Shown here in pieces: positions 1 through 64,000 of a stretch of 64,000 nt of DNA (positions are counted from its first letter, which is position 1; every line of letters starts with the position of its first letter). This DNA comes from Deltaproteobacteria bacterium (GTDB taxonomy: Bacteria; Desulfobacterota; Desulfuromonadia; Desulfuromonadales; Geopsychrobacteraceae): contig JAJRQI010000008.1 of the NCBI GenBank assembly GCA_024280335.1, forward strand, positions 62,001 through 126,000, in the 5' to 3' direction. The translations under genes and the position numbers were made by a program. A model generated the notes under the pieces. That model saw nothing but the letters and a program-made list of their open reading frames with translations, was not told the DNA's origin and made no database searches.

Positions 1-779
1 TCGAAGTCCACAGCCGGAGTGTGGAGCAGGGCGACAGCATCGGTGAGCTGTTTCAACAGTTCCCGGAACTGGCTGAGGTTGAGAGTCTGGAGCTGAGCAA
101 GTTCATGGACCTCTACCAGAGCGTCCGCGCCGGCCGCCGACTGAACGTCCGCGGACTGAGCGAAATTGTCGGCAGCTTCGTCAACGCCTTCTCCGAGCAG
201 GGCAACCCGCTGATCGCTTTGGCGCCGCTACGCAATATGGACGAGTACACCTACACCCACTCGACCAACGTCTGCATTCTCAACATCGCCCAGGCACGGA
301 TGCTCGGCATCGAAGGACAAGCGTTGCATGACATCGGCATTGCCGCCATGCTGCACGACATCGGCAAGCTGTTCGTGCCGCAGGAGATCCTGCAGAAACC
401 GGGCAAGCTGGATGACAAAGAATGGGAGTTGATACGGGATCATCCACGGCTCGGTGCCGAATATCTGGTCAATACCCCTGGCATCCCGCGGTTGGCGGTG
501 ATTACTGCCTATGAACACCATCTGCGCTACGATCAGAGCGGCTATCCTAAAGTGCCGAAAAACTGGCGGCAGCATCCGACCAGCCAGATGACGACAATCT
601 CCGATTTCTTTGATGCCCTGCGCACCCACCGTTCCTACCGGCTCGGCATGGATCTGGACAAAATATCCGCGATCATGCTCGAAGAAGCAGGGACCGCCCT
701 CCACCCGCTGCTGACCCGCAACCTGCTCAAAACGGTACAGAAGCTCGACCAGCAGGGCCAGCTCAATCTGCGCCACTAG
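1..779 (+). CDS. HD-GYP domain protein, 5' end outside the window
   Basis: Probable cyclic-di-GMP phosphodiesterase of the HD-GYP type. The frame is open from base 3 to the stop at 777-779, so the true start probably lies upstream; a GTG at 21 is the first internal start. Counting from that GTG, the metal-binding HDIGK motif is at about residues 112-116, a downstream histidine pair (EHH) at about 165, and the signature GYP at about 174-176, followed by an ISDFFDAL helix matching the usual ADxxDAL segment. In the known family these residues hold a di- or tri-iron centre that hydrolyses c-di-GMP. The N-terminal part visible here has no recognisable receiver or PAS domain. HD-GYP family membership is firm; substrate is inferred. 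Confidence 0.85.
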   Translation, partial: EVHSRSVEQGDSIGELFQQFPELAEVESLELSKFMDLYQSVRAGRRLNVRGLSEIVGSFVNAFSEQGNPLIALAPLRNMDEYTYTHSTNVCILNIAQARMLGIEGQALHDIGIAAMLHDIGKLFVPQEILQKPGKLDDKEWELIRDHPRLGAEYLVNTPGIPRLAVITAYEHHLRYDQSGYPKVPKNWRQHPTSQMTTISDFFDALRTHRSYRLGMDLDKISAIMLEEAGTALHPLLTRNLLKTVQKLDQQGQLNLRH

Positions 780-965
780 CCTTTCTGCCAACCCGCGACC
801 AACAGTTAGAAGCTGCCGTTGTTGCACTTGCCGCTGCCGCCGCAATCATGTATAAGGCCTGAAAGCCAACCTTGATAGCGGCCATCTGATTCTTTTTGAG
901 AGTGCTTCAACCTTCGGGATACAGAAGCCTACGACTTTCCCCGTTTTTTCCAAGGACAATCAACC

Positions 966-2642
966 ATGAGTGAAGACAGCAAAAAAATCATCTATTCGAT
1001 GATGCGAGTCAGTAAACACTACAACAAACAGCCGATCATCAAGGACATCTCCCTCTCCTACTTCTACGGTGCCAAAATCGGCGTGCTCGGCTTGAACGGT
1101 TCGGGTAAATCGACCCTGCTGAAAATCATGGCCGGGGTCGACAAGGAGTTCAACGGCGAGGCGGTACTCTCCGAAGGCTACAGCGTCGGTTATCTGGAGC
1201 AGGAACCGCAGCTGGATGAACAGAAGACCGTCCGTGAAGTGGTGCAGGAAGGAGTGCAGGAGATCGTCGACCTGCTGGGGGAATTCGAGGAGATCAACAA
1301 CGCCTTCGCCGATCCTGATGCCGACATGGATAAACTGCTGGCCCGACAAGCGCTGGTGCAGGACCGGCTGGACGCGGCCGATGCCTGGGATCTCGACTCA
1401 CGCCTGGAGCTGGCCGAAGAGGCGTTACGCTGCCCGGCTCCCGACACCTCGATCAAGGTGCTTTCCGGCGGCGAGAAACGTCGCGTTGCGCTCTGCCGTC
1501 TGTTGCTGCAAAAACCGGATATTCTGCTGCTCGATGAGCCGACCAACCACCTGGACGCCGAGACCGTCGCCTGGCTGGAGCAGCATCTGCAGCGCTACCC
1601 CGGCACGGTGATCGCCGTCACCCATGATCGTTACTTCCTCGACAATGTCGCCGGCTGGATTTTAGAGCTGGATCGCGGCCAGGGAATTCCCTGGAAGGGC
1701 AACTATTCGAGCTGGTTGGAGCAGAAACAGGAGCGGCTGCGCAAGGAAGAGAAGTCGGAAAGCAAGCGACAGCAAACCTTGCAACGCGAGCTGGAGTGGA
1801 TCCGCATGTCGCCGAAGGGACGGCACGCCAAGGCTCAGGCACGGATCAACTCCTACGAGGAGCTGCTCGGCAACGAAGCCGCAGCAAAAGAACAGCAGAT
1901 GGAGATCTACATTCCACCGGGGCCACGTTTGGGCGGTGTCGTAGTGGAAGCCAAAGAGGTCAGCAAGGCGTTCGGTGAGCGATTGTTGATCGACAATTTC
2001 AGCTTCAATCTACCGCCCGGCGGGATTGTCGGCATCATCGGTGCCAACGGTGCGGGCAAATCGACCCTGTTCAAGATGATCACCGGCCAGGAAAATGCCG
2101 ACTCCGGCAGTTTCAAGGTCGGCGAAACCGTGCAGCTCGGCTACGTCGATCAGGACCGCGAACTGGACGGCAGCAAGACCATCTTCGAAGAGGTCACCGG
2201 CGGTCAGGATTTTGTCCAGCTCGGTGGCCAGTCGGTCAATGCGCGCGCTTACGTCGCCCGTTTCAACTTCTCCGGCTCCGATCAGCAGAAGAAGGTCGGG
2301 GTCCTCTCCGGTGGCGAGCGCAACCGGGTACATCTGGCCAAGATGATGCGCGAAGAGGCCAACGTGCTGCTGCTCGATGAGCCGACCAACGACCTGGATG
2401 TCAACACCCTGCGGGCGCTGGAGGAAGGGCTGGAAAATTTCGGCGGCTGCGCGGTGGTGATCAGTCACGACCGCTGGTTCCTCGACCGCATTGCGACCCA
2501 CATCCTGGCTTTCGAGGGGGATTCACAGCTGATCTGGTATGCAGGGAACTATTCTGAGTATGAGGAGGATCGCAAGCGCCGCCTCGGCCGTGAAGCTGAC
2601 CAGCCGCACCGCATCAGATATCGGGATCTGACCCGGCAGTAG
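966..2642 (+). CDS. ettA: ABC-F ATPase EttA (energy-dependent translational throttle)
   Basis: Cytoplasmic ABC-F protein with two ATPase cassettes and no membrane segment. At 558 residues it matches the usual EttA length of about 555. Walker A sites are at about residues 42-50 (GLNGSGKST) and 359-366 (GANGAGKS); each cassette has an LSGGE signature and an LLDEPTNxLD Walker B. A charged linker with WIRMSPKGRHAKAQAR, typical of the EttA ribosomal arm and linker, joins them. EttA binds the ribosomal E site and gates the first peptide bond according to ATP/ADP level (family knowledge). It appears monocistronic, and ends just before a long perfect hairpin that separates it from the convergent diguanylate cyclase. 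Confidence 0.95.
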   Translation: MSEDSKKIIYSMMRVSKHYNKQPIIKDISLSYFYGAKIGVLGLNGSGKSTLLKIMAGVDKEFNGEAVLSEGYSVGYLEQEPQLDEQKTVREVVQEGVQEIVDLLGEFEEINNAFADPDADMDKLLARQALVQDRLDAADAWDLDSRLELAEEALRCPAPDTSIKVLSGGEKRRVALCRLLLQKPDILLLDEPTNHLDAETVAWLEQHLQRYPGTVIAVTHDRYFLDNVAGWILELDRGQGIPWKGNYSSWLEQKQERLRKEEKSESKRQQTLQRELEWIRMSPKGRHAKAQARINSYEELLGNEAAAKEQQMEIYIPPGPRLGGVVVEAKEVSKAFGERLLIDNFSFNLPPGGIVGIIGANGAGKSTLFKMITGQENADSGSFKVGETVQLGYVDQDRELDGSKTIFEEVTGGQDFVQLGGQSVNARAYVARFNFSGSDQQKKVGVLSGGERNRVHLAKMMREEANVLLLDEPTNDLDVNTLRALEEGLENFGGCAVVISHDRWFLDRIATHILAFEGDSQLIWYAGNYSEYEEDRKRRLGREADQPHRIRYRDLTRQ

Positions 2643-2656
2643 CGTTGTAACGACAG

Positions 2657-2708
2657 CGTTCCAGGTAAGCGCACTCAGAGACATCGACGAGTGAGCTTAC
2701 CTGGAACG
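2657..2708. terminator. Hairpin between convergent genes
   Basis: A perfect 14-bp inverted repeat (CGTTCCAGGTAAGC and its complement) encloses a second 5-bp stem (CACTC/GAGTG). It lies exactly between the stop codons of ettA and the convergent diguanylate cyclase. There is no clear T-run on either side, so it may work as a bidirectional mRNA 3'-end hairpin rather than a classic intrinsic terminator. Confidence 0.6.
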
Positions 2709-2718
2709 AGACGACCAT

Positions 2719-3942
2719 TCAGCCCCGACCGACGACCCGGTTGCGGCCTTCCGCCTTTGCCTGATAAAGGGCTTCGTCAGCCCGCTGTAAAGCGGTGTCC
2801 AACTCTTCGTCGGCATCGCCACAGACGGTCACGCCGAAACTGGCGGTGACAATAATTTCCTGCTGTTCAAACTGAAAAGGGTTCTGCAACAGCGCCTGAC
2901 GAATTCTTTCCGCGGCAGCAATCGCGACTTCATAATCGCCATCGGGAATAATCGCCAGAAATTCCTCGCCTCCATAGCGACCGAACACATCATATTCACG
3001 CAGACAATCAGTAACCCGGCGGGACATCTCGCGTAAAACTTCATCCCCAGCCAAGTGACCATAGATATCGTTGACATTTTTAAAATGATCCAGATCGATC
3101 ATAATTACACCGATCCGGTTCCCGGCAGCTGTCACTTTGCGCCGCTGTATCCGCGCCAGTTCTTCCTGGGCCCGATGGATCACCGCACCGCGATTAAACA
3201 CTCCGGTCAGCGGATCGGTCAACGCCATCTGTTGCAGTTGTTTCAGCAGCATTTTCAGCTGATTCGCGCCGATGCGCACTACCCAGAACGACAAGCAAAA
3301 GACAGCCGCCAGGATGATCGTCAGGATCAGGGTCGCTGAGGCGACCCGGTTGAAGATGTCCTCGCGATAACGAGTCACATCCATATAGATTTCAAAGCAC
3401 CCCGCAACCTCACCCGCATTGTTGCGAACCGGCTGGTAGGATTCAACCACATCAACATTGAACCGGTGCTCATCAGCCAGGTCGGTCAATTTCTCTTTGG
3501 TTTCCTGATGGGAGTCCACTTCGCCGTTTAAGGCCCGGGCTAAACGCGGATTTCCCTCAACCCGCTGCCCGATGATATTCCGATCGGTGCTGTAAACAAT
3601 GGTCCCGTCACGAGAAAAAACCTTGATTTTGACGATAGCGAACGGATGGAGAAATTTGCGCACCTGAAGATCAAATCGCGGTAGTTCAGCAGGGGTCAGA
3701 GAAATATCTGCTTCACCGGCACTGAACAGCGCGAGGCTCTGCTGCTCAACCATCACCGTACCGACCCGCAGCGCTTCCCCTTCGGCGGCGTTAAGGACAA
3801 CCGCCAATGAATGACGATAAATTCCGTAAGCGGAGAAGGAGATGATCAAAACTCCTGACAGTAGTGCCAGCCAGACCAGTAACCTCAGAAGCAGGTCCGG
3901 ATTGTTTTCAACTCTTGCTATCATGCCATATTTCATCTTCAA
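2719..3942 (-). CDS. Membrane-bound diguanylate cyclase (periplasmic sensor plus GGDEF)
   Basis: Makes cyclic di-GMP from two GTP. An N-terminal membrane helix (about residues 19-39), a periplasmic sensor of about 165 residues (with the segment VVESYQPVRNNAGEVAGCFE, reminiscent of Cache/PAS-like folds) and a second membrane helix (about 207-227) precede a GGDEF domain. The active-site motif is GGEEF at about residues 324-328, and a canonical inhibitory I-site RxxD (REYD) sits five residues before it, so the enzyme should be active and product-inhibited. It is the last gene of a minus-strand series with the binding protein and hybrid kinase upstream, but the gap of about 100 bp suggests its own transcript. 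Confidence 0.9.
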   Translation of the reverse strand: MKMKYGMIARVENNPDLLLRLLVWLALLSGVLIISFSAYGIYRHSLAVVLNAAEGEALRVGTVMVEQQSLALFSAGEADISLTPAELPRFDLQVRKFLHPFAIVKIKVFSRDGTIVYSTDRNIIGQRVEGNPRLARALNGEVDSHQETKEKLTDLADEHRFNVDVVESYQPVRNNAGEVAGCFEIYMDVTRYREDIFNRVASATLILTIILAAVFCLSFWVVRIGANQLKMLLKQLQQMALTDPLTGVFNRGAVIHRAQEELARIQRRKVTAAGNRIGVIMIDLDHFKNVNDIYGHLAGDEVLREMSRRVTDCLREYDVFGRYGGEEFLAIIPDGDYEVAIAAAERIRQALLQNPFQFEQQEIIVTASFGVTVCGDADEELDTALQRADEALYQAKAEGRNRVVGRG

Positions 3943-4044
3943 TCTTTCCTGCCGCTATCCATGCAACGGTTATACAGACCATTCAACACTGATATTGACA
4001 ACGACGCTTTGAGGTGGATTTGAGGCGCCGTCGCCGGGGTCAAC

Positions 4045-4767
4045 TTATCTCCTGGCATTGAGTGTTACAGCGGCGATCCGCTGCCAGGTCCCATCGACCT
4101 TCATCTCGCGAAGCAACTCAGCGAGCGGCGCAACCAGTGCCGCATGTCGCCGATGCAGGTACAGATACATCGGCTTGACTGCCAGCGGGGGACGACAGGC
4201 GGCCAGGTCCGTATAGTTGTTTCTGGCAATGATCTCCATTCCCGCATAGCGTTCATACAAGATGATGTCCACCCGGTTACCGAACAACAGCTTAAATAGC
4301 TGTTGCGGCTTGGAGACCCTGGAAATCCGGGAATTTTTCGGGACATTGTTTTCGTAAATTTTCCAGCCGATAATCATTCCGACCTGTTTCTGCTCCAACC
4401 CCTGCCAGGTAAGCTCTGTCTCTACAGGATGACGCATAAATGCGGTAAATTCATAGTTGATTACCGCTTCCGGAACCCGAATGAGATTGGGATATTTCTT
4501 TTCCAGACCGGCTACCCGTGGGACATCGGCATCGCTGTAGCCTTCATTGACCATCAACAGGGCCCGCTCGGCCGGCAAGCGGGATAACACGGCTTCATAG
4601 CCGGCCCGCCGAAACAGCTCTGCCAACAGTTGGTCAAAAAAGCCATCCTGCTGTTCAGTGGAAAAGGGCGGTTTTATCGAGGTGTTAATCGTTAAGGTCG
4701 CAGCAGGCAGGTGGCTGGGCAGCAGGAGAAATAAGCTGATAAACAAAAACCGGATTTTTTTCTGCAT
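4045..4767 (-). CDS. Periplasmic solute-binding protein (family 3-like)
   Basis: Secreted binding-protein-fold protein of 240 residues. I choose the ATG at 4767 because GGAGGTG lies just upstream and the product then starts with a clear signal peptide (MQKKIRFLFISLFLLLPSHL, cleaved near LPAA). The mature part has the lobe order of extracellular solute-binding proteins of the amino-acid type (IKPPFS near the start, then a DIILYERYAG segment). No transporter permease or ATPase is adjacent. Instead the gene follows a sensor kinase (27 bp after it), so a role as a sensory ligand-binding partner is as likely as transport; that is inference. Ligand unknown. Confidence 0.7.
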   Translation of the reverse strand: MQKKIRFLFISLFLLLPSHLPAATLTINTSIKPPFSTEQQDGFFDQLLAELFRRAGYEAVLSRLPAERALLMVNEGYSDADVPRVAGLEKKYPNLIRVPEAVINYEFTAFMRHPVETELTWQGLEQKQVGMIIGWKIYENNVPKNSRISRVSKPQQLFKLLFGNRVDIILYERYAGMEIIARNNYTDLAACRPPLAVKPMYLYLHRRHAALVAPLAELLREMKVDGTWQRIAAVTLNARR

Positions 4768-4793
4768 TTTCACCTCCACAAAGCAAGGTCACC

Positions 4794-6638
4794 TCAAACC
4801 GTCGACCCGCCTGTTGAATCCAGGATTTTGCGCACCGCAGAATCGAGGTCGACAACGGTAAACGGCTTATACAAAACGTCCCGCACCCCGGCAATTTTCA
4901 AGGAGTTGTCGACCGACTGATCGGCAAACCCGGTCCAGATAATCACCGGCAGGTCCGGGTTCTTCTGCCAGACTTTTTTGGCCAGATCGGTACCGGACAT
5001 TTCCGGCATGGTCAGGTCACTGATCAACAGATCGAAACGCTCCCCCTTCTGCAACAGGTCGAGAGCCTGCAAGGGATTACTCGTCGCCGTCACCTGATAA
5101 CCCAAATCCTCAAGCAGGCCTTTGCCCATGTCGATCACGGCAGGCTCGTCGTCGACCAGAAGAATACGCTCCTGCCCGCCGATGACCTCAGCCGCATCGC
5201 TGGTCAGTTCGGTATCTTCCGGTTCGGTTTCCGGCAGACAGATACGGAAGCAGGTCCCCTGTCCTGCTTCACTGTCGAGACAGATTGCGCCCTTATGCGA
5301 CTGCACGATGCCGTGCACGACCGCCAACCCCATCCCGGTTCCTTTGCCGACTTTTTTGGTGGTGAAGAAAGGATCGAAGATCCGGTCGCGGATATCTGCT
5401 GGAATCCCCGGCCCGTCATCTTCAATCTGCAGGCAGATATAACCGCCTGTTTTGAGCGGCTGCAAACAGTGCCACTCCTCCGTAGCCGTTTGGCGACTGA
5501 CAGAAACCTTTAAACAACCGCCCGATTCGGCCATCACATAGCCGGCATTACTCGCCAGATTCATCACCACCTGGTGCAATTGGGTCGCATCACCGAGCGT
5601 CCAGAGGCTCTCATCCAGTTCTGTTTCAATCTGAATATTCGCCGGCAAGGACGCACGGATCAGGGTCAGAGCTTCCGAGACGACTGCAGCCAGCTGGATT
5701 TTCTCCTGATTTGCTTCGGTGTGACGGCTGAAAATCAGAATCTGTGAAATCAATGTTTTGGCTCGTTGCCCGGCATGGATGATCTGCTGCAAACGCTCAT
5801 GAACCTTGGAGCCAGGCTCCACGCCTGCCGCACAAAGCTGCCCATAACCAAGAATGGCCGCAAGAATATTATTAAAATCATGGGCAACACCACCGGCCAG
5901 GGTCCCCAGCGCTTCCATTTTTTGCGCTTGGGTCAGTTGCTGTTCCAATTGCCGGCGGCGATTAAATTCGTTTTTAATCTGCCCGACCAAGCCGTCAACA
6001 GCATCCGTCAGTCGATCGATCTCATCCAGCGAGGCAGGACGATTCGCTGCGGCCAGCGGCTGTAATCGCTCGACATCGGCCAGGTCGATTTCACGGGTGT
6101 ATTTTTCAACGGCCACCATTCGCCGCACCGCCTGGTGGTGAAAAAGCAGGAAAATAATTGCGGCAAGACCGAAGACCCCGATGCTGTTGAGCAGAAAAAT
6201 CTTCGGGAATTCATTCTTCAACAGCGTCAGGTAGTCACGGTAACCAGCCTGGATATAAACCTGACCGATTTCCAGACTCGGTGACTGATAGTTTACCTGG
6301 ATACGAAAATCAAGAAAGGGTGCGCGGTCCTTTTTGCCCTGCTGAATACAAAGAACTGCGTCCTTATCGCAGATTTTCATGAAGGTAAAAAGCTGACTGG
6401 TCTGGCTATCGACAATCGCCTGTACCATTTTCCAGTTATAATTCCAAACCGCCTCGCTCACCTCCCGCAAAGGTCCGGCGCTGAAATTTTTGAAGCTTTT
6501 TCGAATCTGCTCTCGTTGCCATTCCTGCCGGTTGCGCACTTCAACCAGCGAGACAACCACACTGATGAAAAAACAGACCAGCAGCGTACTCAACAGCAAC
6601 TTGCGCGTTAAACTGACAAATTTAATCGGCAGAGCCAA
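4794..6638 (-). CDS. Hybrid sensor histidine kinase with C-terminal receiver domain
   Basis: Membrane two-component sensor of 614 residues. Two membrane helices (about residues 11-31 and 146-166) bracket a periplasmic domain; a HAMP-like linker and coiled coil follow. The H-box GGVAHDFNN places the phospho-histidine at about residue 253, in the subfamily with AHDFNN. The ATPase domain shows N-box NLASNAGYVM, G1 DDGPGIP and G2 GTGMGL. A receiver domain follows with acidic pocket DDEPA, phospho-acceptor Asp in LLISDLTMPEMSG and the conserved Lys in KPF. There is no separate response regulator gene next door. It overlaps the end of the upstream HIT gene by 17 bp and precedes the binding protein, suggesting one operon. 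Confidence 0.9.
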   Translation of the reverse strand: MALPIKFVSLTRKLLLSTLLVCFFISVVVSLVEVRNRQEWQREQIRKSFKNFSAGPLREVSEAVWNYNWKMVQAIVDSQTSQLFTFMKICDKDAVLCIQQGKKDRAPFLDFRIQVNYQSPSLEIGQVYIQAGYRDYLTLLKNEFPKIFLLNSIGVFGLAAIIFLLFHHQAVRRMVAVEKYTREIDLADVERLQPLAAANRPASLDEIDRLTDAVDGLVGQIKNEFNRRRQLEQQLTQAQKMEALGTLAGGVAHDFNNILAAILGYGQLCAAGVEPGSKVHERLQQIIHAGQRAKTLISQILIFSRHTEANQEKIQLAAVVSEALTLIRASLPANIQIETELDESLWTLGDATQLHQVVMNLASNAGYVMAESGGCLKVSVSRQTATEEWHCLQPLKTGGYICLQIEDDGPGIPADIRDRIFDPFFTTKKVGKGTGMGLAVVHGIVQSHKGAICLDSEAGQGTCFRICLPETEPEDTELTSDAAEVIGGQERILLVDDEPAVIDMGKGLLEDLGYQVTATSNPLQALDLLQKGERFDLLISDLTMPEMSGTDLAKKVWQKNPDLPVIIWTGFADQSVDNSLKIAGVRDVLYKPFTVVDLDSAVRKILDSTGGSTV

Positions 6639-7053
6639 AAGTAAACTCCCTCAGATTGGCGCTTTGCAGCTTTAGATAGATAACATCGATCGCTGCTTCG
6701 GCGTAGGGAACCGCAGGGTGCACCCCCCAAACCGGTCCCGGCCAGGCCGGATCCTTTACACGACGAGCGACATGATGCAGATGCAACTGACTGACGATAT
6801 TTCCCAGAGCCGCGATGTTCAGTTTATCGTAACTGAAGGTCCCCTCCAGCCAGCGGGACAATTCTACCGACTCGCGCCACAACTGCTGCTGATCGTCGTC
6901 CTGCAGGTGATGAATTTCACGAATCCCGACCCGACGGGGAACCAGAATAAACCAGGGATAGCTGCTCTCATTCATCAACAGTAAGCGGCAGAGCGGGAAA
7001 TCCCCCAGCCTGAAGGTCTCATTCTGCAGACGTGGATCAAGCTCAAACACCAA
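6622..7053 (-). CDS. HIT-family hydrolase
   Basis: Small cytoplasmic protein of 143 residues in the histidine-triad superfamily, which hydrolyses nucleotide-phosphate derivatives such as Ap4A or nucleoside phosphoramidates. The triad appears as QLHLHHVAR near residues 89-97, close to the common bacterial QLHxHxxxR form. The start follows a weakly purine-rich leader. Its 3' end overlaps the hybrid kinase start by 17 bp, so the two are probably co-transcribed, although no functional link between them is known. Specific substrate cannot be told from sequence. Confidence 0.85.
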   Translation of the reverse strand: MVFELDPRLQNETFRLGDFPLCRLLLMNESSYPWFILVPRRVGIREIHHLQDDDQQQLWRESVELSRWLEGTFSYDKLNIAALGNIVSQLHLHHVARRVKDPAWPGPVWGVHPAVPYAEAAIDVIYLKLQSANLREFTFGSAD

Positions 7054-7121
7054 TCACCTCCAACCAAAAGAATAACAGAATCTAATCTTTCATCCCGAAT
7101 AGAAGCAAGGAAAAACTGCGC

Positions 7122-9287
7122 TCACTGCCGGCGAATCAGCCAGCAATTGTGAATGCGCGGATTGCGGGCAAAATCGAGTGGGATGGTTTTACCGCTGATC
7201 TCCTCAATCTGCAACTCCGGCAGGCTGTCGGCATCCATGCGGAAACTGCGCAGGTTGTTGGAAAAAATCAGCGTTCCGCCCGGAGCCAGCAGTGTGACGG
7301 TTTTACGCAACAGTTCCACATGGTCGCGCTGCACATCGAAGTTGCCGGTCATCCCTTTTGAATTGGAGAAGGTCGGCGGATCGAGAAAGATCAGATCGAA
7401 TGCGGCGGCCCGCTCGCTTTGCACCTTCTCCAACCAGTCCAGACAGTCGGCCTGAATCAGCTCCTCCTCATCCGGATCAAAATGATTCAAAGCGATATTC
7501 TGCTCTGCCCACTGTAGATATGTACGCGACATATCGACCGTAGTTGTCGAGTTTGCGCCACCGACCAGGGCATGCACGGTAACGCTGCCGGTGTAAGCGA
7601 AGAGGTTGAGAAAGCGGGTTCCAGTCGCCATTTCCTGCACCAGTTGCCGGGTCGAACGGTGATCGAGAAACAACCCGGTATCGAGATAATCGGTCAGGTT
7701 GACGAGGAATTTACAATTCCCCTCCTGCACCTCCTTAAGAATGCCGCGCCGCGACTGCTTTTCGTACTGACTGGTCCCTTTCTGCTGCTGGCGAACCTTC
7801 AGATGGATCTTGGCGGGTGAGATATCCAGCACCTGCGGCAGCGCATCCTGCACCTCCTGCAGGCGCTGGGCAGCCTTATGTTCCTCGATCTCCTTCGGCG
7901 CCCGGTACTCCTGCAGATGCACTTCATCGCCGTAAATATCGACCGCAACCGCATATTCCGGTAGATCGGAGTCGTAAAGCCGATAGCAATCAACTCCCGC
8001 CCGCCCGGCCCATTTTCTATATTTCTTCAGATTCTTTCGCAACCGGTTGGCAAACATTTCGGCACCGGCAGACAGCGGTTTTTTGACCGCTTTTCCGGCG
8101 CCTTCCTCCAGCGACTGCCAGCGGTTGGTCGCGTTCAGTTCAAACTGTAGCAGCTGACACTTGAGCGCCCCGTTGTAGAGAGTGTTGATCTTTCCGGCCC
8201 GCAGGCCGATCGAGCGCCCCAGCTGCGGATTCGAGGTGATCACCGCCGCTTTCCAGCCGGAACATTGCTTGGTTAACTTCTCGCCGAGCAGATTATAGAG
8301 CGGCGGCAGCAAATTCTCATCACCGAGCCGTTCCCCGTAAGGCGGATTGGCGACCAGCAGGCCGGTTCTAGCACCGGCCGGAGCGACAAACTCACGCAGC
8401 GTCCGTCGTTCAAAATGAATGACCTTATCCAGCCCGGCATTCTGCGCATGTTGCCAGCCCGCCTTGACCGCCCGGGCGTCACCGTCGTAACCGACGATCG
8501 GCGCCAGCTTACGTCTGAGTCCGGCATGTTGCCGTTCGAGCGCTTCATCGCGCAACTGCCGCCAGAGCTCCTCGTCAAACTGCTTCCAGGCGATAAAACC
8601 GTAATACTCCCGCAACAAACCGGGTGCGGTATCGGTGGCAATCAACCCCGCTTCCAAAGGCAGCGTTCCCGAACCGCACATCGGATCGGCCAGCGCGCCA
8701 CCGGCGGCGCAGATCTCCGGCCAACCGGCGCGGATCAGAATTGCCGCAGCCAGAGTCTCTTTCAGCGGCGCGCGCACCCCGTCGATTCGATAGCCGCGGC
8801 GATGCAGACTGTCCCCGGAAAGGTCGAGACTCAAAGTTGCCTGATCTTTGAACAGATGCAGATTAATGCGCAGGTCGGGCTGTTCCAGCGCGATCGAAGG
8901 GCGTTCCGCGCAGCGGCTGCGGAACTGGTCGACAATCGCATCCTTGATCCGCAACGCCCCGTACTGGGAATGGTTGATCTGCGAATGCACCGTGGTGCAA
9001 TCGACAGCAAAGGTATTGTCGACGGCAAGATGCTCTGCCCAATCCAGCCTTTGCGCTTCAGCGTAGAGGATATCCGAATCCGGGGCATGAAAGCTGGCCA
9101 GCGGCAGCAATACCCGACTGGCCAGCCGCGACCAGAGGCAAACCTTGTAGGCGAGTTGCAGATCACCGGAAAAGCGGACTCCGGCCCGCTCCTCTTTGGC
9201 GTCAATCGCGCCCAGTTGGATAAGTTCCGCCGCCAGTAGCGGCTCAAAACCGAGGGCAGCAGTGGCGAAAAATTGTTGCTTTTGCAT
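7122..9287 (-). CDS. rlmKL: Bifunctional 23S rRNA methyltransferase RlmKL
   Basis: Fusion methyltransferase of 721 residues; E. coli RlmKL is about 700. The N-terminal half has a THUMP domain followed by an RlmL-type Rossmann domain with DPMCGSGTLPLEA (SAM binding) and catalytic NPPYGER, for m2G2445. The C-terminal half is an RlmK-type domain with NLFAYTGSVTVHA and FDLIFLDPPTFSNSK, for m7G2069. Residues are as expected, with no frameshift. It is an isolated minus-strand gene; a palindromic GTAGGGGCGA-type repeat lies upstream, between it and the M16 peptidase gene. Function follows from strong family similarity. Confidence 0.95.
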   Translation of the reverse strand: MQKQQFFATAALGFEPLLAAELIQLGAIDAKEERAGVRFSGDLQLAYKVCLWSRLASRVLLPLASFHAPDSDILYAEAQRLDWAEHLAVDNTFAVDCTTVHSQINHSQYGALRIKDAIVDQFRSRCAERPSIALEQPDLRINLHLFKDQATLSLDLSGDSLHRRGYRIDGVRAPLKETLAAAILIRAGWPEICAAGGALADPMCGSGTLPLEAGLIATDTAPGLLREYYGFIAWKQFDEELWRQLRDEALERQHAGLRRKLAPIVGYDGDARAVKAGWQHAQNAGLDKVIHFERRTLREFVAPAGARTGLLVANPPYGERLGDENLLPPLYNLLGEKLTKQCSGWKAAVITSNPQLGRSIGLRAGKINTLYNGALKCQLLQFELNATNRWQSLEEGAGKAVKKPLSAGAEMFANRLRKNLKKYRKWAGRAGVDCYRLYDSDLPEYAVAVDIYGDEVHLQEYRAPKEIEEHKAAQRLQEVQDALPQVLDISPAKIHLKVRQQQKGTSQYEKQSRRGILKEVQEGNCKFLVNLTDYLDTGLFLDHRSTRQLVQEMATGTRFLNLFAYTGSVTVHALVGGANSTTTVDMSRTYLQWAEQNIALNHFDPDEEELIQADCLDWLEKVQSERAAAFDLIFLDPPTFSNSKGMTGNFDVQRDHVELLRKTVTLLAPGGTLIFSNNLRSFRMDADSLPELQIEEISGKTIPLDFARNPRIHNCWLIRRQ

Positions 9288-9314
9288 GTGTAGTTATTTC
9301 TTTCGTAAAAATCC

Positions 9315-9385
9315 GTAGGGGCGATCCTTGTGATCGCCCTTGATTTGTGTCTTGCCCACAGGGCGAATACAAGATTCGCCCCTAC
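9315..9385. repeat. GTAGGGGCGA-type palindromic intergenic repeat
   Basis: Starts GTAGGGGCGATCC and ends GATTCGCCCCTAC, with internal complementary segments GGGCGAT/ATCGCCC, giving a large imperfect hairpin between rlmKL and the M16 peptidase gene. The same terminal sequence recurs at 15291-15470, 46457-46598 and 51198-51257, always between genes. This looks like a dispersed non-coding palindromic repeat family. Confidence 0.75.
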
Positions 9386-9394
9386 CGGTGGTAT

Positions 9395-12346
9395 TCAGAT
9401 TTTCTGCAACTCCAGCGACAGCTCCCCAAGCTGCTCATTGGCCTGCTGCAGGGCGGTTTCTCCGGCCAGTACCGAGACGGCACTCTGCCCCTGTTGCAGG
9501 TATTTTTTCGCTACCCGCTGCAATGCCTCGGCATCAACGTTGAGCAATTGCCGGCGCATGTTATCGCGCATTTCCCGAGTCAGCCCCTGACGCAGATTGG
9601 CAAATTCATGAGCGCCCATCCCGGCTGGCGAGAGCGGTTTATCCAGATCGCTGAAAATTGTCAGCACCGCCTCTTTCACCGATTCGGCAGAGAACTCCCC
9701 GGCAACCGCCCAATCGATTGCCTGCTGATATACGTCGAGGGTTCGCATAATATGCGGGTCACGGTAGGAGAGCAGCGAAAAGAGTCCAGCTTCAGAGCTG
9801 TAGCTGGCTAAACCGCCGTAAGCACCACCTTTTTCGCGGATTTCTCGATGCAGAAATTCGGCCCGCAGCAACTTTGCCAGCACCGTCAGTGCCGCGCTGT
9901 CGGGGTGACGGTAGGGAACCGTGCGGAAGACTTGAGTGACATAGTTGACCGGGATCGACCAGATCCAGCCCTGCCGTTTCGGCTGCGGGATGAAATCCTG
10001 CTCGTCAGCTTGCACCGCCGACGCTTGCTCCGGCAGCGCAGCGAGCAAGGCTTCAAGCGGTGTCTCGAAAGCGGCAAAGTTCTGCGCTTCGACGCTCACC
10101 GCAACCTGAAGCTGCGAGCGGCAGAACAACTTTCCGGCGATCTGCTGCAACCGCTCGGCGGTTCCCTGCAACTCTTCCGACGTTTTTTCGGCCAACCGCC
10201 GGATCAGCGCCAATTGCGCCAACCCGCCCCACTCTTCCCGGCGCTTGGCGGCCGCCGACAGGCAGGCCGCCGCAGTCCGTGCCGCGTAGGTATGACCCGA
10301 TTGCGGGACCGAGTTTTCCAGCGACACCTTGAGCTGATTCAGAACCCTGTGAATGCGTTGCAGATCGCTGAAATCGGGGCTGAGAAGGAAATCGCGCAGC
10401 AAACCGAACAGGGCTTCGCTGTTACGCACCAATGCCTTGCCCTTCAATTCGAAACTGGCGCTGAAGACATCCAGCTGTTCCGGATCATCCTGCAGCGAGG
10501 TCCGCGCCGAGATTCCGCCGGTCAGCGCTTCCATCTTCTGCGCCATCTGCAGATAGTCGCAGCCGCCGGCACCGACCTGAGTCAGCAAACTGCTGAAAAT
10601 CGGCAGATAAGTCAATTGCTCCTCAGTAAAACCCTCGAGACCCAAATTCAAGCTGACCACCCCGATACCGTTGGTCGGTTGATCGAACCAGTAGCTCGGC
10701 ACCCCCTGCATGGCTTTCTGAACAACGGCGACCGGTCGTTCCTGCGGCTCGATATCGGTCAATTCAAGGGTCGGCAAACAGGAGAGATCCTCTTCCGCTT
10801 CCTGGGTATTTTTCAACGCCACCGCTTGCTCGACCAACTGCTGCTGTTCAGCAACACTGAGCTGCTGCTGGATTTTATCCAGCTCGGCCCGCACCTGGGC
10901 CTGCTGCTGCGGCCCCAGCTCGGTGTCCGGCTGCAACAGCAACCTGACCCGGTGCGGATTATCGAGCAGCCGTTTGCGGATCAGTTTTTCAAAGAAGGGC
11001 CCGGCCGCCAGTTCCTGCCGCAAGCGCTGCAGATTTTCATCAAAATTGAGCGCGGCTAGCGGGTCGCCGTCATGAATCCAGGGACCGAGCAGGCGCATCA
11101 ACAACAGCAACGAATAGGGATAGCTGTCGCCGGTGACTTCCCGGTTGGCAAATTCCATCCGATGGATGGCGCCCTCAATCCGCTCCGGGGAGAAACCCTC
11201 GGTCGCCACTTGTTCGAGGGTTGCAAGAACCAGTTTTTCGATCGCCGCAACCTGCTGTGGATCGGTTCCCTGCAGTCCGGCAGCAAAATAGGTGCTGCGA
11301 TTGTCGTCGTGATAACCGACCCCGGGGGCCAGGTTGTCACCCAACTGGGAGTCGAGCAGCGCCTTATACAGCGGCGCCGCCGGGTTACCGAGCAGCAGGG
11401 TCGACAGCAGCGACATTGCCAGCCGCTCAAAACTGTCATTGATATCACCGGCCAACCAGGCCAGCAGTACCATCGAACGCTTTTCCAGCGGTTCTCCAGC
11501 ATCCAGAGGATAGTGCTCCGCAACCTGCTTCGGGGCGGCAAGTGGCTGTTCGGCGGGCACTTCGCTGTCAAGTTCCAGCCGCTCGAAATGTTGGAGAACG
11601 CGATCTTCAACCGTTGCCAGCAGTTCCGGCAGATCAAGATTCCCTGAACTGAAAAACCAGGAATTACTCGGGTGATAGAAACGGGCGTGAAAGTCACGCA
11701 GCTGCTGCCAGCTCAAGGCCGGGATATCAGCCGGTTCGCCACCGGAATTGTGCCGATAGGTGGTGGTCGGATAGAGGTGCCGTTCGGTCCGCCGGGAGAG
11801 CAGTGAAGAGGGATCGGACATGGCGCCCTTCATTTCATTGTAGACCACCCCCTTGTATTCCAGCGGCGACTGGGGATTCTCCATTTCGGCAAATTCGAGC
11901 CGGTGCCCTTCCTGGCTGAAATCGCGTTCGGTCAAGCGGGGAAAAAAAGCCGCATCCAGATAGATTTCGAGCAGATTACCGAAATCCTTGCGGTTCATAC
12001 TGGAAAACGGATAGAGGGTCCAATCGCTGGCAGTCATGGCATTCATAAAGCTGTTCAGGCTGCGCTTGAGCATTGAGAAGAAAGGATCGCGCACCGGAAA
12101 ACGTTGCGATCCACAGAGAGCGGTGTGCTCAAGGATATGCGCGACCCCGGTGGAATCGTCCGGTGGGGTGCGAAAGCCGACCGCAAACAGGTGATCGTCA
12201 TCATCCCGCTGCAGATGCATGAAGCGCGCACCGGTCGCCTGATGGATCAAGCGGATCATAGTGGCATTATTGCTCGGCAGCGAGTCGATTCGTTCAACCA
12301 GAAAACCGGACAGGAGCTGTCCGGGCGTGATTTCCAGAGTGGTCAT
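9395..12346 (-). CDS. M16C zinc metallopeptidase (presequence-protease type)
   Basis: Large cytoplasmic insulinase-family peptidase of 983 residues, the length of PreP/CYM1-type single-chain M16C enzymes with two M16 halves. The inverted zinc motif HxxEH is at residues 70-74 (HILEH), and a downstream glutamate is expected in the segment near EMENPQSPLEYKG. Members of this family degrade peptides inside a closed chamber. No signal peptide is visible. The gene is read alone, downstream of the sulfite reductase terminator. Its physiological substrate cannot be inferred from this context. Confidence 0.9.
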   Translation of the reverse strand: MTTLEITPGQLLSGFLVERIDSLPSNNATMIRLIHQATGARFMHLQRDDDDHLFAVGFRTPPDDSTGVAHILEHTALCGSQRFPVRDPFFSMLKRSLNSFMNAMTASDWTLYPFSSMNRKDFGNLLEIYLDAAFFPRLTERDFSQEGHRLEFAEMENPQSPLEYKGVVYNEMKGAMSDPSSLLSRRTERHLYPTTTYRHNSGGEPADIPALSWQQLRDFHARFYHPSNSWFFSSGNLDLPELLATVEDRVLQHFERLELDSEVPAEQPLAAPKQVAEHYPLDAGEPLEKRSMVLLAWLAGDINDSFERLAMSLLSTLLLGNPAAPLYKALLDSQLGDNLAPGVGYHDDNRSTYFAAGLQGTDPQQVAAIEKLVLATLEQVATEGFSPERIEGAIHRMEFANREVTGDSYPYSLLLLMRLLGPWIHDGDPLAALNFDENLQRLRQELAAGPFFEKLIRKRLLDNPHRVRLLLQPDTELGPQQQAQVRAELDKIQQQLSVAEQQQLVEQAVALKNTQEAEEDLSCLPTLELTDIEPQERPVAVVQKAMQGVPSYWFDQPTNGIGVVSLNLGLEGFTEEQLTYLPIFSSLLTQVGAGGCDYLQMAQKMEALTGGISARTSLQDDPEQLDVFSASFELKGKALVRNSEALFGLLRDFLLSPDFSDLQRIHRVLNQLKVSLENSVPQSGHTYAARTAAACLSAAAKRREEWGGLAQLALIRRLAEKTSEELQGTAERLQQIAGKLFCRSQLQVAVSVEAQNFAAFETPLEALLAALPEQASAVQADEQDFIPQPKRQGWIWSIPVNYVTQVFRTVPYRHPDSAALTVLAKLLRAEFLHREIREKGGAYGGLASYSSEAGLFSLLSYRDPHIMRTLDVYQQAIDWAVAGEFSAESVKEAVLTIFSDLDKPLSPAGMGAHEFANLRQGLTREMRDNMRRQLLNVDAEALQRVAKKYLQQGQSAVSVLAGETALQQANEQLGELSLELQKI

Positions 12347-12553
12347 GATTGTCCTTGTCGAAGTGATATAAAAAGAGATAACTGCTGTTATGAGTCAATC
12401 TTAGCCGATAGCCGTCGGCTTGGCCAGCGACAGATCATGTCCAGCGGATATCAGGGCAGGAAATTTCGGCAAATACGGAGGCCGGCAACGAATGAATGAT
12501 TCTGGAACAGGGGGGGGGCGCCGATTGACGGGAGATTGCAGCGGAAGCGTCGC

Positions 12554-12588
12554 GACAAAAAAGGGGCGCAACGGCCCCTTTTTTTGTC
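12554..12588 (-). terminator. Intrinsic terminator after sulfite reductase
   Basis: The palindrome GACAAAAAAGGGGC - GCAACG - GCCCCTTTTTTTGTC gives a GC stem flanked by A and T runs on both strands. It lies 24 bp after the stop of the minus-strand sulfite reductase gene and should end that transcript. By symmetry it could work in both directions. Confidence 0.85.
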
Positions 12589-12611
12589 ACGGTAATTTGT
12601 ACAACGGCGCG

Positions 12612-13913
12612 TTACAGTTCTGCATCAAGCGCAGCGAGCAATTCCGCTTCGGTCAGCCGCTCGGCAACCCGTTCGCCCAGGGCTTCACCGGTGCGGCGGT
12701 AGAGATCGAAGCGCGGGGTACGTTGCCCGTCTTCCCCTTTAACGCTTTTGCTGGCAAGAACACCAAGCTCGGCAACCTGCGGCTGGGCGCAGGAGTTGCT
12801 GCAGCCGGAAATCGCCAAACTGCGGCCGTTGAGCTTGTCAGCATAGCGCTGTTGGAACTGTTCCGCCAACTCGCGGGTCGCGGCCAGTCCCATGCGACAT
12901 TCCTGACTGCCGGGGCAGACCCGCAAGACCGCAAACGGCTGATCCAGACCGCTGAAACCGACCTCTGAAAGGGCTGCGATCAATTGCTGGCGGCACTGCT
13001 GATCGGCCGGCAACATGGCCAGATTCTGATCGGCGGTGACCAACAGGTAATCGACGCCCACCGCTTCGGCAGCAGCGGCGAGTTTGCCGAGTAGTTGCGC
13101 TTTCAACTCCCCGGCAAAGGTCGGAACCACCAACTTCAATGCCGCCGCATCACCGGAGACCGGCAGCAGAGCTTTGTCGAACGCATCGCTAAACTGCACC
13201 GGCTCTGCCTTGGCCAGCTCCTCGGCCAGCAGTCGGCGGAATTCGTCCTCGCCCCGGGTAGCGATCAGCGACTTCAAGCGCTTCGGCGGCTGCACATTGT
13301 CCCGGTAGACGCGTACGATCGATTCGGCTAACGGCAACAGTTCACTCTCGGCCACCCGCCGCCGATACAGGATTGCCGCCTGCGGCGCCCGTCCAAGACC
13401 ACCACCGGTCCAGACATCATAAAAAGCCTTGCCCTCTTCCTGATCGACGTAGACAAACGCCAGATCCTGAATCAGATGCCGACTGCCATCATAATCGGCC
13501 TCTACGGCAATCTTGAATTTTTTCGGCAAGCCCTCAAAGTGCGGATTGCCGCTGAAATGCAGCAGCAGCTTCCGCCCCAGCACCTGGGTAAACTGGAACC
13601 CCCGGCCGAAACCGGTGCTGGTGGAAATCCCACGCACGGCGCCGCCGCAGGCTCCGCGCGAGAAGAGTCCGACCGCCGCCATCCGGCGCTGTATCTGCGG
13701 CAGCTGGTCAAATTCCAGATCGTGAAATTCGATACTGCCGCGGGTACTCAGATGCAAAGTGCCGCTGCCGTACTCTTGCCCCAGTCGGGCCAGAACCGCA
13801 GCCTGTGCCACCGACAGTAAACCGCTCGCCAATTTAACCCGCATCATCAACTGCCCAGCCTCGTTCTGATTGTAGAGTCCCTCAATCCGCAGTGCTTTAA
13901 AATCGATTTTCAT
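12612..13913 (-). CDS. Ferredoxin-type nitrite/sulfite reductase (assimilatory sulfite reductase)
   Basis: Siroheme and [4Fe-4S] enzyme of 433 residues that probably reduces sulfite to sulfide with six electrons. Two ferredoxin-like half-domains and siroheme-binding basic segments (LHLSTRGSIEFHDL; RGACGGAVRG) are visible. The four cluster cysteines are in CPGSQEC and SGCSNSC, the last being the cysteine that also bridges siroheme. It is shorter than CysI (about 570). Divergent from the DUF2061-cysH-cysD-cysNC series, which supplies APS/PAPS and sulfite, so assimilatory sulfite reduction is favoured over nitrite reduction. That choice is inference from context. Confidence 0.85.
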   Translation of the reverse strand: MKIDFKALRIEGLYNQNEAGQLMMRVKLASGLLSVAQAAVLARLGQEYGSGTLHLSTRGSIEFHDLEFDQLPQIQRRMAAVGLFSRGACGGAVRGISTSTGFGRGFQFTQVLGRKLLLHFSGNPHFEGLPKKFKIAVEADYDGSRHLIQDLAFVYVDQEEGKAFYDVWTGGGLGRAPQAAILYRRRVAESELLPLAESIVRVYRDNVQPPKRLKSLIATRGEDEFRRLLAEELAKAEPVQFSDAFDKALLPVSGDAAALKLVVPTFAGELKAQLLGKLAAAAEAVGVDYLLVTADQNLAMLPADQQCRQQLIAALSEVGFSGLDQPFAVLRVCPGSQECRMGLAATRELAEQFQQRYADKLNGRSLAISGCSNSCAQPQVAELGVLASKSVKGEDGQRTPRFDLYRRTGEALGERVAERLTEAELLAALDAEL

Positions 13914-14099
13914 GTTCTTTTCTGACTCCTTATTTCACCTTCCAGGACGATCTAACGTAACAATGAGCGCCATAAAAGCATTTTCCCACCGAGCAAGTCA
14001 ACTTCTTTATCTGTGGATATATATCTACCTAACAGTTTGTTTTTAAATGATTTAAGTGTATTCACAAGTGGTTTAACGTTGTTTGCACTGAATTTTTTC

Positions 14100-14126
14100 T
14101 TGACTGATTACATCAAGAAATATAAC
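14100..14126 (+). promoter_or_regulatory. Possible sigma-70 promoter of the sulfate-assimilation genes
   Basis: TTGACT and TATAAC are separated by 15 bp in the AT-rich divergent region between the sulfite reductase and DUF2061 genes. The spacing is short, so this is a weak call. The rest of the 250-bp intergenic region shows several AT-rich half-palindromes but no operator I can name. Confidence 0.3.
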
Positions 14127-14179
14127 CTTTCTGAAATTATTACACCACAAACTAACCGATATTCACAGTGAGCAACAAT

Positions 14180-14404
14180 ATGGATTCAAATAGACGCAGC
14201 TTGGTCAAAGCCCTCTCATGGCGCCTGCTGGCAACGGTGATCACCACTGCTATCGTCTTTCTCATGACCGGCAAAGGTGAGTTCGCCGCAAAGATCGGGC
14301 TTGCCGATACCTGTATTAAATTCTTTATCTACTTCGGCCACGAACGTCTCTGGAACCGCATCCCCTACGGCCGCAAAAAGCGGGAACCGGAATATCAAAT
14401 CTGA
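14180..14404 (+). CDS. DUF2061 family membrane protein
   Basis: Small inner-membrane protein of 74 residues with two hydrophobic segments (about residues 10-30 and 40-56) and a conserved basic C-terminus. The pattern SLVKALSWRLLATVITT near the start and FFIYFGHERLWNRI near the end is characteristic of the DUF2061 family. I choose the ATG at 14180, preceded by AGTGAG; a GTG at 14168 is possible. The family is often found beside sulfate-assimilation genes, as here ahead of cysH, cysD and cysNC. The biochemical role is unknown; sulfate or sulfite handling is only suggested by neighbourhood. Confidence 0.8.
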   Translation: MDSNRRSLVKALSWRLLATVITTAIVFLMTGKGEFAAKIGLADTCIKFFIYFGHERLWNRIPYGRKKREPEYQI

Positions 14405-14570
14405 TGCATTCGCAAAAAAGAATCAGATGGCTAAGCAAAAATTTCGCTCCACAAGGCGTAGTGATTTCTCGGGGGCGAAGGCCTACATATTGTAGGTCGA
14501 GATCCTGAAAAAACGCTGCAACGCAGTCGGGCGGACTTTTTGCGACGCCATCAGATCTAGGAGCTTAACG

Positions 14571-15284
14571 ATGAACTTGGCAATGAATACTGCTGCACCA
14601 TTTACACGGCTGAACGGCGCCACCGAACCGCTGGAGATCCTGCAAAAAGGACTGGCACTTATCGATGGCCCGGTCGCCCTGGCCAGTTCCTTCAGTATCG
14701 AGGATATCGTACTGATCGACCTGCTGCAGCAGGTCGATCGCAAGGTACAGATTTTTGCCATCGATACCGGCCGGCTCAACGAGGAGACCCTGGAGATCGC
14801 CGAAACCATCCGCCTGCGGTACGACATCGAAATCGACTGGTATTTCCCCGAGCATGCGGCAGTAGAACGGCTGGAACGTACAAAGGGGCTATTCTCCTTC
14901 CGGCAGTCGCTGGAGAACCGCCAGCAATGCTGTCACATTCGCAAAGTGGACCCTCTGTAGCGCGCCCTGAAAGGTCTGGCGGGTTGGATTACCGGCCAGC
15001 GCCGAGAGCAGGCGGCGACTCGAGGCAACCTGTTACCGATCGAAATCGATCAAGCCAACGGCAACATCATCAAGTTGAATCCACTGACCTGCTGGAGCGA
15101 GGAACAGACCAAGGCTTACGTGAAAGAACAGCGACTGCCGATCAACCGCTTGCATGCCATGGGCTACCCCTCGATCGGTTGCGCCCCTTGCAGTCGTGCA
15201 GTGCCGCCGGGGGAAGATCCCCGCGCCGGACGCTGGTGGTGGGAACATCCAGAGCACAAAGAATGCGGGTTACATAAACGGTAA
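14571..15284 (+). pseudogene. cysH: APS/PAPS reductase CysH interrupted by an in-frame amber codon
   Basis: The full-length reading frame (238 codons) encodes a CysH-like reductase but has TAG at codon 130 (14958-14960), right after CCHIRKVDPL, where relatives carry a basic or polar residue before RAL. Translation continues in the same frame with no other defect. The second half has the cluster and catalytic motifs CAPC and ECGLH, which together with the first-half CC indicate the [4Fe-4S] APS-reductase type. The start follows AGGAGC. The gene sits ahead of cysD and cysNC. The stop may be a recent nonsense mutation, a sequence error or a read-through site. A UGA-selenocysteine explanation does not apply to UAG, and no suppressor tRNA is seen in this window. 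Confidence 0.85.
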
Positions 15285-15470
15285 ATCCGCCGTAGCGGCG
15301 ATCCGCTATATCCGTCGTAGCGGCGATCCGCTATATCCGTCGTAGGGGCGATCCGCTATATCCGTCGTAGGGGCGATCCGCTATATCCGTCGTAGGGGCG
15401 ATCCGCTGGATCGCCCGCCGCAACCGTCAACGAAATCGAAACAAGGGCGACCCACCGGGTCGCCCCTACA
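15285..15470. repeat. Tandem 25-bp repeats plus palindromic GTAGGGGCGA repeat
   Basis: Five units with a strict 25-bp period begin with CGTAGSGGCGATCCGCTATA at 15291, 15316, 15341, 15366 and 15391; the last then changes to a palindromic end (GATCCGCTGGATCGCCC). A closing GGGCGACCCACCGGGTCGCCCCTAC stem lies at 15445-15469. Units 1 and 2 have CGTAGCGG, the others CGTAGGGG. It separates cysH from cysD and has no spacer variety, so it is not a CRISPR array. It resembles slippage expansion of the dispersed palindromic repeat. Confidence 0.85.
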
Positions 15471-15494
15471 GACCATCCATTAAAGGACATCCAC

Positions 15495-16400
15495 ATGAGC
15501 ACACACCTGACCCATTTACGTCAACTGGAGGCGGAGAGTATCCACATCCTCCGCGAAGTGGTCGCCGAGTTCGAAAACCCGGTGATGCTCTATTCGGTCG
15601 GCAAGGATTCAGCGGTGATGCTGCATCTGGCCCGCAAGGCTTTTTACCCGGCCAAGCCGCCATTTCCACTGCTGCATGTCGATACCACCTGGAAGTTTCA
15701 CGAGATGATCGAATTTCGTGATCGGATCGTAAAGGAGTACGGCTTTGAACTGCTGGTGCATATCAACGAAGATGGCGTCCGACAAGGGATCGGACCCTTC
15801 AGTCATGGCAGCGCGGTGCATACCGACGTGATGAAGACCGAAGGATTGAAACAGGCTCTGGACAAATACAAGTTTGATGCAGCTTTCGGCGGCGCCCGCC
15901 GCGATGAGGAAAAATCGCGCGCCAAGGAACGGATCTTCTCCTTCCGCAGCGCCAGTCATCGTTGGGAACCGAAGAGTCAACGACCGGAACTCTGGAATAT
16001 CTATAATACCAAGGTCCATCAGGGGGAGAGCATCCGCACCTTTCCGCTGTCAAACTGGACCGAACTGGATATCTGGCAGTACATCTATCTGGAAGAGATT
16101 CCGATTGTGCCGCTCTATTTCTCTAAACCGCGGCCGGTGGTCGAGCGGGACGGCATGCTGATCATGGTCGACGATGAACGGCTGGAGCTGCAACCGGGTG
16201 AAAAGATCGAGATAAAATCGGTCCGCTTTCGGACCCTCGGTTGCTACCCGCTGACCGGCGCGGTTGAATCGACCGCCGCCACCCTGCCGGAGATCATCCA
16301 GGAGATGCTGTTGACCCGCACTTCAGAACGGCAGGGGCGAGCCATCGATCATGATTCATCCGGTTCGATGGAGAAGAAGAAGCAAGAGGGGTATTTCTAA
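15495..16400 (+). CDS. cysD: Sulfate adenylyltransferase subunit 2, CysD
   Basis: Catalytic subunit of ATP sulfurylase: sulfate plus ATP gives APS and pyrophosphate, driven by GTP hydrolysis in CysN. The 301 residues are the usual length. The PP-loop is seen in [20 protein letters not shown] (about residues 32-51), and conserved CysD segments [16 protein letters not shown] and [11 protein letters not shown] follow. Start ATG at 15495 follows AAGGA. Its stop codon overlaps the start of cysNC by one base, showing translational coupling and a common complex. Confidence 0.97.
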
Positions 16401-18313
16401 TGGCACATCAATCTGACTTGATCGCAGAAGATATCCACGCCTACCTGAAACAGCAGGAGGAGAAATCGCTGCTGCGCTTTATCACCTGCGGCAGCGTCGA
16501 TGACGGCAAAAGCACCCTGATCGGCCGGCTGCTGTGGGATTCGAAGATGATCTTCGAGGACCAGTTGGCGGCGCTGGAGAGCGACAGCAAAAAGTGCGGC
16601 ACCCAGGGGGAAAAGATCGATTACGCGCTGCTGCTCGACGGCCTGCAGGCGGAGCGGGAGCAGGGGATCACCATCGATGTCGCTTATCGCTTCTTCTCCA
16701 CCGACAAACGCAAATTCATCGTTGCCGACACTCCCGGCCACGAACAGTACACCCGCAACATGGTGACCGGTGCCTCCAGCGCGCAAGTGGCGATCATCCT
16801 GATCGATGCCCGCAAAGGGGTGCTGACGCAGACCCGGCGACACAGCTACCTGACTTCGCTGGTCGGTATCCGCCATGTCGTGCTGGCAATCAACAAGATG
16901 GATCTGGTCGACTACAGCCGGAAACAATTTGAAACGATCCGCGACGAATACGGCGAGTTTGCCGAAGAATTGGGTTTTGCGTCGATCACGGCGATTCCGA
17001 TTTCGGCGCTTGAAGGGGACAATATCCTGCAACCGAGCCTCAATACCGAATGGTATCAGGGTCCGACACTGATGAAATATCTGGAGACGGTCGAGATTAC
17101 TGACAACGCCGCCCAGCAACCGTTTCGCATGCGCGTGCAGTGGGTCAACCGCCCCAACCTTGATTTTCGCGGGTTCTGCGGCACCATTGCCGCCGGCAAA
17201 ATCAGGCCTGGCGATGAGATTGTCATCAGCGCCTCCGGAAAAACCAGTAAAGTAGCACGAATCGTCACCTTCGATGGTGACCTGCCGCTGGCGATTGCCG
17301 GGCAGGCGGTGACCCTGACCCTGGAGGATGAAATCGATATCAGCCGCGGCGATCTGCTGGCAACGACAGAATCGATGCCGCACCAGATCGATCGGTTCGC
17401 CGCGAAGCTGGTCTGGATGCATGAAGACACCCTGCTGCCGGGCCGCAGCTACCTGCTCAAGGCCGGTTCGGCGACTACTCCGGCGCAGGTCAGCGAACTG
17501 CAGTACCGGGTCAATGTCAACAATCTGCAACAGGAATCGGCCAAAACCTTGCAACTGAACGAAGTCGGCTTTTGCAACATCAGCGTCAACTCCGAGATCG
17601 GCTTTGATCGCTATCAGACCAGCCCGGGGACCGGCAGCTTCATCCTGATCGACCGCTTGAGTCATGCCACGGTCGCTGCCGGGATGATTGAAGCACCGCT
17701 GCAACGCGCCACCGACAGCCACTGGCAATCGCTGGATATCGACAAGCAGGCGCGCGCGGCCTTAAAACGTCAGGTACCGAAACTGCTCTGGCTGACCGGC
17801 CTGCCGGGAGCCGGGAAGTCGACGGTTGCCAATCTGGTGGAGAAGAAGCTGCATTCGCTCGGCAAACATACTTATATTCTTGACGGTGATAACCTGCGTC
17901 ACAATCTGAACCGCGATCTCGGTTACGAGGACACCGATCAGGTCGAACATATCCGCCGGATTGCCGAGGTGGCCAACATCCTGATTGAAGCGGGGATTAT
18001 CGTCATCGCCCCGGTGATCTCCCCGTTTCGCAATGAACGGCAAACGGTACGGGAGATTTTTGAAGAGGGTGAATTTGTCGAAATCTATCTCGACACACCG
18101 TTAGAGATCTGCGAGCAGCGCGACACCACCGGGGCCTACCAGAAGGTTCGTTCCGGGGAATTGAGCCACATCGCCGGAATTGACGCAGCTTATGAACCGC
18201 CCCAAAATGCCGAATACCGCTTTGATGGCAGCCGGTCTTCGGCAGAAGAGATTGCGGTCAAGATCGTTAAAGAGCTGTTTGAAGATAGTCAACAACCGGA
18301 ATGGGAGATTTAA
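16400..18313 (+). CDS. cysNC: Bifunctional sulfate adenylyltransferase subunit 1 / APS kinase, CysNC
   Basis: Fusion protein of 637 residues. The N-terminal part is a CysN GTPase of elongation-factor type with G1 GSVDDGKST, G3 DTPGHEQYTRN and G4 NKMD, followed by beta-barrel domains. From about residue 460 an APS kinase (CysC) domain begins with P-loop GLPGAGKST and continues with DGDNLRHNLNRDLGY. It therefore can make PAPS as well as APS. Coupled to cysD by TAATG. The adjacent reductase cysH is broken, so how sulfite is formed in this strain is an open question. Confidence 0.96.
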   Translation: MAHQSDLIAEDIHAYLKQQEEKSLLRFITCGSVDDGKSTLIGRLLWDSKMIFEDQLAALESDSKKCGTQGEKIDYALLLDGLQAEREQGITIDVAYRFFSTDKRKFIVADTPGHEQYTRNMVTGASSAQVAIILIDARKGVLTQTRRHSYLTSLVGIRHVVLAINKMDLVDYSRKQFETIRDEYGEFAEELGFASITAIPISALEGDNILQPSLNTEWYQGPTLMKYLETVEITDNAAQQPFRMRVQWVNRPNLDFRGFCGTIAAGKIRPGDEIVISASGKTSKVARIVTFDGDLPLAIAGQAVTLTLEDEIDISRGDLLATTESMPHQIDRFAAKLVWMHEDTLLPGRSYLLKAGSATTPAQVSELQYRVNVNNLQQESAKTLQLNEVGFCNISVNSEIGFDRYQTSPGTGSFILIDRLSHATVAAGMIEAPLQRATDSHWQSLDIDKQARAALKRQVPKLLWLTGLPGAGKSTVANLVEKKLHSLGKHTYILDGDNLRHNLNRDLGYEDTDQVEHIRRIAEVANILIEAGIIVIAPVISPFRNERQTVREIFEEGEFVEIYLDTPLEICEQRDTTGAYQKVRSGELSHIAGIDAAYEPPQNAEYRFDGSRSSAEEIAVKIVKELFEDSQQPEWEI

Positions 18314-18374
18314 GCAATATTTACGACAAAAAAGATTGATTTTCCATTTTCTCCATGGTACTTATTTCGTCCGT

Positions 18375-18451
18375 CGGAGCGTAGCGCAGCCTGGTAGCGC
18401 GCTTGGTTTGGGACCAAGATGTCGGAGGTTCGAATCCTCTCGCTCCGACCA
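18375..18451 (+). tRNA. tRNA-Pro (anticodon TGG)
   Basis: A 77-nt cloverleaf including an encoded CCA. The acceptor stem is CGGAGCG/CGCTCCG, the anticodon stem-loop is CTTGG-TTTGGGA-CCAAG with anticodon TGG, and the T arm contains GGTTCGAATCC. Pro tRNAs typically start with C1, as here. It is followed directly by an intrinsic terminator and then by an accessory region with a P4-type integrase. Confidence 0.96.
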
Positions 18452-18461
18452 TTTAAAAAAT

Positions 18462-18497
18462 AAGCACTTAGCCAAAACTGGTTAGGTGCTTTTTTTG
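18462..18497 (+). terminator. Intrinsic terminator of tRNA-Pro
   Basis: AAGCAC-TTAGCCA-AAAC-TGGTTAG-GTGCTT followed by a run of seven Ts. The stem is long and uninterrupted except for wobble pairs. A very similar terminator (TTAGCCA..TGGTTAG core) follows the tRNA-Leu gene at 25592. Confidence 0.92.
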
Positions 18498-18817
18498 TAC
18501 CTCCGGGAATTGTCCGGTCCATTTGCTTTGTTGAAATGCCTCCGGGGAGTCCTTCCTGGTTGTCCTTTTTGAGGTCTCTATTGGGTCCGGTCCGGGGAGA
18601 TGGTTCCGGGACGTGTCCTGTCCAAAGGGCCTTCTGGGACAATTGTGCAGGGGACTTTCCTCTGTCGGGGGAATTTACACTCCGAGGTCCGCTCTCTGGA
18701 ACATCTGTAAGCTCTAGAAATCACGGCAGTTAAATGCGTGGCATAACTTGTGCAAAATGGTGCTGAAGGGTGACATTTATGATTGCCTATAATTATTTGT
18801 AGCCGGAGGAGGAACGT
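18498..18817 (+). other. Non-coding stretch before the PEP-CTERM gene
   Basis: No convincing gene. The first 200 bases are G/T-rich with repeated TCC-GGG words and look like degraded or foreign DNA. A possible sigma-54 promoter is at 18740-18755, and a good Shine-Dalgarno GGAGGAGG precedes the start at 18818. Confidence 0.5.
18740..18755 (+). promoter_or_regulatory. Possible sigma-54 promoter of the PEP-CTERM gene
   Basis: TGGCATAACTTGTGCA keeps the invariant GG and GC at 10-bp spacing but has G for T at the start of the -12 TTGC. It is 62 bp before the start codon. PEP-CTERM genes in other Gram-negative bacteria are reported to use sigma-54 with the PrsK/PrsR pair (family knowledge); none of those regulators is in this window. 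Confidence 0.4.
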
Positions 18818-19882
18818 ATGAGTAAAAAAATTTTTGGGGTGGGAATTTTATTCTTGTTTGTTTTAGCAACCGCAGCGAATGCCACTGTATTTCAGACTGG
18901 GGGAAATCGCCTCGTTTCCACTCAAAATAATGATGGTGGATGGGATTGGCCTCTAGATAATGGCGATTCTACGACTGGAAGTGCAAGCAACACCATTGCA
19001 CCTATCGCCATGGGATTGTCTCAAGCCTACCAGCAAACAGGGGATGCCAACCAATTAGTTTCATTGCAAAAGGCCGCTGCCTTTTTGCAAAGCAAGACTG
19101 TATTCTCTACTCAGGATGGATATCTGGCGGTTCAACTTGACGCGATTTTAGGCGGTTCTGCAAACACTGACTACGTCACAACAAATTTTTACGACAAGCT
19201 TGCAACCGGCACCTATAACCGGAATGGCACATTATACAATACATCTGAATACGTTACCCTGGCACGTAACTATCGTACAGGCACTCAGGCTAACCTTGCT
19301 GCATGGGATGTGGGTATGGGTCTAGTTGCTGCTTCTGCTATTGGTGCAGACACCACCGCTTGGGTTGCCGGGACTAAAGCTGAAATTGATGAGATCGATA
19401 GCAATAGTAGTTACTATGATGTCATTGGTCTTGCCGGGAGTATTTATGGTCTCGCATCTGCTGGGGAAGATTATGATCCGCTTGTCGGGCAATTCTCTGC
19501 CGCAAACAGTCTGATTGATCTTGGGCAAATTCTTGCTGGTTTCCAGATAGACATGGGCGGATTCGCTTGGCATGCCAATTACGTGATCGCCAATGATGGT
19601 AACGAAGAGATCCAGGAAACAGCTTACGCAGTGCTCGCCCTGAATCAATTAGACGCTGCGATGTTCAGTGCAAACATTCAAGGTGCCTCTAGCTATCTCA
19701 CAAGTGTTCAGCTAGCTTCTGGTGGTTGGGAGAATTACTCCTTTTCCGGTGAAAACAATGAAGTAACGGCTGAAGCTTTATGGGCGCTCAATGAAACAGC
19801 TCCTGTTCCAGAGCCTTCGACCATCCTCCTCCTCGGCGGCGGACTGGCAGGGCTGGCCTTCTACAGAAGAAAGAAAAAGTAA
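18818..19882 (+). CDS. Secreted PEP-CTERM protein with terpenoid-cyclase-like alpha/alpha-toroid repeats
   Basis: Exported protein of 354 residues. It has a signal peptide (MSKKIFGVGILFLFVLATAA) and a C-terminal sorting tag: VPEPSTILLLGGGLAG, a hydrophobic helix and then a basic FYRRKKK end, the classic exosortase substrate signal. Between them several Q-x-x-x-G-G-W repeats (STQNNDGGWDW near residue 35, SVQLASGGWENY near 300) and the ETAYAVLALNQL helices match the toroid fold of prenyltransferases and squalene-hopene cyclase-like proteins. Catalytic acidic motifs for cyclisation are not evident. The gene is less GC-rich than the flanks, hinting at transfer. Exosortase is not in this window. 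Confidence 0.85.
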   Translation: MSKKIFGVGILFLFVLATAANATVFQTGGNRLVSTQNNDGGWDWPLDNGDSTTGSASNTIAPIAMGLSQAYQQTGDANQLVSLQKAAAFLQSKTVFSTQDGYLAVQLDAILGGSANTDYVTTNFYDKLATGTYNRNGTLYNTSEYVTLARNYRTGTQANLAAWDVGMGLVAASAIGADTTAWVAGTKAEIDEIDSNSSYYDVIGLAGSIYGLASAGEDYDPLVGQFSAANSLIDLGQILAGFQIDMGGFAWHANYVIANDGNEEIQETAYAVLALNQLDAAMFSANIQGASSYLTSVQLASGGWENYSFSGENNEVTAEALWALNETAPVPEPSTILLLGGGLAGLAFYRRKKK

Positions 19883-19914
19883 GCCTTCTGTAAAACAATC
19901 TGACAAATAGTATT

Positions 19915-19947
19915 CAAAGCGGGGTCATCTAATGGCTCCGCTTTTTT
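19915..19947 (+). terminator. Intrinsic terminator after PEP-CTERM gene
   Basis: AAAGCGGGGTC-ATCTAAT-GGCTCCGCTTT followed by TTTTG. It lies 33 bp after the stop codon. Confidence 0.85.
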
Positions 19948-20040
19948 GTATCTCAAGCAGCCCGGTCACATACCCCTGACTGGGCTTTTCTGTTTCCAGC
20001 ATCCACCCCCCTCAGGAACCCAACAGAAAGGAGCCCCCAA

Positions 20041-20355
20041 ATGATCCACATCCGCAACCTCCCCGATTGCCAACTCCTCATCGACAGCCCAGAGCTATAC
20101 CGCGAAGTCGCGTCCTACCTGCTCTACTGTCGCCATGAGCTGCTGGAGTATGAAGATGAGGAAGACATCGATGATTCCAACTTCATGGTCCTAGCTGAAG
20201 AAGACCTCCCTATGCTGAACGATCTAGGGCCGCCCGAAGAGACGGTCCAGATCAGCATCAAAGCAGACGGCCATACGCTCACTATCTACCGCATCATCTA
20301 CCCCACCGAAGTCCTCTTCATCCCCGCCGAAATCTCCGAAAAGTTTTCTTTCTGA
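20041..20355 (+). CDS. Hypothetical protein (acidic, 104 residues)
   Basis: Not recognised. The start has a strong Shine-Dalgarno (AAAGGAGCC). The product is acidic (EYEDEEDIDDSN near the middle), soluble, without signal peptide or membrane segment, and ends in a beta-rich stretch (TLTIYRIIYPTEVLFIP). The first 25 codons and the leader recur at 22221-22292 as a truncated copy after the second PEP-CTERM gene. Thus a PEP-CTERM gene followed by this small gene forms a repeated module around the integrase. Confidence 0.6.
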   Translation: MIHIRNLPDCQLLIDSPELYREVASYLLYCRHELLEYEDEEDIDDSNFMVLAEEDLPMLNDLGPPEETVQISIKADGHTLTIYRIIYPTEVLFIPAEISEKFSF

Positions 20356-20562
20356 AAAAAACCTGCTTCAAAACTGCCTCCCCTCCCCCCTAAAAATCAG
20401 TACCAAATTTAGTCCCCGAATTTTCTCGTCCGGACCGGATCAGGACCGGACTTTCAGCAGTGCACCTCAACAATCCATGTCTTTGCTCAATCTTCCCTGT
20501 GAGTCAGCAGAACTACTAAGACTACCGACACAAAAACAGACCATCGAAAGGAGAAATACGCC

Positions 20563-21750
20563 ATGAAGAAATTTCCATTCACAAAAAGATCAATAGAAGC
20601 TCTCCCCGCTCACGATCCTGACAGCCCATCCAGGGAAGCGGAATATAGTGACAGTGAAATGGTCGGCCTGAAACTGCGTGTATCCAAGAACGGCAGACGA
20701 TTTTTCCAGCATCGGTATCGGTATCTGGGTCGGAAGAAATGTATGGCCCTCGGGGAATTTCCGCATGTGTCCGTTCAGGATGCCCGGAAACGAGTCAGCG
20801 AGAACAAGTCATTGCTGGCAAGGGATATAGACCCCAATGAAGAACGGCAGCAGAAAAGAAATGACCTGACCCTGAATGACTACATCGATCAGTTCTACAT
20901 TCCTCACGCCACGATGCACAAGAAGAGCTGGCAGACCGATGTCTACATGCTCAACAAGGTCAGACCCGCCCTCGGCAAACTTCGGCTGTCCACCCTCTCA
21001 GCCAGAGACATCTCGAACTTTCATTCAGCTCAGAAAGCCCGTACCTCTGCTGTCACGGCTAATCATTTCCTGATACTGATCCGAAGAATGATGAATCTGG
21101 CCGTCCAGTGGGGACTGCTGGAAAAGAATCCGGCTGATGGGCTGGAGAAATTTCGAACTCCACCGCATAGAGAACGTTATCTGACAAAGGATGAGCTACC
21201 CCGCTTCCTAAGAGCACTGGAAGAAATGGAGGATCGGCTGTCAATGTCGGCCATCAAACTATTGCTGTTCACTGGCTGCCGGAAGGGTGAAATTCTTTCA
21301 TTGCAATGGTCGCAAGTGAAACTGGATGAAGGACGACTATTTTTGCCGGTCACAAAAAACGGTCAGTCACGGTCTGTTGTCCTCAATCCCAAGGCTCGGG
21401 AAGTTCTGGAGATATTGGCTGAACGTAGAGCAGAAAATGCCCGAACGAAGAACAGTGATTTTTTATTCCCAAGTAGAACGGGAGCAAACAAGAAATTCCT
21501 AAATGATCTTCGGAAGCCCTTCCTCAACGTTTGCCTTGCAGCAGGCATAGACAATTTGAAGATTCATGATCTGCGGCATTCCTTTGCCAGCTTTGCGGTG
21601 ATGTCGGGATCAAGCCTGTATGAGGTTTCGAAGTTGCTGGGCCATGCCGATGCAAAAATGTCACAACGCTACGCCCACCTTTCCGACGACAGTCTACAAA
21701 ACGCAACCGACAACGTATCACAGATGATCGATCAAGCCAGCAACCAGTAA
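20563..21750 (+). CDS. Tyrosine recombinase, P4-type integrase
   Basis: Site-specific recombinase of 395 residues. The N-terminal part has the DUF4102-like arm-DNA-binding pattern (MVGLKLRVSKNGRRFF ... MALGEFPHVSVQDARK), then a SAM-like core-binding domain (about 105-190) and a catalytic domain with Arg in TGCRKGEILSL, HDLRHSF (about residue 338), GHAD and the nucleophile Tyr in MSQRYAHLS. All catalytic residues are present. It lies 2.1 kb downstream of tRNA-Pro, a typical target for this family, but I could not find a repeat of the tRNA 3' end on the far side. It is flanked by two copies of the PEP-CTERM/small-gene module. Confidence 0.92.
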   Translation: MKKFPFTKRSIEALPAHDPDSPSREAEYSDSEMVGLKLRVSKNGRRFFQHRYRYLGRKKCMALGEFPHVSVQDARKRVSENKSLLARDIDPNEERQQKRNDLTLNDYIDQFYIPHATMHKKSWQTDVYMLNKVRPALGKLRLSTLSARDISNFHSAQKARTSAVTANHFLILIRRMMNLAVQWGLLEKNPADGLEKFRTPPHRERYLTKDELPRFLRALEEMEDRLSMSAIKLLLFTGCRKGEILSLQWSQVKLDEGRLFLPVTKNGQSRSVVLNPKAREVLEILAERRAENARTKNSDFLFPSRTGANKKFLNDLRKPFLNVCLAAGIDNLKIHDLRHSFASFAVMSGSSLYEVSKLLGHADAKMSQRYAHLSDDSLQNATDNVSQMIDQASNQ

Positions 21751-21773
21751 TCACAACAAACCAAAACAGACAG

Positions 21774-21798
21774 GCTCATCTTCGGATGGGCTATTTTT
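21774..21798 (+). terminator. Intrinsic terminator of integrase gene
   Basis: GGCTCATC-TTCG-GATGGGCT with a UUCG tetraloop followed by ATTTTTTG, 23 bp after the integrase stop. Confidence 0.85.
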
Positions 21799-21813
21799 TG
21801 CCTGGAGACAACC

Positions 21814-22149
21814 ATGATCACATTCAAGTCAGTTCAAGACCTGAAACAACTATCCCCAACCGATCCAGATGAATGCAGTGGTTGGAATGTACTTGGTTTT
21901 TGCCTAAGCTGGGATAACGTTTGCGTTGATCATCCCACCACAGAAACAGTGCGTAACTCTTACGCCCTTCTGGAAATTGACTTGTACGATGGCTCACCCT
22001 TTGCCCTCGATTTCAACCCAATTTCGACTGAGCCACTGTTTTCAATCGATGTCGCTTCTGCCCCCGTCCCAGAACCATCAACCATCCTCCTCCTCGGCGG
22101 GGGACTCTTAGGTCTTGGTTGGTACGGACGGAAGAGGAAGAAAGCATAG
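21814..22149 (+). pseudogene. PEP-CTERM protein remnant lacking a signal peptide
   Basis: A reading frame of 111 codons whose C-terminus is a perfect sorting tag (VPEPSTILLLGGGLLG, then a basic WYGRKRKKA end) but whose N-terminus (MITFKSVQDLKQL) has no signal peptide, so it could not reach an exosortase. The tail DNA is nearly identical to that of the intact gene at 19806-19880. It is most simply the 3' stump of a second PEP-CTERM gene truncated by the integrase-associated rearrangement. A real cytoplasmic protein cannot be excluded. Confidence 0.65.
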
Positions 22150-22181
22150 CCACAACAGTTCCAACTGACATCTCAAAACTG

Positions 22182-22212
22182 AACCCCACGGATACGTATC
22201 GTGGGGTTTTTC
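22182..22212 (+). terminator. Intrinsic terminator after PEP-CTERM remnant
   Basis: AACCCCACG-GATACGTAT-CGTGGGGTT followed by TTTTC; a perfect 9-bp stem. Confidence 0.9.
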
Positions 22213-22234
22213 TATTGGGAAAGGAGCCCCCAAG

Positions 22235-22360
22235 ATGATCCGCATCCGCAACCTCCCCGACTGTCAACTTCTCATCGACAACCCCGAGCTAACCTCGGTT
22301 GTTACATGTCACCTTTTTTGCTGGATTATAATCCCAAAAAAAATCACTCCAGGCAACTGA
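22235..22360 (+). pseudogene. Truncated second copy of the 104-residue hypothetical gene
   Basis: The leader AAAGGAGCCCCC and the first 19 codons (MIRIRNLPDCQLLIDNPEL) repeat the start of the gene at 20041 with a few changes. The similarity breaks at 22293, and the frame then runs on through unrelated sequence into the 3' end of the oppositely oriented znuA gene. This marks one boundary of the rearranged patch. Confidence 0.8.
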
Positions 22361-23276
22361 GTAAATTCTCCGCCAAGCGATTCATCAGCAAAAAATAACT
22401 CTCCGGGCCGGCCGTCAGCTCCGCACCGAGCGGATCAAGGATGCCGGTTCTAGCGTCAGACCCTTCGATCAAGGTGGCCAGCAGGCGCGGCTCAAACTGC
22501 GGTTCACTGAACACGCAACGTGCTTTCAAACTGGTAATTTTTCTGCGCATTTCCAGAATCCGTTTGGCTCCCGGCTGGCGCTCCGGATCGATGCTGATGG
22601 AACCGACGGCATTGAGTTCATAGGCCGCCTCAAAGTATTGATAAGCATCGTGAAAGACAACGTATGGAACATCTTTAACCGCTGCCAGTTGCGCTTTCAG
22701 CCGAGCGTGCAGACTGTCGAGCCGCGCTCCCAGCTGCCGGGCATTTTTCTGATACTGCGGCTGATGGGCCGGATCGATCTCGACCAAGGCGACAGCCACC
22801 TGTGCGACAACCTGTTTCGCCAGCAGCGGATCCAGCCAGAGGTGCGGATTGAGCTCTCCATTCCCAGCATGCTTCTGCTTATGGCCGTCATCTTTGTGAC
22901 GGTCCCAACTGCCCTGCTCCCGCACCGTTAACAGCTGCGGACGTAAAACTTCAACCAGTTCCAGTTGCCGGGCATTCTGCCCCAGAGTCGTCAGCGGCTT
23001 TTTCAGAAAACTCTCCAGAGAATGACCAATCCAGATGATCAGATCGGCCCGGGACAGCGCACGTGCTTCGGAGGGGCGCAGCACATACCCGTGCGGCGAG
23101 CCCCCCCTGATCAACAGCTGCGGTTCGCCGACTCCCTGCATCAGCGCCGCCACCAGGGCATGGATCGGTTTGATGCTGACCACAACCTGCGGAGAGGGTT
23201 GCTGGGCACCCTCCACCGGACCGGCAAAAACGCAGCCATAAAGGAGTACCAGCCACAGTAGCGATTTGTTTTTCAT
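22344..23276 (-). CDS. znuA: Zinc ABC transporter periplasmic binding protein, ZnuA-like
   Basis: Periplasmic high-affinity zinc-binding component (310 residues). I place the start at the ATG at 23276, which gives a clean signal peptide (MKNKSLLWLVLLYGCVFAGP). The cluster A-I features are present: VVSIKPIHALVAA with metal-ligand His, a charged His-rich loop (DRHKDDGHKQKHAG near residue 125), NPHLWLDP, FHDAYQYF, and a C-terminal ligand region near LDPLGAEL. It is divergent from zur-znuCB with a Zur-like palindrome between them. A manganese role is less likely because of the His-rich loop and Zur context. Confidence 0.92.
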   Translation of the reverse strand: MKNKSLLWLVLLYGCVFAGPVEGAQQPSPQVVVSIKPIHALVAALMQGVGEPQLLIRGGSPHGYVLRPSEARALSRADLIIWIGHSLESFLKKPLTTLGQNARQLELVEVLRPQLLTVREQGSWDRHKDDGHKQKHAGNGELNPHLWLDPLLAKQVVAQVAVALVEIDPAHQPQYQKNARQLGARLDSLHARLKAQLAAVKDVPYVVFHDAYQYFEAAYELNAVGSISIDPERQPGAKRILEMRRKITSLKARCVFSEPQFEPRLLATLIEGSDARTGILDPLGAELTAGPESYFLLMNRLAENLLSCLE

Positions 23277-23321
23277 CTGGATGTCTCCAAAATCCAAGGG
23301 ATTGACGGACCTTTCTGGAAC

Positions 23322-23334
23322 GTTATAATGTAAC
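23322..23334. promoter_or_regulatory. Zur-like operator between znuA and zur
   Basis: GTTATAATGTAAC (arms GTTA/TAAC) within TTATAATGTAACATAA is close to the proteobacterial Zur box core. It sits in the 92-bp divergent region where it can overlap both promoters. The identification rests on similarity to the known box and on the adjacent Fur-family gene. Confidence 0.65.
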
Positions 23335-23368
23335 ATAATTTACCACGAAATCGACCTGGAGTTTATTG

Positions 23369-23863
23369 ATGCCCGATCCTTCCCCGGCAACTTTTGCCTG
23401 CAACGATCATAACCACCAAAGCTGTATCGACGCAGCACTTGCCAAGGCGGAAGTTCTCTGTCAGCGGCAGCGACAGCGTTTTACCGCGATCCGGCGACGG
23501 GTGCTCGAACTGGTCTGGCAGCAGCACAAACCGGTCGGCGCTTACGAGGTTCTTGAAACTCTCCAGCAGGATGGCCGCACCGCACCGCCGACCGTCTACC
23601 GGGCCCTCGATTTTCTGCTACAGATGGGGTTGGTGCACCGGATCGCCTCGCTGAACGCCTATGTCGGCTGCGCCCATCCGGGGGCACCGCACGACGGACA
23701 GTTTCTGATTTGCGAATCCTGTAAATCCCTGGCCGAACTGGATGTCGCGGCGATTACCGACGCCATTAAACAGAGCGCCCTGGAATCCGGCTTTGAACCC
23801 CGTCGCCATACGATCGAAATCATGGGACTATGCCCCGGTTGCCGCACAAGGAGTGGATCGTGA
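23369..23863 (+). CDS. zur: Fur-family zinc uptake regulator, Zur
   Basis: Transcriptional repressor of 164 residues. The winged helix lies at about residues 30-90 ([36 protein letters not shown]), followed by the dimerisation domain with structural zinc cysteines CESC and CPGC. An unusual Cys/His-rich N-terminus (CNDHNHQSC) is present. ATG at 23369 is preceded by GGAG. It is followed by znuC with a GTGA overlap, so regulator and transporter are one operon; zinc specificity is inferred from this. Confidence 0.9.
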
Positions 23864-24609
23864 GTGACAACGACAGCCTGCTCGAACTCACCGATATCGA
23901 TCTGTCGATCGGCCAGCGACTGCTGTTGCAGCAGGTCAGCCTGAAGATCGGCCGGGGTGAAATCCTCACCATCATCGGTCCCAACGGTGCCGGCAAAACC
24001 ACCCTGCTGCGGGTCGCCCTGGGGCTGCTGCCGCCGACCTCCGGTCGCGTGCGGCGTCAGCAAAACATCCGCATCGGCTACATGCCGCAACGCCTGCAGA
24101 TCGATCCGACCTTCCCGTTGACGGTGAAACGCTTCCTGACACTGACCGGCAAAAAGCAGCGCAGCGAGATCCTGCCACTGCTCGAAGAGGTCGGTGCGGC
24201 GCAGGTACTGGAATCCCCGCTGCAGAATATTTCCGGTGGTGAACTGCAACGGGTACTGCTGGCGCGAGCACTGCTGCGCGAACCGGACCTGCTGGTCCTC
24301 GACGAACCAACACAAGGGGTCGATGTGCATGGGCAGGTGGAACTCTATCAGTTAATCACCCGCATCCGCGAACAGCGCAATTGTGCCGTACTGATGGTCT
24401 CTCACGATCTGCATCTGGTGATGGCGGCCACCGACCGGGTACTCTGTCTCAATCGCCACATCTGCTGCAGCGGCTCACCAGAGGTAGTCAGCAACGACCC
24501 CGCCTATCTGGAGCTGTTCGGTCCGCTGGCGGTGCAACATCTGGCCATCTACAGCCATGACCGCAGCCATCGCCACGACAACTGTGCGGAACATGGAGAG
24601 TGCCGATGA
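23860..24609 (+). CDS. znuC: Zinc ABC transporter ATPase, ZnuC
   Basis: ATPase that powers zinc import. I place the start at the GTG at 23860, which follows AAGGAG and overlaps the zur stop (GTGA). Walker A is GPNGAGKT (about residues 34-41), the signature is ISGGELQRV, and Walker B is [12 protein letters not shown], which is typical for ZnuC (EPTQGVD). The C-terminal tail is His-rich ([13 protein letters not shown]), another zinc-family hallmark. It overlaps znuB by ATGA. Confidence 0.93.
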
Positions 24610-25415
24610 TCGATGATTTTCTGCTCCGCGCCCTGCTGGGCGGACTCGGCGTGGCTCTGGTTGCCGGTCCGTTCGGCTCCTTCATCGTCTGGCGCCGGCT
24701 GGCTTACTTCGGCGACACCCTCTCCCACTCGGCACTGCTCGGTGTAGCGCTCGGTTTTCTATTTCACCTGAACCTGACGCTGGGGATTATGCTGATCTGC
24801 CAGCTGCTGGCCATCCTGCTGTTTTTCGGCCAGCGGCAAAAACAACTGGCCAGCGACACCCTGCTGGGGATTTTCTCTCACGGTGCCCTCTCGTTGGGGC
24901 TGGTGGTGTTGGCCTTCATGGAGGATGTCCGGGTCGACCTGCTGGCCTACCTGTTCGGCGATATTCTCTCGATCGGTGCGACCGATCTCGGCTGGATTTT
25001 TTGCGGCGGCGGGCTGGCTCTGGCCGGACTGCTCCGGATCTGGAAGCCGCTGCTGGCGATTACCATCCACGAAGATCTGGCACGGGTCGAAGGGGTGCCG
25101 GTCGACCGGATCAACTGGGCATTTCTTGGTCTGGTTGCCCTGACCGTAGCGGTAATGATGAAGGTGGTCGGGCTGCTGCTGGTCACCTCGCTGTTGATTA
25201 TCCCGGCGGCAACCGCCCGGCGTTTTGCCGGGAATCCGGAAATCATGGCGATTCTCGCCAGCCTGATCGGCTGTTTCGCCGTCGCGGGCGGCCTCTACGG
25301 TTCTTTTACCTGGGACACCCCGGCCGGGCCATCGATCGTGGTTGCCGCCTGTGGACTGTTTTTGTTCAGCTTTATTCTCCCGCAGCGACTGGCGTCGGGG
25401 GTTTCTGGCCAATAG
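24606..25415 (+). CDS. znuB: Zinc ABC transporter permease, ZnuB
   Basis: Integral membrane subunit (269 residues) with about eight hydrophobic helices and the ABC-3 family pattern ([21 protein letters not shown] near the start, [10 protein letters not shown] in the middle). The ATG at 24606 follows GGAGA and overlaps the znuC stop. It completes the ZnuABC system with the divergent znuA. Confidence 0.94.
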
Positions 25416-25472
25416 GAAATTTAAATCTGTAACTGCAACCTGACACAAAAGCAGATAGAGGCTTGACAAACC

Positions 25473-25500
25473 ACCGCGGATAAATATAATCGTCTAGCTC
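25473..25500 (+). promoter_or_regulatory. Sigma-70 promoter of tRNA-Leu
   Basis: Consensus TTGACA and TATAAT boxes with a 16-bp spacer, ending two bases before the mature tRNA start; transcription would begin inside or just before the tRNA, so the start is likely very close to the 5' end. Confidence 0.75.
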
Positions 25501-25502
25501 GT

Positions 25503-25588
25503 GCCGAAGTGGTGGAATTGGTAGACACGTCGGTCTCAAAAACCGATGCCTTCTGGGCGTACCGGTTCGATTCCGGTCTTCGGTACCA
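25503..25588 (+). tRNA. tRNA-Leu (anticodon CAA)
   Basis: Class II tRNA of 86 nt including encoded CCA. The acceptor stem GCCGAAG/CTTCGGT has one wobble pair. The anticodon arm TCGGT-CTCAAAA-ACCGA carries anticodon CAA, a long variable arm follows (TGCCTTCTGGGCGTA) and the T arm is CCGGTTCGATTCCGG. Confidence 0.95.
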
Positions 25589-25591
25589 CCA

Positions 25592-25634
25592 ACAAAAACA
25601 AAGGCTTAGCCAGAAATGGTTAGGCCTTTTGTTT
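25592..25634 (+). terminator. Intrinsic terminator of tRNA-Leu
   Basis: AACAAAGGCTTAGCCA - GAAA - TGGTTAGGCCTTTTGTT followed by TT. It also lies just before the convergent hsdM remnant, so it may serve both strands. Confidence 0.88.
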
Positions 25635-25642
25635 TATCCCTA

Positions 25643-26597
25643 TCAGCGAACTTTCTCCCCGGATGATATTTGAAGGCGTGCTTCGCCCAAATCCTCAGCA
25701 ATCTCCCGGAACTGCTCAAGTGCCGCCTGCAAATCTTCGACGATCTCAGCCGCCAATACACCCGGTTCCGGAAGATTATCTGAATCCTCCAGCGAATCAT
25801 CCTTGAGCCAGAAGATATCAAGGCTGGCTTTGTCGCGAGCAATCAGGTCTTGGTAGTCGTAACAGCGCCAGCGGCCGTTTGGATTCTCTTCATTACAAGT
25901 GGCGGTTCGATGTTGGCGATTGTCAGGATTGTAAAGCTGAACAAACTCATCCAGATCACTGCGCTTAAGCGGATTGGTCTTCAGGGTGAAATGCATGTTG
26001 GTGCGCAGGTCGTAGAACCACAGTTTCTTGGTCCACGGCGTTTCACTGGCCGGTTTACGGTCGAAGAAGATGACATTCGCCTTCACTCCTTGGGCGTAAA
26101 ACAGACCGGTCGGCAACCGCAGAATGGTGTGGACATCACATTCGTGCAGCAGTTTGCGGCGGATGGTCTCCCCTGCTCCGCCTTCGAACAGCACATTGTC
26201 CGGAACAACCACGGCGGCGCGGCCATGCTGTTTGAGCAGGGTTTTGACGTGCTGCATGAAGTTGAGCTGCTTGTTCGAGGTGGTGGCCCAGAAGTCGTCA
26301 CGCTCGACGGTTTCCTTCTCCTTGGAAACCTTGCCATCTTCGGCAACGATGGTGGTGCTGCTCTTTTTACCGAAGGGAGGATTGGTGAGGATGATGTCGA
26401 AGCGGTCGCCCGGATCGGCAGCGAGGGAATCGCTGACGACTAACGGCAAATCACTGTCGTCACTGCCGATACCGTGCAGCATCAGGTTCATGGCGCAGAG
26501 GCGTGCTGTCGACTGCACCAATTCCCAGCCCTTGAAGGGTAGACGTGCTTCAGCTTCGGGTGCTGGCGTCACTTTGACCTCCTTGCCATCAACTTGA
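25643..26597 (-). pseudogene. hsdM: Type I restriction methyltransferase HsdM, 5'-truncated remnant
   Basis: About 318 codons of the C-terminal two thirds of HsdM. The catalytic NPPFG motif (TNPPFGKKS) and downstream HsdM segments (VVVPDNVLFEGGAGETIRRKLL; RLPTGLFYAQGVKANVIFF) are intact, but the SAM-binding DPACGTGGFL region and the N-terminal helical domain are missing. Upstream of about 26597 the open frame encodes unrelated residues and runs into a terminator hairpin. No hsdS or hsdR is near. It is a non-functional relic beside tRNA-Leu, presumably left from an island. Confidence 0.85.
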
Positions 26598-26631
26598 TAA
26601 AGCCTGAAGCTCCAGAGAAACTTCAAAGCAC

Positions 26632-26674
26632 AAAAAAACCGCCCTACCGTAATATATCCAAAGATGAGGCGGTT
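26632..26674 (-). terminator. Intrinsic terminator upstream of hsdM remnant
   Basis: On the minus strand AACCGCC and GGCGGTT enclose a 23-nt loop and are followed by seven Ts. It would stop minus-strand transcription before the hsdM remnant, consistent with that gene being a relic fused to foreign DNA. Confidence 0.65.
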
Positions 26675-26996
26675 ACGTCCCCCCGGCCGATCAATCAATA
26701 AAAGCAGCTACAAATTACAGTGTTTTTTGCAGCCTGTAAAGAAATGCAGGGCTGGACTCTTTTCAGCCGGAGCAACGGCCCCTCCTGCACCATCGACCCG
26801 ATAGAATCGATTACCCCTATCAATACTCCAACACCCTTCTTATTGACCGTCCGGGAATAGTGGTCCCGCCCCCCCAATCGACCAGCATATCGGCCAAAAA
26901 ATCATTGCAAAGCAACAAGACACAGCATAAAGTACTGACATAAAGGAGTTCGATAGAAGAAAACATCGGCCAGATCATCGGCCAAAAGGCAACCAA
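26675..26996. other. Gene-free AT-richer stretch before the Fic gene
   Basis: No gene supported. The word ATCGGCCA occurs three times (near 26889, 26965 and 26976), the last just before the Fic start, which could be operator half-sites; this is only an observation. Confidence 0.35.
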
Positions 26997-28214
26997 ATGG
27001 CAGCGACAGCTATATACAGCAACACTTCCCAGATGGAACCTCTGCTTCCTTCGGCCACAGATTCCAGCCTGGCTGACCTTGCCATCGAGGTCATTCGTCA
27101 ATCAGCAGCTCTGAGCACATCCCTGCACCCGCTCACAAGACAGGCGGTTATCGAACTGGTTCGCTCGATGAACAGCTATTACTCTAACCTGATTGAAGGG
27201 CACAATACCCACCCTGTCGACATTGAACGCGCCCTGGAAAAAGACTATTCCCATGACCCGGCAAAGCGGGCCATGCAGATGGAGAGTGCTGCGCACGTCG
27301 ACGTACAACGGCTTATAGAAGATAGAATGCAGGAGCAACCCGATGAGGACATTTGCGGGCAGGAATTTCTCTGTTGGGTCCATAGCGAATTTTATGCACG
27401 ACTGCCTGAAGAGTTCTGCCATGTGCAAAACCCGGAAGGAGAAACCAAACAAGTCATTCCAGGAGAGCTGCGACAGGACGAAGTCACTGTCGGCCGCCAC
27501 ATAGCCCCAGCCTATGAAGCCCTACCCACCTTCCTCTCACGCTTTCAGGCTGCCTACAGCCCAGCGAGATTGAATGCTGTAAACAAAGTGGTTGCGGCGG
27601 CAGCCTCCCACCATCGCCTTGCATGGATTCACCCGTTTCTGGATGGTAATGGCCGGGTCACCCGGCTCTTCACCCACGCCTACTTAATCAAGGCGCAGAT
27701 TGACGGGCACGGATTGTGGACTGTCTCAAGGGGATTCTCGCGAAATCGAAACGCTTACCTGGCGGCCCTGGCAGGAGCAGACGAACACAGGCAGGGCAAC
27801 ATGGACGGACGCGGCAACCTGTCGAACCGTGGTTTGATCGGCTTCTGTACCTTCTTCCTGAAAACAGCCCTGGACCAGATCGATTTCATGTCCGGGTTGC
27901 TGGATCTTGATAGGCTGCAGAAGAGGATTGCCGGATATGTAGAGCGGCAGGTCAGCTTCGGCGAGTTGACACCCGAAGCGTCCTACCTGCTTCGTGAAGT
28001 ATTACTGCGTGGCGAAGTTCCTCGCGGAGAAGCTGCCCGAATAACCGGACGTCCTGAACGGACAGCGCGCCGCATCCTCAAAAGTCTTCTGGACAAAAAA
28101 CTGCTTTTTGCCAACACTGAAAAGGGCCCGGTACGTCTTTTCTTCCCCGCTAGCGTCGCAGGGTACTACTTCCCCCGGCTCTACCCCGAGGGGGTCGAAA
28201 TCACTCCAGGATAA
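26997..28214 (+). CDS. Fic-domain protein (probable AMP transferase) with N-terminal inhibitory helix
   Basis: Cytoplasmic enzyme of 405 residues likely to transfer AMP or another nucleotide group to protein hydroxyls. The Fic motif HPFLDGNGR starts at about residue 212. Near residue 63 SNLIEG fits the (S/T)xxxE(G/N) inhibitory motif, so it is a class II Fic protein that keeps itself inactive. A C-terminal winged-helix-like region (GEVPRGEAARITGRPERTAR) is typical of large Fic proteins such as SoFic. No separate antitoxin is seen, as expected for class II. It lies in a tRNA-linked accessory patch. Target unknown. Confidence 0.9.
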   Translation: MAATAIYSNTSQMEPLLPSATDSSLADLAIEVIRQSAALSTSLHPLTRQAVIELVRSMNSYYSNLIEGHNTHPVDIERALEKDYSHDPAKRAMQMESAAHVDVQRLIEDRMQEQPDEDICGQEFLCWVHSEFYARLPEEFCHVQNPEGETKQVIPGELRQDEVTVGRHIAPAYEALPTFLSRFQAAYSPARLNAVNKVVAAAASHHRLAWIHPFLDGNGRVTRLFTHAYLIKAQIDGHGLWTVSRGFSRNRNAYLAALAGADEHRQGNMDGRGNLSNRGLIGFCTFFLKTALDQIDFMSGLLDLDRLQKRIAGYVERQVSFGELTPEASYLLREVLLRGEVPRGEAARITGRPERTARRILKSLLDKKLLFANTEKGPVRLFFPASVAGYYFPRLYPEGVEITPG

Positions 28215-28241
28215 AAAGGACAGGCCATAAATTTCAATAAC

Positions 28242-28413
28242 TTAAACCTGGATCCGTGAGTAAACGGTGGATAAAGAGTGCAAGGGCTTGGATTGAATAA
28301 GTGTTTCAAAAATTCTTAGCTTCACCCGAAGGTTAAGCGGTGATTTTTGGGGCGCTTAGGCAATTCAATGACTTGTGCTATTTGCCAGCGGGTACTCACG
28401 GATTCAGGTTAAA
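28242..28413. mobile_element. MITE-like element with 21-bp terminal inverted repeats
   Basis: The ends TTAAACCTGGATCCGTGAGTA and TACTCACGGATTCAGGTTAAA are complementary at 19 of 21 positions and enclose about 130 bp without coding capacity. The TTAA-like outer bases could reflect target duplication. It lies between the Fic gene and the DUF1460 gene. No transposase with matching ends is visible. Confidence 0.65.
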
Positions 28414-28424
28414 CATAAACCACG

Positions 28425-29219
28425 TTACTTGACACGATAGACCACCAGCCCCGGCTTACCCTGTAAATACTCCAGCAGATCCACGTCAACGACCCGTCTC
28501 ACATTGTCACGCGATGAGGCATGACGCAGCATGACGCTGTCCTTCCCTTTAACGATCAGTCCGGTATGACTGACGTCAAGACCGGCGTGAGCACTGTAAA
28601 TGCCGACATAATCGCCCGCCTGCAGAGCAGAAAGCGCTTTCCTGTCAATTTTTCTGGTGGGGATGTAGCTCATTTCGCGTCGGGTGACAGGAATCCCTGG
28701 CAACCAATGAGCCCCGTCACTCTTACGATTGAGCTGCTTGACGACAACTTGAGCTCTGCCCTGCCCGACTTTTGCAGTTACATCAGCGACCATTGCGGCA
28801 TCAGCAGCAACCCAGTCGCTGAAAAAATGTCTGCGCTTGACATAGGTCACCAGGCCATCGTGATAGCGGACCGATTTCAATTGTTCAGGAAAATCTGCTA
28901 CGTCTGATGAGCGGCGCAAGGCTTCGACCACATCGAGAAAAGTAAAGCAGTCGAACCCCGCCAGATTGATGACCAACCGTTCCCCTTTTTGCGGGTCGAC
29001 GATCAGGCTGTCTGCAACATAGGGGGTATCGATAAAGTGTCGCGAGAGTGCAACAATCCGGTCACCGGGGCCATCAATACGATGGGCGGTAGAAATGATT
29101 TGCGCGAGCTCTGCCTTGCTCCAGCGACCGAGGTTGACCAGATTGCGGTCCGCACCCAGCGCAACGCAGGACATCAGACAAAAGATGAAGATTGTCAATT
29201 TAAGTATTTTAACAGGCAT
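28425..29219 (-). CDS. DUF1460 family secreted amidase-like protein
   Basis: Exported protein of 264 residues. The ATG at 29219 gives a signal peptide (MPVKILKLTIFIFCLMSCVA). The mature part contains NLAGFDCFTFLDVVEALRRS with the catalytic Cys, and a later His in DVSHTGLIVKG, in the arrangement of the DUF1460 (N-acetylmuramoyl-L-alanine amidase-like, NlpC/P60 fold) family. It is divergent from an LD-carboxypeptidase operon, so murein peptide metabolism is a reasonable role. Upstream start alternatives would bury the signal sequence. Confidence 0.8.
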   Translation of the reverse strand: MPVKILKLTIFIFCLMSCVALGADRNLVNLGRWSKAELAQIISTAHRIDGPGDRIVALSRHFIDTPYVADSLIVDPQKGERLVINLAGFDCFTFLDVVEALRRSSDVADFPEQLKSVRYHDGLVTYVKRRHFFSDWVAADAAMVADVTAKVGQGRAQVVVKQLNRKSDGAHWLPGIPVTRREMSYIPTRKIDRKALSALQAGDYVGIYSAHAGLDVSHTGLIVKGKDSVMLRHASSRDNVRRVVDVDLLEYLQGKPGLVVYRVK

Positions 29220-29367
29220 TATCAGAATCCATTGTGAAGTTATAAAAGGGAGCGACTCATTTGGCAAGAGCTATACGGTGAAGCCATAGGTTCAATCCGG
29301 TTGTATTCGGACCTGATTGGAGATAAATTGGAGCAAATCAAACACTCGATATCGTGGAGATTTCCCC

Positions 29368-30234
29368 TTGAACAACGTCTTTATTGTGACACCCAGCTAT
29401 CTGATCAAGAAGAAGCGGGATTTTACCGCCGGCATCAAGCAGCTCAAAATGCTGGGTTTTAACGTCATCAATCCAGAATTTTCGAAGACGCTCCCCTCAC
29501 CCCAAGAGAAGGCCATGCAGATCCACGGGGCGCTGGCAGATCCCGGTGTCGATATGCTGCTGGCCTTGCGCGGAGGGTACAGTGCGATGAAATCACTCCC
29601 GTTCATCGATTTCGAACTGATCAAAAAACACCCCAGAATCATCGCCGGTTTCAGCGACATGAGCGCCTTGCTCAATCCGATCTCCGAACGCACCGGGCTG
29701 ACCACCCTGCACGCTCCCATGGTCATCAACCTGGGTACGCCGACGGCCTTCACGCTGAAGTCGCTGATCAATGCCGTCAAAGGCTACCCGGAGAAAAATC
29801 TGCTCAAAGGCGCCCGCTGCAAGGTCTATCGTTCCGGTTCTGCCACAGGAATCCTGAAAGGGGGCAATCTCATCACCCTGACCGCTTTGATCGCTACGGA
29901 CTGGGAGATCGATACGGCCGATTCGATCCTTTTTCTTGAAGATGTCGATGAAAAGCTGCACCAGGTGGATCGCTACCTGACCCAGTGGATTCTTGCCGGT
30001 AAATTCAAAGGGATCAAAGCACTGATTCTCGGTGATTTTCGCGGGATTAGAAGCCGACAGGTCTATGACATCCTGGCCTCACAACTGGAGTTGGACGTCC
30101 CGGTGCTGCATTGCCCCAACATCGGCCATGTCGCCGACAAGATCACCTTGCCGATCGGTGCCGAGGTGGAGCTGAATACGGAGCACAAGCAGCTTCTGAT
30201 CAGAAACATGTCTTTCCCCGGAGGCCGCCCGTGA
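29368..30234 (+). CDS. S66 family LD-carboxypeptidase (murein tetrapeptide carboxypeptidase)
   Basis: Serine peptidase that removes the terminal D-alanine from murein tetrapeptides. Visible are the family segments RGGYSAMKSLPFIDF and IIAGFSDMSALL with the nucleophile Ser, GILKGGNLITLTALIATDW, FLEDVDEKLHQVDRYL with the catalytic Glu, and the His region in PNIGHVADKITLPIG. I favour the TTG at 29368 (preceded by GGAG), which places the VTPSY segment where the family normally begins; a TTG at 29317 is the alternative. No signal peptide, so cytoplasmic. Its stop overlaps the spmA start. Confidence 0.88.
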   Translation: MNNVFIVTPSYLIKKKRDFTAGIKQLKMLGFNVINPEFSKTLPSPQEKAMQIHGALADPGVDMLLALRGGYSAMKSLPFIDFELIKKHPRIIAGFSDMSALLNPISERTGLTTLHAPMVINLGTPTAFTLKSLINAVKGYPEKNLLKGARCKVYRSGSATGILKGGNLITLTALIATDWEIDTADSILFLEDVDEKLHQVDRYLTQWILAGKFKGIKALILGDFRGIRSRQVYDILASQLELDVPVLHCPNIGHVADKITLPIGAEVELNTEHKQLLIRNMSFPGGRP

Positions 30235-30806
30235 ATCTCCTCTGGCTGATCATGATTTGCGTCAGTATCGTTTTCGCAATATTTACCGGCAATCTGGAAG
30301 CGTTTACCAAATCCATTTTCGAAGGCGCAAAATCGGCGGTGGAGGTCTCGCTTTATCTGCTCGGCATCGTCTCGGTCTGGATGGGGATCACCAAAATCCT
30401 GGAAGACTCCGGCCTGATCTACCGGATCGCACATCTCTTCAAGCCGCTCATCTGCCGGTTGTTCAAAAACATCCCCGATGATCATCCTCCGATTACGGCC
30501 ATCACCCTGAATGTCCTGGCCAACCTGTTCGGGCTCGGCAACGCGGCCACACCGCTGGGGATCAAGGCCATGCAGGATCTCGATGCCCTCAATGAGGATA
30601 AAGGCACCATCACCCCCGAGATGATGACTTTTATCGTGATTAACACCGCCAGCATCCAGCTGATCCCATTTTCCGTGATCGGCATCCTGGCCAACTACGG
30701 CCACCGCAATCCTGCCGCAGTCGTGTTTCCCGTGCTGATCGCCACCGGCATTTCCACCTTGACGGCGCTGCTGGTCCTGGCTGCGTTCAGGAAGATTTTC
30801 CGATGA
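30231..30806 (+). CDS. spmA: Spore maturation protein A-like membrane protein (nucleoside-recognition family)
   Basis: Integral membrane protein of 191 residues with a Gate/nucleoside-recognition fold. The start is the GTG at 30231, preceded by GGAGG and overlapping the stop of the carboxypeptidase gene. The motif FGLGNAATPLGIKAMQDLD and NTASIQLIPFSVI are diagnostic for SpmA. In Bacillus SpmA/SpmB affect spore core dehydration; in non-sporulating Gram-negatives the pair is widespread with unknown role. Coupled to spmB by ATGA. Confidence 0.88.
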   Translation: MNLLWLIMICVSIVFAIFTGNLEAFTKSIFEGAKSAVEVSLYLLGIVSVWMGITKILEDSGLIYRIAHLFKPLICRLFKNIPDDHPPITAITLNVLANLFGLGNAATPLGIKAMQDLDALNEDKGTITPEMMTFIVINTASIQLIPFSVIGILANYGHRNPAAVVFPVLIATGISTLTALLVLAAFRKIFR

Positions 30807-31333
30807 TCGAATCTTTTGAATATATCTCGCTGCTCATTATCCCACTGTTCATTCTGTTTACGGTTCTGTACGGAACCTTCAAGAAGATCAGGGTGTACGA
30901 CTCTTTTATCGCCGGGGCCAAAGAAGGGCCGGCGATTATTCTCAAAATCTTCCCCTACCTGCTAACCATCTTCGTGGCCATCAAGGGCTTCCAGGCCTCG
31001 GGTGCTTTCGACACGATCAGGGATGCCTTTTACCGCCTGTTCGGTTTTCTGGATATCCCGATCGAAGCCGTCTCCATGGGCATCATCAAGCCGCTCTCCG
31101 GAAGCGCCTCGACCGCATTTTTTGTCGACATCGTCAAGACCACCGGCGTCGACTCCATGGCCACCCAGATGTCGGCCGTGATCATGGGTAGCGCAGAAAC
31201 CACTTTTTACGTGCTGGCCGTTTACCTTGGCGCCGTCGGTATCAGAAAAACCCGCTACCTGGTGCCGGTCTGCCTGATTGCAGATTTTATCGGCATCGTC
31301 GTGGCCGTGGCCGTTACCAGGTGTTTTTTTTAG
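30803..31333 (+). CDS. spmB: Spore maturation protein B-like membrane protein
   Basis: Membrane partner of SpmA (176 residues, about five helices). Family signatures include YDSFIAGAKEG, KPLSGSASTAFFVDI and MGSAETTFYVLAVYLGAVGI. It overlaps spmA by four bases, and its stop abuts the start of the glutamine amidotransferase gene, so the four genes form one operon with the LD-carboxypeptidase. The operon suggests a cell-envelope function. Confidence 0.88.
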   Translation: MIESFEYISLLIIPLFILFTVLYGTFKKIRVYDSFIAGAKEGPAIILKIFPYLLTIFVAIKGFQASGAFDTIRDAFYRLFGFLDIPIEAVSMGIIKPLSGSASTAFFVDIVKTTGVDSMATQMSAVIMGSAETTFYVLAVYLGAVGIRKTRYLVPVCLIADFIGIVVAVAVTRCFF

Positions 31334-32047
31334 ATGTGCAGAGTTCTGGGTATCACCAACTTTGACTATGCCAGGCATCAGGAGATCGTTGCACGGTTCT
31401 GCGAGCTCGCTCGCAGCGGCGTGGTTATGGCCGAAGACCCTCCCGGACATGAGGATGGCTGGGGCTTAGCCTTTTACCAGCAGGGGGAACTGGTCGTGCA
31501 TAAAAGCGGCGTCAATCTGCTTGAAGAGACAGATAAACTCTTCGGGATCTTAAACGCGGCGCAGGCCTCGCCGGGGATGATCCTGCATCTGCGCAAATCA
31601 GCCTGGACAAACACCTCCAACATCCGGCACGCCCACCCTTTCCACCGGGGCAACAATGTATTTTTTCATAACGGCGTGGTTTACGACTACCAGGGGCTGA
31701 CTTCCGACATCAACCAGCCGGGACTCGGCGCCGATGCCCGTGATACGGAGGTATTCTTTTATCATGTCATGAGTGGCAAGGCGGGGGATCTGGGCCGGGC
31801 TTTTCTCGATACGGTTGCGGTTATCAGGCAGAAACACAAATTTTCAGCACTGAATTGTCTCTTCAGTGATGGCGATAAATTGTTCGCTTATCGTGATTAC
31901 GCCAAGGAACCGGACTACTATTCTCTCTACAAAGCCTGTGCGGAAAACTCCTGCTTTATTTCATCCGAGCCCCTCGATAAAAACATGCGCTGGGAGATGA
32001 TGGCGAAGGAAGAATTTTTAGCGATTGACCTGCAAGAGACGGCCTGA
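31334..32047 (+). CDS. Class II glutamine amidotransferase domain protein
   Basis: N-terminal-nucleophile amidotransferase of 237 residues. Cys2 (start MCRVLGI) would be exposed after Met removal; GHEDGWGLAFY, LRKSAWTNTSNIRHAHPF and FFHNGVVYDY match the glutaminase fold of YafJ/GAT-II proteins. No synthase domain is fused, so the ammonia acceptor is unknown. It follows spmB directly (TAGATG), and a link to murein precursor or peptide amidation is possible but unproved. Confidence 0.85.
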   Translation: MCRVLGITNFDYARHQEIVARFCELARSGVVMAEDPPGHEDGWGLAFYQQGELVVHKSGVNLLEETDKLFGILNAAQASPGMILHLRKSAWTNTSNIRHAHPFHRGNNVFFHNGVVYDYQGLTSDINQPGLGADARDTEVFFYHVMSGKAGDLGRAFLDTVAVIRQKHKFSALNCLFSDGDKLFAYRDYAKEPDYYSLYKACAENSCFISSEPLDKNMRWEMMAKEEFLAIDLQETA

Positions 32048-32081
32048 TTATGCATAAGTTTAGAATTGTAACTTCAGCTAG

Positions 32082-32188
32082 ATGGCCTCGGGGTGCCCAC
32101 AAAGAAGGGTGTCTGACGCCCGGATGGCGTCAGTCAAGCCCCAGGGATGGGTTCATGCGGCCCTTCTTTGTGGGCAGCGCGAGGCCAT
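32082..32188. repeat. Structured palindromic element (107 bp)
   Basis: Outer arms ATGGCCTCG/CGAGGCCAT and TGCCCACAAAGAAGGG with its complement form a long stem. Inside it lies a second perfect hairpin, CTGACGCC-CGGAT-GGCGTCAG (32113-32133), and a segment GCCCCAGGGATGGGTT. It sits between the convergent amidotransferase and moeA genes. It looks like a REP-type or mobile palindromic unit that folds into a branched structure; it could also serve as transcript 3' end. Confidence 0.75.
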
Positions 32189-32228
32189 TGCCGAGGTGCT
32201 GAATATCTACGGGGTTTTTTATTCTGGA

Positions 32229-33443
32229 TCACAGAAAACTATCATGCGCCCGAAGCAGATGTACATTAACCTCTTCGCCTGCCTCGATCCTGCCCCGATC
32301 TGCGGGAAGGACCGCAAGCCCGTTGGCCCGCAACATCGTCCTTAGAATCCCGGTATTCTGGTCACCGGAACTTGTCGCGACCAGACGACCACCATCTTCA
32401 GCCACCAATACCCGTAAAAACTGGACCCGGCCCGGCTTCTTGTTCACTGCTTTGCTCAGCGTGGCTTTTGCAAACGGCTTGAGAACCTTCTGATAACCCT
32501 GCATTTTAAGTAGTGCCGGACGGACGAATTCCTCAAAGGTCACCAGGGTCGAAACTGGATTCCCCGGCAGGGAGAAGACCGGTGTGCCCGCTTTCAAACC
32601 GAAAGCGGTCGGGCGGCCGGGTTTGATGTCAACCTTCCAGAACAGCTGCTCAACCCCCGCTTCCTGCAACATTTCACAGACCAGATCACGATCGCCCATC
32701 GACACTCCGGCGGAGGTGAGCAAAACGTCAGCCTGCAACCCTTCCATCAACTTCCCCTGTAGACTCTCACGGTTATCCCGGGCAATGCCGAGCATCAGCG
32801 GCTCGCCGCCGGCCTCTTTGACCGCGGCAGCCAACGAATAAGCGTTGCTGTTGACAATCTGTCCCGGCCCGATCGCCTCACCCGGCTCGACCAGTTCGTC
32901 ACCGGTGGACAGGATGGCAACCTTCGGCCGCTGAAAAACCCGAACGGTGGTAAAACCGAACGAGGCCAGCAAGCTGATTTCTGCCGGGCGGAGAACGCTG
33001 CCGACGGTCATCACCAGCTCACCCTGGCGGATATCCTCGCCGCGAAAACGGATATGATCACCAACCTGCGGCGTCCCTTTAAGAACAACCGTCTTGCCGT
33101 CCTCTTCGGTCTCTTCGATCGGCACCACGACCTGACAACCTGCCGGGGTCGGTGCGCCGGTCATGATTTTCACTGCGCATCCGGGAGTCACCTGGATATT
33201 CTCGGCGCTGCCGCCGGCCGGGATATAGCCGCTGATGGTCAGTTGGGCGGCAGCGCGACAATCTTCCTCCCGCAGCGCAAAACCGTCCATTGCCGAATTA
33301 TCCCAACGCGGCATCTCGTAGGGTGCGTGGATCTGCTCGGCCAACACCCGGCCACCGGCATCAAGCAAAGTGACCGATTCAGCCGGCAGCGGGGCAACAT
33401 TATCTAGAATCAGAGTCCTTGCACCCTCAAAGGTTTCAGCCAT
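32229..33443 (-). CDS. moeA: Molybdopterin molybdenum/tungsten transferase, MoeA
   Basis: Inserts Mo or W into adenylylated molybdopterin at the end of cofactor synthesis. The 404 residues match the family. Motifs include MPRWDNSAMDGFAL near the start, KIMTGAPTPAG, STGDELVEPG, VLLTSAGVSMGDRDLV and FSLPGNPVST. The start ATG at 33443 is preceded by GGAG and overlaps tupC by 34 bp. As the last gene of a porin-tupABC operon controlled by Moco/Tuco riboswitches, it is probably dedicated to tungsten cofactor (inference). Confidence 0.93.
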   Translation of the reverse strand: MAETFEGARTLILDNVAPLPAESVTLLDAGGRVLAEQIHAPYEMPRWDNSAMDGFALREEDCRAAAQLTISGYIPAGGSAENIQVTPGCAVKIMTGAPTPAGCQVVVPIEETEEDGKTVVLKGTPQVGDHIRFRGEDIRQGELVMTVGSVLRPAEISLLASFGFTTVRVFQRPKVAILSTGDELVEPGEAIGPGQIVNSNAYSLAAAVKEAGGEPLMLGIARDNRESLQGKLMEGLQADVLLTSAGVSMGDRDLVCEMLQEAGVEQLFWKVDIKPGRPTAFGLKAGTPVFSLPGNPVSTLVTFEEFVRPALLKMQGYQKVLKPFAKATLSKAVNKKPGRVQFLRVLVAEDGGRLVATSSGDQNTGILRTMLRANGLAVLPADRGRIEAGEEVNVHLLRAHDSFL

Positions 33444-34135
33444 TGTTTTTTCTCCGTTGGTTTGCAGTTTCTGTGCTTCGTCAGCCGTTGCAGGTTGTCG
33501 AGCAGACGTCCATTCTCTATCCGAATCAGCTGTGCACCCAACCGCGCCGGCTGGGTCAAATCATGAGTGGAAAGGACCACCGTAACGCCATAGTCGGGCA
33601 GCCTGCTGAGCAGCGCCTCAAATGCCTGCAGGCTCTTGCTGTCGATATTGGCGGTCGGTTCATCCAACAGCAGCACTTGCGGCTGCAGCACCAGAGCGCG
33701 GGCCAGTGCGACCCGCTGCACCTCGCCACCGGAGAGGTGCTTCGCTTTGCGCTGTTCTAAACCGGCAAGACCAACCATTTCCAGGGTTGAGGTGATGCGC
33801 TGCTGCTGTTCTTTGCCGCGAATACCGCGCAGCTTGAGCCCGAAAGCAAGGTTGTCCGAAACACTCCCATTCAGTAAATAGGGGGACTGTTCGACCAGGG
33901 TAACCTGCTGCCGTAACTGGACCAGATCTCCGCCCATTGCTGCCGCAATGCTGACGGTCCCTTGATCGGGCGTAATCAGCAGCGCCAATGTTTTGAGCAG
34001 GGTACTTTTACCGGCGCCATTTGCTCCGGTCAGTGCATAGATCTGCTGCGGATACAGGTTAAGATCCTCGATCGACAAACTGAAATTCTCACCCCGATGG
34101 AGAGACAGTTTTTTTACCCGGATAATCGGTTCCAT
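33410..34135 (-). CDS. tupC: Tungstate ABC transporter ATPase, TupC
   Basis: ATPase of 241 residues with Walker A GANGAGKST (about 37-45), signature LSGGEVQRV and Walker B LLLDEPTANID. It follows tupB by four bases and overlaps moeA. It lacks the C-terminal regulatory Mop domain of ModC, as expected for TupC. Specificity comes from the neighbouring TupA. Confidence 0.9.
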   Translation of the reverse strand: MEPIIRVKKLSLHRGENFSLSIEDLNLYPQQIYALTGANGAGKSTLLKTLALLITPDQGTVSIAAAMGGDLVQLRQQVTLVEQSPYLLNGSVSDNLAFGLKLRGIRGKEQQQRITSTLEMVGLAGLEQRKAKHLSGGEVQRVALARALVLQPQVLLLDEPTANIDSKSLQAFEALLSRLPDYGVTVVLSTHDLTQPARLGAQLIRIENGRLLDNLQRLTKHRNCKPTEKKQWLKPLRVQGL

Positions 34136-34139
34136 CGAT

Positions 34140-34826
34140 TCACCTCTGTTGCAACAGGTTCAAAAACAGATTAACGAACAGGGCGACACTTAACAGTACA
34201 ATCCCCAGCGCCAGCCCGAAAGCAAATTCCCCCTTGCTGGTCTCCAGAGCAATCGCCGTGGTCATGGTGCGGGTTGAACCGCGGATATTGCCGCCGAGCA
34301 TCATCGCCACGCCGACTTCGCCGATCACCCGACCGAATCCGGCAATGACTGCCGCCATCACCCCGAAACGGATCTCTTTGACCAGTTGGACTCCGGCCTG
34401 AAAGCGGGTTGCCCCCAGGGTCATCGCCGTATCGATAATCCGCTCATCGGCACCCTTGACCGCTGCCAGCACATAATTGGCGACAATCGGCGTCGCCAGC
34501 ACCATCTGCCCGGCGACCATCGCCAGCGGTGTAAACAGCAGGCCGAGGCTGCCGAGCGGCCCCTGCCTGCTGAAGATACCGAACAATACCAGGCCGACAA
34601 CCACGGTCGGCAGCGCCATCAGGGTGTTGAGCAGAGTCACCAGCAAGCGCCGACCGCGAAACCGGGACAAACCGAGCAGCACACCGGCCGGGATACCGAT
34701 AACCGCCGAGAGGATAATGGCACCGCTGGAGGTGTAGAGTGACGTCCAGACGGCGCTCTGCACCTCCCGATCAAAAGCGAAAACCAGCTCAAGCGCATGG
34801 AGGAATGATTCGCTCAGGTAGCCCAA
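34140..34826 (-). CDS. tupB: Tungstate ABC transporter permease, TupB
   Basis: Inner-membrane permease of 228 residues with about five or six helices. The EAA-like loop appears in TAMTLGATRFQAGVQLVKEIRFGVMAAVIAGFGRVIGEVG, a pattern typical of TupB/WtpB-type permeases. Located between tupA and tupC with gaps of 9 and 4 bp. Confidence 0.9.
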   Translation of the reverse strand: MGYLSESFLHALELVFAFDREVQSAVWTSLYTSSGAIILSAVIGIPAGVLLGLSRFRGRRLLVTLLNTLMALPTVVVGLVLFGIFSRQGPLGSLGLLFTPLAMVAGQMVLATPIVANYVLAAVKGADERIIDTAMTLGATRFQAGVQLVKEIRFGVMAAVIAGFGRVIGEVGVAMMLGGNIRGSTRTMTTAIALETSKGEFAFGLALGIVLLSVALFVNLFLNLLQQR

Positions 34827-34835
34827 GATATCCCC

Positions 34836-35627
34836 TTATTTTACGTAAAAAAGTTGCTCACCGCCTCTGCGGTAGCCGGTAATCAGCGTCTGTGCCTGTT
34901 TCGAGGTCAGATAATCGAGAAACTTCTTCGCCAGCGCAACCTTGACATGCGGGTGCTTCTGCGGATTGACTATAATGACACCGTAAGGGTTGAACAACCG
35001 CTGATCGCCTTCGCCGACAATCTGCAGGTCGGTTTTACTCTTGAATGCCAGATAAGTACCGCGATCGCTCAAGGTGTAACCGCGCCGTTCACCGGCCATG
35101 ACAATCACTTCACCCATGCCGCGCCCGGCTTCCAGATACCAATCACCGTCAGGAGTGACCCCGGCGGCCTTCCAGAGCTGCTTCTCGCGGCTGTGAGTAC
35201 CGGAGTCATCACCGCGTGAAACGAAGGTCGCTTCGGTCGCAGCGATCTTGCCCATGGCGGCAGCGACATCGCTCAGGCCGTTAATCCCGGCCGGATCGCC
35301 GGCCGGTCCGAGCAGGACAAAATCGTTGTACATCACGTCACGCCGGTCGACACCGTATCCCTGGGCAACAAACTTGTCTTCTTTGCTGCGGGCATGGACC
35401 ATGACAACATCGACATCACCGGTTTCACCCAGCTTGATCGCCTTACCGGTCCCGACGGCGATCACATCAACCTGACAGTTGTTGGCCTGCTCAAAGGGCG
35501 GCAACAATTCAGCAAGCAGACCGGAATTTTCCGTCGACGTGGTGGTTGCCAGCCGCAGGTGTTCGGCGGCAAAGGCTGGTGAAGCAAACAGAAACAATAA
35601 CAGTACGAGAATATAACCTCGGAACAT
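34836..35627 (-). CDS. tupA: Tungstate-binding periplasmic protein, TupA
   Basis: Substrate-binding protein of 263 residues with signal peptide (MFRGYILVLLLFLFASPAFA). The diagnostic TTTSTENSG motif at the mature N-terminus is the TTTS oxyanion-binding signature that distinguishes TupA from ModA and WtpA. The segments VDVVMVHARSKEDKFV and FVSRGDDSGTHSREKQLW also match TupA. TupA proteins bind tungstate far more tightly than molybdate (family knowledge). This supports tungsten use by the nearby AOR. Confidence 0.94.
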   Translation of the reverse strand: MFRGYILVLLLFLFASPAFAAEHLRLATTTSTENSGLLAELLPPFEQANNCQVDVIAVGTGKAIKLGETGDVDVVMVHARSKEDKFVAQGYGVDRRDVMYNDFVLLGPAGDPAGINGLSDVAAAMGKIAATEATFVSRGDDSGTHSREKQLWKAAGVTPDGDWYLEAGRGMGEVIVMAGERRGYTLSDRGTYLAFKSKTDLQIVGEGDQRLFNPYGVIIVNPQKHPHVKVALAKKFLDYLTSKQAQTLITGYRRGGEQLFYVK

Positions 35628-35684
35628 AACTATACTTCTCCCGGTAATGGGGCTCGGCAGCGGTGCGCTGAACCCCGCTCAGAT

Positions 35685-36935
35685 TCAATAGTAAAACTGT
35701 GCCTGCAGACGGAAGATCGTATCGTCCTGCCCTTGATTCCAGTTATCCTCAACCAGAGTAATATCGGACTGCAGCTTAAGAGCATGCCTGGCGAAATAGT
35801 AGTTGACGCCGAACTGGGTCTCAGATTTGTCGAACTTGGCCGAGGCGTCGGCATCGGTCGACTCGACAGCCGCATAGCGCAGCGCCAGTTCCAACCTCTG
35901 CGGAATTACCTGATAACCGGCCTGCAGGTAGTAACCGTCCGCACCCCAGTCCGCGCCTTGATCGGGATCGGCATTGAGATTGTAGTACTCGGCAGCAAAG
36001 GTTGCCCCCTGCCAGCGAGCGTTCAGGTTAGCGGTCCACAACTTCATCACCAGGTCGCTGCCGTAGGTAGAAGAAAATGCGGCAGCGGTCGTAGCGTCGA
36101 GATTGAGCGCCTTGTCCAGCACATCGTTGTCTTTGTCGAAATTGCCTGCCACATCACTGGCACTGACTGTATTGTGGGAAAAAGAGCCGCCGAGGGTAAG
36201 CTCCAGTTTGTCACCGGGCCAACCGGCCTCATCCATTTTGTAGCTGCCCAGGGGATTGATATCGATCCGCCCGGCGTACATCTGGTTATTATCAGGATTG
36301 CTGACATTGGGGCCGTTGCCGTTAAAGATTCCCAGCCGATACTGCACCAGTTTATCAGCGAAGCTGCCGGAGGCCTGCAAACCCTGATCGCGACCGAGGT
36401 TGAAGGTATCGTTGGCCAGCGAACGATCGGGGAACAGCTGTTTGGAAGCCGAGGTCAGCTCCTGCCGAGCCTGCGGCGGTTTAAACTGGCCGACCTGCAG
36501 AGTCAGGGCGGGGCTGAATTTATAGTTGAGATAGGCATCCTCGGTTTTGAAGCCACCAGCCATCTCGCCCTGATATTTGTAGCCGAACTTTTTATTGAAC
36601 AGATAGCCCTTCAACTGCAGCTTGAAGCGGCGGATATCGAAATCGCTTTTATCGTCCATGGTTTGATCATCACGACCGGTATAGCGGTAGATAAATTGCG
36701 CGTAACCGCCGATATTGAGCTTGTAATTGCCGTCGGCGCTGACCGCAGCAAGTCCCTTGCCGGGGATATAGTCGACCTGGCTGTTTTTACTCGCTTCGGC
36801 ATAGTCCTCGGCAGTGATCACCCCCTTGTCCTTGAGAATTTCTTCCAGAGAGCGGGCCTGGGCGTGGCTGACCGGCCAGCAAAGGGTCACCAGCAGCGCG
36901 ACCAGCAGCAGTCGTGTGGGACTTGTTCTTTTCAT
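35685..36935 (-). CDS. Outer-membrane porin of the OprP/OprO type
   Basis: Beta-barrel porin of 416 residues. The ATG at 36935 is preceded by AGGAGG and yields a signal peptide (MKRTSPTRLLLVALLVTLCW). A short coiled N-terminus (EEILKDKGVITAEDYAEA) precedes the barrel, which has FDIRRFKLQLKGYLF and PPQARQELTSASK segments as in phosphate-selective porins O and P. It ends in an aromatic residue (QAQFYY), as required for barrel assembly. As first gene of the tungstate operon it probably lets tungstate or molybdate across the outer membrane; that specificity is inference. SD GGAGGATG is complementary to a leader segment at 37110-37117. Confidence 0.85.
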   Translation of the reverse strand: MKRTSPTRLLLVALLVTLCWPVSHAQARSLEEILKDKGVITAEDYAEASKNSQVDYIPGKGLAAVSADGNYKLNIGGYAQFIYRYTGRDDQTMDDKSDFDIRRFKLQLKGYLFNKKFGYKYQGEMAGGFKTEDAYLNYKFSPALTLQVGQFKPPQARQELTSASKQLFPDRSLANDTFNLGRDQGLQASGSFADKLVQYRLGIFNGNGPNVSNPDNNQMYAGRIDINPLGSYKMDEAGWPGDKLELTLGGSFSHNTVSASDVAGNFDKDNDVLDKALNLDATTAAAFSSTYGSDLVMKLWTANLNARWQGATFAAEYYNLNADPDQGADWGADGYYLQAGYQVIPQRLELALRYAAVESTDADASAKFDKSETQFGVNYYFARHALKLQSDITLVEDNWNQGQDDTIFRLQAQFYY

Positions 36936-36942
36936 GGTGTTG

Positions 36943-37117
36943 CATCCTCCTGTTTTGGGTCTGATATGGCTCCGGTCCATCCGAAGCCTCGCTAGCGCAG
37001 TCAAGCCGGACTGCGCAGATTCCATAGAATCGGGACCCATTTAACAGGCAACACATGCCAGAACAGCAGGGTCCCACAGGCGAACAGGGACCCTGGCAAC
37101 TACGTCCAGGGAGGATG
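36943..37117 (-). promoter_or_regulatory. Possible SD-sequestering pair in the porin leader
   Basis: On the minus strand the leader contains CATCCTCC (37117-37110), the perfect complement of the porin ribosome-binding segment GGAGGATG (36950-36943). Between them a 9-bp hairpin (CAGGGTCCC/GGGACCCTG, 37067-37095) brings the two closer. Together with riboswitch 2 just upstream, this could allow translational control. No experiment is implied. Confidence 0.45.
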
Positions 37118-37139
37118 TCCAAGGGCGCAACGTCGGGTT

Positions 37140-37229
37140 CTCCTTTCCACACTGGGAGGCACAGCCGTTTCCAGCAGTACCCATCGGCCGCAAACCCTGG
37201 GAAGTTCCGTTAGGCGTTGAGGCTCGGAG
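37140..37229 (-). ncRNA. Moco/Tuco riboswitch 2 (proximal to the porin gene)
   Basis: On the minus strand the RNA begins CTCCGAGCC and ends CCCAGTGTGGAAAGGAG, with conserved internal GCCGATGGGTACTGCTGGAA and GGCTGTGCCTCCC. The closing CTCC/GGAG pair and the terminal GCCTCCC-n-TGGAAAGG pattern match the Moco RNA motif (as in E. coli moaA). Variants of this class are proposed to sense tungsten cofactor (Tuco). It is 205 bp before the porin start and is nearly identical to riboswitch 1. Confidence 0.88.
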
Positions 37230-37243
37230 AAAACAAATTTTTA

Positions 37244-37271
37244 ATTTTACACTAAAAACTAGAAGCTACAA
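37244..37271 (-). promoter_or_regulatory. Possible second promoter between the tandem riboswitches
   Basis: On the minus strand TTGTAG and TAAAAT lie 16 bp apart, in an AT-rich spacer after the riboswitch 1 terminator and just before riboswitch 2. It would give riboswitch 2 its own transcript. The -35 is weak. Confidence 0.35.
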
Positions 37272-37305
37272 TTCACAGTAAAAATCAGGTAGTTACAGTT
37301 TCACT

Positions 37306-37343
37306 AAAAATAAAAAAGGCCCCTTTCACACTGGAAAGAGACC
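37306..37343 (-). terminator. Riboswitch 1 expression-platform terminator
   Basis: On the minus strand GGTCTCTTTC-CAGTGT-GAAAGGGGCC is followed by TTTTTTATTTTT: a 10-bp stem with two G-U pairs and a U-run. Its 5' arm (TCTCTTTCCA) can also pair with the 3' strand of riboswitch 1 (TGGAAAGGAGAGA at 37389-37377), which gives a plausible antiterminator. Confidence 0.85.
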
Positions 37344-37379
37344 CTGAGCAGACGCACCACGAGCGACACGTTGCGATCT

Positions 37380-37471
37380 CTCCTTTCCACACTGGGAGGC
37401 ACAGCCGTTTCCAGCGGTACCCATCGGCCGCTCGCCAGGGGAAAACCCGTCAGGCGTTAGCGGCTCGGAGA
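37380..37471 (-). ncRNA. Moco/Tuco riboswitch 1 (distal, followed by terminator)
   Basis: Minus-strand RNA with CTCCGAGCC at the 5' end and CCCAGTGTGGAAAGGAG at the 3' end; the core GCCGATGGGTACCGCTGGAA and GGCTGTGCCTCCC are shared with riboswitch 2. It starts 57 bp after the thiF stop, downstream of a possible promoter, and is followed about 40 nt later by an intrinsic terminator. The arrangement is a transcriptional OFF switch in front of a second aptamer of the same class. Confidence 0.88.
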
Positions 37472-37502
37472 ATTATTCAATTTTTTTCTGCTTCGATAAT
37501 CC

Positions 37503-37531
37503 TTGTAACACTCAGCCACAGTGATCGTCAA
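37503..37531 (-). promoter_or_regulatory. Possible promoter of the tungsten-uptake operon
   Basis: Minus-strand TTGACG and TTACAA are 17 bp apart and overlap the thiF stop codon. Transcription would begin about 25 nt before riboswitch 1. The -10 is imperfect; read-through from the AOR operon is the alternative source of transcripts. Confidence 0.4.
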
Positions 37532-38346
37532 AGGGGAATTTCGTCGACCTCCATGTCGAGAAGATTGAAGACAAGTTGACGATTACGCAACAGACGTCCC
37601 TGTCCGAGCAGAACTTTGCAGACTTCACCGACTTGCAGACTGGCGGCCACTGCCGGGGTAAAAGAGGGGTTGCCGAGTTGCTGTTCAACCCCCTTGCCGC
37701 CTTGCCAGTGTCGATAGATCGTCTGCATGGAATCGTCGCCGGGCAATACAGTAGCGACATGTCCGTACCAGCCGGCAATAGCCCCGTGGACCAGCGGCAT
37801 TTTCAGCTGGCAACAAACTTCGGCCAACTCCAGCCGGGCAGTCACATTGTCGACCGCATCGACCACACAATCGGCGCCCGCCAGCAGCTCGCCCCCGGAC
37901 TGCTTATCGAACCAGGCTTGAACCGGCGTTAGACTCACTGCGGGATTAATCTCCCTGATCCGTTCTGCCGCGACCTCGACCTTGACGCGACCGAGGTTGG
38001 CCGGGGAGGAGAGCAACTGCCGGTTGAGATTGTTCTCTTCGAAAATATCATCATCGATCGAAACAATCTGCCCGACACCGAGCCTCGCCAACTGTTCCAG
38101 GATATAACCGCCGAGGCCACCGGCACCGATCACTGCCACCTTACTGCGAAACAGCTGCAGCTGCTGGGTGGTCGAGAGCATCTGTTGGTTGCGCTGATAG
38201 CGGGCCGGTAATAGCTGAAGAGTGAGAATCGCCTCTTCCACCTCGGCGAGGCTCACCCCGAACTGCGTCGCAGCCTGTTGCTGGTGCTGCCAGGAGATCA
38301 GCTCGTCTGCGGCATTTTCACTGAGAAAAGTCTGTAGTGCTGTCAT
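37528..38346 (-). CDS. ThiF/MoeB-family E1-like adenylyltransferase
   Basis: Activates the C-terminal glycine of a MoaD/ThiS-like sulfur carrier by adenylation. The 272-residue protein (ATG at 38346) has an N-terminal helical extension, then the nucleotide-binding site GAGGLGGYILEQLARLG and DDDIFEENNLNRQLL with the conserved Asn and Arg. The zinc-ribbon CxxC pairs usual in MoeB are absent. It lies directly after a MoaD-like gene in the AOR operon, so it most probably serves synthesis of the tungsten-pterin cofactor of AOR, not thiamine. Confidence 0.87.
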   Translation of the reverse strand: MTALQTFLSENAADELISWQHQQQAATQFGVSLAEVEEAILTLQLLPARYQRNQQMLSTTQQLQLFRSKVAVIGAGGLGGYILEQLARLGVGQIVSIDDDIFEENNLNRQLLSSPANLGRVKVEVAAERIREINPAVSLTPVQAWFDKQSGGELLAGADCVVDAVDNVTARLELAEVCCQLKMPLVHGAIAGWYGHVATVLPGDDSMQTIYRHWQGGKGVEQQLGNPSFTPAVAASLQVGEVCKVLLGQGRLLRNRQLVFNLLDMEVDEIPL

Positions 38347-38347
38347 T

Positions 38348-38572
38348 TCAACCCCCACCGACCAGCGGGAAGATCGCCAGAGTTTCACCCTCGCTAAGAA
38401 CCCGGTCGAGATCGACGTGTCGATGGTTGATCATCAGAATCCCGAGCTTCTCTCCCGGGAGTTCAAGATCCTTAACAACATCGGCAACCGTTGTTCCGGC
38501 AGGGTAGTCGCGGACCTCAATATTGAATCGACCCGCACGGAAAGTTGCAAATAATTTGACCGTCACCTTCAT
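38348..38572 (-). CDS. MoaD/ThiS-family sulfur-carrier protein
   Basis: Ubiquitin-like protein of 74 residues starting at the ATG at 38572 (AGGAG upstream). The sequence MKVTVKLFATFRAGR at the start and a C-terminal FPLVGGG, ending in the glycines that become the thiocarboxylate, define the family. It overlaps the upstream gene by ATGA and abuts the E1-like gene. A MoaD role as small subunit of molybdopterin synthase for AOR is likely; a large subunit MoaE is not in this window. Confidence 0.88.
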   Translation of the reverse strand: MKVTVKLFATFRAGRFNIEVRDYPAGTTVADVVKDLELPGEKLGILMINHRHVDLDRVLSEGETLAIFPLVGGG

Positions 38573-39219
38573 CTTGGAACTCCTTGGACGAACCCTTGAT
38601 CGCACTCACCTATTCTGTTCACAAATTCAACGTTGATAAGAATCTCTCCGGTCGGATCAGCCAAGCGGATATGTTCTTCCAGAGAGGCTGGATCGATCTG
38701 CTGCTCGCCAAGAATGATCTCCACGAAACTTTGCCGGAAGCTGTCCTGCTGCTCACGCAAGAAATCTCCCAGCTCTGGGTTAGACAGGTAGATACCCTGA
38801 GACAGAAACGTTTCACCCAACTCTGCCATGACCATGTTGAACAGCTTTATCTTGACACGGCCGGGACCACTCCATTCCGGTTTCTGGCCCTGATAAGTAA
38901 TAGCTCCACGCATTGCCGCCAGATGGCCGCCGCGACGCAGTGTTGTCCCGACCAGTCCCGGCATCGCTGAAGAGAGAGCCAGCGTGGAACCATCCTTGAT
39001 ATAAGATGTGTCCAGGTCATCGATCGCCTTGCCGTTCAGAAACAGGGTGGTAATTCGCCCGGTGACATAATCCTCAGCAATCCCGAACTGCCCGACCAAA
39101 AGAGCCATCACACTACAACCGACCTCTGCCTGCAGCCGGACGCCCTGTTGCAACAACGGAGAAAAAGCTGACAACTGCTGCTGAGGAAGAACCATGCGCA
39201 ATGTTTGCTTTTCAGACAT
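38569..39219 (-). CDS. Uncharacterised protein of the AOR operon
   Basis: Soluble protein of 216 residues that I cannot assign. It has no signal peptide or membrane segment. A central stretch (TTLFLNGKAIDDLDTSYIKDGSTLALSSAMPGLVG) looks like a beta-grasp fold with similarity in style to MoaD, followed by a Gly/Arg-rich TTLRRGGHLAAMRG. It is placed between the AOR gene and moaD and overlaps moaD by four bases, so its function should be tied to AOR or its cofactor. A hairpin precedes it. Confidence 0.7.
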   Translation of the reverse strand: MSEKQTLRMVLPQQQLSAFSPLLQQGVRLQAEVGCSVMALLVGQFGIAEDYVTGRITTLFLNGKAIDDLDTSYIKDGSTLALSSAMPGLVGTTLRRGGHLAAMRGAITYQGQKPEWSGPGRVKIKLFNMVMAELGETFLSQGIYLSNPELGDFLREQQDSFRQSFVEIILGEQQIDPASLEEHIRLADPTGEILINVEFVNRIGECDQGFVQGVPR

Positions 39220-39282
39220 AAACCTTTACTCTCAGCCTTGGCGTAAGGTACGGATCGCTGTGGTCGATTTTCTTAATTGAGT

Positions 39283-39318
39283 GAAAGGGAGATGCCTGAC
39301 ATCAGACATCTCCCTTTC
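39283..39318 (-). other. Intercistronic hairpin after the AOR gene
   Basis: A perfect 12-bp inverted repeat (GAAAGGGAGATG/CATCTCCCTTTC) with a 12-nt loop just after the AOR stop, without a T-run on the minus strand. It is more likely an mRNA stabiliser or attenuator that raises AOR expression over the downstream genes than a full terminator. Confidence 0.55.
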
Positions 39319-39329
39319 GTCTGTGGTGA

Positions 39330-41072
39330 TTACTCCCAGTTGTACAGCTGATCCAGTTCCTCATCGCTGACACCGAAGGTAATGTTGTGCGGCGGCAACG
39401 GGTCGGTCTTGAAGAAACGCGGCAGACGATCGTCTGCCGGGCCGAACCCGGCCCCCTTGTTGAATTCGCGCTCAAGAGACAAGACCTTCTGCCCCAGCGC
39501 GACAACATCGTCACCGGTCATCTCGATCCCGTAGAATCCACCCAGCAGATCAAGCATTGCCTGAAAAGTTTCCGGCTGATCCAGAATCGGGAAGGCGATA
39601 AACAGGCACAGCCCGGTCGAATCGATCGAGGCGGTGGCAATCTGCAGATTACGCGACAGTTCAATCTGCCCTTCCGGCTTTAATGGATCGACATCGCCAC
39701 CGACCTTCAAAATATTGGTGGCAACGGCATAACCGGCGGTGTGGTCCGCGCCCTGCGTACTGGTCGCATAGGTCACGCCGATTCCCTGGACGGTGCGTGG
39801 GTCATAAGCGGGCAATGCCTGACTTTTGACCACCGGGACCCGCTCGACGCCGAAGGCCTTGCCGGTCATCTCCGCCCCGCCACCAAGGATGCGGCCGAGT
39901 CCGGTGCCCTTGCCGACCTCATCACGCACCAGCTTGATCGCGCCTTCACAGTCACCGAATTCGAGCAGCCCGCCATCCATAGCGACGCCGACGGCGACAC
40001 CCATTTCGATGGTATCAACGCCGATATTATCGTCCCAATAGTCGAGCGTGGCGATCGTATCCAGATCGCTGATACCACAGTGGCCACCATGCGACCAGAC
40101 AGTTTCATACTCGGGTTGCTTGGTCAGGTAGTTTCCATCCTTGTCGTTATAGATTCCGGAACACTGGATGACACAACCACGATGGCAGCCGTGGGTTGCG
40201 CTGCCGCCCCGCTTGATCTCCAACTCGGCCAGTGACTCGCCGCTGATTTTCGTCCCGCCGTCAAATTGACCGGTCTTGAAATTATGGGTCGGGTAACCGC
40301 CCGCTTCATTCAGCACGTTGGTCAGTACGTTAGTGCCGTATGCCGGCAGGCCCTCTCCGGCAACCGGATGCTTGCGGATCCCTTCGACAAAAACACGGTT
40401 GGCGGCCTTGAATTTTTCAGCATCCTGCGGCGGGCGATTCTTGCAACCGGCATCATCCAGGATGATCGCCTTGATCTGCTTGGAGCCCATTACCGCACCG
40501 ACACCGCCGCGGCCGCAATGACGGGTCGGCCGCAGCTCAGGATCGGTACAGGCGATGGATGCCGAAGCCATCAGCCGCTCACCGGCAGTGCCGATCGTCA
40601 TATAGGCGACTTTATCGCCGTATTCCTTTTTTAACTTATCGATCAGCGGATAATTATCGAGCAGTTTGTTGCTGTTATCGACGCTGATTTCAACCCGATC
40701 CTTATTGATGTGGATTTTATAGAGGTCATCACCTGCTGGCTGTCCCTCGATAATGATCGCGGCGTAACCAAGGCGAGCCAGCACTTGGGCGGCCTGACCA
40801 CCGGCGTTTGATTCCTTGATGCCACCGGTCAACGGGCTTTTGCAGCCGACTGAGATGCGGCCGGAGATGGCAGCGGCTGTACCGCTGAGCATCCCGGGAG
40901 CGATAACCAGTTTGTTCTCGGCACCCAAGGGATGACAATCGGCTGGAACCTCCTTGGCAACGATCGTTGAAGTGGTCGCCCGGCCTCCCAGCGCAGCAAA
41001 CTCACCAGCAGTTTCGGTGCTCTGCTTCGGGCCGCCTTCGGCTCCCATGTCGATTCTCAGAATCTTGTCCAT
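39330..41072 (-). CDS. aor: Tungsten-containing aldehyde:ferredoxin oxidoreductase
   Basis: Oxidises aldehydes to carboxylic acids and reduces ferredoxin. At 580 residues it is close to the usual AOR length of about 600. Two pterin-binding regions are seen (GMLSGTAAAISGRISVGCKSP... and RHCGRGGVGAVMGSKQIKAI), and [4Fe-4S] ligands Cys296, Cys300 and Cys304 lie in CHRGCVIQC; a fourth is in STGLCLF. The SD AGGAGC precedes ATG 41072. The first gene of an operon with the unknown protein and MoaD- and ThiF-like proteins. Control appears double: a sigma-54 promoter at 41252-41267 and Moco/Tuco riboswitch 3 in the leader. Tungsten rather than molybdenum follows from the family and nearby tupA. Confidence 0.95.
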   Translation of the reverse strand: MDKILRIDMGAEGGPKQSTETAGEFAALGGRATTSTIVAKEVPADCHPLGAENKLVIAPGMLSGTAAAISGRISVGCKSPLTGGIKESNAGGQAAQVLARLGYAAIIIEGQPAGDDLYKIHINKDRVEISVDNSNKLLDNYPLIDKLKKEYGDKVAYMTIGTAGERLMASASIACTDPELRPTRHCGRGGVGAVMGSKQIKAIILDDAGCKNRPPQDAEKFKAANRVFVEGIRKHPVAGEGLPAYGTNVLTNVLNEAGGYPTHNFKTGQFDGGTKISGESLAELEIKRGGSATHGCHRGCVIQCSGIYNDKDGNYLTKQPEYETVWSHGGHCGISDLDTIATLDYWDDNIGVDTIEMGVAVGVAMDGGLLEFGDCEGAIKLVRDEVGKGTGLGRILGGGAEMTGKAFGVERVPVVKSQALPAYDPRTVQGIGVTYATSTQGADHTAGYAVATNILKVGGDVDPLKPEGQIELSRNLQIATASIDSTGLCLFIAFPILDQPETFQAMLDLLGGFYGIEMTGDDVVALGQKVLSLEREFNKGAGFGPADDRLPRFFKTDPLPPHNITFGVSDEELDQLYNWE

Positions 41073-41114
41073 TCCCTAGCTCCTTTTGATTGTAAAAGAG
41101 GTTGCACAAAAAAG

Positions 41115-41215
41115 CTCCTTTCCACCTGGGAGGCAGGATCGTTTCCAACCCTACCCATAGGACCTTCGCCATGAGGAAATCCCCTTTAGGCAACCGGACT
41201 CGGAGTCGTTAATCA
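41115..41215 (-). ncRNA. Moco/Tuco riboswitch 3 in the AOR leader
   Basis: Minus-strand RNA of about 101 nt with CTCCGAGTCC at the 5' end and GCCTCCC-AGG-TGGAAAGGAG at the 3' end; the core CCTATGGGTAGGGTTGGAAACGA corresponds to GCCGATGGGTACTGCTGGAA of the other two. It ends 43 nt before the AOR start. The 3' strand repeats the word AAAGGAGCT of the AOR ribosome-binding site, suggesting control at translation. It differs in stem lengths from riboswitches 1 and 2. Confidence 0.85.
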
Positions 41216-41251
41216 GGATCGAAAGCCATCTCGACCGAGACAAATAGTCAA

Positions 41252-41267
41252 TGCAATGCAGATGCCA
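41252..41267 (-). promoter_or_regulatory. Sigma-54 promoter of the AOR operon
   Basis: On the minus strand TGGCATCTGCATTGCA fits TGGCAY-N5-TTGCW with exact 10-bp GG-GC spacing. Transcription would start near 41241, just upstream of riboswitch 3. The paired 17-bp elements at 41430-41464 lie about 180 bp upstream. Confidence 0.85.
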
Positions 41268-41372
41268 GCTTTTAGAACGATGGTTGATTTGTTAATTGCA
41301 ATAAATTTCGTACACTTAACGCATTAAAAAAACAATCAAAGTGTAATACGAAATGGTTCGTTGACAAGCGAC

Positions 41373-41389
41373 TGTGGAGATTTTCTCCG
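41373..41389 (-). promoter_or_regulatory. Single 17-bp element upstream of AOR
   Basis: TGTGG-AGATTTT-CTCCG, a half-conserved member of the TGTRG-N7-CYACA family. The same sequence is present in the duplicated copy at 43295-43311. Confidence 0.5.
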
Positions 41390-41429
41390 ATTATATTCTC
41401 ACAACCCTGATCCTTCATAAATTGGGAGT

Positions 41430-41464
41430 TGTGGAGTTTCTATACAGTGAGGAATTCTTCTACA
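41430..41464 (-). promoter_or_regulatory. 35-bp composite activator element upstream of AOR
   Basis: Two 17-bp inverted repeats 18 bp apart: TGTGG-AGTTTCT-ATACA and TGAGG-AATTCTT-CTACA, separated by one base. The same paired layout occurs upstream of the mftA, adh1 and adh2 promoters. Probably the binding site of the sigma-54 activator encoded at 59552-60913 (inference). Confidence 0.75.
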
Positions 41465-41503
41465 CCACGAAAAGCAGTATCGCTTGCAGTTTTTTGAACA
41501 AAT

Positions 41504-42079
41504 TCAATCCGGTCGCCGGGCGACGATACCAGCCAACGAACCACCCTTTGCCGAGGGTTCGATTCCTTCCTCGTGGAGCAGGATCTCCCAGTCGGCAAAG
41601 ATCTCCAGTAATTCACCCGCCCGAAGTGAAATATCCGGATCGATCGGTCCATATCGGTCGGATCCGGCCCGGCTGAAGGTCCGCATAACAATAACGCCGC
41701 CGGGGCGCACCCTGGCAAGCTCCTGCGGCAACAAGGGCCGATGCAGATAGAAAAAATTGAGCAGCAGATCAAAAGGACCAGCTGGTAACTGCGCAGCAGT
41801 CTCCAGATCGAGCTGCAGGGTTTCGATGGTCAGGCCGCGGCGCTGCGCTTCATCATCCAGCAGACTCAATGCCACCTCGGACACATCGACCGCGGTCACG
41901 GCAAACCCCTGTTCGGCAAGGAAAACAGCATTTCGCCCCATCCCGCAGGCGATATCAATCGCTTTCCCCCGGTGCAACAGGGGCCGAATCTTCTGCAACC
42001 ATGGATCGGCGATAAAATTGGCCGTAACAGCCTTTTTACGCCAGCGGTCGTTCCAACGACAACGAGAGGGGACGTTCAT
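41504..42079 (-). CDS. Class I SAM-dependent methyltransferase (TehB-like), copy 1
   Basis: Small cytoplasmic methyltransferase of 191 residues. The SAM site is IDIACGMGRNAVFLAEQGF (about residues 40-58), followed by VTAVDVSEVAL and FDLLLNFFYLHRPLL, a pattern shared with TehB-like enzymes. It is a close paralogue of the gene at 43426; the first ten residues differ because the RAYT element borders its 5' end. It starts four bases after the RAYT stop and may be expressed with it. Substrate unknown. Confidence 0.85.
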   Translation of the reverse strand: MNVPSRCRWNDRWRKKAVTANFIADPWLQKIRPLLHRGKAIDIACGMGRNAVFLAEQGFAVTAVDVSEVALSLLDDEAQRRGLTIETLQLDLETAAQLPAGPFDLLLNFFYLHRPLLPQELARVRPGGVIVMRTFSRAGSDRYGPIDPDISLRAGELLEIFADWEILLHEEGIEPSAKGGSLAGIVARRPD

Positions 42080-43150
42080 AAGTTCATAACTTTCTCAATT
42101 CCGACAACCGATAACCCTGCTCCGCCGCCAATCGCTCCCCGCGCTGCACCGACAAACTCACCGCCGGCTGACTGATGCCAAGCTGCGCAGTCAACGAGGT
42201 CGCGGTGCAGCCCAGCTCGCGCACCGCCCAAAAGCAGAAAAGACTGCGTGCCCTCACCCTTTGCGGCTGCTTGCCTCGGGCGCAAACTTCGGCGACATCA
42301 ACCTGAAGCACCGTCGCAACCGCTTCAGCCAGCTGATCCAGGCCGAAACCAGCCGCGCGGTAAGACTCTCTGACCGCAATCTGCTCGTCGGCCTGTGCCA
42401 GCACAGCGGCGACAAAATCCCCGTCACCCAGAATCCGCGCATCGCTCAAAGGCAAATCCCCAGCGGTAACGCTATTTTGTCCAGCACCGATTAAACTGCG
42501 AAGCAACCCGCCACCGGACAGTTCGGGACGTTGCTTCTGTTCGACTCCATCAGCAACAAAAGCAAGATACTTCTTCCGTGCAGCCCTCTCGCCCTTGCCG
42601 AAATAGCCCAAAATCTCATCAACCGCCAGCGCTCCCGGATTCTTCAGCCCCAGTAATTGTCGATGCCCGCAATAGGGATAAAGCGCCAGATCATCCAATG
42701 AAACGACCAGCCCGGCCCGCAGGGGATTGAGATGGATATAACGGATCAGCTCGAAAAGGTAGAGATCGTCCTGGCAGATGATCGATTTATAGCGATTTTG
42801 AAACAGATGGCCGCTGCGCTTGTGGCGCAGGTTAAAAGCCACCGCGTAGCCGGTCAGCAGGCGGCGCATCACCGTACTGATGGGGGTCGGGCCGGTCTGC
42901 AGCAGCAGATGGAAATGATTGGGGATCAGCACCCAAGCGTAGCAGCGCGTCTCGGTGGCCGCAAGGATGGTTTCGAGCCGGGTGACAAAATCGTCACGGT
43001 CGGCATCGGTGCGAAAGATCGGCTTACGCTCGACACCACGACAGATGATGTGGTGCAGAGCGCCGGGGGCGTCGATACGGGCTTGGCGAGGCATAGGAGA
43101 AGGATAGCAGCAGACATGGGGGATGCAACTTATAATCTTATGAACGTCCC
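42069..43150. mobile_element. RAYT insertion with 14-bp inverted ends between the duplicated segments
   Basis: The ends GGGACGTTCATAAG (42069-42082) and CTTATGAACGTCCC (43137-43150) are perfect inverted repeats that enclose the RAYT gene. Each end lies about 12 bp from the junction with a duplicated segment (42056 and 43163). Thus the 1.1-kb transposase segment is placed symmetrically between the two copies. Confidence 0.7.
42084..43094 (-). CDS. REP-associated tyrosine transposase (RAYT, Y1/HUH family)
   Basis: Single-domain HUH endonuclease of 336 residues related to IS200/IS605 transposases. The N-terminal MPRQARIDAPGALHHIICRG, the metal-binding HFH in PNHFHLLLQ, and the catalytic Tyr in FQNRYKSII are all present. 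The C-terminal third has a DnaA-like helix-turn-helix segment (VCARGKQPQRVRARSLFCFWAVRELG). RAYTs process palindromic REP elements. It is directly downstream of a duplicated sigma-54 promoter, which could drive it. Confidence 0.93.
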   Translation of the reverse strand: MPRQARIDAPGALHHIICRGVERKPIFRTDADRDDFVTRLETILAATETRCYAWVLIPNHFHLLLQTGPTPISTVMRRLLTGYAVAFNLRHKRSGHLFQNRYKSIICQDDLYLFELIRYIHLNPLRAGLVVSLDDLALYPYCGHRQLLGLKNPGALAVDEILGYFGKGERAARKKYLAFVADGVEQKQRPELSGGGLLRSLIGAGQNSVTAGDLPLSDARILGDGDFVAAVLAQADEQIAVRESYRAAGFGLDQLAEAVATVLQVDVAEVCARGKQPQRVRARSLFCFWAVRELGCTATSLTAQLGISQPAVSLSVQRGERLAAEQGYRLSELRKL

Positions 43151-43173
43151 ATGCCCTTGCTCCAAATAGTCAA

Positions 43174-43189
43174 TGCAATGCAGATGCCA
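43174..43189 (-). promoter_or_regulatory. Duplicated sigma-54 promoter facing the RAYT gene
   Basis: TGGCATCTGCATTGCA on the minus strand, identical to the AOR promoter and 80 bp before the RAYT start. With its composite element 180 bp upstream, it could place RAYT and methyltransferase copy 1 under the alcohol-regulon activator. Confidence 0.75.
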
Positions 43190-43294
43190 GCTTTTAGAAC
43201 GATGGTTGATTTGTTAATTGCAATAAATTTCGTACACTTAACGCAGTAAAAAAACAATCAAGGTGTAATACGAAATGGTTCGTTGACAAGCGAC

Positions 43295-43311
43295 TGTGGA
43301 GATTTTCTCCG
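43295..43311 (-). promoter_or_regulatory. Single 17-bp element in the duplicated control region
   Basis: TGTGG-AGATTTT-CTCCG, identical to 41373-41389. Confidence 0.45.
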
Positions 43312-43351
43312 ATTAATACTCTCGCAACTCTGATCCTTCAGAATCAGGCGT

Positions 43352-43386
43352 TGTGGAGTTTTTATGCAATGGGTAATTTTTCCACA
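43352..43386 (-). promoter_or_regulatory. 35-bp composite activator element, duplicated copy
   Basis: TGTGG-AGTTTTT-ATGCA and TGGGT-AATTTTT-CCACA, 18 bp apart. The sequence has diverged from the AOR copy, but spacing and outer bases are kept, which suggests selection rather than simple identity by descent. Confidence 0.65.
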
Positions 43387-43425
43387 CCACGAAAAGTTTC
43401 ACAGTGGAAAGTTTTCCGGGCCAAT

Positions 43426-43998
43426 TCAATCTGGTCGCCGGGCGACAATACCTGCCAAGGAACCACCCTTTGCCGAGGGCTCGATGCCTTCTTCGTGAAG
43501 CAGGATCTCCCAGTCGGTAAAAATCTCCAGCAATTCACCCGCTCGAAGTGAAATCTCCGGGCTGATCGGTCCATAGCGGTCAGCCCCGGCGCTACTGAAG
43601 GTTCGCAAAACAATCACACCGCCGGGGCGCACCCGAGCAAGCTCCTGCGCTAACAAAGGTCGATGCAGATAGAAAAAATTCAACAACAGATCGAAAGGAC
43701 CGGCCGGTAACTGCGCGTCAGTCTCCAGATCGAGCGGTACGGTTTCGATGACCAGGTCGCGGCGCCGCGCTTCCGCATCCAGCAGATCCAGCGCCACCTC
43801 GGACACATCGACCGCGGTCACGGCAAACCCCTGTTCGGCAAGAAAAACAGCATTCCGCCCCATCCCGCAGGCAATATCGATCGCTTTCCCCCGGGGCAAC
43901 AGGGGATGGATCTTCTGTAGCCACGGATCGGCGTTAAAATCGGCGACAGCCGCCTTTTTACGCCAGCGGTCATTCCATCTGTTGTGTAGGTCGCTCAT
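43426..43998 (-). CDS. Class I SAM-dependent methyltransferase (TehB-like), copy 2
   Basis: Paralogue of the gene at 41504 (190 residues), with the same SAM-binding IDIACGMGRNAVFLAEQGF and overall sequence. It follows mftF by 110 bp on the same strand with only a weak hairpin between, so it could be the last gene of the mycofactocin operon. Mycobacteria use a SAM methyltransferase (MftM) to methylate the mycofactocin glycan; whether this protein does the same is speculative, because the resemblance is only at superfamily level. Confidence 0.83.
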   Translation of the reverse strand: MSDLHNRWNDRWRKKAAVADFNADPWLQKIHPLLPRGKAIDIACGMGRNAVFLAEQGFAVTAVDVSEVALDLLDAEARRRDLVIETVPLDLETDAQLPAGPFDLLLNFFYLHRPLLAQELARVRPGGVIVLRTFSSAGADRYGPISPEISLRAGELLEIFTDWEILLHEEGIEPSAKGGSLAGIVARRPD

Positions 43999-44107
43999 GG
44001 TGATGATTCCGCTAATTTTGCAAAAACAGTGCTGGCAACGGCACCGGTTTTTTATTGTAACAGGGCGGCATTGATCTGCGAGAGGATTCTTTCAGTGCCT
44101 GAGGATT

Positions 44108-45535
44108 TTATCCAGATTGCAGATTCAAGCGATAGCTGGCAAAGCTCTTCAGTTTGAAGCATCCCCAGAAGGCGCCGCTGCCGTAGGCGAGCTGTTCGAG
44201 AAAGTAGCAGTGATAGAACCCGGGCAGCGACATTCCGGGTTTTCGCACTCGGTAGTCGACCAGCCCGACCGCCAGCAGTAGACCGAGAGTCAGCGGTGCA
44301 GCGGGCAGATAGAGAATTGACATCAACAGCAGCGGCAACAGATAGTAACGCAACAGATGATAACCGAGATAATAGCCGAGGCTGCCGACCGCTCGGATGC
44401 GCGCGGTCAGAATCTTTCCGATGGAAAGGCAGAGCCCCTGCTTGCCCATCCGGCGCTTGGTCGAACAGGAATCGATCAGCAGCAACAGCGCGGCAGCCGG
44501 CAGCGGCAACAGCGAGAAAGTAACCGCTGCGACCGTCATCAGCAGCAGGATCGAGACCAACATCGGCGGCAGCAACATTTTCTTGCCGCGCAGCGGATGC
44601 AGCTGCTGCAACAACCCTTCAGATGTGCCGTAATCGAACCGCCGCCGCATAAACGGCCAGAGCACAGCACGATGGGCGTGATAGACGGTGCCTATGGGAA
44701 GATACTGAATTTTCCAGCCGGCATCACGCAACCGCCAGGTCAGATCGACATCCTCACCGACCTGCAGTTCGGTGCGGAAACCGCCAGCGGCAACAAAGGC
44801 AGTTTTACGCATCAGCAGGTTGCAGCTCGGCAGATAAAAGGTGTCGCCCCCTGCCCCGCCGGACATTTCGCGGCGGCCGAGGTTCAAACTCGACATAACC
44901 GCCTCATAGCGATCCAGGACAGAGCCGTGATGCATACCATCGACCCAGCCACCAACCGCAGCAAGTTTTTCATCGCTAAAAGCTGGCAACAGGTCGGCCA
45001 GCCAGTCTTCTGCTGCGCTACAGTCAGAATCGATAAAGGCGAGAATTTCACCACTGGCGACCGCCGCACCTTTATTCCGCGCCAGTGCCGGGCCACCACC
45101 GACCACGCCCGATGCAAGCAGAACCGCACCCAACTCTTCAGCAACCTGCGGGGTGTTATCACTGCTGCCATCGTCGACGACGATCACTTCTACCTTGTCC
45201 TGCGGATAATCGAGTTGCTGCAACGAGGTCAAGCAGTTGCGCAGATCATCTGCACGATCCTTGACCGGAATGACGATACTGACCGACGGCAACCGCTGCA
45301 AATCCTGCGATCCCTGCAATTTAGTAAAATCGCGCTCAACAAAACCACTTTTGACCAGCGACTCCAACACCTTTATTTCAGCCGCAGATTCCGGCTGGAT
45401 TCCATCATCCAGCCGCTCAATCAACTTCAATAACGCTTTATTCAAGCGCACCATCCGCAATGGCCGCGAGGAGACCAGAAAACTGCCTTGGGCAGAAGCT
45501 TCGATACTGATCCCATCTGCCAGCCGATAGATCAC
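44108..45535 (-). CDS. mftF: Mycofactocin system glycosyltransferase, MftF
   Basis: Membrane-associated family 2 glycosyltransferase of 475 residues that adds glucose units to (pre)mycofactocin in mycobacteria. A short N-terminal winged domain (RLADGISIEASAQGSFLVSS) precedes the GT-A domain with SIVIPVKDRADDLRNCL, VEVIVVDDGSSDNT, DSDCSA and GEDVDLTWRLRDAGW. Several C-terminal membrane helices follow. The layout matches MftF. Its start overlaps the ETF beta gene by four bases, placing it in the mft operon. Confidence 0.9.
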   Translation of the reverse strand: MIYRLADGISIEASAQGSFLVSSRPLRMVRLNKALLKLIERLDDGIQPESAAEIKVLESLVKSGFVERDFTKLQGSQDLQRLPSVSIVIPVKDRADDLRNCLTSLQQLDYPQDKVEVIVVDDGSSDNTPQVAEELGAVLLASGVVGGGPALARNKGAAVASGEILAFIDSDCSAAEDWLADLLPAFSDEKLAAVGGWVDGMHHGSVLDRYEAVMSSLNLGRREMSGGAGGDTFYLPSCNLLMRKTAFVAAGGFRTELQVGEDVDLTWRLRDAGWKIQYLPIGTVYHAHRAVLWPFMRRRFDYGTSEGLLQQLHPLRGKKMLLPPMLVSILLLMTVAAVTFSLLPLPAAALLLLIDSCSTKRRMGKQGLCLSIGKILTARIRAVGSLGYYLGYHLLRYYLLPLLLMSILYLPAAPLTLGLLLAVGLVDYRVRKPGMSLPGFYHCYFLEQLAYGSGAFWGCFKLKSFASYRLNLQSG

Positions 45536-46428
45536 TTTTCGCTCCCGCTAAACATGCCTTCGCCCTGGAAAATTTTAAACAGCTGATCGGCGGTTTGCTG
45601 TGCAGAAAGCGCGTGCAACTTCCCTTCACGCGGCTTGATGCCGCCAGACAGCAGGGCCAGAATCCGGTCGAACGCGGGCAGCTTTGCGTCGGGAGTGACC
45701 AGCCGCTGCGGATTTGACCGCGGAAAGCTGCAACACTCCTTCCCCAGAACGGCACCATAGCCACCCAGTTCTGAATAGGGCAATCCCAGTTCAGCAGTGC
45801 CCCAGGTTTCAATCCCCTTGGCCAGTGCCGCCATCAACATCGCCTGATCCGGATAGCGTGCTTCGCAGCAGCCCTCAGCAAACAGCAAGGTACAAGGAGT
45901 GCTGGTGCCGACCAACTGGCGCGCACCACGATCACACTTGCGCAATACCTCAACTTTGCCATCGATAGACTCAACCTTAAGGGCTGCCGTCACGTAGGGG
46001 ATGCCGAGTTTGGCGGAAGCAAGCAGCGGCACCGGATCTGCGCCAGAATCGAGCAACCGGTTTCCAGTCAGAAAATAATCGGGTTGCAGGATCTCCATAA
46101 GGCGCTCGACCAAGCGCGCGTCAGAAATGTTATCGCCACCGATAAAGGCAGAATCCCAGACCCTGATGCAGCGCTGAACCCCCATCGACAGCGCAAGCCG
46201 CAAATGATCCTCAAGCCGCTGTGGACCGATAACCACGGCCGTAACGGTACCCTCGTGTGTTTCTGCTAAGCATAACGCCTGTTCCAAAGCGCAGAGGTCC
46301 GCCGGATTAGCAAGCCGCCGCAAGCCCCGTTCGCGGACGTCGTAACCATCGGCGGTTAAACGGACCGGTGGTCGCGGATCGCAGGTCTCGCGCAACAGAA
46401 CAACTATATTGATTGGATTTTTTGGCAT
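45532..46428 (-). CDS. etfB: Electron transfer flavoprotein beta subunit (FixA-like), mycofactocin-associated
   Basis: ETF beta-type protein of 298 residues with the family pattern INIVVLLRETCDPR at the start, NPADLCALEQALCLAE, and DYFLTGNRLLDSGADPVPLLASAKLGIPYVTAA. With the alpha subunit encoded at 48172 it would accept electrons from flavoprotein or mycofactocin-linked dehydrogenases. It sits between the FixX-like gene and mftF, separated from the former by palindromic repeats. Confidence 0.87.
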   Translation of the reverse strand: MPKNPINIVVLLRETCDPRPPVRLTADGYDVRERGLRRLANPADLCALEQALCLAETHEGTVTAVVIGPQRLEDHLRLALSMGVQRCIRVWDSAFIGGDNISDARLVERLMEILQPDYFLTGNRLLDSGADPVPLLASAKLGIPYVTAALKVESIDGKVEVLRKCDRGARQLVGTSTPCTLLFAEGCCEARYPDQAMLMAALAKGIETWGTAELGLPYSELGGYGAVLGKECCSFPRSNPQRLVTPDAKLPAFDRILALLSGGIKPREGKLHALSAQQTADQLFKIFQGEGMFSGSEK

Positions 46429-46456
46429 TTTATTACTCCAATTGTCTGATACAGGC

Positions 46457-46598
46457 GGGCGAGGCAGCGCCTCTCCCCTACAGGTTTAACGTTCCATCTG
46501 ATTTCGTAGGGGCGACCCGCTGGGTCGCCCGGTCACTCCCCTACGTCCTGTTCATTTCTACGCTTTTTGTAGGGGCGACCCGCTGGGTCGCCCGGTCA
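46457..46598. repeat. Two GTAGGGGCGACCCGC palindromic repeats inside the mft operon
   Basis: Units GTAGGGGCGACCCGCTGGGTCGCCC at 46506-46535 and 46569-46598 are identical over 30 bp; a diverged palindrome (GCGGGCGAGGCAGCGCCTC) lies at 46457-46483. The second unit runs into the stop codon of the FixX-like gene. They belong to the dispersed family seen at 9315, 15291 and 51198. Confidence 0.85.
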
Positions 46599-46880
46599 AG
46601 TCATCCGGTATGAAACCCCAAAACCGCCACGCGGATAACGCCAGCGGGTGAAGGCGTCTTTGCCGCAGATGACGTAGCAGGTTCCGCATTCGAGACAACC
46701 GTCGTGAACAAAGGTTATCTTCAAATTCTCTTCATCCCAGCTGTAGCAGGCTGCCGGGCAGCAATTCACACACGACCGCTGATCACAGCTTTTACAGATT
46801 TGCTCATCCAGTTTAATGTGCGGATCACGATCTACGTTGAAACTGGTATAGTCAAAAATCTCATCGAGATTGATTTTCAT
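46596..46880 (-). CDS. FixX-like ferredoxin
   Basis: Small iron-sulfur protein of 94 residues (ATG at 46880, GGAGAG upstream). Cysteines occur as CKSCDQRSCVNCCPAAC and CLECGTCYVICG, enough for ferredoxin clusters of the FixX type found with ETF:quinone oxidoreductases. It overlaps the FixC-like gene by four bases. It probably passes electrons between the ETF and the FixC-like flavoprotein. The stop codon lies inside a dispersed palindromic repeat. Confidence 0.88.
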   Translation of the reverse strand: MKINLDEIFDYTSFNVDRDPHIKLDEQICKSCDQRSCVNCCPAACYSWDEENLKITFVHDGCLECGTCYVICGKDAFTRWRYPRGGFGVSYRMT

Positions 46881-48175
46881 AACGCTCTCCATCCGCCGTA
46901 AACGTCGGCCAGCAGGTTTTTCAACCCGACCGTCTCTTTCACCTTGCGCAACAGCAGTTTGGTCATGGTCTCTTTCGGCTTGCCATCGATGCGGTAGATT
47001 TCATCCATTACCCCACAAACCAATTCAGGGTACTGGCTAAAGATGCGGTCATTGTGGAGCATCTGCGGAGTACGGCGGTACATTTTCATATCTTTAAGCA
47101 CAAAACTCTCTTCCAGCGATTTTCGGTAGTGAGCCAGTCCTTGCTTACTGAAGTCCTGCTGCTGGTGCGCCTCGATTGCCGCCTTGCCAGCCAGAACCCC
47201 GGACTGAGAGGCAAGATTGATCCCCTCAAGATTGAGTCCAGTAATGATGCAGAATGCTGCGGCATCGCCAGCGACCATGATGCCGTCACCAACCAGTTCA
47301 GGAATCATCGAGTAGCCACCCTTAGGTACCAGGTGCGCGGAGTATTCAAGTAACTTTCCACCTCTGAGCAGCTTGGCGATCTGCGGCTGGTCCATCAAAT
47401 TATTCAGCAGACCATAGGGTGTCTGGTCGGTCTTCTCTAGACTACCGAGTTCCAACACCATCCCCAGCGACAGGGAATCATAATTCGTATAAATAAAGGT
47501 GCCGCCACGGATACCGGAGGAGTTGCCGACGATTTCGCTGGATGCCCCCTGCTCGCGCACCAGACCGAAGCGATCATCGATAACCTCCTTCGGCATATCG
47601 ATCAGCGCCTTAATACAGACGCCCTGTTGTGCGGTGCTGAATTTGGCTTGCCGCAAACCGGCCTTTTTAGCCGTAAAAGAGAGCACCCCATCGGCAGCAA
47701 TCACCACCGGTGCCCGCAGTTCAGCGCCATCGCGTAACAGCGTTACACCGACAATTTTACCGTTTTCACGGATCACATCGTCGACCGTCGAGCGGGTCAG
47801 CAAGGTTGCTCCGGCCTTGACCGCCTCTTGCGCCAGCCAGTTATCAAATTTAGGACGAAAAATCGTATAACCGTTGTAAGGAGGGGTATCCGCTGCTTCG
47901 TTATCGAAGCTGACAGTGAAACTCGACCCCGGAGTAATAAAGGAGAGATTCTTTTTAACAATATGTCGTTCCCAGGGTGCCTGCTCCCAGAAATTCGGAA
48001 AATACTCTTCGAGTGCGGTCAAACGATGCAGAACCCCGCCGAACATATTTTTTTCGCCGGGAAAGTTGCCCCGCTCCAGCAGCGCCACGCTGAGCCCGGC
48101 TTTGACCATAGTCAAAGCCGCCGAGGAACCGGCCGGACCGGCCCCAACGACGATCGCGTCAAATGTGCGTTTCAT
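46877..48175 (-). CDS. FixC-like ETF:quinone oxidoreductase flavoprotein
   Basis: FAD protein of 432 residues. The N-terminal dinucleotide fold VGAGPAGSSAALTMVKAGLSV, the ERG turn, and the second FAD motif GDGIMVAGDAAAFCIITGLNLEG match FixC/ETF-QO proteins. With the separate FixX-like protein it equals the two halves of mitochondrial ETF-QO. It probably delivers electrons from the ETF to menaquinone at the membrane. Overlaps with etfA (four bases) and the FixX gene show a tight operon. Confidence 0.9.
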   Translation of the reverse strand: MKRTFDAIVVGAGPAGSSAALTMVKAGLSVALLERGNFPGEKNMFGGVLHRLTALEEYFPNFWEQAPWERHIVKKNLSFITPGSSFTVSFDNEAADTPPYNGYTIFRPKFDNWLAQEAVKAGATLLTRSTVDDVIRENGKIVGVTLLRDGAELRAPVVIAADGVLSFTAKKAGLRQAKFSTAQQGVCIKALIDMPKEVIDDRFGLVREQGASSEIVGNSSGIRGGTFIYTNYDSLSLGMVLELGSLEKTDQTPYGLLNNLMDQPQIAKLLRGGKLLEYSAHLVPKGGYSMIPELVGDGIMVAGDAAAFCIITGLNLEGINLASQSGVLAGKAAIEAHQQQDFSKQGLAHYRKSLEESFVLKDMKMYRRTPQMLHNDRIFSQYPELVCGVMDEIYRIDGKPKETMTKLLLRKVKETVGLKNLLADVYGGWRAL

Positions 48176-49200
48176 GCGGCATCTCCTGTGACCGACTTGA
48201 CCCGCTCTATCAGCAGCGGCATCACCTCGCGCAGATCAGCGACGAAAGCTTCGTCGGAGTTGGCAACAATCGGTGCTTTGGGATCGATATTGACCGAGAC
48301 GATCCGTTTGGAATCCTTGATTCCGCCGATATGATGCATCGAACCGGAGATCCCCAGCGCCAGATAGAAGCGCGGTGCGACGGTTTTTCCGGTCTGCCCG
48401 ACCATCCGTTCAAAGCCGGTGTAACCCAGATCGTAGGCCGGACGGGTGACCCCGAGAGAAGCATTGATCAACCGGGTCAGCTCCTGAACCTGCGAGAATC
48501 CTTGTTCGCTGCAGCCAAGCCCGGCACTGACCATCACTTCCGCTTCAGTAACATCGACGGTCTGTGGGTCGGCAGGAATCCGCTCAATAATTCGGGTAGT
48601 CGCCGCAGAGACCGCTCCAGTCGGTTGCCAACGTTCAACCTGCAGCTTGCCTGGCTGCATATTCGGCAACACGACACTGCTTAGAACCTTGGGGTTGATG
48701 GTCAAAACCAATGGCACGCTGCCGTCCCAGGTTTTCGCTTGCGCGACCTGAGCACCCAGCACCTGGCGGGTCAGCTTCAAACGACCCTCTGCAACGCTGC
48801 AGGCAATCGCTTCTACGAACAGCGCAGCATCCAGCTGTGCCGCCAACAGCGGCGCCAGCGCACCACCAAGATCGTTATGTGGCAGCAACAATAGTGCGGA
48901 GCCTTGCGCCCGGGTGGCCAGTGCGATCAGTTTGCCCCGCACATCAAGGGAGTCGGTCTGCTCAGCAGACCCCTCAATCAGGGTAAGCTTCTCAACGCCG
49001 TAGGCTGCCATCGCTGCAATTGCATGATCGGTTGCGCCGGCAAAACCGATTACTGACCAGTTAGCGGAGAGTGTTTTAGCCAAACGTGAGGTTTCTGACA
49101 AAATCCCTTTGCTATAATCGTCCAGTTCATCTTCAGACAGGTCGACAAACACCAGGATTTCGCCCGGTTTCCCGGCATGCTGCAGCTTCCCGGTCGTCAT
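48172..49200 (-). CDS. etfA: Electron transfer flavoprotein alpha subunit (FixB-like), mycofactocin-associated
   Basis: ETF alpha subunit of 342 residues. The C-terminal FAD domain shows VMVSAGLGCSEQGFSQVQELTRLI, GVTRPAYDLGYTGFERMVGQTGKTVAPRFYLALGISGSMHHIGGIKDSKRIVSVNIDPKAPI and the end ADLREVMPLLIERV. The genes for alpha and beta are separated by the FixC/FixX genes, unusual for ETF. The ATG overlaps the stop of the OYE-type gene by one base. Confidence 0.93.
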   Translation of the reverse strand: MTTGKLQHAGKPGEILVFVDLSEDELDDYSKGILSETSRLAKTLSANWSVIGFAGATDHAIAAMAAYGVEKLTLIEGSAEQTDSLDVRGKLIALATRAQGSALLLLPHNDLGGALAPLLAAQLDAALFVEAIACSVAEGRLKLTRQVLGAQVAQAKTWDGSVPLVLTINPKVLSSVVLPNMQPGKLQVERWQPTGAVSAATTRIIERIPADPQTVDVTEAEVMVSAGLGCSEQGFSQVQELTRLINASLGVTRPAYDLGYTGFERMVGQTGKTVAPRFYLALGISGSMHHIGGIKDSKRIVSVNIDPKAPIVANSDEAFVADLREVMPLLIERVKSVTGDAA

Positions 49201-51161
49201 CAGATGGTCCTCCCCACTTCATGCCCTTCCCAGATCGCCATATCGACTTTTCGCGGCGCCACGCAATCACCGATCCGGTGCAGCTCCTTGACCTTGCCTT
49301 TCAGGGCGAAGTAGAGATCATCATCAACCTCTTGACCCATCGCCAGCACTACCGAGTCGTAACCGCTCCACTCGTCCCAGACGTTGTTATAGACATTGAA
49401 GCCCTTGATGGTCTTCTCGCCGATCTCGCCGGAGACTTCCATCACCGCGATATCGGGAGTAAAACTGACCCCTTTTTGCAGCAGCCGCTGCCGAGTCAGA
49501 TAGAGATCCTGAGTCGGCCCAAGTTCGGCGCCAATAAACAGGCTGGAGCAGATGATATGAACTGTTTTGCCTTGATCGGCTAGATACTCAGCGGTCGCGG
49601 TCGCCCGGTGATGACCGTCATAATCGATCAGACAGACCTTTTCACCGACCTCGACCTGCTGATTGAGCACCTGCCAGACATTGCAAACGCCGGGTCCGTC
49701 AGCGCCGCCGACCGGATGAGCTTTCGGCTGGCTACCGGTGGCAACAATGACCGCATCTGCACCCGAGTTCAGGATCGCTTCAGCGGTCACTTCGGTCTCA
49801 AGTTCCACCTTGACGCCAGCTTTATCGACCTGTTCCTTTTCATTACGGGCGATAACGCCGAACTCATCGCGACCGGAACCTTTCATGGCGGTCAAAACCT
49901 GACCACCCAAGCTGTCGCTACGATCGAACAGGGTGACATCGTGACCACGGCGACCGGCCATCTTGGCCGCCCACATGCCACCAGGACCACCACCGACGAC
50001 CAGCACCTTTTTCTTCACTGGCGCAGGCAACAGGGTGCCCTCGCCCCACTTCTTTTCCAGGCCGACAGCCGGATTCTGCACACAGCCGAGGGAACGGTTG
50101 ATGCCCATGCGACCGATGCAGCCCTGATTACAGGCGATACAGTAGCGGATATCCTCCAGACGGCCCTCTTGCGCCTTCTTCGGCAGAAACGGGTCGCAGA
50201 TCAGCGCCCGACACATACCGATCATGTCAGCTTGACCGGCGGCAAGTACCTTTTCAGCCATCACCGGGTCGTTGATCCGCCCGGTACAGAAGACCGGCAG
50301 TTCAACCTTTTCACGGATTCCGGCGGCCAGCGGGATGGTGTAGCCGAGCGGCGTGTGCATCGAACCTTCAACCAGGTAGAGGTTGTAGAAGGTGGCGATC
50401 GACAGATCGACGAAATCGATCATGCCGCTCGCTTCAAACAGCCCACAGATCTCCTGCACCTGCGCCAGATCAAGGCCACCGGGAATCATCTCGTCGGCGC
50501 ACATGCGGATGCCGAGGGTGTAATCGTTGCCGACCGCTTTGCGGACCGCAGCGATAAACATCAACGGTGCGCGCATACGGTTTTCCAAGCTGCCGCCAAA
50601 TTCATCCTGACGGTGGTTGGTCAGCGGCGACAGGAACTGCCGGGCCAAACTGGAGTGGCCAAACTGCAGTTCGATCCCGTCGAAACCGCCCTGGCGAACA
50701 TGTTCGGCACTGATGGCAAAGTAGCGACAGACCTCTTCGATATCCTCAATCTCCATCGCCTTGGGGGTCTCGCGAAACAGGATATCCGGCACCGGCGAGG
50801 GCGCCCAGACCGGCAGACGCGAAATACTGCCGTCGCACTGCTGGCCGTTGTGATTAAGCTGACAGAACATTTTGGTGTCGTACTGATGAACGTAATCGGT
50901 GATCTTGCGAAAGCCGGGAATCACTTCCGGATGGAAGGCCTCAACCAGCTTCTCGTAGGCGGTGTCGGTCGGATGAACACTCATCTCTTCGGTGGTGATC
51001 AGTCCCGCACCGCCCTTGGCCCGCTCGCCCCAGTAGTACATGTGCCGCTCACTCGGCAGAGCATTTTCAGCAAAATTGGTCAGGTGTGGCTGGAAGGAGA
51101 TACGGTTTTTTATCTCCACCTTGCCTAGCTTCTGCGGCGAGAAAAGATTTTCGAACATCAT
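49200..51161 (-). CDS. OYE/2,4-dienoyl-CoA reductase-type flavoprotein of the mycofactocin system
   Basis: Multi-cofactor oxidoreductase of about 653 residues with an N-terminal old-yellow-enzyme TIM barrel (FMN), a [4Fe-4S] cluster motif CIACNQGCIGRMG followed by a fourth Cys, and a C-terminal FAD/NAD(P) part (VVGGGPGGMWAAKMAGRRGHDV). I start it at the ATG at 51161, preceded by GGGAG. Similar FadH/OYE proteins are a recorded companion of mycofactocin genes. It lies between mftC and etfA. A role in oxidising reduced mycofactocin or feeding the ETF is inference. Confidence 0.88.
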   Translation of the reverse strand: MMFENLFSPQKLGKVEIKNRISFQPHLTNFAENALPSERHMYYWGERAKGGAGLITTEEMSVHPTDTAYEKLVEAFHPEVIPGFRKITDYVHQYDTKMFCQLNHNGQQCDGSISRLPVWAPSPVPDILFRETPKAMEIEDIEEVCRYFAISAEHVRQGGFDGIELQFGHSSLARQFLSPLTNHRQDEFGGSLENRMRAPLMFIAAVRKAVGNDYTLGIRMCADEMIPGGLDLAQVQEICGLFEASGMIDFVDLSIATFYNLYLVEGSMHTPLGYTIPLAAGIREKVELPVFCTGRINDPVMAEKVLAAGQADMIGMCRALICDPFLPKKAQEGRLEDIRYCIACNQGCIGRMGINRSLGCVQNPAVGLEKKWGEGTLLPAPVKKKVLVVGGGPGGMWAAKMAGRRGHDVTLFDRSDSLGGQVLTAMKGSGRDEFGVIARNEKEQVDKAGVKVELETEVTAEAILNSGADAVIVATGSQPKAHPVGGADGPGVCNVWQVLNQQVEVGEKVCLIDYDGHHRATATAEYLADQGKTVHIICSSLFIGAELGPTQDLYLTRQRLLQKGVSFTPDIAVMEVSGEIGEKTIKGFNVYNNVWDEWSGYDSVVLAMGQEVDDDLYFALKGKVKELHRIGDCVAPRKVDMAIWEGHEVGRTI

Positions 51162-51197
51162 GGTTCTGGTCTCCCATATGTGGTTCATTTTAACCGC

Positions 51198-51257
51198 AGG
51201 GGCGAGGCGAGGCCTCGCCCGGATTCTTGATCGGGCGACCCGGCGGGTCGCCCCTAC
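51198..51257. repeat. Palindromic repeat between mftC and the OYE-type gene
   Basis: AGGGGCGAGGCGAGGCCTCGCCC and GGGCGACCCGGCGGGTCGCCCCTAC form two adjacent hairpins of the dispersed GTAGGGGCGA family. Confidence 0.8.
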
Positions 51258-51260
51258 GAG

Positions 51261-52304
51261 TCAGGCTGCGGTTTCGGCTTCTTTTGCGTCGGCGATTGAG
51301 GTGACGCAGCGCTCAAGACATTCCGGGTCACCGCCTTCAATATCATCTTTCAGATGATACGCTACTGCCGGACAGCCGCCGTGACACTGGTCGAAGCGCT
51401 GGCAGTCTTCGCAGGAATGAATCCGCAGACCGCGGAACGATTCAAATATCTCCGAACTGTCCCAAATCTGCTTAAAGCTGTTCTTGCGTAGATCACCGGC
51501 TTCAAAACGATCACTCTGCAAAAATGCACAGGGGTAAACCATTCCGTCGGGGCTGACACAACAGGTCAACTTGGCGGCACCACAGAGGTTCAGCCCTAAT
51601 CCCTGTCGCTCCTGAGAGGTCAGTGAGAAAAAACTGTCGCCGGTACGAATATTCTCGTTCTCAGCAAGCCAGGCAGAAAATTCAATTAACTGGCTCGGGC
51701 TCGGCCGCAGCTCTTCCCAATTGTCCGCGCCACGCCCGGATGGCCGGAAGCGACTGATCCGCAGGGTCACGCCAAGCTGATTGGCAAGGTTCTGCAACTC
51801 TTGAATCTCATCGGCATTGTCAGTGGTCAAAACCGTATTGATACTGGTCGGGATCGATGACTGGGTCAGTAGTTCAAGCGCCCTAAGCGCCGTCTCATAC
51901 GTGTCCTTGCCACGGATCGTCTCGCAGGTTTCTTTTTTGGCGCCATCCAGACTGACCTGAATCGCCACCATGCTGGTCTTTGAGAGTTGCGCAACCAGCT
52001 CCGGGGTAAACAGCGTGCCGTTGGTCGAAATGCAGGTCATGATCCCCCGCTGGTGGCAAGCATCGAGAATCTGCATAAAGTCGGGACGCATGAACGGCTC
52101 GCCGCCACCGAAATTGATCTGAAAGACCCCTTCCTGATGCAACTCTTCCACCAGGGCAAGGGCTTCCGTTGAATTCAGCTCATTCGCTGCTGGTTCGGCA
52201 GAGGATGACAGGCAGTGCCGGCAGCGCAGATTACAGGCCAGGGTCACTTCCCAGGTCAGGTTTACCGGCGAGCGCAGGCCTTGTTCAACAAATCTATTGC
52301 TCAC
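51261..52304 (-). CDS. mftC: Mycofactocin radical SAM maturase, MftC
   Basis: Radical SAM/SPASM peptide maturase of 347 residues. The radical SAM cluster motif is CNLRCRHC (Cys24, 28, 31). The C-terminal SPASM region carries multiple cysteines (CGAAKLTCCVSPDGMVYPCAFL; CEDCQRFDQCHGGCPAVAYHL). MftC decarboxylates the C-terminal tyrosine of MftA and crosslinks it to the preceding valine (family knowledge), and the adjacent precursor ends in VY as required. It overlaps mftB by 11 bp. Confidence 0.94.
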   Translation of the reverse strand: MSNRFVEQGLRSPVNLTWEVTLACNLRCRHCLSSSAEPAANELNSTEALALVEELHQEGVFQINFGGGEPFMRPDFMQILDACHQRGIMTCISTNGTLFTPELVAQLSKTSMVAIQVSLDGAKKETCETIRGKDTYETALRALELLTQSSIPTSINTVLTTDNADEIQELQNLANQLGVTLRISRFRPSGRGADNWEELRPSPSQLIEFSAWLAENENIRTGDSFFSLTSQERQGLGLNLCGAAKLTCCVSPDGMVYPCAFLQSDRFEAGDLRKNSFKQIWDSSEIFESFRGLRIHSCEDCQRFDQCHGGCPAVAYHLKDDIEGGDPECLERCVTSIADAKEAETAA

Positions 52305-52542
52305 GGAGAAATCCCCTTTTCAGCAGTTTTTCGATAAAGTTTTTCAGCACTTTTGCTTGCTGAGCGGTTAATCCCGCCGGAAGGTCATCCTTGCTGCGCA
52401 TTGCGTCGAAATGCTCCGGAGCAAGTAGACTTCCGGTCTCGGCGAAAAGAAGGCGCGGCCCCCGCAGATCGTAAAACAGGAGGCCGAACTCTTCCTGCCG
52501 CACGCGGCAGGCGGGATGCAATCTAATGCCTGCCGCAGACAT
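52294..52542 (-). CDS. mftB: Mycofactocin peptide chaperone, MftB
   Basis: Small PqqD-like protein of 82 residues that presents MftA to MftC. I place the start at the ATG at 52542, two bases after the mftA stop. The sequence LHPACRVRQEEFGLLFYDLRGPRLLFA matches the winged-helix RiPP recognition fold of MftB. It overlaps mftC. Longer versions starting inside mftA are unlikely. Confidence 0.92.
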   Translation of the reverse strand: MSAAGIRLHPACRVRQEEFGLLFYDLRGPRLLFAETGSLLAPEHFDAMRSKDDLPAGLTAQQAKVLKNFIEKLLKRGFLREQ

Positions 52543-52543
52543 C

Positions 52544-52663
52544 TCAGTAAACCCCGCAGATGCCGTCGATAGCGAGCTCTTCGACTTGGATTTCTTCAAG
52601 GATTTTCGGCTCTTCGTTCACGGTTTCGATCTCTTCCTGCTCTGCTTCAAATTTCTTTTCCAT
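52544..52663 (-). CDS. mftA: Mycofactocin precursor peptide, MftA
   Basis: A 39-residue peptide, too small for ordinary gene calling. It starts MEKKFEAEQEE after AGGAGAACGAAG, is highly acidic, and ends IDGICGVY, nearly identical to the invariant IDGMCGVY C-terminus of MftA. The last two residues (Val-Tyr) become the redox-active core of mycofactocin after MftC action. It is the first gene of an operon running to mftF and is preceded by a sigma-54 promoter at 52728-52743. This identification is decisive for the cluster. Confidence 0.97.
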   Translation of the reverse strand: MEKKFEAEQEEIETVNEEPKILEEIQVEELAIDGICGVY

Positions 52664-52727
52664 CTTCGTTCTCCTTTATCAAAGTTTTCGTACGCAACCT
52701 GAGTGCTGCGTTCTTGTCGTACGTTAT

Positions 52728-52743
52728 TGCAACGGCAATGCCA
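52728..52743 (-). promoter_or_regulatory. Sigma-54 promoter of the mycofactocin operon
   Basis: On the minus strand TGGCATTGCCGTTGCA fits TGGCAY-N5-TTGCW perfectly in spacing. It lies 65 bp before the mftA start. The composite element 52872-52906 is about 147 bp upstream of it. Confidence 0.85.
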
Positions 52744-52816
52744 GAACAAAACATTGGTTTACTGCCGGATATTAAACAGTTAGGGAAGAATGGGGATCGC
52801 CAAGAGATCGGCACCC

Positions 52817-52833
52817 TGTAGAGAAATAGGGCA
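52817..52833 (-). promoter_or_regulatory. Single 17-bp element upstream of mftA
   Basis: TGTAG-AGAAATA-GGGCA; one arm conserved. Confidence 0.45.
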
Positions 52834-52871
52834 CAAACCGGCCTGGCAGCAGATCATCACGGCTCACTGAC

Positions 52872-52906
52872 TGTAGTTTTTTTCTACACTGAGCATTTAA
52901 TCCACA
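52872..52906 (-). promoter_or_regulatory. 35-bp composite activator element upstream of mftA
   Basis: TGTAG-TTTTTTT-CTACA, a perfect inverted repeat, then one base, then TGAGC-ATTTAAT-CCACA; starts are exactly 18 bp apart. This is the best-conserved left half in the window. Confidence 0.78.
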
Positions 52907-52934
52907 AACGACAATAGAACCGTGGTTGCTTTAG

Positions 52935-52951
52935 TGTGAAATTTCTCTACA
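52935..52951 (-). promoter_or_regulatory. Single 17-bp element upstream of mftA
   Basis: TGTGA-AATTTCT-CTACA, both arms largely conserved. It is the most distal of the sites between mftA and the sensor kinase gene. Confidence 0.55.
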
Positions 52952-53072
52952 AACAAAGCTGAAAGTTGCAGATTTTTAGAGGTTGTCTGCGGAATTTCGT
53001 TGAGTGGCTGACGGTGGAATTCGATTTTGAAGAAATGATGGATAAACGGACACCCCTGACTTGCCGCTTTTT

Positions 53073-55028
53073 TCAACCCCGGGCAGGAACTGCTTGTTTT
53101 TCAATCTCCTGCCCCCGTTCAATCGGCAATAACACCGTAAACTGGGACCCTTCACCGACTCTGCTTTGAAGTCGGATTTCCCCGCCGTAGCGTTTCACCG
53201 TATTGTAGGTCAGAGCCAAACCAAGACCGACCCCCTTGCCGACCTCTTTGGTGGTAAAGAACGGTTCCCAGATCCGTTCAAGGATATTCGGCGCCATGCC
53301 GCGACCGGTATCGCGGATACTGATAGCGACTCTATTGCCAGCGGTAGTTTCCGTGGTCACCTCCACCAGCCCCGGACCGTCGAAGGCCTGGTAGGCGTTG
53401 ACCAGCAGGTTCATAAAAACCTGGCGCAGTCCGGAGGGGTCGCCGAGCACCCAGGGCAGATCCGACTTCAGGGTACTGACAATCTGAATCTGATGGTCGC
53501 CGGGCTGGTACTTGAGCAGTTCGAGAATTTCTACCAGGGCCATATTCACATCGACCTTGACGGCCATGCCGTCCGATTTACGGCCGAAGCTGAGCAGATG
53601 GTCGATGATCCCTTTACAGCGGTAGGATTCCCGAACAATCACCTCCAGATAATGAGGAAAGTCATTGAGCAGGAGATCCTCTCGCAACGCTGGGTTGTCA
53701 CGGAATCGGCGCTGTAACGCTTCAGCGAAGCCGGCGATCGAGGTAAGTGGATTATTGATTTCATGAGCGATACCGGTGGCCAGCACACCGATGCTCGACA
53801 TCTTTTCGCTCTGAATCAGGTGCAGCTCCTGCAGCCGTTTTTCCGTGACATCACGAAAGAAAACCAGCGCCCGATTTTTCTCCCCCAAGGCATCCTTGAT
53901 CGGCGTTGCGGTTATCTCCAGCTGGCAACTCTTCTGCCCTTGCCGATCGACAACCAGAGAGCTGTCGACCCGCTCTCCCTGCAGCGCCCTTTCCACCGGG
54001 CAGAGCAGCGGCAGAGTGTGGGCATCGGGATGAAAGAGCTCCCGACACGACATCCCCGGCAGGTTTTTCAGAGGGAACAGCTGCGGACTGATCAGGTTGT
54101 GGTGCTGAATTTTACCATCGTGATCGTAGACCATGATGCCGTCACCGATGGAGTCGAAGATCGCCTGCAGTTCGTTGGTTTTGTTACGCAGTTCAACCTC
54201 AGCCTGTTTGCGCTGGGTGATATCCTGGGTGGTGCCGTAAACTTTTACCACCTTGTTGGCAGCGTTGATCGAGGGATCGATGATCGAATGAACCCAACGT
54301 AAAGTGCCGTCGTCAAACAACAGACGGTGTTCGATCTCATAGCTCTGGCCATGGTCGATGCCCAGACGCAGGTGCTCCAGGACGCTCTGCTGATCGTCCG
54401 GATGAACGACGCTGGCGAAGGCTTCGTGGGTGGTCTCTTCGGGTTTCAGGCGCATGATCTGCAGCAATTCAGCTGAAGCCCGCACTGCCCCGCTGACCGG
54501 ATCGAAGCTCCAGGAACCGACCCGTGTCATCGCTTGGGCCTTGGTCAGATTATCTTCACTCTCGGCCAGCGCCAGCTCTGCCCGTTTCTTCTCGGTAATG
54601 TCGATGAACACGGCCAGACACTCTTCGCCCGATTCGGTCACTAAAGCCTCGATCCGCACAGACTGCGGCTGCGGCTCTTCCTTCGCCAGTCGCAGTCGGC
54701 AGGTTTTCTTCTCTTGACTGTAAAAAACGGCGCGGATGAAATTGGTGAAAACGAAACAATCTTCGTCGGCGACGAAATTCTCGAAACTCTGGCCGAGCAA
54801 GCAGGAGCGATCTCCCTCCAACAGTCGTTCTCCGGTCCGGTTGACAGAGCGGATCTTCCCCTTGCGGTCGAAGGTAAAGTAGCCGACCGGCGCAAAATCG
54901 TAGAGGAAGGCGTAGCGATTTCTCGAGGCCTTGAGATCCTCCAGAGAACGGCGCAACTCTTTGACTTGCAACTCCAGCGCAATCTGTTCGGCCGGAATAT
55001 TTTGCAGATTTCCCATGAAATCATTCAC
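53073..55028 (-). CDS. PAS-domain sensor histidine kinase (soluble)
   Basis: Cytoplasmic kinase of about 650 residues with a short coiled N-terminus and three PAS domains (about residues 40-145, 165-275 and 285-395). The H-box [10 protein letters not shown] places the phospho-histidine near residue 423; ATPase motifs are [17 protein letters not shown] and [13 protein letters not shown]. The start is uncertain: GTG at 55028 overlaps the VWA stop, and an ATG at 55016 is possible. The last PAS and kinase domain closely resemble those of the frameshifted kinase at 60910. No response regulator is adjacent; the sigma-54 activator at 59552 is the obvious candidate partner. Confidence 0.9.
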
Positions 55029-56434
55029 CAATGACTGCGACCATCAGGATCGAAAGTCGGTTTAGTGTCTGCGTTTGTGCCACGACGGTAATAATCCTCA
55101 GAAGAATAGGTTTCTGCGGCTTTGGCTTCGCGCAGCAGTTTTCGGTCGATAGGATGGGCCTGATCGGCATAGATGTCGCGCAACAGGTCTTCGACGACCA
55201 GGCTCAGATCATCGACTGTCTTCACGACTTCGACCTTGTCACAATAGGATCCATAGATGTCCATCAAACAATCGCCGCGACTCCAAGTTTCACGTTCTTC
55301 CGGCGTTAACCAGAGCATATAGCGGGATTTCTCGCGGATCTCGTCCAGTACCCAATCGTTGGCCTCACCGTAATTATTGCGACCATCGCCAAGGATAATA
55401 AAGGCCGGTCGGCCGCGCAGATTTTCAAGGTGCTTCGTTTTAAATTTAAGAAAAACCTCACCAAAACTGCTGTTTTCATCGAGATCGACGATGTCACCGG
55501 TATCGATAGCTTCCATCAGATCGTTGACCGGCATATTGGCCAGCAGCTCGGTGATTTCTGCCAGATCGCGATTGTAGATAAAACTACGCACATCGAGCAA
55601 TTGATTGTGCAGGGTGTGCAGCAGCAACAACATGAAGCGCGAGGCATGGCTGACCGAAAAGCTGACATCACAGAGCACCACCAGCCGTGGTTTTTCGCGT
55701 CGTTTGCGGCGCATGACGACATGAAACGGAACCATGTCGTGACGGTAATTTTTTTGAATGGTTCTTTTGACATGCAGCTTGCCGCGATTCTGATTATTCT
55801 TCATCCGGCGCATATCTTTACGCAAGCGCAGCATCATCTTCGAGACGACATCCTGCATGGCCGCCTGCTCTTCGACCGTAAATGTGATTCTGCTGCCGTA
55901 GCTGTTGCCCTTGTTCAGCTCGATGGTGAGGGGGTTTTGCGTATAACGACGGGTCGGACGGGGAGGCTTTTTCGCTTTTTCGCGATAGCCCTTCATCTGC
56001 ACCATAAGTTCTGTGCCGTCGTTGTCGTCCGGGTCGATCTCGGTCAGGCTTTTCAGCTCGGCTAAATCTTCCGGATTGATTTCGCTGTCGATCTTGATCA
56101 GCGGACCCGGCTCGTCGTCGTGATCATCCTTCAGCTCGTTCAGGTAGGTAAATTCACCTTCCATTTCGTTGATAACCGCGTCCATCAACGCCGGCAGATC
56201 CTCTTGCGGATCGACAAACTGGAAGCGGTTGAAATAACGGTTGAACACCTCATTGAAGGTGGGAATATCGTTGACGTTCTTCACCAGTGTCAGCCGCAGC
56301 AGCTCACGCGACGCCCGACGCTCTTTTATCCCGCAGAGCCCCAGCGCCTGAACCGCATCGAGACTTTCACCGGGCGAGACCCGGATACCACTTTCACGCA
56401 GCGCGGCAACAAAGCGGGTGATGATCTGTTCCAT
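55025..56434 (-). CDS. CoxE-like VWA domain protein
   Basis: Cytoplasmic protein of 469 residues. The C-terminal VWA domain has a MIDAS motif DVSFSVS (DxSxS) in LVVLCDVSFSVSHASRFMLLLL and later FIILGDGRNNYGEAN. The N-terminal half is helical and acidic. Such proteins pair with MoxR-type AAA ATPases (CoxD/CoxE) that help assemble metal cofactors of molybdenum hydroxylases or remodel other complexes. Here it follows the MoxR gene by two bases and overlaps the kinase gene. A role in maturing AOR or the dehydrogenases is inference. Confidence 0.86.
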   Translation of the reverse strand: MEQIITRFVAALRESGIRVSPGESLDAVQALGLCGIKERRASRELLRLTLVKNVNDIPTFNEVFNRYFNRFQFVDPQEDLPALMDAVINEMEGEFTYLNELKDDHDDEPGPLIKIDSEINPEDLAELKSLTEIDPDDNDGTELMVQMKGYREKAKKPPRPTRRYTQNPLTIELNKGNSYGSRITFTVEEQAAMQDVVSKMMLRLRKDMRRMKNNQNRGKLHVKRTIQKNYRHDMVPFHVVMRRKRREKPRLVVLCDVSFSVSHASRFMLLLLHTLHNQLLDVRSFIYNRDLAEITELLANMPVNDLMEAIDTGDIVDLDENSSFGEVFLKFKTKHLENLRGRPAFIILGDGRNNYGEANDWVLDEIREKSRYMLWLTPEERETWSRGDCLMDIYGSYCDKVEVVKTVDDLSLVVEDLLRDIYADQAHPIDRKLLREAKAAETYSSEDYYRRGTNADTKPTFDPDGRSHW

Positions 56435-56436
56435 AA

Positions 56437-57348
56437 CTAACCCAATTCCTGGCTAGCCAGTTCCGTGACCTTCTGCAGGTCGGACTGATGCTTGGCGATT
56501 ACCCCGACCGTCCCGGCGACCACCTCAGCGGTAAGCGAGTTGACTTTCATGATGGAAAGCACCTGCGCCCAATCGAGCGCCTCTGAGACGCTCGGCGGTT
56601 TACGCAGATTCAGCTCACGGACTTTATTTAAAAATTCAACCATCTGTTGCGCCAGATTCTCGCAAATGTCCGGGAATTTAGAGCGGACAATCGCAACTTC
56701 CCGATCCAACTCGGGATAACCGATATACAGATATAAACAACGCCGCCGCAAGGCATCGGAGATCATCCGCGTGCCGTTACTGGTCAGAATCACCAGCGGC
56801 TTGCGTTTCGCCTCAATCACCCCCAGCTCGGGGATTGAGACTTGAAAATCACTCAGACATTCCAGCAGCAGCGCTTCAAATTCATCGTCAGAACGGTCGA
56901 TCTCATCGATCAGCAGCAAGGAGCGTTTCTGCGACATAAAGCTGCGCAGTACCGGTCGTTGGACCAGGAAGTTTTCAGAAAAGAACAGGCTCTCTTCGGC
57001 CGAAAGTCGCTCGACCGCTTCGCGCAGATCGGCCGAAACCGACAGGTAGTTGTCGAGCTGGGTGCGCAACAGTTGGGTGTAGAGCAGTTGCTTGCCATAC
57101 TCCCAATCGTAGAGCGCCTTGCCTTCGTCGATCCCTTCGTAACACTGAAGTCGTTCCAGAGGAAAATCGAGCGCCGAGGAAAGCGCTTTGGCCAAACCGG
57201 TCTTGCCGACCCCTGGCGGGCCTTCGATCAGGATCGGTTTCTCCATGCGGATGGCCAGAAAAACCGCGGTGGCAATGGCATCATCGGCGATATAGCCCCC
57301 GGCCTTCAAGAAATCGGTAACTGCTTGCTGGGTAATCATACTGACCAT
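56437..57348 (-). CDS. MoxR-family AAA ATPase
   Basis: AAA+ ATPase of 303 residues. Walker A is GPPGVGKT (near residue 45), Walker B is LLLIDEIDRSDDEFEALLLE, sensor 1 lies in VILTSNGTRMISDALRRRCLYLYIGYP with the Arg finger. It resembles CoxD-type MoxR proteins that act as chaperones with a VWA partner. It is the first gene of the MoxR-VWA-kinase operon, which has no sigma-54 promoter that I can find. Confidence 0.9.
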   Translation of the reverse strand: MVSMITQQAVTDFLKAGGYIADDAIATAVFLAIRMEKPILIEGPPGVGKTGLAKALSSALDFPLERLQCYEGIDEGKALYDWEYGKQLLYTQLLRTQLDNYLSVSADLREAVERLSAEESLFFSENFLVQRPVLRSFMSQKRSLLLIDEIDRSDDEFEALLLECLSDFQVSIPELGVIEAKRKPLVILTSNGTRMISDALRRRCLYLYIGYPELDREVAIVRSKFPDICENLAQQMVEFLNKVRELNLRKPPSVSEALDWAQVLSIMKVNSLTAEVVAGTVGVIAKHQSDLQKVTELASQELG

Positions 57349-57440
57349 ACTATCCTCGCATCGTAGCTCTGTTTATTGTTTCAACACGCTAGTAAAAACT
57401 ATGGACATTAGTCCAAGCCTTTCAGGTACTACTCATGTTT

Positions 57441-57509
57441 CGTCATTCCCGCGAAGGCGGGAATCCAGTGTATTTTGAAACGTGGATCCCCGCCTTCGCG
57501 AGGATGACG
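57441..57509. repeat. CGTCATTCCCGCGAAGGCGGG palindromic repeat
   Basis: Arms CGTCATTCCCGCGAAGGCGG and its near-complement (CCGCCTTCGCGAGGATGACG) enclose about 25 bp. This is a widespread bacterial intergenic palindrome. It lies upstream of the MoxR operon. Confidence 0.85.
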
Positions 57510-57529
57510 ATCTTTTCCTTTGATTTTAA

Positions 57530-57580
57530 GGGACTTTCAGTCCCCACCAAACCTCTGCACTTTCAGTGCAGAGGTTTGGT
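57530..57580. repeat. Two adjacent perfect hairpins with ACTTTCAGT loops
   Basis: GGGACT-TTC-AGTCCC at 57530-57544 and a perfect 16-bp stem ACCAAACCTCTGCACT-TTC-AGTGCAGAGGTTTGGT at 57546-57580 share the same loop word. No T-run follows. Possible mRNA end or small mobile palindrome. Confidence 0.75.
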
Positions 57581-57616
57581 GACTTCCGTGGCGGGTATGC
57601 GCCTGAAATAAAGAGG

Positions 57617-57661
57617 CCGCTGACCGCCGCGCTGGATTGCTCCATCGCAGGGTCAGCGGCA
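57617..57661 (-). terminator. Terminator of the adh1 gene
   Basis: On the minus strand GCCGCTGACC and GGTCAGCGGC form a perfect 10-bp stem with a 25-nt partly paired loop, followed by CTCTTTATTTC, 33 bp after the adh1 stop. Confidence 0.7.
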
Positions 57662-57693
57662 TAACATAGGCACTCTATTTGTCTAGCTAGAGC

Positions 57694-58899
57694 CTACAGG
57701 CACTGCTTGAAGATTCCGATCATGTCCTCCAGACCGGTATCGGTCGGGTTGCCTTCGGTACAGATATCGTTGACCGAGAAACGTGCCAGTCCTTCGATAT
57801 CTTTTTCCAACAGACCGAGATCAGCAAAGGTTTTGGTGATCCCCAGATCGGACTTCAGTTGCAAACAAGCATTGATAAATGCCTGACCTGCTTCCATATC
57901 GGACATTCCAGCGACATCAACACCGGCAGCCTGAGCCATCAGCTTGAAGCGCTCCGGGCAGGCTGGCAGGTTGAACGACATAACCGGACCGAGGCCGATG
58001 GCGTTACAGAGGCCGTGCGGTGCATCGTACATACCGCCCAGAGCGTGAGCCATACTGTGAATCAGGCCAAGACCGGCGCTGTTGAAGCTATAGGCTGCGG
58101 CCATCTCAGCCCAGACCATCGCTTCGATCGCCTTGTCGTTATTGCGGTTCATCGACGACTGACGCAGGTTTTCAAAGATCAAGGTAATTGCGCTCAGACC
58201 TGGACCATAAGCAGAAACAACACCCAGACGGGAAGAGATGGCTTCAACGGCGTGAGCCAAAGCGTCCATCCCGGTATAAGCGGCCAGATCACCCGACATG
58301 CACTGGTGAATCAGCGGGTCATTGATCGACTTGCTGGGGGTGCAGTTGGGGTCAAAAAGAGCCATTTTATATTGCTTGTCGGTGTGATTGATGATCGAGA
58401 AACAGGAGACTTCCGAACCGGTCCCTGAGGTCGAGTTGATCGCCAGCTGAGGTATCGTGTTGGCTTTGGTTGCCTTGAAGGCACCTTCAAAACTTCTGAC
58501 ATCCTGACCGTCATGACTGTGCACCAGCTTGATCGCTTTACATGCGTCATGAGAGCTGCCGCCGCCAAGACTGATCAGGCCGTCAAAACTACCGCCGGCC
58601 AGAACCTTGGCACCGGCCATAACTTCATGGTCTTTCGGGTTGGGAGTCACTCCGGAGAATACTTCGGAATTGACCCCGGCAGCCTTCAGCACGCCCTGGA
58701 TGGTCTCGACAATGCCGGTACCGCGCAGACCGGTGGTTACGATCAGGGCATTGGTCATGCCGAGGGCCTTGGCATCGTTGCCGACCATCGTGTGAGCACC
58801 CCAGCCGACGTTGACTGAAGGATAGGCGTGCATCATCTTGATCGGGTATTCCAGTCTTTCGTTCTTGAGGGTTCGTTGGACATCTTTGTTGTGAGACAT
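57694..58899 (-). CDS. Iron-dependent alcohol dehydrogenase 1, possible mycofactocin-linked nicotinoprotein
   Basis: Group III Fe-ADH of 401 residues that oxidises a primary alcohol. Nucleotide-binding GGGSSHDACKAIKLV, TSGTGSEVS, and metal ligands in AYTGMDALAHAVEA and GLIHSMAHALGGMYDAPHG are intact. Several segments (TTGLRGTGIVE, NPKDHEVMAGA, SHDGQDVRSFEG, ICTEGNPTD) recall, from memory, the NDMA-dependent methanol dehydrogenases, which hold NAD tightly and need mycofactocin. With the mft operon under the same kind of promoter, a mycofactocin-dependent role is attractive but unproved. Expression: sigma-54 promoter at 59098-59113. Confidence 0.9.
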   Translation of the reverse strand: MSHNKDVQRTLKNERLEYPIKMMHAYPSVNVGWGAHTMVGNDAKALGMTNALIVTTGLRGTGIVETIQGVLKAAGVNSEVFSGVTPNPKDHEVMAGAKVLAGGSFDGLISLGGGSSHDACKAIKLVHSHDGQDVRSFEGAFKATKANTIPQLAINSTSGTGSEVSCFSIINHTDKQYKMALFDPNCTPSKSINDPLIHQCMSGDLAAYTGMDALAHAVEAISSRLGVVSAYGPGLSAITLIFENLRQSSMNRNNDKAIEAMVWAEMAAAYSFNSAGLGLIHSMAHALGGMYDAPHGLCNAIGLGPVMSFNLPACPERFKLMAQAAGVDVAGMSDMEAGQAFINACLQLKSDLGITKTFADLGLLEKDIEGLARFSVNDICTEGNPTDTGLEDMIGIFKQCL

Positions 58900-59097
58900 A
58901 GGGTACTTCCTCCTGTTGGTTTGTACTCAGGTTTCAGCTGTTTTGAGTACGTGATAAATGATTCACTTGCTAAGCATCGGTCGCATTCCAGCCAGGGGGT
59001 AACGTTAGAAAAACCTCGTTCTACCTGACCGCAAACATCAATTATTGATCTGAACTCTGTGTCACCAAGGCTCATCAACAACCTGACAAATCGACGT

Positions 59098-59113
59098 AGC
59101 AAGCAGGGTGCCA
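59098..59113 (-). promoter_or_regulatory. Sigma-54 promoter of adh1
   Basis: On the minus strand TGGCACCCTGCTTGCT is a full consensus (TGGCAC-N5-TTGCT). It lies 199 bp before the adh1 start, leaving a long leader with no recognised riboswitch. Confidence 0.9.
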
Positions 59114-59243
59114 AGCAAAAACATTGTTCTATATTAGACATTTAGTGTGTTTCTCAAGAGACATGAGGAAATCCCCGATGAAAAAACTGGGGGGAAAAGA
59201 AACACTCCTTACAGAAAAGGCAGTGCGAACAGGCTTCTGACAC

Positions 59244-59278
59244 TATAGAGAATGTCTACACTGGGGAGTTTTGCACCG
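59244..59278 (-). promoter_or_regulatory. 35-bp composite activator element, adh1 proximal
   Basis: TATAG-AGAATGT-CTACA and TGGGG-AGTTTTG-CACCG, 18 bp apart; about 150 bp upstream of the adh1 -24 box, the same distance as at mftA. Confidence 0.65.
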
Positions 59279-59442
59279 ATAAATTATTAAAAAAAGGCGG
59301 TTAATCAGAAAAAAATCGATGGGGAAGACGAGAAAACACAGATTTTTGTGTTTTTAGGCTCTTCGTTGTTCAGCGTTCAGAGTCTGCGGGAGGATGCCCG
59401 AGAATATAGGCCAAAGTGAAAAGCCGAAAGTTGAGGCTGAGC

Positions 59443-59459
59443 TGTAGAACTTTAGAACA
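59443..59459 (-). promoter_or_regulatory. Single 17-bp element, adh1 distal region
   Basis: TGTAG-AACTTTA-GAACA, both arms partly conserved. Confidence 0.45.
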
Positions 59460-59496
59460 GCGGAAGGCAAGAGCAGAAGAATACCGGCACGCACAC

Positions 59497-59531
59497 TGTG
59501 GAGCTTTTCCACACTGTGGCGTTTTGCAACA
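59497..59531 (-). promoter_or_regulatory. 35-bp composite activator element, adh1 distal
   Basis: TGTGG-AGCTTTT-CCACA, a perfect inverted repeat, then one base, then TGTGG-CGTTTTG-CAACA, 18 bp apart. It ends 21 bp from the stop codon of the activator gene. It lies about 400 bp from the adh1 promoter. Confidence 0.75.
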
Positions 59532-59551
59532 ATCCAGACAAGAAGAACCGG

Positions 59552-60913
59552 TCAGCAACCCAGCTCATAGCGTTCCAGTTTGGTATACAGGGTTTTGCGA
59601 TCGATCTCCAGAATCCGTGCAGCCTGACTCTTGTTGCCGGCGACGATCTCCAGAACCTTGCCGATATGCTCACGTTCAACAACCCAGAGCGGTGACGGAT
59701 CCAGGCCGTCAGCACCACTCCCTTTGCCGGGCAGAGGCATTTTAGGTGCGGGAAAGGGCAACAGATCGACGGAAATGACCGCTTCAGGGGCCAGAATACA
59801 GGCTCGGCGGATGGTATTTTTCAGCTCGCGGACATTGCCCGGCCAATGGTAGGCAGTCAGCGCAGACAAGGCTTCGTCGGCAAGTTCCCAAGCTGCTCCG
59901 TCCCGACTGGGGCTCTCTTGCAAAAAGTGCAGAGCCAGCGGCAGGATATCCTCCTGCCGCTCACGCAAGGTCGGCAGGACAATCGGCAACAGGTTGATCC
60001 GATGGTAAAAATCCTCCCGAAAGCTCCCCTGCTCGACACATTCCTGCAGTTTTTTATTGGAGGCAAACACAAAGCGTACATCAACGCTGATATCGCGGCT
60101 GCCTCCCAAACGCCGGAAAACACCGGTTTCAAGAATGCGCAGCAGTTTCACCTGGACAGCGAGTGACATTTCCGAGACTTCATCCATAAACAGGGTGCCG
60201 TTATCGGCCAGTTCGAACAGGCCGGCGCGAGCCTTGTTGGCGCTGGTAAACGCCCCCTGCATATGGCCGAACAGTTCACTTTTTGCCGTGTGCACATCAA
60301 GACGGCCGCAATTCACCGTAACAAACGGCTTATCGACCCGGCTGCTGGCATCATGAACCGCCCGGGCGATCAACTCTTTGCCGGTGCCGCTTTCGCCGTA
60401 GATCAGCACATGCTCATCGGTTGCCCCCCAGCGATTGACTGTCGACAGCACCTGGCGGATTTTTTGGCTGCGGCCGACAACCTGATGGTCGTCGAGTTTG
60501 CTGAGTTCAAGTTTAAGGCTGATGTTTTCCCGCCGCAGGCGATTCTTTTCGTGCGCCTTGTCGATAACAATTTCCAGTTCATCCAGTTTCACCGGTTTGG
60601 TGAGATAATCATAAGCACCCAGCTTGATACATTTGACCGCAGTTTCAATATCTCCGTGACCGGTAAACATAATGATTTCAGGAACAGCTGAATGCTCCCG
60701 CATCTTTTCCAGCACCTCAACGCCACCCATTTCCGGCATTTTCACGTCCAGCAGCACCACACTGAAGCACTCTTCCAGATATTGCTCCAGACCTGCTCGG
60801 CCGTTAGCGGCAACCTGCACCTGATAACCGCCGCGAGAAAGCTCGGCTTTCAGCAGTTCACGTAAGGGTTCTTCATCTTCGACAATGAGGACTTTTGCTT
60901 TTTTTTCCATCAT
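59552..60913 (-). CDS. Sigma-54 response regulator (NtrC-type enhancer-binding protein)
   Basis: Transcription activator of 453 residues: receiver domain (acidic VEDEE, phospho-acceptor Asp56, Lys in TKPV), AAA+ domain with Walker A GESGTGKE (173-180), sigma-54 contact loop GAFTSA (220-225), Walker B GTLFMDEVSEM and Arg-rich REDFYHRINLLPIVLPTLRER, then a Fis-type helix-turn-helix ending in NKSQAARILEIDRKTLYTKLERY. The loop has S for the usual G of GAFTGA. The start overlaps the kinase gene (ATGA), giving an adh2-kinase-activator operon. It is the likely reader of the 35-bp elements. Confidence 0.93.
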   Translation of the reverse strand: MMEKKAKVLIVEDEEPLRELLKAELSRGGYQVQVAANGRAGLEQYLEECFSVVLLDVKMPEMGGVEVLEKMREHSAVPEIIMFTGHGDIETAVKCIKLGAYDYLTKPVKLDELEIVIDKAHEKNRLRRENISLKLELSKLDDHQVVGRSQKIRQVLSTVNRWGATDEHVLIYGESGTGKELIARAVHDASSRVDKPFVTVNCGRLDVHTAKSELFGHMQGAFTSANKARAGLFELADNGTLFMDEVSEMSLAVQVKLLRILETGVFRRLGGSRDISVDVRFVFASNKKLQECVEQGSFREDFYHRINLLPIVLPTLRERQEDILPLALHFLQESPSRDGAAWELADEALSALTAYHWPGNVRELKNTIRRACILAPEAVISVDLLPFPAPKMPLPGKGSGADGLDPSPLWVVEREHIGKVLEIVAGNKSQAARILEIDRKTLYTKLERYELGC

Positions 60914-62135
60914 TTATCCTGACATTTTGGCAGTTTCACGACAAACTCCGTTCCTTCGCCGACCTTGCTGCGCACAGTAATTGTGCCTTGATGTTTCTCA
61001 ACGATGTCATAGGTGACAGCCAATCCAAGCCCCTGCCCCTGGCCGACCGTTTTTGTGGTAAAAAACGGCGTCCAGATTTGGTCCAGCATCTCCGGGGCGA
61101 TCCCTGCTCCGCTATCGATCACCCTGGCAACAATCCAGGAACCATCGACCGCGGTCTCGATGATGACGGTCCCGGCCTCATCGATCGCCTGCAATGCATT
61201 CAGGATCAGATTCAAAAACACCTGCCGCAAAGCACTGGCATCCCCTTGCACCAAGGGCAACGAGACAGACAGATTTTCGCGCAGGGTAATATTTTTATCC
61301 CGCCCCTGGTGGCGCACAAGTTCCAGAACCTCGCCCATAATGACATTAAGATCGACCCTACCGAACACTCCGTCCGATTTGCGGCTGAAACTCTGCAGAC
61401 TGTCGATGATCCCCTTACAGCGGTAGACTTCGCGGACGATAATTTCCAGATAATTGGGAAAGTCGAGTAGGCGCTGATCGCCCGCCAGGGATGGATCCTC
61501 ACGAAAACGTCTCTGCAGGGCTTCTGCATAGCCGGCAACCGAAGTCATCGGATTATTGATTTCATGGGCCACCCCCGCAGCTAGTACGCCGATACTCGAC
61601 ATTTTTTCCGCCTGCAACAACTGCAGTTCACGACTTCGCCGTTCGGTCACATCGCGGATAAAAACCAGCGCCCGGTTGCCACCGTCCGGATCTTCGCTGG
61701 GGGTTGCAATGGGCGTGGCAATCACATCATAGAAATGATTGCGGCCGTCGCCATTTTGTGAGGTGGTAAAAGAGAGCTGTGAGCTCTCGCCGCGCAGCGC
61801 CTTTCTACCGGGCAACCGGCTGGCGTCAGGCTGTGATCGGCATGAAACAGAGCCCGGCAACTCATGCCGATCAACGTTTCTTTGGGAAAAAACCTTGGAC
61901 AAACATGATTGCGATGCTGCACCAGTCCCTTACGATCATAAATAACGACGCCATCGCTGATGGCGTCAAAGACCGCCTGCAACTCGGTCTTTTTAATTCT
62001 CAGGCCAAGATTGGCCGCCTCGAGTTCCTGGATTTTCTGCTTCACTTCACCGTAAAAGCCGATTTTTGAGCTTTCGATACCGAGCAGCGTATCGAGAAAA
62101 GGTTCATCCACCCGAGTGGGAATGATCTCTTTCAT
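60910..62135 (-). pseudogene. PAS sensor histidine kinase with a one-base frameshift
   Basis: Together the two overlapping frames (62135-61722 and 61902-60910) encode a 408-residue PAS kinase. The PAS part breaks at CPVER, and the second frame resumes at ALRGESS; adding one G near 61800 (AGGCG to AGGGCG) restores a continuous protein, as seen by comparison with [15 protein letters not shown] in the kinase at 53073. The H-box AHEINNPMTS, N-box NLILNALQAI and GQGLGLAV are intact. Either a real disruption of the activator's own kinase, or a base-call error. It overlaps adh2 and the activator gene. Confidence 0.88.
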
Positions 62136-63301
62136 CAGTATGATCTCTGCAGAATACCGAGCAGATCCTCTTCATCGGTCTGCCGCGGCGAAGTCAACAC
62201 ACAGACATCCTTTAACGCACGTTCAGCCAAACCGGACAGATCCTCTTCGCGGACTCCAAGGTTCCGCAAACCCTTGGGAGCGCCGCCGGCATCCAGCAGT
62301 GTATCTATAGTCTCCAGGGCCATCTCCTCGGCCTCTTTGCCATTTTCAGGAGAGCGATGCCCCAGGGCGGCGGCAAAGCCCGCGAGCTTTTTCTTTACCA
62401 CAGGAAAATCATAACGCAGAACTTCCGGCAGCAGGACCGCGTTGACATGGCCGTGATTGGCATTGTAAAGCCCACCGATCGGATGCGACAGCGCATGACC
62501 GATGCCGAGCAGTGCGTTGGAGAAGGCCATCCCGGCATGCAAGCTGGCCCGCGACAGATTTTCCAGGTCCTCGGCACGCCGCTCCTTCACCGCATTGACA
62601 AAGCTCTTGTTCAGCAGAATCAAGGCCTCTTGCGCGTTGACATCGGTCAAGGATGAAGCCGCCACGGAGAAATAGGCTTCTACCGCATGTGAGAGGGCAT
62701 CAACGGCACTACTGCCGACATATTCATCCGGCAAAGTTTCTAGAGTATCGGGATCAGTGAGGCTGATATCGGGGGCGACACAGCGACTCATGATGGTGAA
62801 TTTACACTTTTCAGCAGTATCGTTGACAACCGCGAATTGCGAAACATCGGAACCGGTTCCGCAGGTGGTCGGACAGAGCACCAACGGCGGCAGAGGCCGG
62901 TGAATCTGATCCGTTCCGCGATAATCCTGAATTCGGCCGCCATTGGAACCGAGGATCGCAATCCCCTTTGCGGCATCCATGGCGCTGCCGCCACCGAGAC
63001 CGACGATGACATCAGCCCCCTGGGCCAGATACTCGCGAAAACCGTCCTCAATCTCGTAGTCTTTGGGGTTTGAAGTGACCTGATCGTAAAACACAAAATC
63101 CAGCCCGGCATCCAGCAGGCTCTTCATCACCCGATCGACCCAGCCGGCCCGGAACAAGCCTTCATCGCTGACCAGAAAAATCTTTTTCCCGCCGAGCCGT
63201 TTGGCGCAAGAGCCAACCTGATTCAACAGGCCACGACCGAAGATAATTTCCGGGACCTCAAATTTACAATGCTGATTCGGATTATCTGCTCCCATCTTCA
63301 A
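62135..63301 (-). CDS. Iron-dependent alcohol dehydrogenase 2
   Basis: Group III Fe-ADH of 388 residues. It has the nucleotide-binding GLGGGSAMDAAKGIAIL, CGTGSDVSQFAVV, and metal ligands in SAVDALSHAVEAYF and GIGHALSHPIGGLYNANHG. Only distantly related to ADH1 and without its TTGLRGTGI-type segments, so probably a conventional NAD-dependent enzyme. First gene of an operon with a PAS kinase and sigma-54 activator. The promoter is the sigma-54 site at 63386-63401. Confidence 0.92.
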   Translation of the reverse strand: MKMGADNPNQHCKFEVPEIIFGRGLLNQVGSCAKRLGGKKIFLVSDEGLFRAGWVDRVMKSLLDAGLDFVFYDQVTSNPKDYEIEDGFREYLAQGADVIVGLGGGSAMDAAKGIAILGSNGGRIQDYRGTDQIHRPLPPLVLCPTTCGTGSDVSQFAVVNDTAEKCKFTIMSRCVAPDISLTDPDTLETLPDEYVGSSAVDALSHAVEAYFSVAASSLTDVNAQEALILLNKSFVNAVKERRAEDLENLSRASLHAGMAFSNALLGIGHALSHPIGGLYNANHGHVNAVLLPEVLRYDFPVVKKKLAGFAAALGHRSPENGKEAEEMALETIDTLLDAGGAPKGLRNLGVREEDLSGLAERALKDVCVLTSPRQTDEEDLLGILQRSY

Positions 63302-63385
63302 TCCTTTCGCCCCGGCGAATCACTTCTGGCTGCTGATAGTTGCAGCCGAACGGGAAAAATCTCTGAATACTTGACTTAAAAACTA

Positions 63386-63401
63386 AGCAATTCCTGTGCC
63401 G
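63386..63401 (-). promoter_or_regulatory. Sigma-54 promoter of the adh2-kinase-activator operon
   Basis: On the minus strand CGGCACAGGAATTGCT: only the first base departs from TGGCAC-N5-TTGCT. It lies 85 bp before the adh2 start, with the composite element 75 bp further upstream. Suggests positive autoregulation. Confidence 0.8.
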
Positions 63402-63457
63402 CAAATAACATTGTTCTGTTTAGCATGAGAGGCCGGTGCCTGTTTACATCGATTGAA

Positions 63458-63492
63458 TAGGGATATTTTCCACGCTGTAGAATCTCTCCCCA
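63458..63492. promoter_or_regulatory. 35-bp composite activator element between adh2 and the DUF4242 gene
   Basis: TAGGG-ATATTTT-CCACG and TGTAG-AATCTCT-CCCCA, 18 bp apart. Weaker than the others, but spacing and central CACGCTG-type junction are kept. Shared position for two divergent sigma-54 promoters. Confidence 0.6.
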
Positions 63493-63681
63493 CGGACAGA
63501 CTAGCCCTACCGATAGCCCGCAGACAGTCTTCTTTCCGGCCGATCATAACATTTCAGCCATTTGAAATAACCGTGGAATTATAGCATCTTGGTGATAATC
63601 GCTGCGCAGATTCAAGCGCTTGCAGACACTGACTGTTGTGCAGGTTCGAGGTCTAAATATTTCTCTGCCATTGGGTCAGAG

Positions 63682-63698
63682 TATCCATTTTCTCTACA
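63682..63698. promoter_or_regulatory. Single 17-bp half element upstream of the DUF4242 gene
   Basis: TATCC-ATTTTCT-CTACA; only the right arm and the AT-rich spacer fit. It lies 75 bp upstream of the plus-strand sigma-54 promoter. Confidence 0.4.
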
Positions 63699-63772
63699 AA
63701 AGCAACTCCCTGCGTCAGTCATAAATAATCAGAAAGCACAAAAAACACCAGGGATAACGGCGTTATAAAGCT

Positions 63773-63788
63773 TGGCACTCAGGTTGCA
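63773..63788 (+). promoter_or_regulatory. Sigma-54 promoter of the DUF4242 gene
   Basis: TGGCACTCAGGTTGCA matches TGGCAC-N5-TTGCW exactly; 73 bp before the ATG at 63862. Confidence 0.88.
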
Positions 63789-63861
63789 GTGGCAGTTCGC
63801 CGTCACCGAGGAATATTCAATTATCTGCAATAGCAACTTTTTACTTTGGGAGGAACCAACT

Positions 63862-64000
63862 ATGCCGAAATATATCATTGAAAGAGAAATCCCCCAGGCC
63901 GGGAAGCTCTGCGCAGAGGAACTTCAATCGATCGCGCAGAAATCCTGCGGCGTTCTTCGCGACATGGGGCCGCAAATCCAATGGGTCCAGAGCTATGTCA
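63862..64000 (+). CDS. DUF4242 family protein, 3' end outside the window
   Basis: The first 46 codons are visible, starting at the ATG at 63862 with GGGAGGA upstream. The sequence MPKYIIEREIPQAGKLCAEE, then QKSCGVLRDMGPQIQWVQSY, is typical of DUF4242, a small ferredoxin-like-fold family, some of whose members bind nickel. Divergent from adh2 and with its own sigma-54 promoter, so it belongs to the same regulon. Function unknown. Confidence 0.82.
   Translation, partial: MPKYIIEREIPQAGKLCAEELQSIAQKSCGVLRDMGPQIQWVQSYV

Follow-up and report, generated by a model that had tools for sequence, protein, structure and literature searches.

We analysed a 64,000-nucleotide stretch of DNA (hereafter the window) that carries a pair of Moco-family riboswitches between genes of tungsten metabolism. 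In transcription order, the locus consists of a third aptamer, an aldehyde:ferredoxin oxidoreductase (AOR) gene, a 216-aa ORF, MoaD-like and MoeB/ThiF-like genes, aptamer 1, a terminator, aptamer 2, and the genes for a porin, tupA, tupB, tupC and moeA. The features are as follows:

41099–41217, minus strand: third aptamer, P3-less Moco/Tuco RNA (RF01055), 26 nt before the AOR start codon
39330–41072, minus strand: AOR family enzyme (PF01314, E 2.1e-73; PF02730, E 1.1e-57)
38348–38605, minus strand: MoaD/ThiS-like sulfur carrier (PF02597, E 6.2e-10)
37528–38388, minus strand: MoeB/ThiF-like adenylyltransferase, stop codon 45 nt before aptamer 1 (PF00899, E 2.1e-52)
37502–37531, minus strand: promoter-like TTGACG-18-TACAAG (by consensus only) that overlaps the moeB stop codon ahead of aptamer 1
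37365–37482, minus strand: aptamer 1, P3-less Moco/Tuco RNA (RF01055)
37316–37345, minus strand: intrinsic terminator of aptamer 1, an 11–12 bp stem followed by a T-rich tail
37124–37241, minus strand: aptamer 2, P3-less Moco/Tuco RNA (RF01055)
36936–37123, minus strand: putative expression platform of aptamer 2
35685–36935, minus strand: porin (Porin_O_P; PF07396, E 1.6e-21), the gene that opens the controlled operon
34836–35627, minus strand: tupA, tungstate-binding protein (NF041772, E 1.9e-67, below the curated equivalog cut-off)
34140–34826, minus strand: tupB, permease (NF041773, E 2.2e-61, below the cut-off; NF038017, over the cut-off)
33410–34135, minus strand: tupC, ABC ATPase (PF00005, E 6.9e-32)
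32229–33443, minus strand: moeA, metal insertion into molybdopterin (PF03453/PF00994/PF03454)

Profile searches confirmed the porin, tungstate-transport and moeA operon of the original prediction, in the order porin-tupA-tupB-tupC-moeA, and the TTTST motif attributed there to TupA is present (TTTSTENSGL). Scores against the TupA and TupB profiles, though clear, stay under the curated equivalog cut-offs. The 216-aa ORF between the AOR gene and moaD (38569–39219) had no Pfam or NCBIfam match; it is kept at about 46–60% identity in the AOR operons of seven other genomes (G017, G018, G032, G091, G093, G094 and G101) and represents an uncharacterised tungsten-operon protein. Elsewhere in the window, two very similar TehB-like methyltransferase genes (41504–42079 and 43426–43998) flank an ORF (42084–43094) that resembles a REP-associated transposase, a name given by sequence only.

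The original prediction placed two Moco-class aptamers at 37140–37471 and proposed a covariance-model search as a check. When the whole window was searched (cmscan, Rfam 15), RF01055 matched at 37482–37365 (aptamer 1; 61.0 bits, E 3.4e-12) and at 37241–37124 (aptamer 2; 67.8 bits, E 3.5e-14), against a gathering cut-off of 36 bits, and the predicted interval covers the cores of both. A third match, at 41217–41099 (58.8 bits), lies 5' of the AOR gene. All three matches are on the minus strand, complete, and span the full model (positions 1–135). Aptamers 1 and 2 are separated by 123 nt. Their description as nearly identical was overstated: the cores share 84% identity, with almost identical P4–P5 halves and a P2 that differs. 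With the third aptamer, the AOR–tup region holds three P3-less Moco-family aptamers in series. The arrangement itself had thus been recognised correctly, while the third aptamer and close precedents had been missed.

Among 136 genomes of the window's order, RF01055 gave 147 matches in 67 genomes. Same-strand pairs less than 350 nt apart numbered five (the window, G032, G093, G094 and G135), and all five (5/5) stood before a porin–tup operon. The order AOR riboswitch, AOR, moaD, moeB, two riboswitches, porin, tup was the same in Geothermobacter hydrogeniphilus (L097) and Geotalea (L144, L170), and more pairs before porin and tupA were found in Pelotalea chapellei (L137) and at L114, L152, L153, G281 and G328; tandem pairs precede porin–tup operons at about 12–13 loci. 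Two further porin–tup loci have wider-spaced pairs, 591 and 1109 nt apart (L117 and L105, respectively), three have a single aptamer (L104, L113, L134), and other such loci have none over the cut-off. The tandem pair at porin–tup loci is frequent, though not universal. Copy-to-copy identity between species (95% and 91%) exceeded identity within a locus (80–84%), so the pair is older than the divergence of the window species from G032, although the aptamer tree resolves too poorly for the duplication to be dated.

Several other arrangements were seen in the relatives. At four loci (L054–L057), tupC is enclosed by two RF01055 aptamers 767–823 nt apart, and tupA-tupB follow the second aptamer, plus moeA where the contig reaches. 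A Geotalea toluenoxydans contig (L072, about 4747–5295) carries a series of three similar P3-less aptamers upstream of an ORF; the middle one was recognised by eye only, and each is followed by its own terminator-like hairpin. In G093 and G094 (L050, L051), an insert-like stretch between inverted repeats (CCTGAATC...GATTCAGG) lies between the terminator and aptamer 2; the corresponding position in G032, between the aptamers, is occupied by a different palindromic insert. In L050 and L051, the interval from aptamer 2 to the porin gene also contains a short leader ORF (<20 codons), whose own SD (GGAAAGGAGG) lies in a hairpin and whose frame is kept despite indels.

The strong terminator predicted after the first aptamer is real (37345–37316), and a terminator is present in the aptamer 1 region at nearly all of 15 tandem loci scanned, that of G032 lying in an assembly gap. 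The 5' arm of the window's terminator (37344–37333, GGGUCUCUUUCC) can alternatively pair with the 3' strand of aptamer 1 P1 (GGAAAGGAGAGAUC), forming an antiterminator. In computed folds of a transcript cut off immediately before the 3' arm of the terminator, the antiterminator beat P1 by 5.2 kcal/mol in the window. The corresponding advantage was 7.0 kcal/mol in G093, G094, Geotalea SG265 and G036 (which has a single aptamer), and 2.2 kcal/mol in G135. When P1 was enforced, the antiterminator was lost and the full-length RNA then made the terminator. By these folds the two structures are mutually exclusive and coupled to P1, and the coupling recurs in relatives, where stem sequences vary among genomes and both pairings persist. 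A duplex search with the P1 3' strand against shuffled sequences gave modest z values of about -2 to -5 for several aptamer 1s, and about +1 for aptamer 2 of the window. Because the P1 3' strand can pair with the terminator 5' arm, ligand binding should release the terminator; the pairing choice corresponds to the usual OFF-switch logic, and OFF is the direction we infer in vivo.

Aptamer 2 lies 188 nt before the porin start, and neither a consensus scan nor the terminator scan of the tandem loci detected an intrinsic (U-rich) terminator after it in the window. Among the 15 tandem loci scanned, a canonical terminator was likewise missing after aptamer 2 in G032, G093, G094, G135 and two Geotalea. 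Within the order, the aptamer 2 leader is shared only with the nearest relative, G032 (77% identity). The short elements of the leader considered here are the following:

37139–37131, minus strand: aptamer tail AACCCGACG
37093–37087, minus strand: GGGUCCC (element 1)
37075–37069, minus strand: GGGACCC (element 2)
37038–37032, minus strand: second GGGUCCC (element 3)
36961–36957, minus strand: GACCC, beside the SD (element 4)
36950–36946, minus strand: SD GGAGG

The tail and elements 1–4, five elements chosen after the sequences had been seen, are identical in the window and G032, and their alternative pairings suggest a relay. With P1 closed, elements 1 and 2 would pair, as would 3 and 4, and a stem would enclose the start region. 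If P1 is open, the tail would instead pair with element 1, element 2 would pair with element 3, and element 4 would be left unpaired. At the stage before element 2 is transcribed, the P1-open fold was favoured by 4.0 kcal/mol in the window and 7.6 kcal/mol in G032. Between the two computed states of the window, the unpaired probability of the start codon rose from 0.01 to 0.97, yet the SD became paired; in G032 the start codon was open in both states and access was unchanged. At equilibrium, with P1 on or off, no clear switch in SD access was found in the window, G032, G093 or G094. A candidate anti-SD, CAUCCUCC near 37112, pairing with the SD of the window, was rejected, as that stretch is deleted in G032.

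Compared with the window, Geotalea gives a clearer case for action on translation. In both Geotalea an anti-SD, CCUGUUC, is perfectly complementary to GAACAGG adjoining the SD, and in a truncated SG265 transcript without P1 a competing hairpin sequestered this anti-SD; for G. toluenoxydans, equilibrium folding under the constraints did not distinguish the two states. For the window, we put the chance that aptamer 2 acts on translation at a little over even. The original suggestion that the tandem might combine two modes of control is plausible to this extent: the missing intrinsic terminator agrees with it, while the window's folds of the aptamer 2 platform are ambiguous.

Alternatively, both aptamers could act on transcription in a pseudo-cooperative manner, with the GGGUCCC/GGGACCC hairpin serving as a U-poor or Rho-assisted terminator. 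In the window and in G032 this hairpin does compete with the P1 3' region of aptamer 2, and the second aptamer of Pelotalea, L152, L153, G281, G328 and G426 is followed by a terminator-like hairpin with a U-rich tail. In the window, however, no U-run follows the hairpin (UGCUGUUCU) and the consensus scan found no terminator there, so that we regard purely transcriptional control by both aptamers as doubtful.

It could also be asked whether the two aptamers share a transcript. If they belonged to two leaders, aptamer 1 and its terminator would end the AOR-moaD-moeB operon and gate read-through into tup, and aptamer 2 would have its own promoter. Such an arrangement would suit the position of aptamer 1, which follows the moeB stop by only 45 nt in the window and lies close behind moeB in G032, G093, G094 and G018, as well as the AT-rich region with a weak promoter-like site between the terminator and aptamer 2. 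However, the best promoter-like site of the region, TTGACG-18-TACAAG (37531–37502), precedes aptamer 1 and is found in G032 too, with identical hexamers and spacing; its score, on an approximate sigma-70 matrix, was reached by 0.033% of strand positions. Between the aptamers there are weaker promoter-like sites only, and these do not correspond between the window and G032. Geotalea SG265 has a near-consensus promoter before aptamer 1 and none between the terminator and aptamer 2, a stretch of 41–45 nt in Geotalea into which no promoter fits. In G135 the AOR operon is divergent, yet the pair still stands before the porin gene. Two separate leaders are thus unlikely. In several relatives the stretch from terminator to aptamer 2 is shorter than about 50 nt and without promoter-like sites, which favours one transcript through both aptamers there. 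In the window a single leader is favoured on the promoter-like sites, and read-through from the AOR operon may contribute.

As to the ligand, P3-less Moco RNAs go with Tuco metabolism in 17 of 19 organisms and P3-bearing ones with Moco (Regulski et al. 2008, PMC2408646), whereas deletion of P3 from an E. coli RNA abolished control and did not switch specificity (PMC2408646); P3 absence as a mark of the Tuco (Wco) subtype is a correlation. In all three alignments of the window the P3 model positions are deleted, or nearly so (cmscan), and the three aptamers lie in a tungsten-gene context (tup, AOR). In the genome (3.59 Mb in 72 contigs, 99.5% complete) there are five AOR-family genes, one modA and nine molybdopterin oxidoreductases (PF00384), and the organism therefore probably uses both tungsten and molybdenum. 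A covariance search of this genome found no RF01055 match beyond the three at AOR and tup, and none at modA; the riboswitches are confined to tungsten genes despite the modA gene and the nine PF00384 enzymes. Given the correlation of P3-less RNAs with Tuco metabolism, Tuco is likely the ligand of aptamers 1 and 2, and the argument for the tungsten cofactor, made originally from TupA and AOR, is strengthened by the missing P3 in all three aptamers and by the distribution of matches. That they respond to Moco, or to both cofactors, is quite improbable: the organism has modA and molybdoenzymes and the ligand class rests on the P3 correlation only, but P3 is missing in three aptamers and RF01055 occurs at AOR and tup genes and not at modA.

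We consider it likely that the porin-tupABC-moeA leader carries two P3-less riboswitches in series that sense Tuco and both switch the operon OFF when it is plentiful, the first acting by attenuation and the second on translation. Without ligand, the P1 3' strand of aptamer 1 would form an antiterminator with the 5' arm of the hairpin that follows. With ligand bound, P1 would close, the terminator would form and RNA polymerase would stop. Transcripts that pass the terminator would then reach aptamer 2. Lacking an intrinsic terminator, this second switch would control translation of the porin start region via alternative pairings in its 188-nt leader. Tungstate uptake and metal insertion would thereby be shut off more steeply, at two checkpoints. 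A more specific version is tentative and in our view rather doubtful: a same-class, bi-mechanism Tuco device in which aptamer 1 acts by transcription attenuation and P1 formation in aptamer 2 is relayed over 190 nt, via the GGGUCCC/GGGACCC repeats, to the porin start codon, kept specifically before porin–tup because the Porin_O_P protein might be an outer-membrane entry pore for tungstate, a supply needing sharp shut-off. In the literature searched, we found no earlier report of a tungstate-related role of a Porin_O_P protein.

The device is a well-supported member of an already described kind, and what is new is the porin–tup context and the series of platform variants. Tandem Moco RNAs were reported in Syntrophomonas wolfei and G. 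metallireducens (Regulski et al. 2008, PMC2408646). In S. wolfei, a P3-less triplet precedes an operon that encodes MPT synthesis and molybdate/tungstate transport; its first two aptamers are followed by terminators and the third is not (PMC2408646). The likeness lies in P3-less aptamers in series before such an operon, the upstream ones with terminators and the last with a long gap and none; the triplet differs in having three aptamers instead of two, in belonging to a Firmicute and in that no porin is mentioned. Tandem Wco riboswitches have been classed as pseudo-cooperative, and bi-mechanism pairs have been defined (Sherlock et al. 2022, PMC9481103). The tandem Wco/Moco riboswitches (PMC9481103; G. 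metallireducens in Regulski et al. 2008) are same-class doublets like the present pair, whereas the genes named in the review are hydrogenase and arsenic-response genes and here the operon is one of tungstate uptake. Bi-mechanism tandems (SAM-II/SAM-V and some SAM-II doublets; PMC9481103) resemble the locus in that the first element has a terminator and the second, probably translational, has none; unlike in SAM-II/SAM-V, both elements here are of one class (Tuco), and the translational step in the window is putative.

In conclusion, the locus adds a conserved context for tandem Tuco riboswitches, namely tungstate uptake with an outer-membrane porin as the first gene. The natural variants, in which the second aptamer comes with or without a terminator, would allow one and two levels of control to be compared for their value, and the arrangement predicts a tungstate-related role for the Porin_O_P protein.
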